A stretch of 53,804 bases of DNA, taken from NCBI GenBank assembly GCA_023512475.1, contig JAILZL010000018.1, positions 1-53,804 of the forward strand. Direction: 5' to 3'. Below the pieces are notes generated by a model. The model saw only the letters and a list, made by a program, of their open reading frames with translations, was not told the origin of the DNA and ran no database searches. The first letter of the stretch is position 1. Each line of letters begins with the position of its first letter. This stretch comes from Syntrophobacterales bacterium. Its GTDB lineage: Bacteria; Desulfobacterota; Desulfobaccia; Desulfobaccales; 0-14-0-80-60-11. Positions 1 to 53,804 of the stretch are shown here, one piece after another. Position numbers and translations under genes: made by a program.

Positions 1-30
1 CGCTCATACAGAGCATGGAGGTGACGCGCC

Positions 31-57
31 AAAGCCCCGGGGGCAGTCGGCTTTTTT
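31..57 (+). terminator. possible terminator of an upstream gene
   Basis: AAAGCC at 31-36 can pair with GGCTTT at 49-54, and a run of six T follows at 52-57. One reading frame before it closes with TGA at 22-24, so this could be the end of a gene that starts outside the window. The stem is short and the upstream gene cannot be identified. Confidence 0.3.
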
Positions 58-125
58 CCCACAAGGTCATCCTGTTTTTGGTATATTAATGATTCAATGG
101 AAGATCATCTTTTTGCAAGAGCTGA

Positions 126-1384
126 ATGATGGAATATTGGGAGTTGTTTAAAAAATATTTATTTTTTCCTGTGGGACCTCTTGCTACCTGGGTTTTAGGT
201 CATCCATTGTATCATATTTACCGGCGGATTCCATCCAACTATAACTTATCACGAAATTCATTGGAAAAAATAATTATCATCCGCCTGGATGAAATTGGAG
301 ATCTGATCCTCACCTCTCCCTTCATCAGGGAGCTGAGACGCAATCTACCAAACTCCTATATAACCTTAGTCGTAAAACCAGAGACTTACAATTTATTGGA
401 AAAATGCCCTTATATAGATGAATTGCTCCTGATGGATGTGGGCGGCTCACGCTATATCAGACCTTTCCTTCGTCATGCCAGAGCCTTTTTTTGGCCAAGA
501 CGCATCTTTGGCGGAAAAAATACGATTTGGCATTAATCCCCCGCTTTGATACCGATTATTATCACGCCACCATCCTGGCTTATATGAGCGGGGCGCGATG
601 GCGTCTGGGTTTCACCGAAAAAGCCACCCACACCAAAAGAGTTTTGAATCGCGGCTACGACCGCCTTTTGACTCATGTCTGCCACAATATCAGCAGCCGC
701 CATGAGGTGGAGCACTCCCTGGAATTGCTGCGTTACCTGGGTTTTGCCATCCAGGAGGACCATCTGGAACTGTGGCCGGCCGCGGAAGACCGGGATCGCG
801 CCCGGGCTTTGATACATCACATATCTCTGGAATGCGGCGATGGCCCCCGCCTCGCCTTATCTCCGGGCGCAGGCCATCCCCGAAGACAATGGCCCGGCAC
901 CGGCTTTGCCGAGGTGGCCCGATGGTGGATTGAGGCTTTCCACGGGGTCGTGGTCATCATCGGCGGTCCGGGGGATGAAAAAACCGGAGAAGCCATTGCG
1001 CAGCGCGTGGGAAGGAAAGTGGTCAATATGGCCGGGAAGACCACCTTGCGCCAAACCGGAGAAATTCTGCGCCGCTGCCATCTGTTTGTGGGCAATGACA
1101 GCGGCCCTATGCATCTGGCGGCCGCCGCTAAAACCCCTGTAGTGGAAATTTCCCTTTTCCCCCTAAAGGGGCCCCTCAACCATGCTTATTCTCCGGCACG
1201 TTTCCACCCATGGAAAGTTCCTTACAAGGTGGTGACGATAGACGAATTGATTCATCCCTGCCGCATGGTCTGCACAGCATCACAGGCTCATTGTATCAAA
1301 CAAATCAAAACAGATGATGTCATCCAGGCTATCCTGTCTCTTCATCATGAGATCGATCTGCTGGCTTATAAAAGTCGTCAATAA
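126..1384 (+). pseudogene. GT9 (heptosyltransferase-like) glycosyltransferase, frameshifted
   Basis: Two overlapping frames, 126-536 and about 491-1384, make one glycosyltransferase family 9 protein of about 419 residues if a -1 shift occurs. The first part has the GT9 N-terminal pattern (IIIIRLDEIGDLILTSPFI). The second has the C-terminal sugar-nucleotide domain, with a SPGAGHPRRQWP segment and the family motif VGNDSGPMHLAAA. GT9 enzymes add heptose or related sugars to lipopolysaccharide core on the cytoplasmic side. The shift falls at seven T at 486-492. One extra T would give a continuous reading ARAFFLAKTHLWRKKYDLAL. It could be a sequencing error, a phase-variable tract, -1 recoding or a true null. 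The 5' part (about 60-530) is clearly AT-richer than the rest. The first ATG is at 126, with another at 129. Confidence 0.75.
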
Positions 1385-1425
1385 ACAGAAAGGCATGTCC
1401 ATCCGGGGGAAGGAGTAATAAAACC

Positions 1426-3357
1426 ATGGCTAAACGCATCACCTTCCAGCCCTATGACCTCACCGTGGAGGTGGAGGAGGGCGCCAATCTCCTGCAGGCA
1501 GCCCTGGCGGCCGGAGTCCACATCAACGCCTCCTGCGGCGGCGCCGGGGTCTGCGGCAAGTGCCGCATCATCCTGGACTCCGGCAGTCTGGACTGCGCCG
1601 AGACCACCCTTCTCACCCGGCAGGAATGGGAGCTGGGCTACCGCCAGGCCTGTCAGTGTCGCGTCCTCAGCGACGTGACCGTGCGCATTCCCCCGGAATC
1701 CCTTCTGGACAAACGCACCATCACCCGCCGCCGGGCCGGGGTGTCGTTGCGCCCCAGCCCCATCGACCTCCCTGCCCTCAAGGCCCAGGGCCTGTACAAT
1801 CCCGCCTTCCAGAAGAAATTCCTGCAGCTCCCGCCCCCCTCCCTGGCGGACAACCTCTGCGACCTCTCCCGGCTGGAGGGCGGCCTCTCCCGTCTCCACG
1901 GCCTCCACAACCTCACCCTGGACTTCCTGTTGGTGCGCAAGCTGGCCCGGGTCATGCGCCAGGAGAACTTCGCCGTCACCGCCACCCTGGACTTCGCCCA
2001 GCGCCGCTCCCGCAACCCCCGGCTGGTCAACCTGGAAGCCGGCGACACCACTTCCCGGCACTACGCCCTGGCGGTGGATATCGGCACCACCACGGTGTGG
2101 GTGCAGCTTCTGGATCTGGCCCAGGGCGAAATCATCGGCCAGGCCGCGGACTACAACGGCCAGATGGCCTACGGCGACGATGTCATCTCCCGCATCCTCT
2201 ACAGCCAGAAGGAAGGGGGGCTGGCCACCCTGCAGAAGGCGGTGGTGGCCACCATGAACCGCATCATCGCCGGGCTTTTGAAAAAACACCGCCTGGCCGC
2301 CGAGGACATCTCCCACCTCACCCTGGCGGCCAACACCACCATGACCCACCTCTTTTACGCCCTGGACCCCAAATACATCCGCTTGAGCCCCTACACCCCC
2401 GCGGCCTGCCATATTCCGCCGGTCCGGGCCCGGCACCTGGGCCTGGACCTGCCGGAGCACGTCTTCATCTACAGCGTCAGCTCGGTCTCCAGCTACGTGG
2501 GGGGCGACATCGTCAGCGGCGTGCTGGCCAGCGGCATCTACAAGGAACCCAAGCTCACCCTGTATATCGACATCGGCACCAACGGCGAGATCGTCATCGG
2601 CAACCAGGAGTGGCTGGCCTGCGCCGCCTGCTCGGCCGGCCCCGCCTTTGAAGGCGGCGGCATCCGCTTCGGCATGCGGGCCGCCCGGGGCGCGGTGGAG
2701 GAGGTGACCATCAACCCCGAAAATTGCGAACCCATGTTTTTAACCATCGATCTCGCCAAACCCAAGGGCATCTGCGGCTCCGGCCTCATCAACCTGCTGG
2801 CCGCCCTCATGGAGGCCGGCATCGTGCTTCCCAACGGCAAATTCCGGGACGACCTGAAGACGGACCGCATCCGGGAATCGGAAAACGGCCGGGAATACGT
2901 CCTGGCCTGGGGCAGCGACACGGAAAGCGGCGAAGACCTCACCTTGAGCGAGCTGGACATTGACAACCTCATGCGGGCCAAGGCGGCCATGTTCGCCGGC
3001 TACCTGACCCTGCTGGAAAGCGTCGGCCTCAAACTCTCCGATCTCCAGCAGGTCATCCTGGCCGGGGCCTTCGGGAATTTCATCAATCTGGAGAACGCCA
3101 TCACCATCGGCCTCCTCCCCGATCTGCCCCGGGAGTGTTTCCAATTCGTGGGCAACGCCTCCCTCATGGGCGCCACCCTGCTCGCCTTTTCCCGGGAACT
3201 TTTGGAGGAGGAACGCCGGGTCGCCGATATGATGACCAACTTCGAACTCTCCGAGGTCCCCAGCTACATGGACCAGTACATCTCCGCCCTTTTTTTGCCC
3301 CACACCCAAGCCGACTACTTCCCCACCATCACCGCCCGCCTCAAGGCGGGGCAGTGA
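1426..3357 (+). CDS. acsV: reductive activator of corrinoid protein (RACo, AcsV-type)
   Basis: This 643-aa protein begins with a plant-type [2Fe-2S] ferredoxin domain: Cys37, Cys43, Cys46 and Cys76 give the C-x5-C-x2-C...C pattern. An ASKHA-fold ATPase follows (LAVDIGTTTVWVQLL near residue 215; TLYIDIGTNGEIVIG further on). This is the layout of RACo, which uses ATP to reduce inactive Co(II) corrinoid in the corrinoid iron-sulfur protein so it can accept methyl groups in the Wood-Ljungdahl pathway. The family also has members that activate other methyltransferase corrinoids, so the partner is inferred. acsD and cooC near the window end make the acetyl-CoA pathway the best guess. The start is backed by GGAAGGAG a few bases upstream. 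It follows the GT9 gene by 41 bases. Confidence 0.85.
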   Translation: MAKRITFQPYDLTVEVEEGANLLQAALAAGVHINASCGGAGVCGKCRIILDSGSLDCAETTLLTRQEWELGYRQACQCRVLSDVTVRIPPESLLDKRTITRRRAGVSLRPSPIDLPALKAQGLYNPAFQKKFLQLPPPSLADNLCDLSRLEGGLSRLHGLHNLTLDFLLVRKLARVMRQENFAVTATLDFAQRRSRNPRLVNLEAGDTTSRHYALAVDIGTTTVWVQLLDLAQGEIIGQAADYNGQMAYGDDVISRILYSQKEGGLATLQKAVVATMNRIIAGLLKKHRLAAEDISHLTLAANTTMTHLFYALDPKYIRLSPYTPAACHIPPVRARHLGLDLPEHVFIYSVSSVSSYVGGDIVSGVLASGIYKEPKLTLYIDIGTNGEIVIGNQEWLACAACSAGPAFEGGGIRFGMRAARGAVEEVTINPENCEPMFLTIDLAKPKGICGSGLINLLAALMEAGIVLPNGKFRDDLKTDRIRESENGREYVLAWGSDTESGEDLTLSELDIDNLMRAKAAMFAGYLTLLESVGLKLSDLQQVILAGAFGNFINLENAITIGLLPDLPRECFQFVGNASLMGATLLAFSRELLEEERRVADMMTNFELSEVPSYMDQYISALFLPHTQADYFPTITARLKAGQ

Positions 3358-3451
3358 GGGGTGGCGGGAGGAGGGCCGGAAAGCGGCGCCACCCCCCCCT
3401 CTCCCAAACGGCCCTGAGCTTCCTCTCCTAGCAGGATGGTCGGGGAAGGGA

Positions 3452-3568
3452 CCAGGGGTCACCGACCCTTGCCCCCTCCCCCTACCCCTTAAAGGGGGCT
3501 GGGCTTCGCCAGCCTGGTAAACCGGGCCAGCCCCCTCCCAAAGGATTTCGGGGAGGGGTGTGCCTGCC
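3452..3568. repeat. GC-rich intergenic repeat, copy A
   Basis: This pyrimidine-rich then purine-rich stretch contains TCACCGACCC, runs of CCCCTACCCCTT, AAAGGGGG, GGCTTCGCC, CAGCCCCCTCCC and GGGGAGGGG. The same ordered blocks recur at about 22012-22124. It ends only a few bases from the stop codon of the minus-strand gene that starts at 4141. It may be a REP-like element or a strong RNA structure at gene ends. Confidence 0.5.
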
Positions 3569-3574
3569 GGAGCC

Positions 3575-4141
3575 TCAGGCCAGCTTTTTCAGGAGCCAGG
3601 CGACATTGTGGGCCAGGGCGGTGATGGTCTTCAGGCCTTCCTCATCCTTGGTGACTTCGCCGGGGGTGCGGCCGTAGGCAATGGGCCAGTAGGTGGCGCC
3701 GGGGACGATCATGCCGCTGATGATGAAAAAGAACATCAGCTGGGCGTAGGTGAAGTTGACGCCGGCCCGGCGGGCCACCACCAGGGGGGAGCCCACCTTG
3801 CGGTGGAAGGGGTTGTCCCCCATGCGGGCCACATAGCCGGCCCGGTCCAGGAGGGCCATGAGGTTGGGGGTGGCGGAGCCGAAGTAGACCGGGGAGCCCA
3901 CCAAGAGGGCGTCGGCCTGGGCCATCTGCCGGTAGAGCCCGTTGAAGTCATCCTCCTGGGCGCAGCGGTTCTTGTCCGTGGCGCATTTTTCGCACGCCAG
4001 GCAGGGGCGGATGTCCTTTTCATGCAGCGACACGTATTCCGTCTCCAGGCCTTCGGCGGCCAGCACCGTGAGGGCGTGGGTGAGGAGGGTGTAGGTGTTG
4101 CCCCGGGGCCGGGGCGAGCCGGAAATGGCCAGGACTTTCAT
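3575..4141 (-). CDS. flavodoxin-fold NAD(P)H-dependent FMN reductase / iron-sulfur flavoprotein
   Basis: The 188-aa product opens with the FMN-binding pattern MKVLAISGSPRPRGNTYTLL typical of the NADPH-dependent FMN reductase / iron-sulfur flavoprotein superfamily. A Cys-containing segment (CLACEKCATDKNRC, residues about 48-61) resembles the compact cluster motif of iron-sulfur flavoproteins. The flavodoxin-like LLVGSPVYFGSATPNL segment follows. It probably carries out FMN-linked electron transfer in the cytoplasm; the substrate is unknown. The ATG at 4141 was chosen because GGAGGTCTC lies just upstream and the family motif starts there; the longer upstream reading has no family match. It is transcribed divergently from a TetR regulator, which may control it. 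Confidence 0.8.
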   Translation of the reverse strand: MKVLAISGSPRPRGNTYTLLTHALTVLAAEGLETEYVSLHEKDIRPCLACEKCATDKNRCAQEDDFNGLYRQMAQADALLVGSPVYFGSATPNLMALLDRAGYVARMGDNPFHRKVGSPLVVARRAGVNFTYAQLMFFFIISGMIVPGATYWPIAYGRTPGEVTKDEEGLKTITALAHNVAWLLKKLA

Positions 4142-4225
4142 GAGACCTCCTTGACAGGGGTGTGCATCACCCACATCATAACAGGGCGCAGGGGGCGCGA
4201 AAACCACGCCGGAGGGATTTTTTCC

Positions 4226-4273
4226 TTGCGCCGGGACGGACCGGGGCTTTATAATGAGTGAGCGTTCACATTA
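4226..4273 (+). promoter_or_regulatory. promoter with overlapping TetR-type operator
   Basis: TTGCGC (4226-4231) and TATAAT (4250-4255) are 18 bases apart. Directly after the -10 box lies TGAGTGAGCGTTCACATTA (4255-4273). Its core GTGAGCGTTCAC is a near-palindrome like many TetR-family operators. It would cover the expected start of transcription of the regulator gene at 4278, which suggests autorepression. Confidence 0.6.
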
Positions 4274-4277
4274 GAAA

Positions 4278-4853
4278 ATGATGCGCGACGGACATCGTAC
4301 CAAGGAACGGATCACCCGCAGCGCCCTGAAGCTCTTTGTGGAGAAGGGCATCACTGAGGCCACCGTCCGGGACATCTCCCAGGCGGCCGGGGTGGCGGAA
4401 GGGACCCTGTACCGCCATTTTGCCAGCAAGGAGGACCTGGCCTGGGAACTCTTTGCCGGCAATTTCATGGCCTTCGCCCGGGAGCTGGAGGAGCTGGCCC
4501 GGGGGGAGGAGACTTTCCAAGCCAGGCTGGCGGCCATGGTGGGGCGGTTCTGCGAGTTTTTTGACCGGGATCCCCTGCTCTTCAGTTACCTGCTGTTGGC
4601 CCAGCATGCCCAGTTGCACAAGGTGACGGAGGACATGGCCAACCCGGTGACGGTGGTGCGGGAACTGGTGGCCCAGGGGATGGCCAAGGGCGAGGTGCCG
4701 CCGGCCGACCCCGAGGTGGCCGCGGCCATGGTGCTGGGGGTGGTCCTGCAGGTGGCGGTCTTCAAGATTTACGGCCGGGTCCGCCAGGACCTGGCGGCGC
4801 TGGCCCCGGAGCTCACCGCGGCCTGTTTCCGGGTCCTGCAGGTCAGGGGGTGA
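4278..4853 (+). CDS. TetR/AcrR-family transcriptional regulator
   Basis: The 191-aa protein has a TetR N-terminal helix-turn-helix at about residues 8-55. ATVRDISQAAGVAEGTLYRHF is the recognition region, followed by ASKEDL. A helical ligand-binding domain follows that I cannot assign to a ligand class. Proteins of this type usually repress a neighbouring operon and their own gene until a small molecule binds. The near-palindrome at 4255-4273 sits on its own promoter, and the divergent flavodoxin-like gene 136 bases away is the obvious second target. A second ATG at 4281 could also be the start. Confidence 0.85.
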   Translation: MMRDGHRTKERITRSALKLFVEKGITEATVRDISQAAGVAEGTLYRHFASKEDLAWELFAGNFMAFARELEELARGEETFQARLAAMVGRFCEFFDRDPLLFSYLLLAQHAQLHKVTEDMANPVTVVRELVAQGMAKGEVPPADPEVAAAMVLGVVLQVAVFKIYGRVRQDLAALAPELTAACFRVLQVRG

Positions 4854-4988
4854 CCGGGCGGGAATGCGGGGACCGGGATTTCCTGGCTTTTTTCTGTTAT
4901 GGACGTTTCAGGAGGCATACGCCGCCTTGATTTTGGCGGGGGCGTGGGCTATCCTGGAGCAAGCCGGACCTGGCAGAATCCAGCGGGG

Positions 4989-5174
4989 ATGCGCATGAAC
5001 ATGACCCGGGAAGAGATGGCGGCGAAAATCCGGGCCGCGGCGCCCCAGGGCAGGATCACCTGTGCCGCGGCCTTTAAGCTGGCGGAAGAACTGGGGGTGT
5101 CCCGGGGGGAGTTGGGGCACCTCCTGAATGAACTGCGGATCAAAATCATCAACTGTCAATTGGGCTGCTTTTAG
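4989..5174 (+). CDS. small winged-helix-like protein next to radical SAM enzyme
   Basis: This is a short protein of about 57-61 aa; start choices are ATG at 4989, 4995 or 5001. It looks like a single helix-turn-helix: TCAAAFKLAEELGVSRGELG, then a helix ending in LRIKIINCQLGCF. The two Cys in the final CQLGCF are notable for so small a protein. I recall similar short proteins beside radical SAM genes in anaerobes but cannot name a family with certainty. It ends two bases before the start of the radical SAM gene, so the two are almost surely co-translated. It may be a DNA-binding or metal-sensing accessory. An upstream extension to 4899 has no recognisable features. Confidence 0.6.
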   Translation: MRMNMTREEMAAKIRAAAPQGRITCAAAFKLAEELGVSRGELGHLLNELRIKIINCQLGCF

Positions 5175-5176
5175 CC

Positions 5177-6124
5177 ATGTCCTTCCTGTTCGGGCCGGTG
5201 CCCTCCCGGCGCCTGGGACGGTCGCTGGGGGTGGACCTGGTGCCGGCCAAAACCTGTTGTTATGACTGTATCTACTGCGAGGTGGGGCCCACCACCCACC
5301 TGACGGTGTCCCGCCGCGTCTTCATGCCCCCTCAGGCCGTCCTGGAGGAGCTGGAGGACTACCTGCGGGAAAACCCGGGGGCGCCGGAGGTCATCACCCT
5401 GGCGGGCTCCGGCGAGCCCACCCTGAACGCCGGCCTGGGGGAGATCATCCGCGGCATTAAGGCCCTGACCCGCCTGCCGGTGGCGCTCCTCACCAACGGC
5501 GCCCTGCTGCACCTGCCGGAGGTGCGCCGGGAGGCGGCCCGGGCGGACCTGGTGCTGCCGTCTCTGGACACGGCCCGGGCGGAGACCTTCCGTCGCCTCA
5601 ACCGGCCCCACCCCCACCTTTGCCTGGAGATGCTCCTTGCGGGTCTGCGGGCCTTTCGCCGGGAGTTTGCCGGCCGGCTCTGGCTGGAGGTGATGCTCCT
5701 TAAAGGGCTCAACGACACGGAGGCGGAGCTTTCCGCCCTGCGCCGGGCGATCGCAGAGGTGGCACCCGACAAGGTGCAGCTCAACACCGCGGTCAGGCCG
5801 GTGGTGGAAGAGTCGGCCCAGCCCCTGAGCCCCATGGAGATGACCCAGGCCGCCGCCTTCCTCGGGGGCGAGGTGGAGGTGGAGATCATCGCCGCGGCGC
5901 CCGCCGCGTCCGGAACCCCCCTGAACGTGTCGGACGAGGCCTACCTGAAGATGCTGGCCCGGCGGCCCATGACCGCCCCGGATCTGGCCCGGGCCCTGGG
6001 CCTGGCCACCGACGAGGTGACCGCCCGTCTGGCGGAGCTGGTCCGGCGGGGCCTGCTCCGGCGGGAGCAGCACCGCCAGGAGGCATTCTACCGCACCGCC
6101 CCCCAGGCGGCGGCGCGGCTGTAA
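5177..6124 (+). CDS. radical SAM protein with C-terminal winged-helix region
   Basis: The 315-aa protein has the radical SAM cluster motif Cys27-x3-Cys31-x2-Cys34 (CCYDCIYC) after a GPVPSRRLGRSLGVDLVP leader typical of the COG0731-like Fe-S oxidoreductase group. A SAM-binding glycine motif is seen in ITLAGSGEPTLN. Residues from about 255 to the end (APDLARALGLATDEVTARLAELV) look like a winged helix that would read nucleic acid or a partner. The reaction is unknown. Pairing with the small HTH-like protein two bases upstream suggests one functional unit. The ATG at 5177 is the only good start. Confidence 0.8.
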   Translation: MSFLFGPVPSRRLGRSLGVDLVPAKTCCYDCIYCEVGPTTHLTVSRRVFMPPQAVLEELEDYLRENPGAPEVITLAGSGEPTLNAGLGEIIRGIKALTRLPVALLTNGALLHLPEVRREAARADLVLPSLDTARAETFRRLNRPHPHLCLEMLLAGLRAFRREFAGRLWLEVMLLKGLNDTEAELSALRRAIAEVAPDKVQLNTAVRPVVEESAQPLSPMEMTQAAAFLGGEVEVEIIAAAPAASGTPLNVSDEAYLKMLARRPMTAPDLARALGLATDEVTARLAELVRRGLLRREQHRQEAFYRTAPQAAARL

Positions 6125-6184
6125 TCACGATCACAGCCCGGGGCCGGCGGCCTCCGGGGGCAGAGAGGATCTGAGGAAAAGACG

Positions 6185-9100
6185 ATGGACCGGAGACTTT
6201 CTCTGGGGCTGGATATCGGCTCCGTCAGTGTCAATCTCGTGGTGGTGGACCCGGAGGGCCGGGTGCTCCGGGAGGAATACCGGCGGCATCTGGGCGAGCC
6301 CTACCGCACCGCCTACCAGCTTCTGCGCGAGACCGCGGCGGCGTTTCCTTTGGACTCCTTCCGCCTGGCCGCCTGCACCGGCATGGGCGGCAAGGTCCTG
6401 GCGGACCTGTTGGGCTGCCCCTTTGTCAATGAAGTCATCGCCCTGGCCCGGGGGACGTATCACTTCCACCCCGAGGTGAAGAGCATCATCGACATGGGGG
6501 GCGAGGACGCCAAGCTCATCCTGGTGGACCGGGAAGGGGGCAAGCAGGTGATCGTGGACTTCGCCATGAACACCATGTGCGCCGCGGGCACCGGCTCCTT
6601 CCTGGACCAGCAGGCCCACCGCCTGGGCTACACCATCGAAGAGTTCAGCACCCTGGCGTTGAAATCCACCACCCCGCCCCGCATCGCCGGCCGCTGCAGC
6701 GTCTTTGCCAAAAGCGACATGATCCACCTGCAGCAGGGCGCCACCCCGGATTATGAGATCGTGGCGGGCCTGTGCCAGGCGGTGGCCCGCAATCTCAAAA
6801 GCAACATCGCCAAGGGCAAGAAGCTCACCCCGCCGGTGGCCTTTCAGGGCGGGGTGGCCCACAATCTGGGGGTGCGCAAGGCCTTCCAGGAGGTCCTGGA
6901 GCTGGCCGAGGGCGAGCTCATCATCCCGCCTCACTTCTGCGCCCTGGGCGCCCTGGGGGCGGCCTTGGTGACCGCCGAGGAGCCGCCCGCCCACTTCACC
7001 CTGGACCTGGGCCGCCTGGAGGAGTATCTGGCCCGGGAGGCGGAACCGGAGCATCCCCTCCCCCGCCTGAAACCGCCGGCGGCGCCGGCATACGACCGCT
7101 ACGCGGTGGCCGAGCCGCCCCCGGTGGGCTCCGAGACCGAGGCCTATCTGGGGATCGACGTGGGGTCCATCAGCACCAACGTGGTGGTCATTGACAAGGA
7201 CATGAACGTCCTGGCCCGGGAGTATCTCATGACCGCGGGCCGCCCCTTGGAGGCCATCACCGAGGGCCTGCGCCGGGTGGGCCGCCGCCTGGCGGGCCGG
7301 GTGAAGATCATGGGCGCGGCCACCACCGGCTCGGGCCGCTACCTCACCGGGGATTTCATCGGCGCGGATGTGGTGCGCAATGAAATCACCGCCCAGGCCA
7401 CCGCCGCTGCGGCCATCGACCCGGAGGTGGACACCATCTTTGAGATCGGCGGCCAGGACTCCAAGTTCATCTCCCTGGAAAACGGCGCCATCGTGGACTT
7501 CATGATGAACAAGGTCTGCGCCGCGGGCACCGGCTCGTATCTGGAGGAGCAGGCGGAGAAGCTGGGCATCTCCATCCGGGAGGAGTTCGGCCGCCTGGCC
7601 CTGGAGGCGGAAAAACCGGTGCGCATGGGCGAGCGCTGCACCGTGTTCATGGAGTCGGACATCGTCCACCACCAGCAGCGGGGCGCGGCCAAAGACGACC
7701 TGGTGGCCGGGCTCTCCTACTCCATCGTTTACAACTACCTGAACAAGGTGGTGGAGGACCGGCGCATCGGCCAAAAGATCTTCTACCAGGGGGCCACCGC
7801 GGCCAACCAGGGCATCGTGGCCGCCTTCGAGGCGGTGCTGGGCAAGCCCATCACCGTGCCCCCGCATCATGATGTCACCGGGGCCATCGGCGCCGCCCTC
7901 CTGGCCATGCGGGAGCGCACCTGGGAGACCTCCCGCTTCAAGGGCTTCGACCTGGCGGAGCGGCAGTACACCATCCAGTCCTTCGAGTGCCAGAGCTGCC
8001 CCAACCGCTGCGAGATCCGCCAGGTGCAGATCGAGGGCGAGCGGCCCCTGTTCTACGGCAGCCGCTGCGAAAAGTATGAGGTGGACACCCGGCGGGTGAG
8101 CCATGACCTGCCGGATCTGGTGGCGGAGCGGGAGGAGCTGCTCTACGGGCCGGAGCCCCCCGCTGAGGGCCCCCGGGGCCAGATCGGCATCCCCCGCACC
8201 ATGTACTTCCAGGAATACATGCCTTTCTTCCGCACCTTCCTGGAGGAGTTGGGTTTCGGGGTGGTGCTCTCCCCCAAGACCAACAAGGCGGTTATCCGCC
8301 AGGGGGTGGAGTGCCTGGCGGCGGAGCCCTGCTATCCCGTGAAGGTGGCCCACGGCCATGTGCTGGATCTCCTGAAAAACGGCGTGGAGCGCATCCTCCT
8401 CCCCAGCATCATTGACCTGCCCCACAAGCATCCGGAGGTGAAATCCGGGGTGGTCTGCCCCATGGTGCAGTCCCTGGCCTACACCCTGCCCACCGCCATT
8501 GACGTGGCCTCCTTTGGGGCCCGGCTGCTGACCCCGGTGCTCTATTTCGGCCAGGGCAGGGAGCGTCTGCGGGAGGGCCTGAGGGACCTGGGCCGTATGC
8601 TGGGGGTGTCCCGCTTTGCCGTGGACCGGGCCCTGGAGAAGGCCCAGGCGGCCCAGGAGGAGTACTACCGGCGCCTGTGGGCCCGGGGCCGGGAGATCCT
8701 CTCCGGCCTGCGGGATGACGAGCGGCTCATGATCCTCATCGGCCGCCCCTACAACGCCCTGGATCCGGGGATGAACCTCAATCTGCACCGCAAATTGCGC
8801 CAGCTGGGCGTCCTGGCCATGCCCATGGACTTCCTCCCCCTGGATGAGGTGGACAACCTGGAGGAGATCAAGCCCATGTACTGGCGCTTCGGCCAGAAGA
8901 TCTTGGGCGCGGCGGAGTTCATCCGCCGGGACCCCCGGCTCTACGGCATCTTCATCACCAATTTCGGCTGCGGCCCCGACTCCTTCATTGAGCATTTCTT
9001 CAAGGAGCAGATGCGGGGCAAGCCCTATCTGGAAATCGAGATCGACGAGCATTCCTCGGATGTGGGGGCCATCACCCGCCTGGAGGCTTTCCTGGACAGC

Positions 9101-10375
9101 CTGAAGAATGTCACCCCACAGGAGGTGGAGCGGCCCACCTCGCCCTTCCGTTATCGGGTGACGGGGGCCCTGAAGCGCCGCATCTATCTGCCGCCCATGA
9201 CCGACCACGCCCTGGCCCTGGTAGCCGCCTTCCAGGCCTGCGGCGGCGATGCGGTGCTGCTCCCGGAATCCGACGAGGAGACCCTGGCCCTGGGCCGCCG
9301 CCTCACCTCCGGCAAGGAATGCTACCCTCTCATCCTCACCACCGGGGATCTGGCCAAGATGGTGCGCCGGCCGGACTTCGACCCGGACAAGAGCGCCTTC
9401 TTCATGCCCGCGGCCAGCGGCCCCTGCCGCTTCGGCCAATACCGTCGCTACCACCGCCTGGTGCTGGACGAGCTGGGCTACCCCCAGGTGCCGGTCTATT
9501 CCCCCGACCAGAGCGAAACCCTCTACGAAGAAGTGGGCATGGTGGGGGAGGATTTTGACCGCATCGCCTGGCGGGGGGTGGTGGCCATTGATCTTCTGGA
9601 GAAAAAGCTCCTCCAGACCCGGCCCTATGAGCGCCAGGCCGGCGAGGCCGACAGGATCTACCAACATTATCTGGACAAGGTCTATCGCACCCTCCGGGAC
9701 CGGGGGGACCTGCCCGCGGTGCTCCGGCAGGCCCGTCTGGACTTCGACGACATCGCCCTCAACGGCCACGGCGACAAGCCCCTGGTGGGGGTGGTGGGCG
9801 AGATCTACGTGCGCTCCAACCGCTTCAGCAACGAAAACACCCTCCGGGAGATCGAGGCCTTAGGGGGCGAGGCCATGATGCCGCCCATCGGCGAATGGCT
9901 CCTGTATGTCACCCACACCTCCCGGCGCCGGGCCTGGCGGGCCCGCAAATACCGGGCCCTCGTGCACCTGTGGCTCAAGCACCTGGTGCAGACCAGAGAC
10001 GAGCATCACCTGGGGCGGCTCTTCCACGGCTCCATCCGCCATCTGGAGGAGCCCACCATCGCCCAGACCCTGAAGATGGCCCGGCCCTATCTGCATCCCT
10101 CCTTTGAGGGCGAGGCCATCCTCAGCATGGGCAAGGCCGAGGACTTCTACCGCAAGGGCGCCGCGGGCATCGTCAATCTCATGCCCTTCACCTGCATGCC
10201 CGGCACGGTGGTGAATTCCCTCTTCCACCGCTTCCGCCAGGAGCATGACAACATCCCCTTCCTCAACCTCTCCTTTGACGGCCAGGAACAGACCCACACC
10301 CGCACCCGCCTGGAGGCCTTCATGTATCAGGTGCGCCAGTTCCGGGAGCGCCGCCGGGCCCGGGAGAGCCGGTAA
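6185..10375 (+). CDS. double ASKHA acyl-CoA dehydratase activase fused to a COG3580/3581-like region
   Basis: This 1396-aa protein carries two successive BcrA/BadF/HgdC-type ASKHA ATPase domains. The first starts at LSLGLDIGSVSVNLVVVD and has MCAAGTGSF near residue 133. The second starts near 320 (YLGIDVGSISTNVVVID) with VCAAGTGSY near 445 and GERCTVF near 485. The conserved Cys in these motifs hold the [4Fe-4S] cluster shared between subunits in known activases. The C-terminal half has a Cys-rich CQSCPNRCEI near 603 and then the DUF2229/COG3580-3581 region. Known single-domain relatives use ATP to send electrons to 2-hydroxyacyl-CoA dehydratases or benzoyl-CoA reductases. The long fused form is widespread in anaerobes but its partner is not settled. 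No dehydratase gene is nearby. Confidence 0.85.
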   Translation: MDRRLSLGLDIGSVSVNLVVVDPEGRVLREEYRRHLGEPYRTAYQLLRETAAAFPLDSFRLAACTGMGGKVLADLLGCPFVNEVIALARGTYHFHPEVKSIIDMGGEDAKLILVDREGGKQVIVDFAMNTMCAAGTGSFLDQQAHRLGYTIEEFSTLALKSTTPPRIAGRCSVFAKSDMIHLQQGATPDYEIVAGLCQAVARNLKSNIAKGKKLTPPVAFQGGVAHNLGVRKAFQEVLELAEGELIIPPHFCALGALGAALVTAEEPPAHFTLDLGRLEEYLAREAEPEHPLPRLKPPAAPAYDRYAVAEPPPVGSETEAYLGIDVGSISTNVVVIDKDMNVLAREYLMTAGRPLEAITEGLRRVGRRLAGRVKIMGAATTGSGRYLTGDFIGADVVRNEITAQATAAAAIDPEVDTIFEIGGQDSKFISLENGAIVDFMMNKVCAAGTGSYLEEQAEKLGISIREEFGRLALEAEKPVRMGERCTVFMESDIVHHQQRGAAKDDLVAGLSYSIVYNYLNKVVEDRRIGQKIFYQGATAANQGIVAAFEAVLGKPITVPPHHDVTGAIGAALLAMRERTWETSRFKGFDLAERQYTIQSFECQSCPNRCEIRQVQIEGERPLFYGSRCEKYEVDTRRVSHDLPDLVAEREELLYGPEPPAEGPRGQIGIPRTMYFQEYMPFFRTFLEELGFGVVLSPKTNKAVIRQGVECLAAEPCYPVKVAHGHVLDLLKNGVERILLPSIIDLPHKHPEVKSGVVCPMVQSLAYTLPTAIDVASFGARLLTPVLYFGQGRERLREGLRDLGRMLGVSRFAVDRALEKAQAAQEEYYRRLWARGREILSGLRDDERLMILIGRPYNALDPGMNLNLHRKLRQLGVLAMPMDFLPLDEVDNLEEIKPMYWRFGQKILGAAEFIRRDPRLYGIFITNFGCGPDSFIEHFFKEQMRGKPYLEIEIDEHSSDVGAITRLEAFLDSLKNVTPQEVERPTSPFRYRVTGALKRRIYLPPMTDHALALVAAFQACGGDAVLLPESDEETLALGRRLTSGKECYPLILTTGDLAKMVRRPDFDPDKSAFFMPAASGPCRFGQYRRYHRLVLDELGYPQVPVYSPDQSETLYEEVGMVGEDFDRIAWRGVVAIDLLEKKLLQTRPYERQAGEADRIYQHYLDKVYRTLRDRGDLPAVLRQARLDFDDIALNGHGDKPLVGVVGEIYVRSNRFSNENTLREIEALGGEAMMPPIGEWLLYVTHTSRRRAWRARKYRALVHLWLKHLVQTRDEHHLGRLFHGSIRHLEEPTIAQTLKMARPYLHPSFEGEAILSMGKAEDFYRKGAAGIVNLMPFTCMPGTVVNSLFHRFRQEHDNIPFLNLSFDGQEQTHTRTRLEAFMYQVRQFRERRRARESR

Positions 10376-10636
10376 GCCTCGGGAGGGGCCGGGGGCTGGG
10401 GATCCCAGCCCCTTCCCCCTGGCCCACTCCCAGGTCGGGGTGGGAGGGGAATCCGGGGGGAAGACGGGGAGCCGTGGCTCCCCCGGCCCCGCGCCCAACA
10501 CGGCCCCCAGAGCCTTCGACCCCACCTGCGGCATTCCCTCCGGCCCGGAGGCCCCCGGCAGGATTCCACTGGCGCCACCGGCAGGGGCGTGATATGTAGG
10601 GATAGGGCCTGAGCCCATTCCCTGCCAAGGTGCCGC

Positions 10637-11359
10637 ATGCTCACTTGCCCCCACTGCCACCAGGAAATCCCGCCGGACAGCCGCTATTGCAGCCACTGCG
10701 GCCGCCCCCTCATCCCGGCCCCCCCGGCGGGAACGGAACCGGATAGCACTCCCGGCCCCGGGGGGGAGCTGACCCTGGGGGAATATCTGAAAACCGGCTG
10801 GCAGCTCTTCAAGCTCTACCCCGGAGGCTTCATCGGTTTCACGGTGCTCTATTTCCTCCTGGGCGTGGTGCTCCACGGGGTGCCGGTGGTGGGGCCCATT
10901 GCCTTTATGCTGGCCCACACCCCCCTGGCCGCGGGGTATTTGGTGGTGCACGGCCGCCTCCTCACCGGCCAGCCGGTGGAATTCGGCCACTTCTTCGCCG
11001 GCTTCCAGTCACACCGGCTCCTCCCGCTCATCCTTTTGGGGGTGGTGGACCAGGTCCTCATCACCCTGGGCCTGCTGCTCCTCATTCTGCCGGGGATCTA
11101 TCTGGCTGTGGCCTATATGTTCGCCAGCCTCATCCTGCTGGACCGGGGACGGGACTTCTGGCCTGCCCTGGAGGAGAGCCGCCGGGCGGTGACCCCCCGC
11201 TGGTTCGGCTTTTTCGCCTTCTTCCTGCTGCTGCTGCTCCTCAATCTGGCGGGACTCCTGTGCCTGGGGGTGGGGCTGGTGATCACTTTCCCGGTAACTT
11301 ACGGCGCCGTTACCGCCGCCTATGCCCGTCTCTTCGGTCTCTCCCCCACCTTCTCCTGA
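10637..11359 (+). CDS. zinc-ribbon membrane protein
   Basis: The 240-aa protein starts with a zinc ribbon (Cys4-x2-Cys7, Cys18-x2-Cys21). A Pro/Gly-rich linker follows, then about five hydrophobic segments from residue 65 onward. The spacing of long helices and the phrase LILPGIYLAVAYMFASLILLDRG resemble DUF975/glycerophosphodiesterase-type membrane domains of unknown function. The zinc ribbon would face the cytoplasm. Its stop overlaps the most upstream start of priA, so the two may be co-transcribed, but a functional link is not implied. The 261-base gap upstream (10376-10636) is GC-rich and shows no gene. Confidence 0.7.
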   Translation: MLTCPHCHQEIPPDSRYCSHCGRPLIPAPPAGTEPDSTPGPGGELTLGEYLKTGWQLFKLYPGGFIGFTVLYFLLGVVLHGVPVVGPIAFMLAHTPLAAGYLVVHGRLLTGQPVEFGHFFAGFQSHRLLPLILLGVVDQVLITLGLLLLILPGIYLAVAYMFASLILLDRGRDFWPALEESRRAVTPRWFGFFAFFLLLLLLNLAGLLCLGVGLVITFPVTYGAVTAAYARLFGLSPTFS

Positions 11360-13598
11360 TTTTTCCCCCGGCGCAGGGCCCTCCCCGGGGGCGCTGTGGG
11401 AGGTGGCGGTCTTTCTGCCCCTGCCCCACCCCCTCACCTACCGGCTGCCCCCGGATCTCGCCGCCCAAGCCCGTCCCGGGTGCCTGGTGCGGGTGCCGGT
11501 GGGCCGCCGCCAGAGCCTGGGCTATCTGCTGGCACCCACATCCGCCCCGCCCCCCGGAGCCCTCAAGGAAGTAGCGGCCCTGGTGGACCCCGAGCCCCGC
11601 TTCCCCCCGGAACTCGTCCCCCTCTTCCGCTGGCTCGCCGACTACTACCGTTACCCCCTGGGGGAAGCCCTGAAAACCATCCTTCCCGGAGGGGTCGGCC
11701 CGGCCCGCCCGGAGGTGTGGGTGGCGGCCGCGGCGGCGAGCTCCGGGCCGTCCCCGGGCCGCAGCCTGACCCCCAAAGCCCGTCTGATTTTGGAGTTCCT
11801 TACCGATCAGGGGCCGCTTCCCTTGCGGGCGCTCACCGCGGCCTTTCCCGGCGGTCGCGGGGTGGTGCAGAGGCTGGCCCGGCGGGGCCTGGTCACTCTG
11901 GAGGCGCGGCCTCCCGACGCCGCCGGGATCCGGGGCGGGGTGCAGCTGGTGGCCTCACCCCTCACCCTGTTGCCGGAACAGGCCCAGGCGGTGGCGGCCA
12001 TCGAGGCCGCGGTGGCGCGCCGGGAATTCGCCCCCTTTCTCCTGCACGGCGTCACCGCCAGCGGCAAGACGGAGGTCTATCTCACCGCCGCGGCCGCCAC
12101 CCTGGCCCGGGGCCGCCAGGTCCTGGTGCTGGCCCCGGAGATCGCCCTCACCCACCCCCTGGCCCAGGAATTCCGGCGCCGCTTCGGCGAGCGGGTGGCC
12201 CTGTTGCACAGCGGCCTGAGCGAGGCCCAGCGCCTGGCCCAGTGGCGGCGCCTGTTGCGGGGCGAGGCGGACATCGCCGTGGGGGCCCGCTCCGCCGTCT
12301 TCGCCCCCCTAAAAAACCCCGGCCTCATCGTGGTGGATGAGGAGCACGACCCGGCCTACAAAAACGAGGGCGGCCTCCCCTATCAGGCCCGGGATGTGGC
12401 CCTGTACCGCGCCCGCCTCCAGGCCGCCGCCGCGGTGTTGGTGTCCGCCACCCCGGCGGCGGCCACCTTCTACCGGGCCCAGACGGGCGTCTATACCCTG
12501 CTCAGCCTGCCCCGGCGGGTCACGCCCCGGGACCTGCCCCAGGTGGAACTGGTGGATCTGCGCCGGGAACGAGGCAGCCGGGGCCTTACGGTCATCTCCC
12601 CGCCCTTGGCCCAGGCCCTGGAGGAGACCCTGAGCCGGGGGGAACAGGCCCTCCTCTTTCTCAACCGCCGGGGCTACGCCGCGGTGCTCTTCTGCCTCAT
12701 GTGCGGCCATGTCCTCAGCTGCCGCCACTGCAGCGTGGCCCTCACCTACCATCGGGCCGCCGGTGCCCTCCTCTGCCATTACTGTGGCTATCGTCAGGAT
12801 CCGCCGGAGACCTGCCCCCAGTGCCGCTCCAGCCTGCTCAAGCGCTACGGCATCGGCACCGAGAAGGTGGAGGCGGAGGTGCGCCGCCTCTTCCCCCAGG
12901 CCCGGGTGGCCCGCCTGGACCGGGATATCGCCCCCCACAGCGGCAAGGCCCTGACCACCCTGGAAGCCTTCGCCCGGGGGGAAGTGGACATCCTGGTGGG
13001 CACCCAGATGATTACCAAGGGCCACCACTTCCCCGGGGTCACCCTGGTGGGGGTCATTGCCGGCGACCTGAGCCTCTTTTTCCCGGAATATCACGCCGGA
13101 GAGCGCACCTTTCAGCTCCTCACCCAGGTGGCGGGCCGGGCCGGCCGGGGGGAGACCCCGGGCCGGGTCCTCATCCAGACCTACAACCCGGACCACTACG
13201 TCTTCCAGACCGTGCGCACCCAGGACTACCACGCCTTCTACCAGGCGGAGATCCAGGCCCGCCGCCGCCTGGGCTACCCCCCCTTCACCCGCCTGGCCCT
13301 CATCCGCATCCGCGGCCCGGAAGAAACCGCCGTGGCCGAGGGCGCCCGCCACCTGGCCCGGCGCCTGGCGCGCCGCCTCGCCGCCGACCCGGACCTCGGC
13401 CCACTGGTGCGCCTTTTGGGTCCCGCCCCCGCCGGGGTGGCCAAACTCCAGGGCCGCCACCGCTGGCAGCTGCTCCTCAAGGCCTGCGGCCGCCCGGCCC
13501 TGAACCGGGTCCTGGATCTCCTCCCGGACCTCTGGCAGCCCCCGCCCAAAAGCAAACTCGACCTCACCCTGGACATTGATCCGGGAAGTGTGTGGTAA
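11322..13598 (+). CDS. priA: primosomal protein N' (PriA helicase)
   Basis: PriA reloads the replicative helicase at stalled forks. This protein (up to 758 aa) has the N-terminal DNA-binding domain, helicase motif I GVTASGKTEVYL, the DEEHD box, and motifs V-VI (VGTQMITKGHHFPGV; QVAGRAGR). It also has the zinc-binding Cys pairs between them (CLMCGHVLSCRHC, LCHYCGY, CPQC). All these place it firmly in the family. The most upstream ATG (11322) overlaps the preceding gene by 38 bases and lacks a clear ribosome site. The conserved sequence begins only at WEVAVFLPLPHPLTYRLP, so a later GTG (11403) is possible. Confidence 0.93.
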   Translation: MPVSSVSPPPSPDFSPGAGPSPGALWEVAVFLPLPHPLTYRLPPDLAAQARPGCLVRVPVGRRQSLGYLLAPTSAPPPGALKEVAALVDPEPRFPPELVPLFRWLADYYRYPLGEALKTILPGGVGPARPEVWVAAAAASSGPSPGRSLTPKARLILEFLTDQGPLPLRALTAAFPGGRGVVQRLARRGLVTLEARPPDAAGIRGGVQLVASPLTLLPEQAQAVAAIEAAVARREFAPFLLHGVTASGKTEVYLTAAAATLARGRQVLVLAPEIALTHPLAQEFRRRFGERVALLHSGLSEAQRLAQWRRLLRGEADIAVGARSAVFAPLKNPGLIVVDEEHDPAYKNEGGLPYQARDVALYRARLQAAAAVLVSATPAAATFYRAQTGVYTLLSLPRRVTPRDLPQVELVDLRRERGSRGLTVISPPLAQALEETLSRGEQALLFLNRRGYAAVLFCLMCGHVLSCRHCSVALTYHRAAGALLCHYCGYRQDPPETCPQCRSSLLKRYGIGTEKVEAEVRRLFPQARVARLDRDIAPHSGKALTTLEAFARGEVDILVGTQMITKGHHFPGVTLVGVIAGDLSLFFPEYHAGERTFQLLTQVAGRAGRGETPGRVLIQTYNPDHYVFQTVRTQDYHAFYQAEIQARRRLGYPPFTRLALIRIRGPEETAVAEGARHLARRLARRLAADPDLGPLVRLLGPAPAGVAKLQGRHRWQLLLKACGRPALNRVLDLLPDLWQPPPKSKLDLTLDIDPGSVW

Positions 13599-13688
13599 GG
13601 GCGGGACACAGAAGGCCCCTGCGAGGGCGGATCTTCTCACCCCGCTTATTGAGGGCCTTGGAGGAAGGCAAAAGGGGCGGTGGGGCCG

Positions 13689-14231
13689 TCAGCCGCCGCC
13701 CCCCTGGAGCTCAGCCAGGGCCTCGGCAAAGGTCTGGTAGGTGGGCTGGCCGAAAAGGACGAAGCGGACCAGTTGGATTTCCGGGTGCTCTTTCACGTAT
13801 TCCCGGACGGTTTTCAGGGCGATTCTGGCGGCCTCGGTGACGGGGTAGCCGTACACCCCGGTGGAGAGGGAGGGAAAGGCAAGGCTGCGGATGCCTTGGG
13901 CGGAGGCGAGCTTGAGGCTCTCCCGGTAGGCGGAGGCCAACAGCTCCGGCTCGCCGTGGCGGCCGTCTTTATAGATGGGGCCCACGGCGTGGATGACCCA
14001 GCGGGCCTTGAGATTGCCCCCGGTGGTGATGACGGCCCGGCCGGTGGGGCAGTAGCCGATTTTCCGGGCCTCCTCCTGGATCTGGGGGCCGCCCGCCCGG
14101 TTGATGGCGCCGTCCACTCCGCCCCCCACCCGCAGCTGCTCATTGGCGGCGTTGACAATGGCTTCGGTGTCCTGCTGGGTGATATCCCCTTCCACCAGCT
14201 CCAGAACGGAGTCACCGATCTTCACCTGCAT
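13689..14231 (-). CDS. macro-domain protein (ADP-ribose/O-acetyl-ADP-ribose hydrolase type)
   Basis: The 180-aa product is a stand-alone macro domain of the YmdB/MacroD type. It has VEGDITQQDTEAIVNAAN near the start, GGGVDGAINRAGG for phosphate binding, and LAFPSLSTGVYGYP for the distal loop. Such enzymes release O-acetyl-ADP-ribose or remove ADP-ribose from acidic side chains in the cytoplasm. The ATG at 14231 fits family length. It lies 145 bases downstream of the thioredoxin-fold selenoprotein on the same strand and converges on priA with a 90-base gap. Confidence 0.9.
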   Translation of the reverse strand: MQVKIGDSVLELVEGDITQQDTEAIVNAANEQLRVGGGVDGAINRAGGPQIQEEARKIGYCPTGRAVITTGGNLKARWVIHAVGPIYKDGRHGEPELLASAYRESLKLASAQGIRSLAFPSLSTGVYGYPVTEAARIALKTVREYVKEHPEIQLVRFVLFGQPTYQTFAEALAELQGGGG

Positions 14232-14376
14232 AGTGCCCCCTCAGTGATGTCCGATACATGGCAGGAAACAGGAGGGTGAGGGCATCTGATCCCCTTTCCC
14301 TCCCCGCCGTTTTCTTCGGGGGGGGCCCGGCGGGATATCCTCCCGTGGTTCCCGGCCGTCCCCACCCCCGCTCTCT

Positions 14377-14952
14377 TCAGGCCGGGATCAGCCGGTAGGG
14401 TTCCGCCCGTTTGGCCCAGTCGCTCCCCGGATACCTGGCCGTCAGGGTCTCATAGGCCTGGCGCAGCGGTTTGGGGTTGTGGGTCTCCTTGTATTGGGCC
14501 ACGGCGTTGAAAAAGATGGCCTCGGCCACCGCTTCCGGCACCGCGCCGGCGGCGATGACTTCCTCGAACATGGCCCGGGCCTCCGGGTACTGCTCCAGGT
14601 CCAGATAATAGCGGCCTTTGGCCACCGCCAGGGTGGCGATGAGGGCCTCCGGCGGGAGGAAGCCCACGGAGCGGTAGTGCTCCTTGCCGTCGGCGTCCAG
14701 CACCAGGAGGGTAGGGGTCCAGGAGACGCCGTATTTCTGCATCAGGGCGGTGTGGGAGACCTCAATCTGGACGGGAATGAAATTCAGGTCCACAAAGCGG
14801 GCCACCTCTTCCTTGGGGTACGTCACGGTACCCATCTGCTGGCAGCCGATTCACTGGGGGTTATAAAAGTCCACCAGCACCGGCTTTTTCACCTGCCGGG
14901 CGGTGGCCAGCGCCTTGTCCAGGTCGTGGACCCAACAGATCGTCAATGCCAT
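14377..14952 (-). CDS. thioredoxin-fold selenoprotein (UxxC), read through in-frame UGA
   Basis: Conventional reading would start at an internal ATG (14835) and give 152 aa. Reading from ATG 14952, which has GGAGG eight bases upstream, gives a 191-residue thioredoxin-fold protein interrupted only by TGA at codon 34. The context is PVLVDFYNPQ-[UGA]-IGCQQM, so UGA sits exactly where the first Cys of a CxxC active site belongs and Cys37 is the second. A hairpin starts 17 bases after the UGA. A tRNA-Sec gene lies in this window. The rest (DLNFIPVQIEV, SWTPTLLVLDADGKEHYRSVGF) is a thioredoxin-like core, including the cis-Pro (WTPT) region, with a helical, TPR-like tail. It is a likely thiol-disulfide or peroxide-handling redox protein in the cytoplasm; no signal peptide is seen. 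Confidence 0.85.
14816..14853 (-). promoter_or_regulatory. bacterial SECIS-like hairpin after the UGA
   Basis: On the minus strand, UGA (14853-14851) is followed after 17 bases by GGGTAC-CGTGAC-GTACCC (14833-14816). This is a perfect six-pair stem with a six-base loop whose second base is G. Bacterial SECIS elements lie just downstream of UGA with a G near the 5' side of the apical loop, which fits. The stem is short and the folding has not been computed. Confidence 0.65.
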
Positions 14953-15052
14953 GGCCTTTACCTCCGCAGAAATTTAGCTTAAAGTAATCACTCCCGCTCC
15001 GGGGACAAGGGGGGAGGGGAGGAACCCTATGGCAAAAATTTTGTTTAGGATA

Positions 15053-15080
15053 TTGCAGTGCAAAAGAATTTTGTGATAAT
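15053..15080 (+). promoter_or_regulatory. promoter of the 2-oxoacid:ferredoxin oxidoreductase gene
   Basis: TTGCAG (15053-15058) and GATAAT (15075-15080) are 16 bases apart, with TGT just before the -10 box. They lie in the only AT-rich patch between the divergent selenoprotein and oxidoreductase genes. The predicted leader is about 24 bases. Confidence 0.55.
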
Positions 15081-15110
15081 GTAGTTATCTTTTGGGAAGA
15101 GGTGACGGCC

Positions 15111-18100
15111 ATGGCACAGATGATGGGTCGAGTGGACCTGGATGCCCTGCGGGAACAGCTCCCGTATCACAAGCTGCGACAGTCCAAGGTGAAGACCACC
15201 AAGGAGATCGACTGGCAGGCGGAGTGGGAGCGGTTCGACGCCAAGGAGATGTTCAACCTGGATCTGAATGCGATCCCCGAGCGGCTGCTGGAGGCCATGC
15301 GGACCCGGAAAGAGGTCCTCATGGACGGCAATCAGGCGGCCATCTCCATTCTCACCCGGGTGGCCGACGGCCTGTGCGGCTATCCCATCACCCCCTCCAC
15401 CCCCATCGCGGAGCAGTTCGCCCGCACCGCGGCCATGGGCCAGAAGAACCTCTGGGGCACGGAGATCATGTATTTCCAGCCCTCGGACGAGCTCTCCGCC
15501 ATCGTCGCGGTGGAGGCCATGGCCTCCCAGGGCGGCCGCTACGTGGACAACACCTCCTCCCAAGGTCTGCTCCTGAAAACCAAGAATCTCTTCTCCGTCG
15601 CCGGCAAACGCCTGCCGGTGGTGATGACGGTGATGGCCCGGGAGGTGAATAAGGGCTCTCTCTCCATCCACTGCAGCCACACCGATTTCTATGCGGTGCG
15701 CAACGCCGGCTGGGCCCAGCTGGTCACCGCGGACAACCAGGAGCTGCACGATCTGCTGCCGGTGGCCTTCAAGGTCTCGGAACTGCGGCAGGTGATGCTC
15801 CCCACCATGGTCATCGGCGACGGTTTTGTCAAAAGCCATGCCATCGAGAACATCCAGGAGCTGTCCAACGCCTTCCTGGAGTTCTTTGTGGGGCCCCCCA
15901 ACCGTTTCTATCAGCCGGATTTCGAGCACGGCACCCTCACCGGCACCTTCACCGATACCGACCTCACCATGGAGGGGGAGGTCTCCCAGGATCTGGCCTA
16001 CCGCTTCTTCAAGCGGGGCTTTGTGGGGGCCATGAACCTGATGAACCGGCTCATCGGCACCAACCACAAGGTGGTGGAGTGCTACCGCACCGAGGACGCC
16101 GACCTGGTGGTGGTGGTGCTGGGCTCCGCCGCCGGGGTGGTCAAGGACGTGGTGGATTACTACCGCGACGTCAAGGGCTACCGGGTGGGGGTGCTGCGGC
16201 CGGTGCTCTTCAACCCGCCCTGCTATGAGGAGCTGGCCTATGGCATGCGCCATGCCAAGGTGATCACCGTCCTGGAGCGGGCCGCCCGGTCCCACAACCA
16301 GCTCCTGCTGGCGGACGTGCAGGCGGCTTTGCAGGTCTCCATCCGGGCGGGCCGGGAGGGCCGCAAGGAACACCGCATCTACGGCCGGGAGGACATGCCC
16401 ACCCTGCTCCACGGGGTCTATGGCCTGGGGAGCAAGGATTTCAACAAGTACGATGCCGCCGCGGTGATGGAGAACATGATCTCCGTCCTGGAGCGCCGCC
16501 GGGGCTTTCTCCGGGATTTCTGGGTGGGCATCGAAGGCCCCTATACCCTGAAGCCGGCGCCGCTGCCCGGCTACTTCGAGCGGGAGATGGGCATGACCTT
16601 CATCGGCGTGGGGGCCGAGGGCGTCAAGACCGCCCTGGAATCCGCCGCCCTCATCTACGCCGAGGAGCACGGCTCCGGCGAGAAGAAGTATGTCCAGTCC
16701 GGGGCCCGCTACGGCGCCGCCCGGAAAGGCGCCCCGGTGTTCATGAACCTGCGCCTGAGCTCCCAGCCCATCCGCAACGCCAGCGAGCTCACCGAGCGCA
16801 ATGTGCTGGCCTTCTTCAACGAAAAATTCCTCTCGGACCAGATCCTGAAGGAGTACGTGGGCGGCCTCAAGGAAAAGGGCCTGCTGGTCATCAACACCCC
16901 CAAGAACTGCTATGACGTCCTGGCCTGCTTCCCGCCCCAGGTGCAGTCCATCATCAAGTACCGCCAGATCAAGGTCTTCACCCTGGATGCCACCAAGGCG
17001 GCGATGCAGTATCTGAACCGCAATCTCCCGGGGGCCGCCATCTTAGGCCTCATCAACAAGGAGATGGGCATCCTGCCGGAAAAGGAGTTCGAACATCGCC
17101 TGAAGCGCATCCTGGAAAAGAAGCTGGGGAAAAAGGGAAAAGAGACGATCGAGGCCAATCTCAATCTCCTGCGCTTCGGGGCCAGCCAGGGGTCGGCCAG
17201 CCCGGCGGAAAAGGCGGCTGCCACCCTCACCTTCCCCGATGACATTCCCCCGTATGCGCCGCCGCCCCCCGAGGACTTCGGCGGCCCCCCCGGCACCGCC
17301 GGCCTGCCCTTCAAGTTCACGGAAAAGGATGAGATGGGCACGGTGAAGCCGGTGAATCTCATCCCCAATTACCAGGAAGTCTTCAAGAAGCAAATGGTGG
17401 AGCCGATCCTGGAGGGGAAAAGGGTGCCCTGGGATCAGTTTTTACCCGTCGTGCCCGCGGCCACCAGCCGGTATCGGGACATGAGCTACATCGGCACCCA
17501 GGTGCCCGTCTATGCCCCCGCCAAGTGCATCGCCTGCGGCTGGTGCGCCGCCTCCTGTCCGGACGCGGCCATCTACTGCCTGGTGACCCATGACGAGGTG
17601 CCCCCGGAAGCGGCCCGCCACTTCAAGGTCTTCAAAAAGCCGCCCAAGGGCGTACCCTGGCACCGCTTCGCCATGAACATCGAGGCCGACCCCAGCGCCT
17701 GCAAGGGCTGCGGGGTGTGCGCCACGGTCTGCCCCACCGACGCCCTGCACATGGTGGACAAGGCCAAGCTCAATCCGGCGGATTTCCTGCCCGATACCTT
17801 CCGCTCCCTGGATCACAGCCTGGAGCTGGCCCCCCACGTGGACAAGCTCCCCTTGCACCACCAGGTGCTTTTCGTCTTCTCCAAGCTCTATCCCGGCAAG
17901 CACACCCTGTGCCCGGGCTGCAGCGAGGGGGTCATCAATCTCCTCACCTTCTACGCCCTGGAGTCCCTGCGCAACCACCCCCAGGGGATCGCCACCTTCT
18001 ATCAGGGGATCAAGATCCTCTCGGAGCGCAACCGCCGGGCCATCGAGCACATGCTGGACCACGGCTTCAACATCTACACCATCAACTCCACCGGCTGCGA

Positions 18101-19019
18101 CCAGGTGTCGGAGCTGGTGAACCCCTTCAACACCCGCATCTACCCCACCGGCCACTACGGCTTCGGGACCGCCTCCGCCGCCGCCCTGGGGGCCAAGTTC
18201 GCCCTGGACCAGGCCTACGTGGACCGCTTCAACGACGTGCTCACCAAGATCATCGTCTTCGCCGGGGACGGGGCCATCTACGACATCGGCAACGGCCCCT
18301 TCAACTACGCCCTGGGGGAGAATTTCGATGTCACCTGGGTGATTTACAACAATGAGGGTTACATGAACACCGGGGTGCAGAAGTCCGGGGCCACCCGCTT
18401 CGGCACCGACCGCACCACCAGCCCCATCGGCCGCAAGTACGCCGGCAAGACCACCCTGCACCGGCGCATCATCGCCCAGGCCATGGCCATCAGCCATGTA
18501 TACGCGGCCAAGCTCAGCATCGACAACCCCTTCTACGCCATCAACATCCTCAAGGAGGCCATCGCCTACAATGGCCCCTCGGTGGTGGAATTCTTCTCCG
18601 CCTGCCCCCAGGGCCACATCACCCACGACTGGGCCGGTCCCCTCATCGCCCGCATGATGGTGGAGTCCCGCAAGTGGCAGGTGGCGGTGCGCCGTCCCTT
18701 CCAGCGCATCGACATCTCCGGCAACCCCGACCCCGAGCTCATCTACCCCAAAGAGGGGCGCTCCTTCAAGCGGGGCGTGAAGCGGGAGGCCGCCACCTTC
18801 TATGATGTGGTCTCCACCCTGGGGCAGTACACCCCCCACATCAAGACGGTGAAGAGCGGGGACATCCCGGAGATCGTCCGGGTGAACGAAACCGTGAGCC
18901 TCTTCCGCTGGCTGCGGAACCAGTACCTGGCGGGCTACCGGGACAGCATGCCCACGGAAGAGGAAGTGGAGCGCATCGTGGAGGAACGCTACCGCTTCGA
19001 CGCCGCCGCCGGCGGCTGA
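15111..19019 (+). CDS. single-chain pyruvate/2-oxoacid:ferredoxin oxidoreductase
   Basis: The 1302-aa protein has all parts of a fused PFOR in the usual order. They are the POR alpha domain (GYPITPSTPIAEQF near residue 90), domain II, the gamma domain (MTFIGVGAEGVKTALE), and a two-cluster ferredoxin domain (CIACGWCAASCPDAAIYC near 805; CKGCGVCATVCPTDAL near 863). The TPP domain follows, with GDGAIYDIG near 1046 and NNEGYMNTGVQKS. Cys for the proximal cluster are seen in LCPGCSEG, TGCDQV and SACPQG. The enzyme would make or use acetyl-CoA, CO2 and reduced ferredoxin and could feed the Wood-Ljungdahl pathway. It is about 100 residues longer than typical NifJ and clearly divergent, so another 2-oxoacid is possible. 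ATG 15111 was chosen over GTG 15102 because of AGAGGTGA six bases before it. Confidence 0.85.
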   Translation: MAQMMGRVDLDALREQLPYHKLRQSKVKTTKEIDWQAEWERFDAKEMFNLDLNAIPERLLEAMRTRKEVLMDGNQAAISILTRVADGLCGYPITPSTPIAEQFARTAAMGQKNLWGTEIMYFQPSDELSAIVAVEAMASQGGRYVDNTSSQGLLLKTKNLFSVAGKRLPVVMTVMAREVNKGSLSIHCSHTDFYAVRNAGWAQLVTADNQELHDLLPVAFKVSELRQVMLPTMVIGDGFVKSHAIENIQELSNAFLEFFVGPPNRFYQPDFEHGTLTGTFTDTDLTMEGEVSQDLAYRFFKRGFVGAMNLMNRLIGTNHKVVECYRTEDADLVVVVLGSAAGVVKDVVDYYRDVKGYRVGVLRPVLFNPPCYEELAYGMRHAKVITVLERAARSHNQLLLADVQAALQVSIRAGREGRKEHRIYGREDMPTLLHGVYGLGSKDFNKYDAAAVMENMISVLERRRGFLRDFWVGIEGPYTLKPAPLPGYFEREMGMTFIGVGAEGVKTALESAALIYAEEHGSGEKKYVQSGARYGAARKGAPVFMNLRLSSQPIRNASELTERNVLAFFNEKFLSDQILKEYVGGLKEKGLLVINTPKNCYDVLACFPPQVQSIIKYRQIKVFTLDATKAAMQYLNRNLPGAAILGLINKEMGILPEKEFEHRLKRILEKKLGKKGKETIEANLNLLRFGASQGSASPAEKAAATLTFPDDIPPYAPPPPEDFGGPPGTAGLPFKFTEKDEMGTVKPVNLIPNYQEVFKKQMVEPILEGKRVPWDQFLPVVPAATSRYRDMSYIGTQVPVYAPAKCIACGWCAASCPDAAIYCLVTHDEVPPEAARHFKVFKKPPKGVPWHRFAMNIEADPSACKGCGVCATVCPTDALHMVDKAKLNPADFLPDTFRSLDHSLELAPHVDKLPLHHQVLFVFSKLYPGKHTLCPGCSEGVINLLTFYALESLRNHPQGIATFYQGIKILSERNRRAIEHMLDHGFNIYTINSTGCDQVSELVNPFNTRIYPTGHYGFGTASAAALGAKFALDQAYVDRFNDVLTKIIVFAGDGAIYDIGNGPFNYALGENFDVTWVIYNNEGYMNTGVQKSGATRFGTDRTTSPIGRKYAGKTTLHRRIIAQAMAISHVYAAKLSIDNPFYAINILKEAIAYNGPSVVEFFSACPQGHITHDWAGPLIARMMVESRKWQVAVRRPFQRIDISGNPDPELIYPKEGRSFKRGVKREAATFYDVVSTLGQYTPHIKTVKSGDIPEIVRVNETVSLFRWLRNQYLAGYRDSMPTEEEVERIVEERYRFDAAAGG

Positions 19020-19040
19020 GAACCGGCCGGCAGGAAAGGA

Positions 19041-19076
19041 AAAAGGCAGGTGCCTCCGGGCGCCTGCCTTTTTATT
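19041..19076 (+). terminator. Rho-independent terminator of the oxidoreductase gene
   Basis: GGCAGGTGCC (19045-19054) pairs with GGCGCCTGCC (19059-19068) around a TCCG loop, with TTTTT directly after and A-run before. It lies about 25 bases past the stop codon. Confidence 0.9.
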
Positions 19077-19196
19077 TCGCGGGGAGGGCCGAAGACGCCG
19101 GCCCCCCTTCCCCAGGGCTTCCCTCCCAGCCCCTCTGAGGGGGGAGGGCTCCGGGGGGAGGAGGCCCCCGCCCCCTGACCCCCTCTTTCCCTTATC

Positions 19197-20132
19197 TCAC
19201 TCCATGCGGCTCCAGTAGGCGGCGGCACCCGCCCGGGTGATGTCCACCGGCAGGCCGTTTTGCTCCTCCACCGCCTGCATCACCTTGCGCATGTCCACCA
19301 GTTCCGCCAGGCCCCGGCTCTCCAGGAGATTCAGCACATGCAGGAGCATGGAGCGGATCTTGAAATAGAAGTCCTCATGCACGGAGAGGTAGATGCGGCC
19401 GTGCCTGAAGCCCACCAGGGCCGGCTCATAGATGTATTCCACCGTGGCCCCCACCGGCACCTTGGGGAAGAGCTCCTTGATGTGCTCCGGGTACATGCGG
19501 GTGCAGCCGTGGCTCACCAGGCGGCCCACCCCCAGGGGCATGTGGGTGCCGTGGATGCCGTAGTCCCCCCAGGAGAGGGTGAGCTTGTAGTCCCCCAGGG
19601 GATTGTCCGGCCCGGGGGGCATCACCGCCATGCCGTACTTGGCCTGGAGGCTCTTGGGGATGTGCCAGGCGGGGTTCACCTTTTTCTCCACCACCCGGAA
19701 GACCCCGGTGGGGGTCTTGAAGTCCAGCACCCCCATGCCGATGGGGTAGGTGTATAACTGGGTGGCGTTGTTCTGGTAGAAGTAAAGCCGCATCTGGCCG
19801 GTGTTGACGATGAGGTTCCGGCCCCGGTTGTCCGGGATGATCCACATGGTGGGGACGGTGATCACCGCACCCGCGGGGGGGATGAAGGGGTCATACTGCC
19901 GGTGCAGGACCGCCAGGTCATGGTAGCCCAGGCCGAAGTCCCGGGCCAGCTCCAGGAGGCTGTCCCCCTTCTTGATGGTGTACTTGCGCACCTCCCCCAC
20001 CACGTTGACGGCCTCCGGGTCCAGACCGTGCTGGCTGCGGGGCAGACGGATGGCAAAGGGGCCGGAGCCCCAGGCCGGCAGGGCCAGGACCAACGTGAGG
20101 AAAAGGACCGTGAAAGCAAGCAAGCGCCGCAT
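19197..20132 (-). CDS. L,D-transpeptidase (ErfK/YbiS-type) with LysM domain
   Basis: The 311-aa protein has an N-terminal signal peptide (residues 1-22), a LysM peptidoglycan-binding motif (about 50-95, YTIKKGDSLLELARDFG) and a YkuD catalytic domain. His194 and the motif SHGCTRM (207-213) hold the active-site Cys210. This order matches ErfK/YbiS/YcfS, periplasmic enzymes that either make 3-3 crosslinks or attach Braun-type lipoprotein to peptidoglycan. The C-terminal 75 residues are an extra helical part. It starts three bases after mtnA ends, so they share a transcript. An Lpp/OprI-like gene at 25092-25385 on the same strand is a candidate substrate. Confidence 0.88.
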   Translation of the reverse strand: MRRLLAFTVLFLTLVLALPAWGSGPFAIRLPRSQHGLDPEAVNVVGEVRKYTIKKGDSLLELARDFGLGYHDLAVLHRQYDPFIPPAGAVITVPTMWIIPDNRGRNLIVNTGQMRLYFYQNNATQLYTYPIGMGVLDFKTPTGVFRVVEKKVNPAWHIPKSLQAKYGMAVMPPGPDNPLGDYKLTLSWGDYGIHGTHMPLGVGRLVSHGCTRMYPEHIKELFPKVPVGATVEYIYEPALVGFRHGRIYLSVHEDFYFKIRSMLLHVLNLLESRGLAELVDMRKVMQAVEEQNGLPVDITRAGAAAYWSRME

Positions 20133-20135
20133 AGT

Positions 20136-21185
20136 CTATCCGGTCAGCCGCTTCCAGGGCTTCAGGCTGGAAGGATACGGCGGGGTGGCGATGCCCCGCT
20201 CGGTGATGATGCCGCTGATGAGCTCGTTGGGGGTGATGTCGAAGGCCAGGTTCAGGGCCGGCGCGCCGGGCGGGGCCACCGGCTCCCCCCACAGGGTGGT
20301 GATCTCTTCCGGTGCCCGCTCCTCCACCGGGATCTGGCTGCCGTCCGTCAGGGCAAAATCGAAGGTGGACAGGGGCGCGGCCACATAAAAGGGCACCCCG
20401 TGGTAGCGGGCCAGCACCGCCAGGCCGTAGGTGCCGATCTTGTTGGCGGTGTCGCCGTTGCCGGCGATGCGGTCGGCGCCCACGATGACCAGGTCCACCT
20501 GGCCCTTCTGCATGAGGAAGGCGGCGGCGCCGTCGGGAATCAGGGTGTAGGGGATGCCGATCTTCCCCAGCTCCCAGGTGGTGAGGCGGGCGCCCTGCAA
20601 AAGGGGCCGGGTCTCGTCCACCCAGACGGAGAAGCGCCGCCCGGCCTCCCAGGCGGCCCGGAGCACCCCCAAAGCGGTGCCGTAGGCCCCGGTGGCCAGG
20701 GCCCCGGTGTTGCAGTGGGTCAGCACCCGGGCCCCTTCGGGGATGAGCCCCTGGCCATGGGCTGCCAGATGCCGGTTGATGGTGTCATCCTCCTTGAGGA
20801 TGGCCTGGGCTTCCCGCACCAGCCGCTCCTTGAGGGCCGCCACCGGCTCCCCGGCATGGCTCTCCGCCACCTGGGCCATGCGTTCCAGGGCCCAGAAGAG
20901 ATTCACCGCGGTGGGCCGGGCCTGGGCGATCTCCCGTAAGATCTCCTGGAAGCCCCGGCGAAACTCCGCCGAGTCGTCGGTGGTGATCTCCAGGGCGCCC
21001 AGGGCCGCGGCCATGGCCGCGGCCACCCCGATGGCCGGCGCCCCCCGGATGGCCAGGGTGCGGATGGCCTCAATCACCTGGCGGTAATCTCCGGTCTCCA
21101 GATACACCTCTTCCCGGGGCAGGCGGCGCTGATCCAGCAGGCGCACCCGGTTGTCCTGCCAGCAGATGCTGCAGTAAGGGATCAT
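20136..21185 (-). CDS. mtnA: S-methyl-5-thioribose-1-phosphate isomerase
   Basis: The 349-aa protein matches MtnA throughout. RTLAIRGAPAIGVAAA is near residue 42, the catalytic Cys158 is in THCNTGALATG, and Asp238 is in GADRIAGNGDTANKIGTY. MtnA converts methylthioribose-1-phosphate to methylthioribulose-1-phosphate in methionine salvage. It is homologous to eIF2B alpha, but the paired Cys/Asp support the isomerase. No other salvage genes are nearby, and in anaerobes MtnA may serve a 5'-deoxyadenosine or methylthioadenosine shunt. The gene is followed at once by the L,D-transpeptidase. Confidence 0.93.
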   Translation of the reverse strand: MIPYCSICWQDNRVRLLDQRRLPREEVYLETGDYRQVIEAIRTLAIRGAPAIGVAAAMAAALGALEITTDDSAEFRRGFQEILREIAQARPTAVNLFWALERMAQVAESHAGEPVAALKERLVREAQAILKEDDTINRHLAAHGQGLIPEGARVLTHCNTGALATGAYGTALGVLRAAWEAGRRFSVWVDETRPLLQGARLTTWELGKIGIPYTLIPDGAAAFLMQKGQVDLVIVGADRIAGNGDTANKIGTYGLAVLARYHGVPFYVAAPLSTFDFALTDGSQIPVEERAPEEITTLWGEPVAPPGAPALNLAFDITPNELISGIITERGIATPPYPSSLKPWKRLTG

Positions 21186-21267
21186 GCCTGATTGCTCTCC
21201 TCACCGGGCAGGCAGGGCTCAGGGTGACAGGCCAAAACCCCCTGTGCCTCCGCCCGCCCGGGGCCGG

Positions 21268-21825
21268 TCAGGTCTCCAGGGTGACCACCACCGGGGCCGA
21301 ACGGGTGATGGTGTTGAAGACCGGCGAGTATTTTTGGGCCATTTGGACCAGTTCCGTTTTCTGCTCGGGGGAGAGGTCGGCGTCAATGGCAAAAGACACC
21401 CGGATCTCCCGGTAGCCCACCGGGACCTCCGGGGACAGGCCCAGAAACCCCCGCAGGTCCAGGTCCCCCTCGTAGCGGGAGGAAACCTGCCTCAGACTGA
21501 TGCCCTTGGCCGCGGCGTGGGCCACCAGGCTGGTGGTGAGGCAGCCCGACAGGGCCACCAGCAGATACTCCACCGGATTGGCCCCCTGATTCCCCCCGCA
21601 CAGCACCGGCGGTTCATCCAGCTCAAAGACCATGGGCTCCCGGGTGTCGTCCTCCGTGAGGGCGCCGTAAAAGTCCTTGACCGTGGCCCGGTTGTGTGTC
21701 CCGCCGATCCAGGTGTTTTGGGCCCGGAAGGTGAACCGGGCGAGTTCCGGCTTGTCCTGGATGAGGGCCACAGTCTGAAACAGTTGCTCCACATTGATGC
21801 CGTTGACCGACTTTCCCGGGGCCAT
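21268..21825 (-). CDS. OsmC-like peroxiredoxin-fold protein
   Basis: The 185-aa protein has the OsmC/Ohr fold. NPVEYLLVALSGCLTTSLVAH contains the reactive Cys on the central helix, and VLCGGNQGANPVEYLL is the family segment before it. OsmC-type proteins reduce organic or fatty-acid hydroperoxides with thiol donors. The second Cys of classical OsmC is not obvious; the other candidate is Cys in PPVLCGG. ATG 21825 was chosen because GGAGGAG lies seven bases upstream. An ATG at 21843 is in frame, and longer readings run into low-complexity sequence. It sits between gatB and mtnA on the same strand. Confidence 0.8.
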   Translation of the reverse strand: MAPGKSVNGINVEQLFQTVALIQDKPELARFTFRAQNTWIGGTHNRATVKDFYGALTEDDTREPMVFELDEPPVLCGGNQGANPVEYLLVALSGCLTTSLVAHAAAKGISLRQVSSRYEGDLDLRGFLGLSPEVPVGYREIRVSFAIDADLSPEQKTELVQMAQKYSPVFNTITRSAPVVVTLET

Positions 21826-22011
21826 GGTCAGCTCCTCCGTCATCGGGGGCTTGACCCCCGGAGAGATGTGAAAGCCCGGGCGGAGAGGCCAGAGGTCGGG
21901 TGGACCTCTCCCCCCACCGCCCGCCTTGGCTGGAGGGGAATCTGCAGGGGGCTTTCCCCTCCCCTGACGAGGCGCAGTGCCTCCACAGATGGTGAAAAGG
22001 GGTGATTCGGG

Positions 22012-22124
22012 TCTCACCGACCCTGCACCCCCTTCCCCCACCCCCATAAAGGGGATGTGGCTTCGCCTAAGGGGCGATAGGGATCAGCCCCCTCCCACCC
22101 ACGGTCGGGGGGAGGGGCTTGCCC
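22012..22124. repeat. GC-rich intergenic repeat, copy B
   Basis: This stretch has the same ordered blocks as 3452-3568: TCACCGACCCT, CCCCCTTCCCCCACCCCC, AAAGGGG, GGCTTCGCC, CAGCCCCCTCCCACC, and GGGGGGAGGGG. It ends two to four bases before the gatB stop codon on the minus strand. The whole gap 21826-22125 otherwise shows no gene. Confidence 0.5.
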
Positions 22125-22125
22125 G

Positions 22126-23556
<1,431 letters not shown>

Positions 23557-23594
23557 AAATCATCCCGGGTTGATTGAGGAGGAGAGCCAGGGAG

Positions 23595-23720
23595 CCCACT
23601 CTCTGCCTTCCCCCACCCCCAAAGGGGGGGAGGCGGTCAGGGAGGAAGGGCCTGCCACTCCGGCCCCCTCCCCCCGATGAGGCTCACGGCGGGGGAGCCC
23701 TGCGCCCCGGCGTTCGCCTC
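23595..23720. repeat. possible degenerate copy C of the GC-rich intergenic repeat
   Basis: CTTCCCCCACCCCCAAAGGGGGG near 23608-23631 and CGGCCCCCTCCCCCC near 23661 echo blocks of copies A and B, again downstream of a minus-strand gene (thi4). The match is partial. Confidence 0.25.
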
Positions 23721-23725
23721 CCTCC

Positions 23726-24514
23726 TCACCACTCGGCGGTGAGGCGTTCGTGGATGAGCTCGGCCACCTTTTTGCCGGAGAGGAACATGCCCCCGAAGAT
23801 GGGGCCCATGCGGTAGGTGCCGTGGGTGGCGGTGGCGGCCATGCCGGAGACGAAGAGGCCGGGGTAGATCTCCTTGGTGTGGGCCACGGTCTCCTTCTCC
23901 CCCACTTCGGCCCACATGGAGCGCTCCCCGCCGATACCGCCCGAGGGGGTGAAGAGGGTGACGGGCTGGTTCTTCTTGAGGAAGATCTTCACCACCTCAA
24001 TGTCGTGGCCGGTGGCGTCCACCACGCATTTGGCCCGGATGGTGAGGGGGTCCACATGCAGGCCGGCGATCTCCACCGCGGTCCAGGAGAGGACGAGGCC
24101 GCAGACCCGGTCGTCCCGCACCATGACGTCTTCGGCGCTGATGCAGTTGAAGATGGTGGCCCCGGCCTTCACCGCCTGGGAGGCCAGGGTGGTGACGGTT
24201 TCGATGGCATCGGCGGTGTAATAGCCGGGATAGGCGGGCCTGAGGCGCACCCCCAGCTCCTCCAGGATGGGCCTGGCCTCCTCCTGAAAGACCAGTTCGT
24301 TGAACATCATGCCGCCGCCCCACATGCCGCCGCCGATGGAGAGCTTGCGCTCGAAGACGGCCACCTTCCAGCCCTTGGAGGCCAGGATCCAGGCGGGGGT
24401 GAGGCCGGAGGGGCCGCCGCCCACGATGGCCACGTCCACGTCCAGGTTGGCCAGGAGCTTTTCGGTGTAGCGCTCAATGATGGCCCGGGTGATGAGGATC
24501 TCGTCCAGCGCCAT
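23726..24514 (-). CDS. thi4: Thi4-type thiazole synthase, His form
   Basis: The 262-aa flavin-type protein has the dinucleotide motif VAIVGGGPSGLTPA (about 28-41), ERKLSIGGGMWGGGMM, and a second glycine motif near GIGGERSMWAEVG. It matches Thi4, which makes the thiamine thiazole phosphate from NAD, glycine and a sulfur source. In yeast and plant enzymes an active-site Cys gives up its sulfur. Here the aligned position is His153 (GLHVDPLTI), as in the archaeal sulfide-using, multi-turnover type. The start at ATG 24514 follows AAAGGAGGAG. thiL on the other strand at 39699 serves the same pathway. A ribulose-bisphosphate-forming relative is less likely. Confidence 0.88.
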   Translation of the reverse strand: MALDEILITRAIIERYTEKLLANLDVDVAIVGGGPSGLTPAWILASKGWKVAVFERKLSIGGGMWGGGMMFNELVFQEEARPILEELGVRLRPAYPGYYTADAIETVTTLASQAVKAGATIFNCISAEDVMVRDDRVCGLVLSWTAVEIAGLHVDPLTIRAKCVVDATGHDIEVVKIFLKKNQPVTLFTPSGGIGGERSMWAEVGEKETVAHTKEIYPGLFVSGMAATATHGTYRMGPIFGGMFLSGKKVAELIHERLTAEW

Positions 24515-24542
24515 GGGGCTCCTCCTTTGAGGGACTTGGATG

Positions 24543-24571
24543 AAGATACCCAAGGGCGGGGGGCGTGTCAA
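24543..24571 (-). promoter_or_regulatory. thi4 promoter
   Basis: On the minus strand TTGACA (24571-24566) and TATCTT (24548-24543) are 17 bases apart. The predicted leader is only about 20-25 bases, too short for a TPP riboswitch, and none was recognised. Confidence 0.7.
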
Positions 24572-24606
24572 GGTGGGCCGGGCCGGAGCAGCTCCGGGGG
24601 CGGGTG

Positions 24607-24651
24607 AAAAGCACAGAAGGTGTGGCGGGCCGGGGGCCCCCACACCCTCTG
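24607..24651 (-). terminator. terminator of the small lipoprotein operon
   Basis: On the minus strand CAGAGGGTGTGG (24651-24640) pairs with CCACACCTTCTG (24625-24614) around a GC-rich inner part, followed by GC and TTTT. It lies about 45 bases past the stop at 24698 and insulates thi4. Confidence 0.7.
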
Positions 24652-24697
24652 CTGGTCCATGTCAGGGTAGAACCCTAAGAGAAGTGCTGCGGGAAAA

Positions 24698-25042
24698 TTA
24701 CTGCTTGGCCTTTTTGGCCTTGGGCGCCTTTTTGGCCTTCTTGGGCGCCTTCTTCATGGGTTTATACATCGCACAGCACTTTTCCGCCGCGTCTTCAGCC
24801 CGGGCGGCCGCCGCCTCCGCCTTGTTGGCGGCAGCAGAAGCCCGAGGTACGGGGACTTTGGCATCCTGAGCGGCAGCTTCGGCCTTCACCACCGATGCAG
24901 CGGCCCTGTCCGCGGAAGCCTTGGACTGCTCCATGTACATTTTGCACTGATCATAGTACTGCTGGCAGCAGCCTCCCAGCACCAGGGCAAAGACCGCGAG
25001 GAGCGCCAACGCGAAACCTCTTTTCAGAAACGGCTTCCTCAT
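24698..25042 (-). CDS. small Ala/Lys-rich lipoprotein, paralogue of next gene
   Basis: The 114-aa protein has a lipoprotein signal peptide with lipobox LGGC, acylated Cys25 and a second Cys beside it. An Ala-rich helix of AEAAA-type repeats (about 43-90) should form a coiled coil. A Lys/Pro/Ala tail follows (KKAPKKAKKAPKAKKAKQ). The signal peptide closely resembles that of the gene at 25092 (MRKxFxxxGFALA), so the two are a tandem duplication. The lysine tail might bind peptidoglycan, LPS or nucleic acid, but this is a guess. Unlike its neighbour it does not end in Arg-Lys. It is probably a periplasmic structural protein. Confidence 0.7.
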   Translation of the reverse strand: MRKPFLKRGFALALLAVFALVLGGCCQQYYDQCKMYMEQSKASADRAAASVVKAEAAAQDAKVPVPRASAAANKAEAAAARAEDAAEKCCAMYKPMKKAPKKAKKAPKAKKAKQ

Positions 25043-25057
25043 CGATTACCCCCTTCT

Positions 25058-25074
25058 GGAGAGCGAAACTCTCC
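25058..25074 (-). other. intercistronic hairpin between the two lipoprotein genes
   Basis: GGAGAG and CTCTCC flank a five-base loop between the two genes. No T-run follows, so it is more likely an RNA-stability or translation-tuning element than a terminator. Confidence 0.35.
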
Positions 25075-25091
25075 CATCTTTGTCCCAGTGC

Positions 25092-25385
25092 TTACTTCCG
25101 CAGCTTCTTGACCATGCAGGCTTCAGCCTTCGCAGCCGCAGCCTCGGCCCGATCCGCCGCGGCTTCGGCCTTGTCCGCCGCCGCCTTGGCATCCGCCGCC
25201 GCCATTTCCGCGTTGCGCGCCGCGCTGTCAGCCTTGGAAGCAGAGGCGGCCGCCTGATCGGCGTACATCTTTGCTTCGTCGACGTACTTCTTGCACTGGT
25301 CGCAGCAGCCCGCTCCCATGGCGAGGACAAACGCCATGAGAATCGCCAAAGCAAAACCCTTTCTCACCAAAGCTTTCCTCATCAT
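25092..25385 (-). CDS. Lpp/OprI-like small outer-membrane lipoprotein
   Basis: The 97-aa protein (96 if the second ATG is used) has a signal peptide ending at a Cys pair (AGCC) and an Ala-rich heptad helix (AADKAEAAADRAEAAAAKAE). Its C-terminus KKLRK resembles Lpp (YRK) and OprI (SRK), where the final Lys is joined to peptidoglycan. The lipobox (GAGC) is weaker than in its paralogue. It is probably lipidated in the outer membrane and forms a trimeric coiled coil. It is the first gene of a two-gene unit with the paralogue downstream. An ErfK-type L,D-transpeptidase at 19197-20132 is a candidate partner. Confidence 0.72.
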   Translation of the reverse strand: MMRKALVRKGFALAILMAFVLAMGAGCCDQCKKYVDEAKMYADQAAASASKADSAARNAEMAAADAKAAADKAEAAADRAEAAAAKAEACMVKKLRK

Positions 25386-25437
25386 CTATCCCCCCTTTAA
25401 AGAGATGGTTTAAGGGTTACACAAAGTTGGCCCTAAT

Positions 25438-25464
25438 TTAATACACCCTCGGGCCGGATAGCAA
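25438..25464 (-). promoter_or_regulatory. promoter of the small lipoprotein pair
   Basis: A TATAAA-like -10 box (about 25443-25438, minus strand) and a TTGC-containing -35 box (25464-25459) lie about 15-16 bases apart in an AT-rich patch upstream of the lipoprotein genes. The predicted leader is about 45 bases. The exact spacing is uncertain. Confidence 0.4.
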
Positions 25465-25595
25465 GAAAAATTATGGCTGCCCTGATTTTTTTTCGCCCCG
25501 GTCCGCGGGCCGCCGCCCCGGAGGCCCGGGCAGCCTCCCCGTGCTGGCCGCCGCCGGGGACCTGCGACGCCTAACCCCTTGTTACTCCCGGCATA

Positions 25596-28247
25596 TCACC
25601 CCTTCAGGGGGGTCATCTCCCCCCAATTGGGGCCCACCCGCAGATCCACCACCAGGGGCACCTTGAGGGCGGCCACCCCTTCCATGGCCTGCTGCACCAG
25701 CCGGGCCACTCTCTTCACCTCGGGGGTGGGCACCTCCAGGAGCAGTTCATCATGGAGCTGGAGCAGCAGGCGGGCGCCGCTCCCCTGCCGCCGCAGGGCC
25801 CGGTCCACCTCCAGCATGGCCTTCTTGATGAGATCCGCGGCGGAGCCCTGCAGGGGCGTGTTGATGGCGCTGCGCTCCGCCTCCTGGCGCACCAGGCGGT
25901 TGCTGCTGGTGATCTGGGGGATCTGCCGGCGCCGGCCCAGCAGGGTGGTGACCCAGCCCTGGCGCCGGGCGGTCTCCAGGGTGCGCTCCAAATACTCCTT
26001 CACTCTGGTGTGTTGGGCGAAATAGCGCTGAATGAAGTCCTGGGCCAGGCGATTGCCCACCCCCAGCTGCTTGGCCAGGCCGAAGGCGCTCATGCCGTAG
26101 ATGATGCCGAAGTTGATCACCTTGGCCTGGCGGCGCATCTCCGGGGTCACCAGCTCCGGATGAATGCCGAAGACCACCGCCGCGGTCTGCCGGTGGATGT
26201 CCACCCCCTCCTTAAAGGCGGTGAGGAGCACCGGATCTTCGGAAAAGTGGGCCAGGAGCCGAAGCTCCATCTGGGAGTAGTCCGCGCCCAGAAGCTGGTA
26301 TCCGGGGGGCGCAACGAAGGCCTGGCGGATCTGCCCCCCCAGCTCCCCCCGCACCGGGATGTTCTGCAGATTGGGATCCCGGCTGGAGAGCCGCCCGGTG
26401 GCCGCCACCGACTGCACAAAGGTCGTGTGGATGCGGCCGTCGGTGTGCACCAGCTTGAGGAGGGCGTCCACATAGGTGGCCTTGAGCTTCCCCAGGCTGC
26501 GGTATTCCAGCACCTTGGCGGCGATGGGGGCCTCCGCCGCCAGGCTCTGGAGCACCTCCATGTCGGTGGAGTAGGCGGTTTTGCCTTTGGTCTTCTTCTG
26601 GGGCGTCAGCTTCAGCTTGTCAAAGAGGATGCGCCCCAGCTGCTGGGGGGAGTTGATGAGAAAGGTCTCCCCCGCCAGGTCGTAGATCTCCGCCTCCAGG
26701 CGCTGCATCTGCCGGTCCAGGTCCTGGCCGAAGCGGCGCAGGAACTCCTGGTCCACCAGGATGCCCGCCTCCTCCATGGCCCCCAGGACCGGGATGAGGG
26801 GGAGCTCCAGGGTGTCATACAGTTCCGCCAGACCCTCCCGGGCGAGCTCGTCGGCCAGCTTCGGCCAGAGCTCCAGGGAGACCTCGGCCCGGCCGCCGGC
26901 GTAGGTCAAAGCCAGCTCCGGGGGCAGATCCCCGGCCGCAGCGGGCCGGCCCAACAGCTCCCGGGGGCCCGGCAGGTTGACCCCCAGGTGGTGCAGGGCG
27001 ACATTCTCCAGGGTCTGCTCGTAGCGGGCCGGATTGAGGAGGTAGGAGGCCAACAGGATATCCCCCGTCAGACCCGCCGGTTCGGCTCCGAAGCGCCGTC
27101 CCAGCAGCCAGACGGTCTTCAGATCGGCACTGACCTTCTGGAGGGCGGCGTCCTGAAGGAGCGGCCCCAGCTCCTGGAAGACGGTTTCCGGGGGCAGTTG
27201 CGGCCCGAAGGGCACATAGGCCCCCACCTGGGGCTGCCAGGACAGTCCCACCCCGCCCACCGGCGCCGCCACCGGATGGCCCTCCCCCACCAGGAAGAAG
27301 AGGGCCATTCGGCCGCTGCTCCTGATGGCCCGGCTGATCCCGGCCAGCTCCTCCGGCCCGGTCACCAGGTGGAAGGCCTCGGCCAGGGTGGAATCAAACC
27401 CCAGCTCCTGGGTGAAGCGGGTGAATTCCAGTTCCAAAAACAGGCGGCGCAGGGCCTCCCGGTCCGGGGTGCCGGGGCGGAAACTTTCCGGGGAGAAGTC
27501 CACCGGGGCGGCGTCGCTCAGGCGCACCAGCTCCCGGCTGAGGCGGGCCTGGTCGGCGTATTGGGCCAGCTTCTCCCGCAGCCGTTTTTCCGGCACCTCC
27601 TCCAGGTGCGCCAGCAGATGGTCCACGGAATGGAACTGTTGGATGAGCTTCAGGGCGGTCTTCTCCCCGATGCCCGGCACCCCGGGGATGTTGTCGCTGG
27701 GGTCGCCGGCCAGGGCCTTGACCTCCGCCAGCTCCTGGGGCGAGAGGCCGTATTTCTCCCGGATGAGGGCGGGATCATAGCGCACGTCCCGCATGGGGTC
27801 CCACATGCTCACGCCCTCCGTGAGGCAAGGCAACAGATCCCGGTCGCCGGAGACGATCTCCACTTCCCAGCCCGCGGCCCGGGCCTTGTGGGCCAGGGTG
27901 CAGATGAGGTCGTCCGCCTCGAAGCCCTCCGCCTCCACCGCCGGCAGGTGGAAGGCCTGAATGATCTGCTGGATATAGGGGAGCTGCACGGCGAGTTCCT
28001 CGGGCATGGGGGGGCGGTGGGCCTTGTACTCCGGGTAGCGCGCGTGGCGGAAGGTGGGGGCCTTGCTGTCGAAGACCAGGGCCAGATACTCGGGCCGCCG
28101 CTCCTTTAAGACCTTGAGGAGCATGCTGGTGACCCCGAAGGCGGCGTTGGTGGGCAGCCCCTGGGAGGTGGACAGGCCCCGGATGGCATGAAAGGCCCGG
28201 TAGATATAGGAGCTGATGTCCAGGAGGAACAAGACCTTGCCCGCCAT
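25596..28247 (-). CDS. polA: DNA polymerase I
   Basis: The 883-aa protein has the 5' nuclease domain (LFLLDISSYIYRAFHAI at the start), a middle 3'-5' exonuclease-type domain, and the polymerase domain. Polymerase motif A is ADYSQMELRLLAH, motif B is RRQAKVINFGIIYGMSAFG and motif C is QLHDELLLEV. Pol I fills gaps in repair and removes RNA primers. The middle domain seems to lack the DxE metal ligands (MALFFLVGEG where DTET is expected) and the Asp of LKYD, so proofreading may be lost, as in Taq polymerase. The start is ATG 28247, with AGGAGG upstream. It is the last gene of a long minus-strand run. Confidence 0.94.
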   Translation of the reverse strand: MAGKVLFLLDISSYIYRAFHAIRGLSTSQGLPTNAAFGVTSMLLKVLKERRPEYLALVFDSKAPTFRHARYPEYKAHRPPMPEELAVQLPYIQQIIQAFHLPAVEAEGFEADDLICTLAHKARAAGWEVEIVSGDRDLLPCLTEGVSMWDPMRDVRYDPALIREKYGLSPQELAEVKALAGDPSDNIPGVPGIGEKTALKLIQQFHSVDHLLAHLEEVPEKRLREKLAQYADQARLSRELVRLSDAAPVDFSPESFRPGTPDREALRRLFLELEFTRFTQELGFDSTLAEAFHLVTGPEELAGISRAIRSSGRMALFFLVGEGHPVAAPVGGVGLSWQPQVGAYVPFGPQLPPETVFQELGPLLQDAALQKVSADLKTVWLLGRRFGAEPAGLTGDILLASYLLNPARYEQTLENVALHHLGVNLPGPRELLGRPAAAGDLPPELALTYAGGRAEVSLELWPKLADELAREGLAELYDTLELPLIPVLGAMEEAGILVDQEFLRRFGQDLDRQMQRLEAEIYDLAGETFLINSPQQLGRILFDKLKLTPQKKTKGKTAYSTDMEVLQSLAAEAPIAAKVLEYRSLGKLKATYVDALLKLVHTDGRIHTTFVQSVAATGRLSSRDPNLQNIPVRGELGGQIRQAFVAPPGYQLLGADYSQMELRLLAHFSEDPVLLTAFKEGVDIHRQTAAVVFGIHPELVTPEMRRQAKVINFGIIYGMSAFGLAKQLGVGNRLAQDFIQRYFAQHTRVKEYLERTLETARRQGWVTTLLGRRRQIPQITSSNRLVRQEAERSAINTPLQGSAADLIKKAMLEVDRALRRQGSGARLLLQLHDELLLEVPTPEVKRVARLVQQAMEGVAALKVPLVVDLRVGPNWGEMTPLKG

Positions 28248-28307
28248 ACGGCCTCCTGTGGCCCTTATACTCCGCCCGTCCCGCATGTGTCAAGCAGGCG
28301 GGCGGGC

Positions 28308-29399
28308 CTACATCCCCCACCAATAGACCAGGGCCAGGAAAGGGAAGAGGCTCAGGGCCCGGAAGGTCTGGCTGAGGATCATGAGGCGCAGGCCCAGAGC
28401 CGGGGTGTAGATGCCCAGATAAAAGGGGAGCTGGTGGCGGAGGGCCCGCATGGGGCTGGAGAGGATGGTCCCCAGAATCAGGGTGAAGAGCACCACCCCC
28501 GGGCTCAGGGTACCCGCGGTGAGGAGCGCCCCCGCGGCGGCAAAACCGCCGGTGGTCTCCGCCGCCAGGGCAAAGAGCAGGATGCTGAAGGCCTCCACTG
28601 GCAGGGCCATGCCCCTCAGCCCCCGGGCCAGGTGGTCCTTGAGCCACTCGAACAGCCCCCCTTCCTGGGCCAGAAACACCGCCACAAACACCGGGATGGT
28701 GATCACCAGGATATTGTAGAGGCGGGTGAGGAACTTTTTCCCCGTCTCCCGGAGGACCTGGCGCAGGTCCGGCCGGGGGGCGGCCGCCGCCAGGGGCTGG
28801 GGCTGGTAGGGAGGCAGCCGCCAGCGGGCATACAGCAGATAGCCCAGGGTGCGCAGCATATCCGCCGCCAGGAGGATGGCCAGATAGTACACCCCTACCA
28901 CCCCCACCAGGGGGGTGACGATGAAGAACATGCTGGGCAGATGGGCGAAGAAGGCGGGGAAGGTGAGGATGAGGGCGGAAATGGTGAGCTCCTCCCGGGT
29001 GATGGCCTGATCCCGGTGGGCGTTCATCAGGATGGTGCTGGCGGAGAGGGCGGAGAAAAAGGCGGTGGTGAAGGCCACGGCCGAGGCTTCCCGCAGGTGC
29101 CCGAAGCGCAGGAGGGGAGCCGCCAGGCGGCCGATGCGGGTGGTGAGGCCGGCGTTCTCAATGAACAGCCCCACCGCCAGCCCCACCCCGATGGCGACGC
29201 AGGCGTTGAGCAGGGGGCGGAGCAGGCGGGGGTACAGGCGGCTGAGGGGGATGCCGCCGTGCCAGACGGCCCCGGCCAGCAGCAGCCCCACCCCGCCGCT
29301 CACCAGGAGGGCCTTGAGCCACTTGCGCCGGAACCAGGCCTCCGGGGATTTCCGGGGCCCAACGGCAGAGGTCGCGGCGGCAGAGCCGGGCTTCTTCAC
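28308..29399 (-). CDS. nucleoside-recognition (Gate) domain membrane protein
   Basis: The 363-aa integral membrane protein has eight to ten hydrophobic segments and two copies of the Gate-type sequence. One lies near residues 75-190, with LSASTILMNAHRDQAIT. The second lies near 220-345, with VEAFSILLFALAAETTGGFAAAGALL. The family includes SpmA/SpmB-like and nucleoside-transporter-related proteins; the substrate here is unknown. It starts four bases after the mgtE-like gene ends, so they are co-transcribed and may share an ion or solute role. Confidence 0.7.
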   Translation of the reverse strand: MKKPGSAAATSAVGPRKSPEAWFRRKWLKALLVSGGVGLLLAGAVWHGGIPLSRLYPRLLRPLLNACVAIGVGLAVGLFIENAGLTTRIGRLAAPLLRFGHLREASAVAFTTAFFSALSASTILMNAHRDQAITREELTISALILTFPAFFAHLPSMFFIVTPLVGVVGVYYLAILLAADMLRTLGYLLYARWRLPPYQPQPLAAAAPRPDLRQVLRETGKKFLTRLYNILVITIPVFVAVFLAQEGGLFEWLKDHLARGLRGMALPVEAFSILLFALAAETTGGFAAAGALLTAGTLSPGVVLFTLILGTILSSPMRALRHQLPFYLGIYTPALGLRLMILSQTFRALSLFPFLALVYWWGM

Positions 29400-29403
29400 G
29401 GCC

Positions 29404-30402
29404 TCACCCCAAAAGCCAGGAGGCGATGAGGAAAAAGATGGCCACCGTCAGGAGGTCCTGGAGGATGGTGGCCACCGGACCGCTGGCGTTGGCCGGGTCC
29501 TGCCGGAGGCGCCTCATGAGGTAGGGGATGACCAGGCCGGTGATCACCGAGGAGATGATACCGAGAAACAGGGAGAGCGCCAGCACCAGGGAGATCCGGG
29601 GGGCCCGGTAGAGGAGGTAGCTGAGAGCCCCCAGCACCCCGCTGGTGATGAGGGCGATGAGGGCGACAATGAGGAACTGGCGCCGGAAATACTTCAGAAA
29701 GTCCAGCTCCGGATCCACCGCCAGGTCCCGGATGATGAAGGCCTCCATCTGGGTGCCCACCGCATCGGCCATGTAGACCATGAGGGGAATAAAGGCGGCC
29801 AGGATGAGGTTCTTTGCCAAAGTGCCCTCAAAGTGGCCGATGATGCCGGCGGCCAGCATCCCCCCCACCAGGCCCAAAAGCAGCCAGGGCAGGCGGTGCC
29901 CCAGGGAGGTGACCACCGGGAGCCTGAGGACGTGGTCGAACATGGCCGCGGAGCGCCGCACCCCCCCCAGGCGCAGGAGATCCTCGCTGGCCTCCCGAAA
30001 GAGAGTGGTGAGCAGGGTGCGGCTCAACACCGCGCCCAGAAAGAGGCCCTGCCCGTCCACCACCGGCACCGCTTTCAGGTCATGCTCCAGGGCCAGGTGC
30101 ACCACCCGCTCCTGGTCGGCCCCGGGAGGCACGCGGACCGGGTCGGTGACCATGACCTCGGCCACCGGGAGCCGCTTCCCCCTTTGGAAGACCTCCTTAA
30201 TGGACACCCCGGCCAGGCACCCCCCGGCATCCACCACATAGATATAGTTGAGGGAGTCAAAATCCCGGGCCCGGGTGAGGAGCAGGCGCTCCACCTCGGC
30301 GATGGTGGCCTCCCGGGTGACCACCGGCACCTGACAGGTCATGATCCGGCCGGCGGATTCCGGCGGAAACCGGGCGGGATCACACGGCCGCGGCTTTTCC
30401 AT
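29404..30402 (-). CDS. mgtE: MgtE-like magnesium transporter lacking the N-terminal domain
   Basis: The 332-aa protein has two CBS domains (about 15-135; ITCQVP-type start, VAEVMVTDPVRVPPGA) and then a five-helix MgtE membrane domain. The latter has PLMVYMADAVGTQMEAFIIRDLAV and ISSVITGLVIPYLMRR. Classical MgtE is about 450 aa and has an N-terminal helical domain that senses Mg2+ together with the CBS pair. That domain is missing here, and the CBS region starts near residue 20. It is thus a short MgtE whose gating may differ. It is co-transcribed with the Gate-domain gene. Confidence 0.85.
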   Translation of the reverse strand: MEKPRPCDPARFPPESAGRIMTCQVPVVTREATIAEVERLLLTRARDFDSLNYIYVVDAGGCLAGVSIKEVFQRGKRLPVAEVMVTDPVRVPPGADQERVVHLALEHDLKAVPVVDGQGLFLGAVLSRTLLTTLFREASEDLLRLGGVRRSAAMFDHVLRLPVVTSLGHRLPWLLLGLVGGMLAAGIIGHFEGTLAKNLILAAFIPLMVYMADAVGTQMEAFIIRDLAVDPELDFLKYFRRQFLIVALIALITSGVLGALSYLLYRAPRISLVLALSLFLGIISSVITGLVIPYLMRRLRQDPANASGPVATILQDLLTVAIFFLIASWLLG

Positions 30403-30508
30403 CCTCGCCCTCCCGGGGCCTCAAGACTTGTGCCTCCGCCTCGGGGGTAAGGGGCCCGGGAAGCGCCCCTCCCCCCTTTCCGACCCTTTCCCCCTCCCAG
30501 GGACCCGG

Positions 30509-32230
30509 TCAGCCCAGGGCCTCCCTGAGCACCCGGCGGGCGAAGTCCAGGGAGGGGTCCAGGTCCAGGGCCTGTTGCAGCACATAGGCCGCTTCCCGGG
30601 GGTGTCCCAGCCGGAGCAGGTTCACCCCCAGATTGGCATAGTCGATGCCGGAGCCGGGGTCCAGCTCGATGCAGCGCTCAAAGCAGGCCACCGCCTCGGC
30701 GTGGGCCCCCAGCTTGAAAAAGCAGAAGCCCAGGAGGTGGTGGGCCTCCTTGAGCTCCGGATTGAGCTCCCGGGCCCGCTCCAGGGCGGCCACCGCCTGG
30801 GGGTAGTCCTCCAGCTCCTTGAGGCAGGAACCCAGATGCACATACAGGCTGGCCACCTCGTGGGCCGGGGGCCCCAGGTCCAGGGAGCGGCGGAAGCGCT
30901 CCAGGGCCGCCTGGGGCTCCCCCAGATTCTCCAGGACCACCCCCAGGAAAAAGGGCACCTCGAAACGCTCCGGGGCCAGGGCCTCCAGGTGGGTCAGAGC
31001 CGCCAGGGCGTCGGCGGGCGGGGCGTAGAGGGCGGCCACCCGGGCCAGGTGAAAGAGGGTGTCGGTGTTCCGGGTGCGCTCCAGGAAATGGGTCCCGGGG
31101 ATGAGAAGATAATACACCGGAATCCTGAGCCCCGGATGGGTCAGGTCCACCGCCAGGGGCTCCAGCCCCAGCCGGCCCAGGGCCCGGACCGCCTGGGAAA
31201 TCTCCACCCGCAGGTTGGCATGGGAGAGGTCGGGGAGGCTGGCCAGGGGCACCTGGGGGCCCTCCGCCATAAGATAGGCCGCCTCCTCCAGGCGCCCGTA
31301 TTTGGGCAGGGTGGGCCGGTAGCTGGTGCGGCGGTGGAAGTCCCCCGCCAGCTGGGCGATCTCGGTGAGGGCCCGGGCCAGGGACTTCTCCGGGCTGGTA
31401 GTGGTGCCGGCGGTGAAGACAATCTCGCTCTCCTCCGGAAACGTGGCCGGGTCATAGGCCAACGCCCCCACGGTGGGAATACCGGTATCGAGGGAAAAAT
31501 CCCTCAGCCACAGGCGGATGCCGTTGCGCCGGAACTTCTCCAGCAGCTCCCGCACCACCGGGTCGGTGGCGCTCTCCGGGTCGATGAGGGGCGTGGCGCG
31601 GCGCTCATGGCTGATCACCGACCCCACGTGGCGCTCCACCACCTCGCACAGACCCTGGAGCACCGCCTCCTCGGGGCAGTTGCCGGCCGCGGGGCCGTTG
31701 AATTCCTCAATGAGATAAAACCAGTGGAAGGGGACCAAGACCGCCTCGCCGGTGGCCAGATTGGTGGCCGGCGCGAAATAGAGGGGCCAGTCGGGGTAGA
31801 GGCGGGCGGCCACCTCCGCCGCAGGAGAGGTGTCAAAGAGGGAGCGGGCGAGATAGGAAAAGGGCAGGGCCGCCTCGCCGAATTCCCGGGCCCGGCCGTA
31901 GAGCAGGGGACCTTCCGCCAAAAAGGAAAAGAAGCTGAAGCGCTCCACCAGCTCCATGAGGGCGGAGGCCTCGGCCTGGGCCGGGGTGGCGCCTTTGCCC
32001 ATCTGTTTGCGGGTGGGCATCACCCGCATGGCATCCACATCCACCAGACTGATGTAGACCGGGATGTCCAGGCGCCCGGAATCAATGCGCACCACCTCTT
32101 TGAGGATCTTCAGATCCAGGCGGGCCAGGCGCTCCTTCACCCGGGCGATGGTCTCCGCCGGGGTGATGAGCTTGTCCAGATCGTAGGTGTAGCCTTTATA
32201 GGCATCCGTGAGCCTGAGGGGCGTCAGCAT
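30509..32230 (-). CDS. YcaO-domain protein fused to TPR repeats
   Basis: The 573-aa protein has an N-terminal YcaO ATP-binding domain (about 30-390) with KGATPAQAEASALMELVERF, EEAVLQGLCEVVERH and TSPEKSLARALTEIAQLAGDF. These hold the acidic residues that bind Mg-ATP. About four TPR repeats follow from residue 400 to the end. YcaO enzymes activate backbone amides, for example to make azolines or thioamides, or help RimO methylthiolate ribosomal protein S12. The TPR tail matches the RimO-accessory/TfuA-independent group more than azoline clusters. No precursor peptide or TfuA was seen nearby. It lies between mgtE and livF. Confidence 0.85.
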   Translation of the reverse strand: MLTPLRLTDAYKGYTYDLDKLITPAETIARVKERLARLDLKILKEVVRIDSGRLDIPVYISLVDVDAMRVMPTRKQMGKGATPAQAEASALMELVERFSFFSFLAEGPLLYGRAREFGEAALPFSYLARSLFDTSPAAEVAARLYPDWPLYFAPATNLATGEAVLVPFHWFYLIEEFNGPAAGNCPEEAVLQGLCEVVERHVGSVISHERRATPLIDPESATDPVVRELLEKFRRNGIRLWLRDFSLDTGIPTVGALAYDPATFPEESEIVFTAGTTTSPEKSLARALTEIAQLAGDFHRRTSYRPTLPKYGRLEEAAYLMAEGPQVPLASLPDLSHANLRVEISQAVRALGRLGLEPLAVDLTHPGLRIPVYYLLIPGTHFLERTRNTDTLFHLARVAALYAPPADALAALTHLEALAPERFEVPFFLGVVLENLGEPQAALERFRRSLDLGPPAHEVASLYVHLGSCLKELEDYPQAVAALERARELNPELKEAHHLLGFCFFKLGAHAEAVACFERCIELDPGSGIDYANLGVNLLRLGHPREAAYVLQQALDLDPSLDFARRVLREALG

Positions 32231-32324
32231 AGGGTCTCCGGAAGGTAGTCATGGGGGAGGGCCGGGGAGAGGGGCAGGGGGCCTTGACCCGCTCCCCCAA
32301 TTTATGACAATTGTATCCGCTTGC

Positions 32325-33832
<1,508 letters not shown>

Positions 33833-33840
33833 GGCTGGTC

Positions 33841-34893
33841 TCACCGGGCGTCCTCGGCCCTCCCTCGCCGGGAGAGCCAGGCGGCCGCCCCCGCCCAGGA
33901 GAACTCCCGCCGGCCCACCAGCCCCCGCCGGAAAAAGAGGATGACCAGGAGCAAAAGCAGAGAGAAGAGCACCATGCGCAGCCCCGGGATGCCGGGGAGG
34001 GTGAGCCCGAAGAGCTGCCGGGGCTCCTCCACCACCCTCAGCCACTCCCCCGCCACAGTGAAGAGCACCGCGGCGAGCACCGCGCCGGTGGTGGAGCCCA
34101 GGCCCCCCACCACGATGATGATGAGGAGCAGGAAGGTGAGGAAGAAGCTGAACAGCCCCGGGGAGATGGTGGTGATGAGGTGGGCCAGGAGCCCGCCCCC
34201 CACCCCAAAGAAGAAGGCGCTCAGGGTATAGGCCAAAAGCAGGTGGCGGAAGGTGTCCACCCCCATGGCCCGGGCCGCGGTCTCATCCTCCCGGATGGCC
34301 TCCATGGCCCGGCCGTAGTTGGAATTTTTCAGGCGGTGGACCACCAGGACGGTGAGGATCGCCACCCCCCAGGACCACCCCAGACTCCCCAAGGGCTTCA
34401 GGCCCTTGAGGCCCAAGGGGCCATTGGTCAGGCCCTGGAGGTTGTTGGCCACCACCCGCACCACCTCCCCGAACCCCAAAGTGACGATGGCCAGATAATC
34501 CCCCCGCACCCGGAAGACCGGAAAGCCGGTGAGCACCCCGAAGGCCGCGGCCACCAGTCCTCCGGCCAGAAGCGCCGGCGCCAAAGGCAGGTTCAGGTGG
34601 CTGAAGGGCCACATCAGGGGCGTGAGCAGGAAAGTGGCCGCCTTCTCCCCCGGCGTCAGGGTGAGGAGGGCGGCGGTATAGGCCCCCAGGGTGATGAAGG
34701 CGTTGGGCCCCAGATGCAACTGGCCGCACACGCCGTTGATGAGATGGTAGCTCACCGCCAGGGTGATAAAGACCGCGGCGTTGTGCAGCAGGCGCACCTG
34801 ATATTCGTTGCCGAAGCGCTGCACCGCGGCCAGAAACAGGGCCAAAAGCGCCAGAGCCGCCAGGGTGAGCCAGGTGGAGCGGATCATAGGCAT
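33841..34893 (-). CDS. livM: ABC transporter permease LivM
   Basis: The 350-aa permease has about ten membrane segments and the LivM EAA-type segment (NSNYGRAMEAIREDETAARAMGVD). It pairs with LivH to form the channel. It ends eight bases before livG starts. Length and motif order fit the family. Confidence 0.92.
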   Translation of the reverse strand: MPMIRSTWLTLAALALLALFLAAVQRFGNEYQVRLLHNAAVFITLAVSYHLINGVCGQLHLGPNAFITLGAYTAALLTLTPGEKAATFLLTPLMWPFSHLNLPLAPALLAGGLVAAAFGVLTGFPVFRVRGDYLAIVTLGFGEVVRVVANNLQGLTNGPLGLKGLKPLGSLGWSWGVAILTVLVVHRLKNSNYGRAMEAIREDETAARAMGVDTFRHLLLAYTLSAFFFGVGGGLLAHLITTISPGLFSFFLTFLLLIIIVVGGLGSTTGAVLAAVLFTVAGEWLRVVEEPRQLFGLTLPGIPGLRMVLFSLLLLLVILFFRRGLVGRREFSWAGAAAWLSRRGRAEDAR

Positions 34894-34934
34894 ACCGGCT
34901 GGGGGACGGCCAGCGCCACGGCCGCCCGACGCGC

Positions 34935-35831
34935 TTATAGCTTTTCCTCCTCCAGACTTTCACCCCACAATCCCGTGGGCTTGACCAGCAGGAGCAAAAT
35001 GAGCAGGGCGAAGGCCACCGCGTCCCGATAGCCGGCCCAGGAAGGCCAGGCGGCCACGATGAGGATCTCCAGCATCCCCAGCAGCAGCCCCCCGGCCACC
35101 GCGCCGGCCAGGTTGCCGATACCCCCCAGCACCGCGGCGATAAAGGCCTTCAACCCCGGCAGGATCCCCAAAAAGGGGTTGACCTGGGGGTATTTCAGGG
35201 CCCAGAGGATCCCCCCCACCCCCGCCAGCAGGGAGCCCACCAGAAAGGTGAGGGAGATGATGCGGTTGACGTCCACCCCCATGAGGCTCACGGTCTCCCA
35301 ATCCGCGGCGATGGCCCGCATGGCCCGGCCGGTGGGGGTGCGGTAGACCAGCAGGAACAGGGCCCCGACGCTGAGGGCGGTGACCGCCGGGATCACCAGG
35401 CTGAGACGGGGGAGAAAGAGCCCCCCGAGGTGGAGGGAGCCCGCCAGCCACCCCGGGGCCGGAAAGGCCCGGGGCCGGCCACCCCCCAGGACCAGAACCA
35501 GGTTCTCCAGGAGAAAAGAGGCGGCGATGGCGGAGATGAGGAGCGAGATGCGGGGCGCCTTGCGCAGCGGCCGGTAGGCGGCCCGCTCCAGGATCACCCC
35601 CACCCCGCCGGTGAGGAGGATGGCCGCTCCCGCGGCCAGGGGCCAGGGCCAGGAGAAGAGCCCCACCCCCATCACCGCCAGGTAGGCCGCCACCATGATG
35701 AGATCGCCGTGGGCGAAGTTGATGAGGCGCAAGATCCCGTAGACCATGGTGTAGCCCACGGCGATGAGGGCGTACAGGCTCCCCAGGGAGAGCCCGTTGA
35801 TCAGCTGCTGCAACAGGGTGAGGGCATCCAT
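34935..35831 (-). CDS. livH: ABC transporter permease LivH
   Basis: The 298-aa permease opens with LLQQLINGLSLGSLYALIAV and has the LivH motifs YGILRLINFAHGDL and PTGRAMRAIAADWETVSLMGVD. It is the first gene of livHMGF. No periplasmic binding protein (LivK) gene lies on either side, so the substrate cannot be inferred from context and may be a carboxylate or urea-type compound as well as an amino acid. Confidence 0.92.
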   Translation of the reverse strand: MDALTLLQQLINGLSLGSLYALIAVGYTMVYGILRLINFAHGDLIMVAAYLAVMGVGLFSWPWPLAAGAAILLTGGVGVILERAAYRPLRKAPRISLLISAIAASFLLENLVLVLGGGRPRAFPAPGWLAGSLHLGGLFLPRLSLVIPAVTALSVGALFLLVYRTPTGRAMRAIAADWETVSLMGVDVNRIISLTFLVGSLLAGVGGILWALKYPQVNPFLGILPGLKAFIAAVLGGIGNLAGAVAGGLLLGMLEILIVAAWPSWAGYRDAVAFALLILLLLVKPTGLWGESLEEEKL

Positions 35832-36116
35832 GGCGTCCTGGGCTTCAGGCCCTGCAGGGTCCGAGGCGTTTTGCCCTTCCGGCCGGGTGAACTGCGGGCT
35901 AAGCCCGCCCCGGGCGGTGGGCCCTTTCCCTTCCCCTCATCTTTTCACCCCTCCCGCCGAACCGCAACCCCTTTCGTGCCGGAGCCGCCGGCGGGGACAG
36001 AAGGCGGCCCGGGATCGGGGCAACACGCCGCCCCGGGTCCGGACAGCACCCGGGCGGTCCTTCCCCTTCCGGAGGCCGGACATGGAGAAATTCTATCAGA
36101 CAGAGGGCGGGGGAAG
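35832..36116. other. intergenic region upstream of livH
   Basis: This is GC-rich sequence between the start of livH and the terminator of the next minus-strand gene. No convincing gene or promoter was seen. Confidence 0.4.
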
Positions 36117-36144
36117 CAAAAAGGGAGGCCCAAGAAGGCCTCCC
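36117..36144 (-). terminator. terminator of the secreted-protein gene
   Basis: On the minus strand GGGAGGCC (36144-36137) pairs with GGCCTCCC (36130-36123) around six bases, followed by five T. It lies about 40 bases past the stop codon. Confidence 0.88.
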
Positions 36145-36183
36145 CGGAGCCGTCAGGTGGGGCTCCTTTCCGCCGCACGACGC

Positions 36184-36678
36184 TCAGGGACAGACGAACA
36201 GGGTCTGGGAGAGCGTGGCGGGCCTGGCGTTTGCGGTGATGTTGTTGGTCTGGTCAGTAATTGTAATCCCCGAGTAGGTGACCTGGGCCAGCGTCTCGGT
36301 CTGGCCGCCGGGGCAGAACGGGTCCACCTCCGGAGGGCCCTGGATGGTGAGACACTGGGAGATCTGGCCGTTCTGGCCGGAGTTGAAGGTTGCCTCGGCG
36401 CTCACTTCGCCGGTGACCTTGCGCTTGTTGGCGGCCTGAGGGCAGTTGCCGGCGTTGTTGACGCACTGGTAGGTGGCGCTGGCGGTGGCCGACACCTTAT
36501 AATCGATGTTCTGATTATTACCCAGCCCCGCCTCCTTAAAGCAGACGCGTAGGCTCCCGTCTTCCAGCAGGGTGGCGGTGACCGTTCCCACGAAATGTGG
36601 CTTTCCGGTCCAGGCGATGCCGGCGACGCCAAGGAGCGCTCCAGCCAGTACCATGATCAGGAGATACCTTGCTTTCAT
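36184..36678 (-). CDS. small secreted protein, unknown function
   Basis: The 164-aa product has a signal peptide (MKARYLLIMVLAGALLGVAGIAWTG cut to about residue 24). A mature Thr/Asn/Ser-rich domain follows with six Cys (VCFKE, YQCVNNAGNCPQ, QCLTI, PFCPGG, FVCP), probably forming disulfides in the periplasm or outside the cell. No family is recognised. The gene stands alone, with its own terminator, and diverges from fusA. ATG 36678 was chosen because the signal peptide begins there. Its lower-complexity composition suggests a fast-evolving surface protein. Confidence 0.7.
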   Translation of the reverse strand: MKARYLLIMVLAGALLGVAGIAWTGKPHFVGTVTATLLEDGSLRVCFKEAGLGNNQNIDYKVSATASATYQCVNNAGNCPQAANKRKVTGEVSAEATFNSGQNGQISQCLTIQGPPEVDPFCPGGQTETLAQVTYSGITITDQTNNITANARPATLSQTLFVCP

Positions 36679-37166
36679 GTTCCCGTCCTCCCTGATTCCA
36701 GGAACCTCCCCCCTTCCTGGGGAACGCCATCGGGCGAGGATTACGTTTCCTGGAATTGGATCCGGGAATAGACCCGGACCTCCCACGCGGCAATGCAGTA
36801 TGTCCGGTGCGTTAACCTGGACCCTGACCACCTCCGTTGCAGGGAACTCTCTGGCGAGGGGCGGCGGTGAGGAAGGGGCAGTGGGAAAAGAGTCGGAGAT
36901 CGCTTACCCCGACCGGAGCTCTCCTCCCGGGACCTGATTCCGGCGAGTAGTTCAAATATATGGTAATGATCAGGATGGTCAGGCGCAAGTTGGGAAAAAC
37001 CTTGATTTTTTCTCAGGGAAAGCTCTAAGGGAGTCCCCGGGGCAGAGGGGGGGAAGGCCCCTGTCTCCCCCGCCCGGCGGGAGGCGGGCGCGGATAAGCT
37101 TGCAAGGCGGGCCGAATTCATTTACAAAAATCCAGATCTGCTGGGAGTGAAGGGGAGAGGCCGCCC
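36679..37166. other. intergenic region between divergent genes, AT-rich near 36945-37020
   Basis: The 488-base gap separates the secreted-protein gene and fusA. It contains AT-rich patches near 36950-36965 and 36995-37012 that may hold promoters for either side. Apart from the fusA promoter listed separately, no gene or RNA was recognised. Confidence 0.4.
37100..37128 (+). promoter_or_regulatory. fusA promoter
   Basis: TTGCAA (37100-37105) and TACAAA (37123-37128) are 17 bases apart, giving a leader of about 30 bases that contains AGGGGAG before the GTG start. Confidence 0.55.
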
Positions 37167-39203
37167 GTGCCCGCCATCAAGCTGGAACAGCTCCGGAACA
37201 TCGGCATTATCGCGCATATCGATGCGGGCAAGACCACCCTCACCGAGCGCATCCTCTACTATACCGGCCGCACCCACAAGATCGGGGAGGTGCACGACGG
37301 CGCCGCCACCATGGATTGGATGCCCGAGGAGCAGGAGCGGGGCATCACCATCACCGCGGCGGTGACCACCTGCCACTGGAAGGGGGTGATGATCAATCTC
37401 ATCGACACCCCCGGGCATGTGGATTTCACCATCGAAGTGGAGCGCAGCCTCCGGGTCCTGGACGGGGCCATCGGGGTCTTCGACGCGGTGAGCGGGGTGG
37501 AGCCCCAGTCCGAGACCGTCTGGCACCAGGCCGACCGTTACCGGGTCCCCAAGCTGGCCTTCATCAACAAGATGGACCGCCCCGGAGCGGATTTCTGGAT
37601 GAGTGTGGCCAGCCTGCGGGAGAAGCTGGGGGCGCATCCCCTGCCCATCACCATCCCCTGGGGGGAGGAGGACCGCTTCCAGGGGGTCTTCCACCTCCTC
37701 ACCCTCACCGCCTGGAAATGGCAGGAAGAGACCCTGGGCGCGGTGTATGAGGAATTGCCCCTCCCCCCGGAGTTCGAGGCGGAGGTGCACCGCCGGCGGG
37801 AAGAGCTCCTGGAGGCCCTGGCGGAGGTGGACGACGCCTTCATGGAGGCCTACCTGAGCGAGACCCCGGTCACCCCGGAGGAGGTGGTGGCCGCCATCCA
37901 CCGGGCCACCATCGCCCTCAAGGGGGTGCCGGTCTATGCCGGGGCCGCCCTGCGCAACAAGGGCATCCAGCCCCTGCTGGACGGCATCAAGGACTTCCTC
38001 CCCAATCCCCTGGAGGTGCCGGCGGTGCGGGGGGAAAACCCCCTCACCGGGGAGGAGGAGATCCGCCCCACCCGCATCAGCGGCCCCCTGGCGGCCCTGG
38101 CCTTCAAGATCCAGATGTTCGGCGGCCAGCGCCTCACCTATGTGCGCCTGTATTCCGGCAGTCTGAAGCCGGGGCAGGAGGTCTATAACCCGGTGAAGCA
38201 GGTGACGGAGAAGGTGGGGCGCATCCTGCGCATGCACGCCAACAAGCGGGAGCCTCTGGAGGAGGCCCAGGCCGGGGCCATCGTGGCCCTGGTGGGGCTC
38301 AAGGCCACCACCACCGGCGACACCTTGTGCACTCCCGGCCACCCCATCATCCTGGAGCCCATCAGCTCCTATGTGCCGGTGATCTCCCTGGCCATCGAGC
38401 CGGAGACCCGGGAGGACCAGGAGCGCCTGGGCCCGGCCCTGGCCCGCCTGGCGGAGGAGGATCCCAGCCTGCGGGTGCACTTGGATGAGGATACCGGCCA
38501 GACCCTGCTCTCCGGCATGGGGGAGCTGCACCTGGAGGTGGTGCAGCACCGGCTGGAGCGGGAGTTCCACACCCGCATCCGGGCCGGACGCCCCCAGGTG
38601 GTGTACCGGGAGACCATTACCCAGGCGGTGGAGGAGACCGGCACCTTTGACCGGGAGCTGGCGGGCAGACACCACTTCGCCGCGGTGCGCCTGAGCCTTT
38701 CCCCCCGCTCCCGGGGAGCGGGCAATTCCTTCACCTCATTTCTGCCGGAGGACCATCCCGCCCAGTCCTTTGTCCCCGTGATTGAGCAGGCGGTGACCGA
38801 GGCCCTGGCGGGAGGCCCGGCCTTCGGCCACCCGGCGGAGGACATCGCGGTGGCCCTGGTGGACGCCCAGGTGCGGGAGGGGCAGACAAGCGAGATGGCC
38901 TTCCGGGTGGCGGCCATGACCGCGGTGAAGCAGGCCGTGGCCCAGGCCAAGCCGGTGCTGCTGGAGCCCATCATGAAGGTGGAGATCATCGTACCCGAGG
39001 AGTTCACCGGCGAGGTCCTGGGCGATCTCCACGCCCGCAAGGGCAAGACCGAGCAGCTCACCGCCAAGGGGCCGGTGCGCCTCATCACCGCCAAGGCCCC
39101 CCTGGCCGCCATGTTCGGCTATGCCACCGCCCTGCGCTCCCTCACCCAGGGCCGGGGCACCTTCACCCTGCAGTTCGATCACTTCGGCACCGTGGACAAA
39201 TGA
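37167..39203 (+). CDS. fusA: elongation factor G (paralogue type)
   Basis: The 678-aa GTPase has G1 AHIDAGKTT (16-24), DTPGH, NKMD and domains II-V of EF-G. EF-G moves tRNAs and mRNA through the ribosome and splits ribosomes with RRF. It is slightly shorter than usual and lies with ndk and thiL, not with rpsL/rpsG/tuf. It may therefore be the second EF-G (translocation- or recycling-specialised) that many delta-type bacteria carry. GTG 37167 is the start, preceded by AGGGGAGAGG. Confidence 0.92.
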
Positions 39204-39278
39204 CCCAGGCCCTCACGGCGACCGGGGGAGGGTTCCCCACCGGCGCCCCCGCCAGTGGCCTGTACGGAAGGAGACACC

Positions 39279-39698
39279 ATGGCAGTGGAGCGGACGTTGG
39301 CGATCATCAAACCGGACGCGGTGAGCCGGGGCCTCACCGGGGACATCCTGCGGCGCCTGGAAGCCGCCGGGCTTACCATCGTCGCCCTGAAGCGCCTGCG
39401 CCTCACCCGGGAGCAGGCCCGGGCCTTTTATGCCGTGCACCGGGAGCGTCCCTTCTTCGACAGCCTCACCGACTATATGAGCTCCGGGCCCATCGTCGCC
39501 CTGGTGGCCGAGGCTGAGGACGCCATCCGGCGCTGGCGGGAGCTTATGGGGAACACGGACCCCCAGGAGGCCGCCCCCGGCACCATCCGCCGGGACCTGG
39601 GGCTGGATAAGGAGAAGAACGCGGTGCACGGCTCCGACGGTCCGGAGACCGCGGCCACCGAGATCCCCTTCTTTTTCAGCGCCCTGGAACTGAACTGA
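39279..39698 (+). CDS. ndk: nucleoside diphosphate kinase
   Basis: The 139-aa protein has [12 protein letters not shown] at the start and the phospho-His motif NAVHGSD with His117. It transfers phosphate between nucleoside di- and triphosphates. ATG 39279 follows GGAAGGAG. A GTG at 39255 is in frame but lacks a site. It lies between fusA and thiL in one apparent operon. Confidence 0.95.
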
Positions 39699-40721
39699 AT
39701 GGCAGAGGCGCCCGCAGGCGAATTCGGCCTCATCGCGGCCCTGGCTGAGCTCTTCGGCCCCTCGCCCCCGGAGGTCATCCTGGGGATCGGGGATGACTGC
39801 GCCGTTCTCGACCCCGGCGGGCCGGAGTATCTCCTCTGGACGGTGGACACCCTGGTGGAGGGGGTGCACTTCGACCTGGCCTGGTCCTCCCTGCGCCAGC
39901 TGGGGCGCAAGGCGGTGGCCGTCAACGTCAGCGATCTGGCCGCCATGGGAGGCCGGCCCGCATATGCCCTCCTCTCCCTGGGCTGGCCGCCGCACCGGGA
40001 CCTGAGCCTGGCCCTGGAGGTGGGGGAGGGAGTGGCGGAGGCGGCCCGGGAGTTCCAGGTGGCCGTGATCGGCGGGGACACGGTGGCCTCCCCCCTTGGG
40101 GTCACCCTGACCCTCACCCTGCTGGGCCGGGTGCCCAAAGAAGAGCTCCTCACCCGGGCCGGCGCCCGGGTGGGGGACGGCGTCTACGTCACCGGGCCCT
40201 TGGGCGAGGCGGCCGCCGGGGTGGAGGTGCTGCGCCGCCGCCTGGCCTTGCCCCCGGAGGTGCGGGAGCCCCTAGTGCGGGCGCATCTCGATCCGGTCCC
40301 GCAGCCGGCCGCCGGGCGGCTGCTGGCCGCAAAGCGTCTGGCCAGCGCCTGCATCGACCTCTCGGATGGCGTGGCCTCGGATCTGGGGCACATCTGCCGT
40401 TTCAGCCGGGTGGGAGCGAGGGTGGAGGCCGCCCGGGTCCCGCTGACCCCGGCCCTCACCGCCGCCGCCCGGCTCCTGGGGCTGGATCCGGTGGCTGTGG
40501 CCCTCACGGGCGGCGAGGACTACCAGCTCCTCTTCACCTCGGCGGCCCCGGAGGCAACCCTTAAGAAACTCTTCCGGAGCGCAGGGCTGGCGGCGCCTAC
40601 CCGGATCGGGGAGATCATCCCCGGCGCGGAGGTGCTCCTCACCGGCCCCGCAGGGGACCGGGTAATCACCGGCCGGGGCTATGACCACTTCCGCCTTGAC
40701 CGGGAGCAAGAGCCCGGTTAA
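39699..40721 (+). CDS. thiL: thiamine-monophosphate kinase
   Basis: The 340-aa protein has the ThiL metal motif GIGDDCAVL (Asp32, Asp33), VNVSDLAAMGG, and GGDTV. It phosphorylates thiamine monophosphate to the active cofactor TPP, needed by the oxidoreductase encoded at 15111-19019. It starts on the base after the ndk stop, so translation is probably coupled. Confidence 0.93.
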   Translation: MAEAPAGEFGLIAALAELFGPSPPEVILGIGDDCAVLDPGGPEYLLWTVDTLVEGVHFDLAWSSLRQLGRKAVAVNVSDLAAMGGRPAYALLSLGWPPHRDLSLALEVGEGVAEAAREFQVAVIGGDTVASPLGVTLTLTLLGRVPKEELLTRAGARVGDGVYVTGPLGEAAAGVEVLRRRLALPPEVREPLVRAHLDPVPQPAAGRLLAAKRLASACIDLSDGVASDLGHICRFSRVGARVEAARVPLTPALTAAARLLGLDPVAVALTGGEDYQLLFTSAAPEATLKKLFRSAGLAAPTRIGEIIPGAEVLLTGPAGDRVITGRGYDHFRLDREQEPG

Positions 40722-40925
40722 AGTGAAGTGGCGGGGGAGGGGCCAGGGGACGACGCCCTGTGCCCCCTTCCCAGACTCTCCCCCCTTACCCCTTAACGAG
40801 GGTGGATAAGGAGAGGGAGAGGAGGACGGGAAAGTCAGGCTCCTGTGGCCCTCTTCCTAAAATGGGCGCGGGCCGGCCTGCGCGGCTTTTATCCCCGACG
40901 CCTGCATCCCTTTTCCAGGAAGCCT

Positions 40926-41144
40926 ATGACCGCCGTACCCGCTCCCCGGCCCCTCAAGGTCTGCGGCACTTGCCGGCATTGGACCAAGGAATACAAAGGC
41001 TTTTGCCGGCGCCTCCAGCATGGGGTCGGCAAGTTTCACCTCTGCGCCGGCTGGGAAAACGGCGCCCCCCACGCCGCGGCCGAGGCGTCCCCCATCCCGG
41101 AGGAGGCCTCCTGTATGTCCCAGCCCCACGGCGAAGTCCGCTGA
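40926..41144 (+). CDS. small Cys-rich protein
   Basis: The protein has about 72 aa, with KVCGTCRHWTKEYKGFC and FHLCAGWE: four Cys in a C-x2-C...C...C pattern that could hold zinc or iron-sulfur. The tail has one more Cys. ATG 40926 follows AGGA; a longer in-frame start (40845) adds a basic segment without clear support. The family is unknown to me. A second small Cys-rich gene lies 290 bases downstream, which hints at a related role. Confidence 0.55.
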   Translation: MTAVPAPRPLKVCGTCRHWTKEYKGFCRRLQHGVGKFHLCAGWENGAPHAAAEASPIPEEASCMSQPHGEVR

Positions 41145-41326
41145 GGCCTCCCGGCCCAGGAGCCGGGACCCTTTAGGCGCGCGGCCTCCTGCGGTTTTGG
41201 CTGCGGGTTCCCTTCTTCTGCCCTATCCGGCGGAAAATGCAGAGAAAAAAGGACGATCCCGGTCCTTCGTGCGCCCCGCCCGGAACCTGTGTCCCTGAAG
41301 GGAGAGGCTCGCCCGGAAAAAAATTT

Positions 41327-41355
41327 TTGACATCCGAGCCCTTTTGTTTTACATG
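41327..41355 (+). promoter_or_regulatory. promoter of the second small Cys-rich gene
   Basis: A perfect TTGACA (41327-41332) is followed after 17 bases by TACATG (41350-41355). The leader would be about 70-75 bases and includes an AT-rich patch, then a GC-rich part. Confidence 0.55.
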
Positions 41356-41434
41356 AGTTAGACTGATAGGGGAATTCTGTTAAATTTCGGAAAAAAGGCG
41401 CCGGCGGGGGAGGCCGGCCGCCGGAAAGATATAC

Positions 41435-41659
41435 ATGGACTTCTCCGAACTGGGAATGATGTGTCTGAACCGTGACCTCCGGGGGGAGTGTCAGGAGTGC
41501 CTGTGGTGGGAATGGGACGCCCGCCAGGGGGGCTGCCGCAACGGCGTCAACGCCCTCTGCCCCATTTACCGGCGGCAGCTGTACTTTGCCGATTTTTACT
41601 TCTCCACCTCCCTTAGCCTGAGGGCGAAGGGCAAGCTGCCCTCCGGAGGCTCCGGCTGA
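41435..41659 (+). CDS. small Cys-rich protein
   Basis: This 74-aa protein has five Cys: MMCLNRDLRGECQECLWWEW, GGCRNG and ALCPIYRR. The aromatic-rich CLWWEW and the Cys spacing suggest a small metal-binding or redox protein. No family is recognised. It has its own promoter with a perfect -35 box. Its 3' end overlaps the convergent nfi gene by 47 bases. Confidence 0.6.
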   Translation: MDFSELGMMCLNRDLRGECQECLWWEWDARQGGCRNGVNALCPIYRRQLYFADFYFSTSLSLRAKGKLPSGGSG

Positions 41660-42326
41660 GGCGATCGGCGGCCCGCAGAGGCTCAGGGATCCGATAGCGC
41701 CTAACGCAGCCCAACACGATCTTACGGCAGTCCTTAAGGGAGACGAGGTGGCCGGGCGAGACATACAGGGGGCGGCGGGAGCGTTGGGTGCGGACAATCA
41801 GGCCCACAATGTCACCCTTCAGATATAGGGGCCGCCACGATCCGGCCGCGGCGTCCGGCTCCTCCCCTTCCCCCACCAGCCGGCTTTTGGCCACCCCGAT
41901 CACCGGCAGATCCAGGAGCACGCCCAGGTGTGACGCCAGCCCCAGACCCCGGGGGTGGGCGATGCCCTGACCGTCGGCCAACACCAGGTCGGGCCGGCGG
42001 CTGAGCCCGCGCAGGGCCTGAAGAAGCGCGGGAATCTCCCGCAAGCTCAACAACCCGGGGATGTACGGAAAAGGGCAGGGCAGCGCGGCGCCGGCTTCCT
42101 CCAGGGGCTCAAGTTCGGGATAGCTGAACAGGGCCGCGGCCCCGAAGACCCGGCCCCCCTTGCCCTCGTAGGCCGCATCCACCCCCGCCACATAGCGGGG
42201 CGGCCGGTCCAGGGGCCGCAAGACCACCCGCGTCCGCCAGGTTTCCTGCAGGGCCACCGCCTCCCGGTAGGTGGCCGGCCAGGCCGCCGCCTCCGTCAGG
42301 ACGGGCCCGGGGTGGCCTTCCCTCAC
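41613..42326 (-). CDS. nfi: endonuclease V (deoxyinosine 3' endonuclease)
   Basis: The 237-aa protein has Asp50 (VAGVDAAYE), the family signature PYIPGLLSLRE (87-97, Glu97) and Asp118 (LVLADGQGIAHPRG), the three metal-binding acids of endonuclease V. The enzyme cuts one base 3' of deoxyinosine and starts repair of deaminated adenine. It starts inside the DUF169 stop codon (ATGA overlap), so the two are translated together. Its 3' end overlaps the small Cys-rich gene on the other strand. Confidence 0.93.
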   Translation of the reverse strand: MREGHPGPVLTEAAAWPATYREAVALQETWRTRVVLRPLDRPPRYVAGVDAAYEGKGGRVFGAAALFSYPELEPLEEAGAALPCPFPYIPGLLSLREIPALLQALRGLSRRPDLVLADGQGIAHPRGLGLASHLGVLLDLPVIGVAKSRLVGEGEEPDAAAGSWRPLYLKGDIVGLIVRTQRSRRPLYVSPGHLVSLKDCRKIVLGCVRRYRIPEPLRAADRLSRSLRRAACPSPSG

Positions 42327-43138
42327 TTCTCCCCCCAGACCTTGTCGCTCAGGCGGATCTTGTGGCGTACCCGCTCCCAGGTCTCTCCCGTGAGAAATGA
42401 CTCCCGCCAGTGCGTCGCCAGCCGCCGGAACAGCTCCCAGGGCACCGCGAAGCTCAGTTCATCCGGGGCGTGGTATTTCCGGGCCGAAGGGTCAAAGCCC
42501 CCCAGCACCGCCTTTGGACTGCCCTCGGCCCAAAATTTCCGGGGCCAGGTCACCACCTGGGAGCAGTCCGCCCCGAAGGGCGCCTGCACCACCTGGAAAT
42601 CACCGGTGACAAAGGCGGCCAGCATGAAAAGCCCGGTGAGCACCTCCGGACGGGCGAAGAAGATCACCACCTCCGGCTCCTCGTCGGGCCCGAAGCGGCT
42701 CAGGGGCTGAAAGACGGCATAACGGCCGGTGGCCGCCGGGGGGTCAATGGTCTCAAAGAAGCGGCGGCAGACCTCCGGGCTGGGGAGATAGCGCTCCCCC
42801 GGCAGCACCCCGGGAATGCCGGTGGAGACGTAGCGGGCGATGATCTCCAGTTGCGGCTTGAGGAAGCCCAGATAAAAGGCGCCCCCCAGACAGCCGAAGT
42901 GCTCCCGGTCGAACCAGGCCGCCCGCCCCTGACGCCGGGCCCGCCAGACATGCCCCATGACGCAGGAAAACCCGGCGAAGAGCTGCCCGAAGTCCACCTC
43001 CCCCCGGGCCTCCTCGGCGGCGGACGGCAGCCGGGCCGGCCGCGGGGAGTTCCCCTCCTGCGGCGGGCGCTCGGTGTAGAAAAATCCCAGGGGTTCCTCC
43101 CGGTAACCCAGGGCCGCCAACAGACCGGCAATCTCCAT
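42323..43138 (-). CDS. DUF169 protein
   Basis: The 271-aa protein matches the DUF169 family (EPLGFFYTERPP near the start; FFARPEVLTGLFMLAA; Cys in FSCVMGHV, HFGCLGGA and GADCSQVV). Conserved Cys and its common presence in anaerobes suggest metal or redox chemistry, but no function is known. ATG 43138 has GGGGGAG just upstream; 43150 is also in frame. It is coupled to nfi by an ATGA overlap. Confidence 0.75.
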   Translation of the reverse strand: MEIAGLLAALGYREEPLGFFYTERPPQEGNSPRPARLPSAAEEARGEVDFGQLFAGFSCVMGHVWRARRQGRAAWFDREHFGCLGGAFYLGFLKPQLEIIARYVSTGIPGVLPGERYLPSPEVCRRFFETIDPPAATGRYAVFQPLSRFGPDEEPEVVIFFARPEVLTGLFMLAAFVTGDFQVVQAPFGADCSQVVTWPRKFWAEGSPKAVLGGFDPSARKYHAPDELSFAVPWELFRRLATHWRESFLTGETWERVRHKIRLSDKVWGEK

Positions 43139-43260
43139 CGCTCCCCCCATATGGTGAATTGCGGGTAAGAAAGGCCAGGGAGGAGTGGCTTCCGGCCCCC
43201 CCTCCCCGGCCCCCTCCCTGTTTCAGCCGGGTGGGGCCTGGGCCCCGATTTCCCCGATCC

Positions 43261-44460
43261 TCATCCGGCGGCCTCTCCGGGTCGCCGCACCAGCTCCGCG
43301 GCATACCAGACGGCCCCGTCCCGGAGGTGCACCTCTTCGCCCCGCCGCTCCAGAATCCAGCCGCTCTCCCCTTTGCCCCCGAAGGGAAGGCGCAAGGGGG
43401 TGAAGAGAAAATCCGGATTGTCAAAGACCATGCCGAATCGCTCCGTCAGGCGTTCCCGGGCCCCGGGGGGCGGGGTGCCGAAGAAGACCACCAGCATGGG
43501 GTAGCGGCTTGTGAGCACCCGGGCCACCGCCTCCTCGTCGTCGGCCACCGGGGTCAAGGCCAGAAACGGCCCGAAGAGTTCCGTCTCCGGCGGCTCCGGG
43601 GTTTCCACGAGATACGGCCCCTGCCAGACACCGTCCTGGCGGGGGGGCAGAAGAAACACCGGCCGGACGAGGGCTTCCAGGGCCCGGGCCAGGAGCACCC
43701 GGGTGCGCTCCACCCTCAGGGGCCCGATCCAGGTCTCCGGGTCCTGGGGTTCCCCCACCTTGATGGCGGCCATTTCCCTCAGCACCGCCTCTTTCACCTG
43801 GGGATAGATCTCCCGGTGAATATAGGCCCGCTTCAGACAGGTGCAGTACTGGCCGGCGTTGAGGAAGGCCCGGCGCACCAGAAACCGGGCCGCCCTCTTA
43901 ACCGGCGCATCCCGAAACAGGAGGGCCGGCGGCAGCCCGCTGGGGCCGGCAAAGAAGATTTTGTCGAAGGCGGCGATTTTTTGGGCATAAATGGCCCCCA
44001 CCTCCCCGCCGCCGGAGATGAAGAGCACCCGCACCCGGGGGTCGGCCACGGCCTGGGCGCCGAAGCGGCGGTTATCCATTCCCACCACCGCCTCCATCTC
44101 CGGGAAGGGGGCGGCCACCTCCGCCAGGAGACGGGCCACGGTGGGAGTCTGGGAGGAGCAGGAGAAGCGGAAGCGGTTGCCCCCCAGCAGGGCCGCGCCC
44201 CCCACCCGGGCCAGCATCACCGGGGCCGCGTCATAGGGGAAGATGGCGGCCACCACCCCATAGGGCAAGGCCCCGGCCACGAAATGCGCCTCCTCCCCCA
44301 TGGTACGCAGGTGAGCCGCCGCCAGCTCCACTTCCAGGCGGCCCAGCCAGTGGGGGGTTCCCACATCCTGACCGGCTGCCTCGGCCAGCTCCTCCCGGCG
44401 CGCCTCCAGACGCTCCCCGAGGCGGGCCAACACTTCCAATCTACGGGCTATTTCTGTCAT
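43261..44460 (-). CDS. short aldehyde dehydrogenase-family protein
   Basis: The 399-aa protein has the ALDH fold. The catalytic Cys is in FLNAGQYCTCLKRAYIH, the Rossmann part has GVVAAIFPYDAAPVML and LFISGGGEVGAIYA, and the end has LPFGGKGESGW, typical of ALDH C-termini. Usual ALDHs are 450-500 aa; the N-terminal segment is trimmed here, and the Glu general base (normally in ELGGK) is not seen, with FAGPSGLPP in its place. It may be a CoA-acylating or altered enzyme. The substrate is unknown. Confidence 0.75.
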   Translation of the reverse strand: MTEIARRLEVLARLGERLEARREELAEAAGQDVGTPHWLGRLEVELAAAHLRTMGEEAHFVAGALPYGVVAAIFPYDAAPVMLARVGGAALLGGNRFRFSCSSQTPTVARLLAEVAAPFPEMEAVVGMDNRRFGAQAVADPRVRVLFISGGGEVGAIYAQKIAAFDKIFFAGPSGLPPALLFRDAPVKRAARFLVRRAFLNAGQYCTCLKRAYIHREIYPQVKEAVLREMAAIKVGEPQDPETWIGPLRVERTRVLLARALEALVRPVFLLPPRQDGVWQGPYLVETPEPPETELFGPFLALTPVADDEEAVARVLTSRYPMLVVFFGTPPPGARERLTERFGMVFDNPDFLFTPLRLPFGGKGESGWILERRGEEVHLRDGAVWYAAELVRRPGEAAG

Positions 44461-44569
44461 TGACCGAGATATGGACGCCTCTGAGGCGGGTCGGGGCCGA
44501 ATCCGGCCCTGCCCTCCTCCCCTGTGGCCCTTCTTGCCGGATCACCGTCATGTGGCCCGGCGCCAGGTC

Positions 44570-46267
44570 TCATCTGCCCCGCCGGGGCTGCGGGGCCCAC
44601 CCCGGAGGGCCCCCGCCGGGAGATCCCGGAGGGGGAGCAGGTTCCGCAGGCGCCGGTTTCAGGGGCGCCGGGCGGGGTTTTTGCCGTTCCCGCACCGCCG
44701 GAGGGGCTGCCGGGGGCACGGCCCGGCCCTGGCGCTCCAGCTCCCTCCGGAGCTTTTGCTCCCACTGCTCCCGCACCCTCTCCTCCAGGCGCTCCGGCGT
44801 CGCCTCCCGGCGCGCCGGCGGAGGAGCCTGCTGCCTCTCCGGCACCCCCTCCGGCCGGGGCGGGGCCACAGACGGCGGTGGCGGTCCCGGAGGGCGGACC
44901 TCCGGCGTTACCGCGGCGGCCGGGGGCCGGGGCGGGGGCGCCGTCTCCCCCCGGGGCGCCGGAGTCACCGGCGGCACCTCGATCATCCGGGGTCGCCGCC
45001 GGACTTCCGGCTCCCGCCCGGATTCGGGGGCGGGCCCCCGGGGAGCCACCATCTCCCGCCTGACTGCGGGGGCCTCCCGGGGCCCTGGAGGACCCTCCCG
45101 GCGGAGAGGCGGGGCTTCCCGGGCGGGGGCCGCCGTCTCCCCCGGGGCCTCAGCCGCCGGCGGCGGGGAAGGCGCGGGCGGCGGGGCCGGGGGCGGCGCC
45201 AGGCGGGGATTGACCGCGGCGGCCGGCAGCTCCGCCCCCTTCACCCCCTTGAGGGCCTCCGGCCCCACCCGGGAGGCGAAGGGCACGGTCACGGCCCGGG
45301 GCAGGTCCGGGGGCAGGGTCGGCAGCCGGGTCAGGCGGGGGGCCGCATCCGCCTTGAGAAAAGTCGCGGCCGCCTGCCGGGTGTCCGTCACCGGCGCCAC
45401 CGGCAGCGGCTGGCCCTGGATCAGGGCCTCCGGGACCACCTCCCGCAGGTGCGGGTGTTGCTCCAGCAGCGCCGCCGGCGGGATCACCTGCTGCACCCGG
45501 GCGGGAGTGAAGGACTGGGCCACCCGCTGGAATTCCGCCACCGGCACCGCGGTGACCTGGCTGAGGAAACGGAATTCCGGTCCGAAGGCAAAACACCCCT
45601 CCGGCCGGGGCCCCAGGGCAAAGAAGTGGGTCACCAGCGCGGTGTGGGGGAGGAGGACCGTCACTCCGGACACGGGTACCAGACAGCCGCAGCGGCCGTA
45701 GCTGTGGGCCGGGGCCCAGAACGTCCCGAAGCCGCGCAGGAAATGGGTGACCGGGCACAGGGTCCAGAAAAAGGGGGTGAGCACGGCAAAGGGGTCGGAG
45801 CCGATGAGGAAGGCGCCGCCCCCGAAGGCCGGGGCCGGGGTGAAAAAGGGGGGCGGCATGGGCGCCCAGCCGATATACTCCCGGCTGCTGCGCCAGACCA
45901 CCGTGGCCGGGTACCAGGTGCGCCCCGGCACCCAAACCCAGCCGAAATCCAGGGTGGGCAGCCAGTGGCCGTAGTGATACGTGGCCCAGCCCCAGGGCTC
46001 TCCGGTCTCAAAGACCCAGCCCATGGGGGTGGGCACCCAGCGGCCATCCACATACGGGCGCCATGCCGCCGGGACGCCGGTGGGGAACCATACCGGGCCG
46101 TAGTCGCCATAGAGCAGCCATTTACCGTGGGGCGCCAGGGCCTCATAGAAGAGGGCGGCCTCCGCTTCCGGGCCGGCGGCGGCCGGAGCCGCCAGAAGCA
46201 GGAAGAGGAGGGCTGCGGTGACGGGCAGCCATCCTCCCCGCCGGGATGACGATAGGGATCTGGGCAT
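44570..46267 (-). CDS. DUF6600-type secreted protein with long Pro-rich tail
   Basis: The 565-aa protein has a signal peptide and then the Trp/Tyr-rich DUF6600 region, about residues 40-140. Motifs there include WRPYVDGRWVPTPMGWVF, PWGWATYHYGHWLP and GWVWVPG. A middle part of low similarity follows, then a Pro/Arg/Ala-rich tail of about 200 residues with a charged helix (RLEERVREQWEQKLRREL). It is probably periplasmic or outer-membrane-linked. The tail is low complexity and may span the periplasm or bind cell wall. Start ATG 46267 precedes the signal sequence. Confidence 0.72.
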   Translation of the reverse strand: MPRSLSSSRRGGWLPVTAALLFLLLAAPAAAGPEAEAALFYEALAPHGKWLLYGDYGPVWFPTGVPAAWRPYVDGRWVPTPMGWVFETGEPWGWATYHYGHWLPTLDFGWVWVPGRTWYPATVVWRSSREYIGWAPMPPPFFTPAPAFGGGAFLIGSDPFAVLTPFFWTLCPVTHFLRGFGTFWAPAHSYGRCGCLVPVSGVTVLLPHTALVTHFFALGPRPEGCFAFGPEFRFLSQVTAVPVAEFQRVAQSFTPARVQQVIPPAALLEQHPHLREVVPEALIQGQPLPVAPVTDTRQAAATFLKADAAPRLTRLPTLPPDLPRAVTVPFASRVGPEALKGVKGAELPAAAVNPRLAPPPAPPPAPSPPPAAEAPGETAAPAREAPPLRREGPPGPREAPAVRREMVAPRGPAPESGREPEVRRRPRMIEVPPVTPAPRGETAPPPRPPAAAVTPEVRPPGPPPPSVAPPRPEGVPERQQAPPPARREATPERLEERVREQWEQKLRRELERQGRAVPPAAPPAVRERQKPRPAPLKPAPAEPAPPPGSPGGGPPGWAPQPRRGR

Positions 46268-46371
46268 GGCAGATCTCCGGCCAGGGGCCCCGGGCCCTTT
46301 CCCCTGGCAGTGAGGCTCACCCTCCCCCGTCAGGATCCGGGCCCCCACGCTCCCGCCCCCGGGTGCCGCGG

Positions 46372-46659
46372 TTACTTGCCGCCGGTGATTTCCTCCACCT
46401 CTTCCCGGCCGTGGGCCAGCTCCTCCACCTGCTCCTGGTCCCACTTGAGGAGCAGGGCCTGGAATTCGCCCACATGGGTCTTTTCCTCCTTGGCCACATC
46501 CAGGAGCACCGCCCGGATGTGGGGGTCGTCGGTGAGCGCCGCCAGCTGTTCATACAGATTGATGGCATCCAGCTCCGCGATGATGGCGGCCCGGAGGATT
46601 TCCTTGTTGCGCTCCGCGGCACTGACTTTGGAAAGATCGATGGGAATCTGGGACAGCAT
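46372..46659 (-). CDS. encapsulated-ferritin-like (EncFtn) two-helix protein
   Basis: The 95-aa protein is a half-size ferritin-like domain. Glu29, Glu59 and His62 (AELDAINLY; AKEEKTH) line up with the ferroxidase ligands Glu32, Glu62 and His65 of EncFtn, with Tyr36 aligned to Tyr39. EncFtn oxidises iron inside encapsulin shells and must dimerise to build its site. No encapsulin gene is next to it, and the tail (EVEEITGGK) does not show an obvious cargo peptide. A short rubrerythrin-like protein is the alternative. ATG 46659 follows GGGAGGAG. Confidence 0.72.
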   Translation of the reverse strand: MLSQIPIDLSKVSAAERNKEILRAAIIAELDAINLYEQLAALTDDPHIRAVLLDVAKEEKTHVGEFQALLLKWDQEQVEELAHGREEVEEITGGK

Positions 46660-47089
46660 GATTCTCCTCCCGCACAAAGTAAGATCGTCGCGACAGAGGG
46701 GGCGGCCCCCGGTCTGCCGTTTCCCCGGCCCTCTCCCTTCCCTCAAGGGGAAGGAAGCCGGGGCTGAGTCCTTTTAAGAAAGAGAAGCGGTGACCCCTGC
46801 CCCTCCCCGTGAACCTGGATCCCGGGGAGGGGGAATCAAGACCGGCGGGTCGGGGTCCCCCGGGCTCTTCCCTCACAATCACCGCCCCGGTCGATTTTCC
46901 CTGGCCGGCGCGGCGCCGTTGGAATAAAAATAAGGAGGCCGGGGGCAAAAATAAAGGGCAGCCGGCCGGAAATTTATTCCAGACGCCGGATCTTCCCGGC
47001 CACGGGGTTAATCTGTCAAGATGAATTTGTCCAGGCCAGCGGCCGTGAGGCCCCCGGGCGGTGGCCTCAGGTGAGCGGGACGGCAACCG
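46660..47089. other. intergenic region with AT-rich patches
   Basis: The 430-base gap separates the divergent ferritin-like gene and the anti-sigma gene. AT-rich patches lie near 46918-46980. No RNA gene or sigma-factor gene was seen. It may hold promoters for both sides. Confidence 0.4.
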
Positions 47090-47509
47090 ATGCTTAAGGA
47101 CTGCGTTCACATCCGGGAGCGGCTCTCTGCCTATCTGGACGGGGAGACCACAACCGCGGAAACCGAGCTGGTGGCGCGGCACCTGGCGGACTGCCCGGAG
47201 TGCCGGCGGGAACTGGCCGCCCTGGAGCGCCTCAGCGCCGCCCTGGCGGATCTGACGGTGCCCGGGCCTCCCCTGGCGCTCCCCCGCCTGGGCCGGCGGC
47301 GGACGGCGTGGTGGCAGGCCCTGACCCTGGCCGCCTCCCTGGTCCTGGGGCTGGTGACCGGCAGCGGGCTCACTGGCCTGCTCTATCCCCTGACGGCCAA
47401 TGGCGGCCACCTGGAACTGGCTGCCCTGGAGGAAGCGGTGGTTCTGGATCCCCATGGCCCCTGGGAAGGCCTGGAATGGTTGGCGCCGGAAGAGGAGGGC
47501 AGCGCATGA
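47090..47509 (+). CDS. zinc-finger anti-sigma factor (zf-HC2 type)
   Basis: The 139-aa protein has an N-terminal anti-sigma zinc finger with His31-x3-Cys35-x2-Cys38 and Cys5. One membrane segment follows (about 81-105), then a short periplasmic part. Such proteins hold an ECF sigma factor at the membrane until a signal arrives. No sigma gene is next to it, which is unusual. Its stop overlaps the start of the next gene by four bases (ATGA). Confidence 0.8.
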   Translation: MLKDCVHIRERLSAYLDGETTTAETELVARHLADCPECRRELAALERLSAALADLTVPGPPLALPRLGRRRTAWWQALTLAASLVLGLVTGSGLTGLLYPLTANGGHLELAALEEAVVLDPHGPWEGLEWLAPEEEGSA

Positions 47510-48048
47510 AACGGGATTGGCTCCTCTGTCTTCTGGGCTTCAGCCTGGCGCTCAACCTGGGCACCGTCGGCACCCTGATCTACTTCCGCCACCAGGCTCA
47601 GACCCCAAGACCCCCGGTGGCGGAACCGGCATTCCGGGACCTGCCCGAACGCCTGAATTTCACCCCGAGGCAGCGGGAGGTCTTTGAGCGGTTTTTTCAG
47701 GAGCACCGGCGGCCGCTTGTGGAGAAGCGGCGGGAACTGCTGGCCAAACGCCGGGAGCTCTTCACCCTGATGGGGGCCGAGCCCCTGCCGGAATGGCCGG
47801 TTTTGCGGGGCAAGCTCCAGGAAATCACCGAGCTGCAGGCCCGGCTGGAGGAGGAGATGATGCAACGCCTGCTGGAGCTGCAGCGCCACCTGGATCCCGA
47901 GCAACGGGCCCGGATGGCCGCAGTTCTGGAGCAGCGCTTCAGCCGCTTTCCTCCCGGTGCGGGGCGGATGCGGGGGCCGCGCGGCCGGGGTGTGGGACCG
48001 CCGCCGGGCCCGGAGAGGTTCCCGCCGCCTTTGCCCTCTCAGCCCTAA
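47506..48048 (+). CDS. Spy/CpxP/ZraP-like periplasmic helical protein
   Basis: The 180-aa protein has an N-terminal membrane/signal segment (about 1-27). A long charged helical region follows (FTPRQREVFERFFQEHRRPL, KRRELLAKRRELF, LDPEQRARMAAVLEQRF), like Spy/CpxP/ZraP sensors of envelope or metal stress. A Pro/Arg/Gly tail ends it. It is translated with the anti-sigma factor through an ATGA overlap, suggesting it acts as the periplasmic signal module. Confidence 0.72.
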   Translation: MKRDWLLCLLGFSLALNLGTVGTLIYFRHQAQTPRPPVAEPAFRDLPERLNFTPRQREVFERFFQEHRRPLVEKRRELLAKRRELFTLMGAEPLPEWPVLRGKLQEITELQARLEEEMMQRLLELQRHLDPEQRARMAAVLEQRFSRFPPGAGRMRGPRGRGVGPPPGPERFPPPLPSQP

Positions 48049-48107
48049 CCGGCCCCGGGGCGCGGCGCGAAGCGGCCCTGCCGAAGGCCGGACGGCTGCG
48101 GTGGTGA

Positions 48108-48139
48108 GGGGTCCGGGGCTCTCCCCGGACCCCCTTTTT
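48108..48139 (+). terminator. terminator of the anti-sigma/CpxP-like operon
   Basis: GGGGTCCGGGG (48108-48118) pairs perfectly with CCCCGGACCCC (48123-48133) around four bases, followed by TTTTT (48135-48139). Confidence 0.92.
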
Positions 48140-48152
48140 GGCTTTTTCGGGC

Positions 48153-48635
48153 TCAGCAGGTGTCGCAGCTGCCGCCGCTGCAGGAGCACCCCATGGCCTG
48201 CTGGGTGGGCTCGTCGCTGATCCCCACCAGCTTCAGGCGGAAGTGCAGGGTCTGGCCCGCCAGGGGGTGATTGAAGTCCACAGTGAACTTCTCCGCGTCC
48301 AGGGCCGTGACCTTCCCCTGGATGGGGCCGTTGGGGCTCCGGAACCACAGGGGCTGGCCCACCTCCACGGTCTCCCCCCCCAGCATGCTGATGGGGAAGT
48401 CCCGCTTCAGGTCCTCCCGGAGCTCGCCGTAGGCCTGCTCCGCCGGGATGGTGACGGTGCGCTCGTCGTTGAGGGACATGCCCATCACCGCCTCCTCGAA
48501 GCCGGGGATGACCTGATTGCGGCCGGTCTGGAACTCCAGGGGCGGACGGCCCTCGGAGCTGTCAAACAGGGTGCCGTCATCCAGGGTGCCGGTGTAATGC
48601 ACCTGGACATACTGTCCTTTCTTCACAGTGGTCAT
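48153..48635 (-). CDS. slyD: SlyD-type FKBP peptidyl-prolyl isomerase
   Basis: The 160-aa protein has the FKBP part (VQVHYTGTLDDGTLFDSSEG), the inserted flap domain (about 70-120), and the Cys-rich tail CSCSGGSCDTC of SlyD-like proteins, which bind nickel or other metals. SlyD folds proteins and delivers Ni2+ to hydrogenase. Nickel for CO dehydrogenase/acetyl-CoA synthase is another possible client here. ATG 48635 follows AAGGAG. Confidence 0.9.
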   Translation of the reverse strand: MTTVKKGQYVQVHYTGTLDDGTLFDSSEGRPPLEFQTGRNQVIPGFEEAVMGMSLNDERTVTIPAEQAYGELREDLKRDFPISMLGGETVEVGQPLWFRSPNGPIQGKVTALDAEKFTVDFNHPLAGQTLHFRLKLVGISDEPTQQAMGCSCSGGSCDTC

Positions 48636-48752
48636 GCGGTTCTCCTTTGCTGAAAGTGACTGAATGGGATGGGGCAGGACAGGGGCGAGGCAGGCACCGC
48701 TTTCAGGGACAACCGAACCGGCCGCAGTCATGCACCTGGGACAAAAGCCAAA

Positions 48753-48850
48753 TGGCGGAAGTGCATGGGAATCGAACCCACCCGCCGCCTTCCTCAGACG
48801 GCACACCGGATTTGAAGTCCGGGGGCCCCACCAGTGAGCCTGGCACTTCC
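48753..48850 (-). tRNA. selC: tRNA-Sec (anticodon UCA)
   Basis: The 98-base sequence includes an encoded CCA end. An eight-base acceptor stem pairs GGAAGTGC with GCACTTCC, the anticodon loop CTTCAAA gives UCA (48815-48813), and a long variable arm follows. These are the marks of bacterial tRNA-Sec, which reads UGA as selenocysteine. It agrees with the UxxC selenoprotein at 14377-14952. Confidence 0.95.
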
Positions 48851-48864
48851 GCATTCGTCTTATA

Positions 48865-48893
48865 AATGTATTCAAACCCCACGGGGCTGTCAA
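48865..48893 (-). promoter_or_regulatory. tRNA-Sec promoter
   Basis: On the minus strand a perfect TTGACA (48893-48888) is followed after 17 bases by TACATT (48870-48865). The start would lie a few bases before the tRNA. Confidence 0.7.
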
Positions 48894-48935
48894 CCGCCGC
48901 CGGCCGTCGGGGCCGCCCGCCGCCCCCTTTTCCGG

Positions 48936-49472
48936 TCAGGTCGGCGGATGATTGCGGAGATAATCCTCCAGCAGCACCCGACAATAGGAACAGAGTTCCG
49001 GGTCCTTCAGGTCCAGCTTGGCGAGATTCTCGGAAAAGCCCATGATGCAGCCGGGTTGCCGGCAGTGGCCCAGGCCGAAGGTGTGTCCCAGCTCATGCAG
49101 TCCCAACTTGGTGAGCCGCTGGATGAGGGTCTGGCGGGGCACCCGGGCGGCGCCGGCCCCGCTGGGGCGGAACAGGGAGATGACCGCCGCCTTGCCTTCC
49201 AGCTGCGCCTCCCCGAACACAAAGGTGAAGATGGGGATGTAGAGGTCCGCCGCGGTCACCCCCAGGATGCGGTAGGAATCCTCGTCATCATTGTCGAGCA
49301 GATATTCCAGCAGGCCGGTGGAATGGTATTGGTCCCGCACCACATGATAGGTCTGGGGCGGCAGGGGTTTGGGGGGCAGCACCCGGATGGTGAAGGGCAG
49401 GTGGCGGCTTAAGGCCTTCTGCAGCCGCCGCAGGATCTCGGGATCCACCGGCCCCAGGGGCACGAGGTCCAC
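48936..49472 (-). CDS. amzA: archaemetzincin-family zinc protease
   Basis: The protein has about 178 aa, with the metzincin motif HELGHTFGLGH followed by CRQPGCIM and CSYC. This is the archaemetzincin signature of one catalytic zinc plus a second four-Cys zinc site. Archaemetzincins are found mainly in archaea and some bacteria; the substrate is unknown. No signal peptide is seen, so it acts in the cytoplasm. GTG 49472 was chosen because family sequence begins there (VDLVPLGPVD); the open frame runs further upstream through low-complexity sequence and the tRNA-Gln gene, which cannot be coding. Confidence 0.82.
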   Translation of the reverse strand: MDLVPLGPVDPEILRRLQKALSRHLPFTIRVLPPKPLPPQTYHVVRDQYHSTGLLEYLLDNDDEDSYRILGVTAADLYIPIFTFVFGEAQLEGKAAVISLFRPSGAGAARVPRQTLIQRLTKLGLHELGHTFGLGHCRQPGCIMGFSENLAKLDLKDPELCSYCRVLLEDYLRNHPPT

Positions 49473-49705
49473 CGTGGGCCGGCGGCGGACAGCTTCGGCG
49501 GGGGTTTTGTTCAGCGCCGGTTTCCTCTCCGGGAGGGGCGGCCAGCGCTGGCGGGGGCGGAGGCGCCCAGCCCTCAGGGGATGGCTGCTGGACCGTGAGC
49601 CCCTTCCTTCTCCGGGGCTCTCAGCCCGCCCCGGGACCACCCGGGGCTCAGGGGCGGCGGCCGGAGAAGATCTCCCTTTCCGGGCGCCCGCGGGCGGCAC
49701 CGCGG
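49473..49705. other. GC-rich spacer between the archaemetzincin gene and tRNA-Gln
   Basis: No gene was recognised in this stretch. It lies downstream of tRNA-Gln on the minus strand. Confidence 0.4.
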
Positions 49706-49779
49706 TGGCTGGGGGAGGAGGATTCGAACCTCCATCGGCGACTCCAAAGGCCGCTGTCCTGCCGTTGGACGATCCCCCA
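49706..49779 (-). tRNA. tRNA-Gln (anticodon UUG)
   Basis: The 74-base sequence has an encoded CCA. TGGGGGA pairs with TCCCCCA in the acceptor stem, and the loop CTTTGGA gives anticodon UUG (49747-49745). The T-loop TTCGAAT is standard. Confidence 0.97.
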
Positions 49780-49812
49780 CCCGCCACCCGCACCTCAGGG
49801 TGGTTACCTCAA

Positions 49813-49841
49813 ATTATCCCCACGGTCTTAGGGTTGTGCAA
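49813..49841 (-). promoter_or_regulatory. tRNA-Gln promoter
   Basis: On the minus strand TTGCAC (49841-49836) and GATAAT (49818-49813) are 17 bases apart. The start would be about 27 bases before the tRNA. Confidence 0.7.
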
Positions 49842-49978
49842 GCGTTTTATGAGGGCGGGGCCTCCGGAACCGGGTGCTTTTTCCCGTGCCTGCAGGCCCG
49901 TTTCTGTGGTAAGGTGGCCTCACGGCCTGCCACCCGTGGCTGAGGGCGGCCGCCGATTTCCCTCCCCCGAGGTGCGTA

Positions 49979-51499
49979 ATGGGTGCCCTCGTGCTTGTGG
50001 CCTTCCTGGCTCTGCTGTTGTCCGTACCTGCGGGAGCCGCCCCTGCCCCTCCCCCGGCCGCCACCGCCCTGCCGCCGGCCGTCCAGGGTCACCTCGCCCG
50101 CCAGGAATATGAAGAGGCCCGGGAACTTCTCCTGCGGGCCTGGGAGCAGGGCCCCCGCACCGCCGCTTTGGCCCTGGCCCTGGGACAGGTGCACCGGCAT
50201 CTCCTGGACTACCCGCGCGCCCTGGGCTATCTGGAGGAGGCCCGCCGCCAGGAGCCGGAGAACCCCGAGGTCCTCTTTCTTCTGGCCGACACCCTCATCG
50301 CCCTGGACCGCACGGCGGAGGCCAGACCCCTGTTGGCCGCCCTGGTGGCCCGGGGGTATCGTCCCGGGCCCACCCAATACCTTCTGGGGCTGGCGGCCGC
50401 CAAGGAGCGGCGCCCTGCCGAGGCTGCGGCGCACTTCCGCCAGGCCGCCCGGGACCCGGTGGTGGCCCAGGAAGCCGCCTTGCAGGAATCCCTGTCCCTG
50501 GCGGCCGCCCGCCGCCTCGGGGAGGCTGAAAGCCGCCTGCAGGAGACGGTGCGCCTGGGGCCGTATACGGGCAGCGGCGCCCTGGCCCGGGAGCTTCTGC
50601 TCGCCTGGGAACCCCGCCTCCCCGAAGTCCGGCGTTTCCGGGCCCGCGTGGCCGCAGGCTTTGCCTATGACAGCAACGTCACTTTGCAGCCCGGGGCGGG
50701 GGCCGCGGCCCAGCAGGTCTCCGGGCAGGGGGACGTCTTCTACCATCACCTGGCCGAGCTGGAGTACAATCTTCTGCCCGCCGGCCCCTGGGCGCTGTGG
50801 GCCTCCTACAGCTTTTACCAGACCCTGCACCGCCGCCTCACCCGTTATGATGTCCTCAGCCACACCTGGGCGCTCACCCCGACCTACGTCCGGCCCCGCA
50901 CCCGGTGGTGGCTGCCCCTCTCCTTTTCCTATATCGACGTGGGATCGGACAAATACTCCACCGCTTTCACGGCCTCCCCCACCCTCCTCCATCTCCTCAC
51001 CCCCCGGGTGGGTCTGGAGGCGGGGCTGCGCCTGGCCCGCCTCTATTACTGGCTCCCCGTCTTCCAGCCCCAGGACGACCGCAGCGGCCGCCAGCTCGGC
51101 GCCTCTGCCGGCCTGTATTATTTCCTGGCCGACGGCCGGGGGTTTGTCCTGCTGCGCTTTAATTATGACCATGTGGCCACCAGCGGCGACAACTGGGACC
51201 GCAACGCCTACCGCCTTACCCTGGGGGCCCGCTACCCGGTGACCTCCCGTCTGACCCTCCGGGGCTTCGGGGAGATCTCCTGGCAGCCCTATGTGCACGT
51301 CTGGGTGGGGGACAACTTCGCCGCCATCAACCCCCGGCGCCGGGACACCCTGTACACCGTGGGCGCCGAGGCCAGCTACCGGCTGTGGCGGGGGCTGGAG
51401 GCCGTGGCCTCCTGGTACTTCATCCGGGACGACTCCAACATCGCCCTCTACGACTACCGCCGGCATCTGGTGGGCCTGCAGCTCGGCTACCGCCACTGA
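49979..51499 (+). CDS. TPR-containing outer-membrane beta-barrel protein
   Basis: The 506-aa protein has a signal peptide, then TPR repeats (about 30-215). A C-terminal beta-barrel follows, made of alternating aromatic strands (ARVAAGFAYDSNVTL, LWASYSFYQTLHRRL, LGASAGLYYFLADG), ending in LQLGYRH. It resembles surface-lipoprotein-assembly/DUF560-like and poly-N-acetylglucosamine export porins, with a TPR part in the periplasm. The exported substrate is unknown. ATG 49979 leads into the signal peptide. Confidence 0.78.
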   Translation: MGALVLVAFLALLLSVPAGAAPAPPPAATALPPAVQGHLARQEYEEARELLLRAWEQGPRTAALALALGQVHRHLLDYPRALGYLEEARRQEPENPEVLFLLADTLIALDRTAEARPLLAALVARGYRPGPTQYLLGLAAAKERRPAEAAAHFRQAARDPVVAQEAALQESLSLAAARRLGEAESRLQETVRLGPYTGSGALARELLLAWEPRLPEVRRFRARVAAGFAYDSNVTLQPGAGAAAQQVSGQGDVFYHHLAELEYNLLPAGPWALWASYSFYQTLHRRLTRYDVLSHTWALTPTYVRPRTRWWLPLSFSYIDVGSDKYSTAFTASPTLLHLLTPRVGLEAGLRLARLYYWLPVFQPQDDRSGRQLGASAGLYYFLADGRGFVLLRFNYDHVATSGDNWDRNAYRLTLGARYPVTSRLTLRGFGEISWQPYVHVWVGDNFAAINPRRRDTLYTVGAEASYRLWRGLEAVASWYFIRDDSNIALYDYRRHLVGLQLGYRH

Positions 51500-51593
51500 T
51501 GCCCGCCCGGACACGCGGCACAGCAGCCCCTTGCCGCAAAATTTTGTATATATTAGCTAGACTTTAGGGAGGTCTCGGGGCCGGGGCCACCGG

Positions 51594-51644
51594 CCCTTTG
51601 CCCCACCCCGGATGGGGGTGGGAATTTGCAGGGAGGGCAAAGGG
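51594..51644. repeat. nested inverted repeat downstream of the porin gene
   Basis: CCCTTTGCCC (51594-51603) and GGGCAAAGGG (51635-51644) are perfect ten-base arms. Inside them CCCCACCCC pairs with GGGGGTGGG. It lies between the porin and cooC genes and may end transcription or be a mobile REP-like element. Confidence 0.55.
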
Positions 51645-51732
51645 TCCGACGGTCCTTTCCCCCCGCACCGGCCTCCCGGAGGGAGGCGGGTGGCCTCCCT
51701 CAGATTGTCATTCCCTTAGGTAAGGAGGGCGC

Positions 51733-52485
51733 ATGAGCTTTCTCATCGCGCTGGCAGGCAAAGGCGGCACCGGCAAAACCACGGTGGCCGGCCTGGTGCT
51801 GCGGTATCTGGTGGAACAGGGCAAAACCCCGATCCTGGCGGTGGACGCCGACGCCAACAGCAATCTGCATGAAGTGCTGGGGCTGGAGATCCACCACACG
51901 GTGGGGGAGGCCCGGGAGGAGATGAAGCGGGAAGGCGGCGGCATGGTCAACATGACCAAGGACCAGCTCATTGAGATGCGCATCAACCAGTGCCTGGTGG
52001 AGGCCGACGGCTTCGACCTCATCAGCATGGGCCAGCCCGAGGGCCCGGGGTGCTACTGCGCCGCCAACCACCTGGTGGCCCACTACATGGAGGTGCTTTC
52101 CAAAAACTATCCCTATATCGTCATGGACAACGAGGCGGGCATGGAGCACATGAGCCGGCTGACCACCAAGGATGTGGACCGGCTCCTCCTCATCTCCGAC
52201 CCCTCCTGGCGGGGTATCCAGACGGTGAGCCGCATCAAGGAGCTGGCCCGGCAGCTCAAGATCGTGGTGGGCGAGACCTACCTCATCATCAACCGGGTGA
52301 CCAACGGCTTGAGCCCCCGGGCCCAGGAGGAGATCGAGCGCGCCGGCATTCCTTTGGCCGGCCTCATCCCCGACGATCCCTTGATCGCCCAGTTCGACGC
52401 CGAGGGGCGGCCCACCTTCCGGTTGCCGCCGGAGAGTCCGGCCCTGAAGGCCGCGTATGACATTTTTTCCCGGATATTAGCATAA
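51733..52485 (+). CDS. cooC: CooC/AcsF-type nickel-insertion ATPase
   Basis: The 250-aa MinD-like ATPase has the deviant Walker A GKGGTGKTT (9-17) and the CYC pair (Cys107, Cys109) that binds metal between subunits in CooC. VDADANSNL is the switch region. CooC loads nickel into CO dehydrogenase (and AcsF does so for acetyl-CoA synthase). It has TAAGGAGGG before ATG 51733 and comes just before acsD and cooS. Confidence 0.93.
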   Translation: MSFLIALAGKGGTGKTTVAGLVLRYLVEQGKTPILAVDADANSNLHEVLGLEIHHTVGEAREEMKREGGGMVNMTKDQLIEMRINQCLVEADGFDLISMGQPEGPGCYCAANHLVAHYMEVLSKNYPYIVMDNEAGMEHMSRLTTKDVDRLLLISDPSWRGIQTVSRIKELARQLKIVVGETYLIINRVTNGLSPRAQEEIERAGIPLAGLIPDDPLIAQFDAEGRPTFRLPPESPALKAAYDIFSRILA

Positions 52486-52522
52486 GTTCAGGCCGAGCCC
52501 GGGGCGGAGGGCGATTTTTTGC

Positions 52523-52557
52523 TTGACAGTTGTGAGAATAAATTATTATTTTCACAA
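52523..52557 (+). promoter_or_regulatory. acsD promoter covered by a 28-bp inverted repeat
   Basis: A perfect TTGACA (52523-52528) is followed after 17 bases by TTATTT. The inverted repeat TTGTGAGAATAA-ATTA-TTATTTTCACAA (52530-52557) has 11 of 12 matching bases per arm. It covers the spacer, the -10 box and the likely start site, so a dimeric repressor could bind there. Confidence 0.7.
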
Positions 52558-52620
52558 TGTCCAGGCGTGGTGCGCGGTCAGATGCCCGGGATTCCGGAAA
52601 AAAATAAGGAGGGAACGATC

Positions 52621-53568
52621 TTGGCTTTCGAGATTCCCAAACAGATCTACTCTGGCTCCATCAAAACGGTGACCATCGGCAAGGGCGACAAGGCCATCAC
52701 ATTGGGGGGGGAGACATCTTACCCCTTTTATGTTTTTGAAGGGGTGATGCCCAATCCGCCCCGGGTGGCCATGGAAGTCTGGGACAAGGACCCGGGCGAG
52801 GACTGGGCCGAGCCCGCCAAGGAACCCTTCCGGGAGGTCCTGGGGGATCCGGCGGCCTGGGCCAAAAAGTGCGTCAATGAGTACGGCGCCGACGCCGTGG
52901 CCCTCATCCTGGTGAGCACCGACCCCAACGGCGACGACGCGCCCCCGGAGGCCGCGGCGGCCACCGCCAAGAAGGTGGCGGAGGCGGTGGATGTGCCGGT
53001 CATCGTCTATGGCTCCAGCAACCAGGACAAGGATGCGGAAGTGCTGCCGGCGGTGGCCGAGGCCTGCCAGGGGCTCAACGTGGTCCTGGGCCCGGTGCAG
53101 GACAAGAACTACAAGAAGGTGGGCGCGGCGGCGTTGGCTTACAACCACGTGGTGGCGGCCAACACCCCCATCGACGTCAACCTGGCCAAGCAGCTGAACA
53201 TCCTGTTGGGGCAGCTGGGCGTCAAGGACTCCCAGATCCTGGTGGACCCCACCACCGGCGGTCTGGGCTACGGCATGGAATACTGCTATTCGGTGATGGA
53301 GCGGGATCGCATGGCCGCCCTGACCCAGGAGGATGACCGCCTGCAGTTCCCCATCATCAACTATGCCGGGCAGGAAGTGTGGAAGGTCAAGGAGTGCAAG
53401 CAGACCAACGAAGAGGCGCCGCAGCTGGGCGACCAGCAGACCCGGGGCATTCTCATGGAGGCCGTCACCGCGGTGAGTCTGCTGTTGGCCGGCTCGGACC
53501 TGCTCATCCTGCGGCATCCGGAGACGGTGAAACTGGCCAAGACCTTTATCCAGGAAATGCTCGCCTAA
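52621..53568 (+). CDS. acsD: corrinoid iron-sulfur protein small subunit
   Basis: The 315-aa protein has the CdhD/AcsD TIM-barrel sequence (IVYGSSNQDKDAEVLPAVAE, ILVDPTTGGLGYGMEYCYS). Together with AcsC it carries the corrinoid that takes a methyl group from methyl-tetrahydrofolate to acetyl-CoA synthase. TTG 52621 was chosen because AAGGAGGG lies eight bases before it and the family begins AFEIPKQ. A longer frame from 52519 would start inside the promoter. Confidence 0.93.
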   Translation: MAFEIPKQIYSGSIKTVTIGKGDKAITLGGETSYPFYVFEGVMPNPPRVAMEVWDKDPGEDWAEPAKEPFREVLGDPAAWAKKCVNEYGADAVALILVSTDPNGDDAPPEAAAATAKKVAEAVDVPVIVYGSSNQDKDAEVLPAVAEACQGLNVVLGPVQDKNYKKVGAAALAYNHVVAANTPIDVNLAKQLNILLGQLGVKDSQILVDPTTGGLGYGMEYCYSVMERDRMAALTQEDDRLQFPIINYAGQEVWKVKECKQTNEEAPQLGDQQTRGILMEAVTAVSLLLAGSDLLILRHPETVKLAKTFIQEMLA

Positions 53569-53695
53569 CCGCGGGGCACCCTCCTGGGCAGGCCTGCCCT
53601 CCTGCACGGCAGGCATGACGCACACAGCAGGCAGGGCCAACGGGGGATCATGAAGATCCTCCCGCACCTCAAGACCATCTGGAGGGACAACTTTC

Positions 53696-53804
53696 ATGTC
53701 GGACATGGAAAAGTACAGTATTGATGTGGCGGCCCAGGAGCTTTTGGCCCGGGCCCGGGCCGAGGGCGTGGAGACCATCTTTGACCGGGCCGAGAAGATG
53801 AAGC
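53696..53804 (+). CDS. cooS: anaerobic CO dehydrogenase catalytic subunit, start only
   Basis: The 36 visible residues (MSDMEKYSIDVAAQELLARA, then EGVETIFDRAEKMK) match the N-terminus of CooS/AcsA, which contacts the cluster-binding Cys just beyond the window. GGAGGG lies nine bases before ATG 53696. Context with cooC and acsD supports the call. The gene is cut by the window end. Confidence 0.75.
   Translation, partial: MSDMEKYSIDVAAQELLARARAEGVETIFDRAEKMK

Follow-up and report, generated by a model that had tools for sequence, protein, structure and literature searches.

The window analysed in this study, a contig stretch of 53,804 nucleotides, carries on its minus strand a gene in which an in-frame UGA codon is almost certainly decoded as selenocysteine (Sec), giving a predicted redox protein of the thioredoxin fold. 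The decisive point for regarding this UGA as real is its conservation, since the same codon is found in 24 of the 25 corresponding genes of relatives and in about 80 genes overall. The product is most likely a cytoplasmic seleno-thiol:disulfide oxidoreductase whose C-terminal tail binds partners.

An in-frame UGA precedes the conventionally predicted ORF

The gene and its elements were located as follows.

14377..14952, minus strand: complete predicted selenoprotein gene, 191 codons plus a terminal TGA, ATG start at 14952
14960..14965, minus strand: Shine-Dalgarno sequence GGAGGT, read from the sequence, 7 nt 5' of the ATG
14851..14853, minus strand: in-frame UGA, predicted Sec34, position 1 of the UIGC redox motif; TGA kept in about 80 homologues
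14842..14844, minus strand: codon of Cys37, the putative resolving cysteine of UxxC; an invariant alignment column
14377..14835, minus strand: truncated 152-aa ORF of the standard reading (from the ORF list, ATG at 14835), which misses the active site

When the UGA is translated as U, the protein begins MALTICWVHDLDKALATARQVKKPVLVDFYNPQ-U-IGC-QQMGTVTYP... and comprises 191 residues, with the active site U34-I-G-C37 lying in a thioredoxin fold and a second TGA, at 14379-14377, acting as the terminator. An earlier note on this DNA had proposed a UxxC selenoprotein at 14377-14952 with Sec at the first position of a CxxC motif. These coordinates proved to be exact, the strand, which the note left unstated, is minus, and the placing of Sec in the UIGC motif was borne out by both the translation and the alignment of homologues. 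The N-terminal half had also been said to possess its own ribosome site, and the GGAGGT sequence upstream of the ATG agrees with this. Moreover, the 33 codons 5' of the UGA share the frame and the codon-position GC of the downstream part (GC1/2/3 of 0.61/0.33/0.85 before the UGA vs 0.66/0.42/0.87 after it). The prediction that standard gene calling would truncate the protein agrees with the mechanical ORF list, which contains solely the 152-aa piece without the active site. Such genes are split under the standard reading and deprived of their active site, so a conserved redox enzyme of these bacteria is easily overlooked. The window holds just two UGA frames that combine UxxC with long flanks, and the second one is noise-like; thus, the selenoprotein frame stands above chance.

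Domain composition and structure of the predicted protein

The protein consists of two parts.

14629..14940, minus strand: thioredoxin-fold domain, Pfam Thioredoxin_2/Thioredoxin_7, DsbD-gamma-like, residues about 5-108
14389..14622, minus strand: C-terminal TPR-like helices, residues about 111-188

Thioredoxin_2 and Thioredoxin_7 were detected in all 26 members searched against Pfam, and TPR_6 in 15 of them. The AlphaFold2 model (pLDDT 97.0, pTM 0.91) shows a thioredoxin fold followed by a run of helices, and Sec34 is placed at the N-terminus of the active-site helix. The features to be expected of the fold are all present, namely the UxxC motif at the N-terminus of this helix and the conserved Pro loop. 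Across 26 sequences no variation was seen at Asp28, Sec34, Gly36, Cys37 or Trp78-Thr79-Pro80. Asp28, six residues before the nucleophile, presumably occupies the place of the buried Asp26 of thioredoxin, and Pro80 is taken by us to be the cis-proline of the fold. When the thioredoxin domain alone was compared, the best structural matches in the VIA-align list were DsbD-gamma (1vrs_E, Z 15.7, rmsd 1.8 over 106 residues) and DsbH, which tied with it. A distant all-Cys paralogue with the motif CPHC and no TPR tail is encoded in the same genome (L002, G000:C20:101594-101926).

Thioredoxin-like selenoproteins of the UxxC type are already known, and the gene may belong to one published family of them, the 'thiol:disulfide interchange protein'. 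We consider the chances of this to be about even, and such membership would be compatible with our preferred reading. The domain class cd02953 is, as we assume, of the DsbD-gamma type. The published family was filed under cd02953 in the relevant part of the GOS survey (PMC2398784); its entry in the 2026 inventory gives PF13098, UxxC and the representative WP_011366075.1 (PMC13188914), and the pertinent passage of the 2006 report places it in Syntrophus and two Geobacter species (PMC1794560). The protein described here exceeds the PF13098 cut-off (53.6 vs 27 bits) and, as far as these excerpts go, shares with the family the Thioredoxin_2-type domain, Sec as the first residue of UxxC and the same broad bacterial group, the Deltaproteobacteria. 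However, it carries a TPR-like tail, of which those excerpts make no mention, and the two were compared by description. It is also possible, although we hold this more tentatively, that the gene represents a distinct, unnamed selenoprotein family, common across one phylum (Desulfobacterota-type bacteria) and present in Nitrospirota, which combines a Sec-thioredoxin with a TPR-like tail, would act on targeted substrates as a seleno-reductase or seleno-chaperedoxin, and has Sec as the usual state and Cys arising by loss.

By analogy with CnoX (YbbN), the TPR tail could serve for holdase activity or chaperonin docking and the Sec for redox chemistry, which would refine our main explanation and not replace it. 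The combination of thioredoxin with TPR defines CnoX (PMC8129009), TPR_6 was recognized in the majority of members as given above, and the CnoX/YbbN structures 3qdn and 3qou were the top two Foldseek matches by E-value. The overall superposition on them is nevertheless poor (TM 0.43, rmsd 11.6), the tail of about 80 residues contrasts with the two five-helix subdomains of the CnoX TPR domain (PMC8129009), and the thioredoxin domain is nearer to DsbD-gamma. We therefore regard the role of a seleno-chaperedoxin as rather unlikely.

Conservation of the UGA codon among homologues

The gene was found in 25 of the 59 relatives examined (E ≤ 1e-25; 34-91% identity), and TGA occupies the exact codon in 24 of these, with Cys in the remaining one (G042). 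This accords with the expectation in the earlier note that homologues would carry Cys or Sec at this position. In a sample of 395 genomes of the phylum, the gene was detected in 84 (E ≤ 1e-30), 75 of them with the UGA form; the other nine had non-UGA forms only (G042, G305 and seven of family f58). The UGA form was also present in two Nitrospirota MAGs. All 82 stop-bearing alignment rows at the Sec position have TGA, and neither TAA nor TAG was found there among the homologues examined. As TGA is retained in independent assemblies, a sequencing error is excluded, and the codon is no artefact standing for TGG or TGC, which the earlier note had named as a concern. Some genomes (G328, G256, G398, G371) have the UGA-form gene in two or three copies.

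Cys replaces the UGA in a few lineages. In a tree of 97 rows, the distribution of the Sec and the Cys/other labels needs three changes, all of them forced by starred branches. The Cys forms L066 and L030, the latter on a long branch, are nested among Sec forms and can be read as Sec-to-Cys losses, the direction of change being not firmly rooted because a single distant Cys paralogue, itself on a long branch, serves as the outgroup and some of the long branches come together. The family offers a clear example of Sec as the normal state with Cys forms as exceptions. The homologues of family f58 (L067-L075) have CxxC, CxxS or no active-site Cys in a wholly kept protein; here the redox motif is apparently decaying in a protein that persists, and SelB is still found in some f58 genomes.

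A conserved SECIS-type hairpin follows the UGA

14816..14833, minus strand: bacterial SECIS-type hairpin, 6-bp stem, 6-nt loop CGUGAC with an invariant loop G

The bacterial SECIS element has been described as a hairpin directly downstream of the UGA with a G in its small apical loop (PMC1088965), and the features observed here agree with this. The stem begins 17 nt past the UGA, so the distance given in the earlier note was right. Covariation was assessed in 80 distinct 45-nt stretches 3' of the UGA, with the stem at positions 21-26/33-38 (U of the UGA = 1). The stem cells were paired in 94% of cases, compared to 87.9 ± 0.6% (maximum 89.8%) in shuffles that leave the relatedness among the sequences in, and 36 two-sided changes were counted where shuffles averaged 11.9 (maximum 21), a comparison from which relatedness among the sequences is likewise not removed. 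Examples of compensatory change are A-U to G-C at 23/36 and G-C to A-U at 22/37. Sliding one side of the stem by 1-4 nt as a control reduced the pairing to 65% or less, and the stem 21-26/33-38 paired best among all 6-bp stems tested in the 45-nt stretch. The loop base G28 was present in 80 of 80 stretches and was followed by U in 71; the note's claim of a G in the loop can thus be extended to 80 genes. In addition, the stem contains a Thr codon that reads ACG in 60 of 63 cases, and an invariant Thr 35 codons downstream uses all four codons. The energy of the hairpin in the single sequence is ordinary (z -0.69) and uninformative alone, so the support for the hairpin comes from conservation and not from energy. 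An Rfam search of the hairpin gave no match to a SECIS family, the two matches listed being due to chance.

Family f28 (L084, L085, L111, L113, L114, L116, L117, L119), whose proteins have the motif DGUxGCA, shows a different version of the hairpin, in register with the others but with the stem GAAUAC/GUAUUC and the loop GGGUCC.

Taken from these alignments, selection of the UGA as a sense codon together with its hairpin is strongly supported. Alternatively, the gene could be a pseudogene, or the UGA an error of sequencing or assembly, and the 152-aa ORF, which is the only product of the standard reading (from the ATG at 14835), would then be a remnant or a protein with a start of its own. However, TGA, and always TGA, occupies the position in about 80 genes from many families, even where identity falls to 34-40%, the homologous proteins are intact on both sides of it, the hairpin is kept with compensatory change, and the part before the UGA has the same coding signature and a ribosome site. 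This conservation refutes the alternative, to which we assign a very low probability.

Selenocysteine machinery

48753..48850, minus strand: tRNA-Sec gene (selC), anticodon UCA, required for UGA decoding

SelA, SelB and SelD were all found in the genome in addition to tRNA-Sec, as the selenoprotein claim of the earlier note implied. The window also contains the tRNA-Sec gene, at a distance of 34 kb from that of the selenoprotein. The SelD of this genome (L038, G000:C32:44857-45774) itself has an in-frame TGA, in a GUAAK context, and is thus a predicted selenoprotein. SelB scored above the cut-off in 72 of the 75 UGA-form genomes but in only 5 of the 9 Cys-form genomes; the three UGA-form genomes in which it was not detected are draft assemblies, 67-92% complete. 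Since most genomes of the phylum have SelB in any case (353 of 395), the informative part is the contrast with the Cys forms. Within the genus g198, G376 has the UGA form (L119) together with SelB, whereas G305 has the Cys form (L066) and no SelB match, and this congeneric pair ties the Sec machinery to the codon. A changed genetic code, in which the organism would read UGA as Trp, Cys or Gly and under which the frame would also be open, is extremely improbable, as the selenoprotein gene and many of its homologues themselves terminate at UGA, the full Sec pathway with tRNA-Sec is present, and a conserved hairpin after one codon would be needless under genome-wide reassignment.

Gene neighbourhood and literature

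A macro-domain gene (13689-14231, minus strand) follows the selenoprotein gene, and in some relatives (L122, L123) a related gene likewise adjoins it. Across the neighbourhoods of 21 loci, one cluster, of the macro-domain type, was seen in four and another in three, and nothing else was recurrent, so the operon context gives no hint to function or substrate. Nothing was found in a promoter scan, and no relative in the plasmid records searched. The UIGC motif was not mentioned in the selenoprotein literature searched, and a literature search for Desulfobacca and selenocysteine returned only an unrelated co-occurrence.

Proposed mechanism and comparison with known systems

According to the reading that we prefer, Sec insertion in a thioredoxin-fold protein, the ribosome would initiate at the ATG at 14952 and meet the UGA at codon 34, where SelB with Sec-tRNA(Sec), bound to the hairpin, would insert selenocysteine in place of termination. 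Sec34 would then act as the nucleophile and Cys37 would resolve the mixed selenylsulfide. As is typical of thioredoxins, the presumably buried Asp28 and the Trp-Thr-Pro loop do not vary. The enzyme is probably cytoplasmic, no signal peptide being visible by eye, and probably works as a reductase or isomerase, and the probable role of its TPR-like tail is to bind a partner or substrate. Taken together, the detailed function of a seleno-thiol:disulfide oxidoreductase with a partner-binding tail is reasonably probable. The general picture of selenoproteins is unchanged by this gene, which is a genuine yet fairly ordinary addition to a well-known class.

None of the NCBIfam models accepts the protein at its cut-off. 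The TsoB, VPGUxxT and Trx7/PDZ seleno-thioredoxins gave partial domain matches, and membership in these families was rejected since all scores were far below the cut-offs (54 vs 805 bits for TsoB). The classical thioredoxin model (TIGR01068) was rejected as well, at 39 bits vs a cut-off of 96.8. With the selenocysteine thioredoxin (PF00085, UxxC) the protein has in common the fold, the motif and an Asp28 at what we take to be the place of thioredoxin Asp26. It has a domain order similar to that of CnoX/YbbN, with TPR-like helices after a thioredoxin domain, but differs from it by a far shorter tail, a Sec active site, another thioredoxin subtype and the poor overall superposition. The closest structural likeness of its thioredoxin domain is to DsbD-gamma; however, in comparison to DsbD the selenoprotein has no membrane domain and no visible signal peptide, its first active-site Cys is replaced by Sec, and it is extended by the TPR-like tail.
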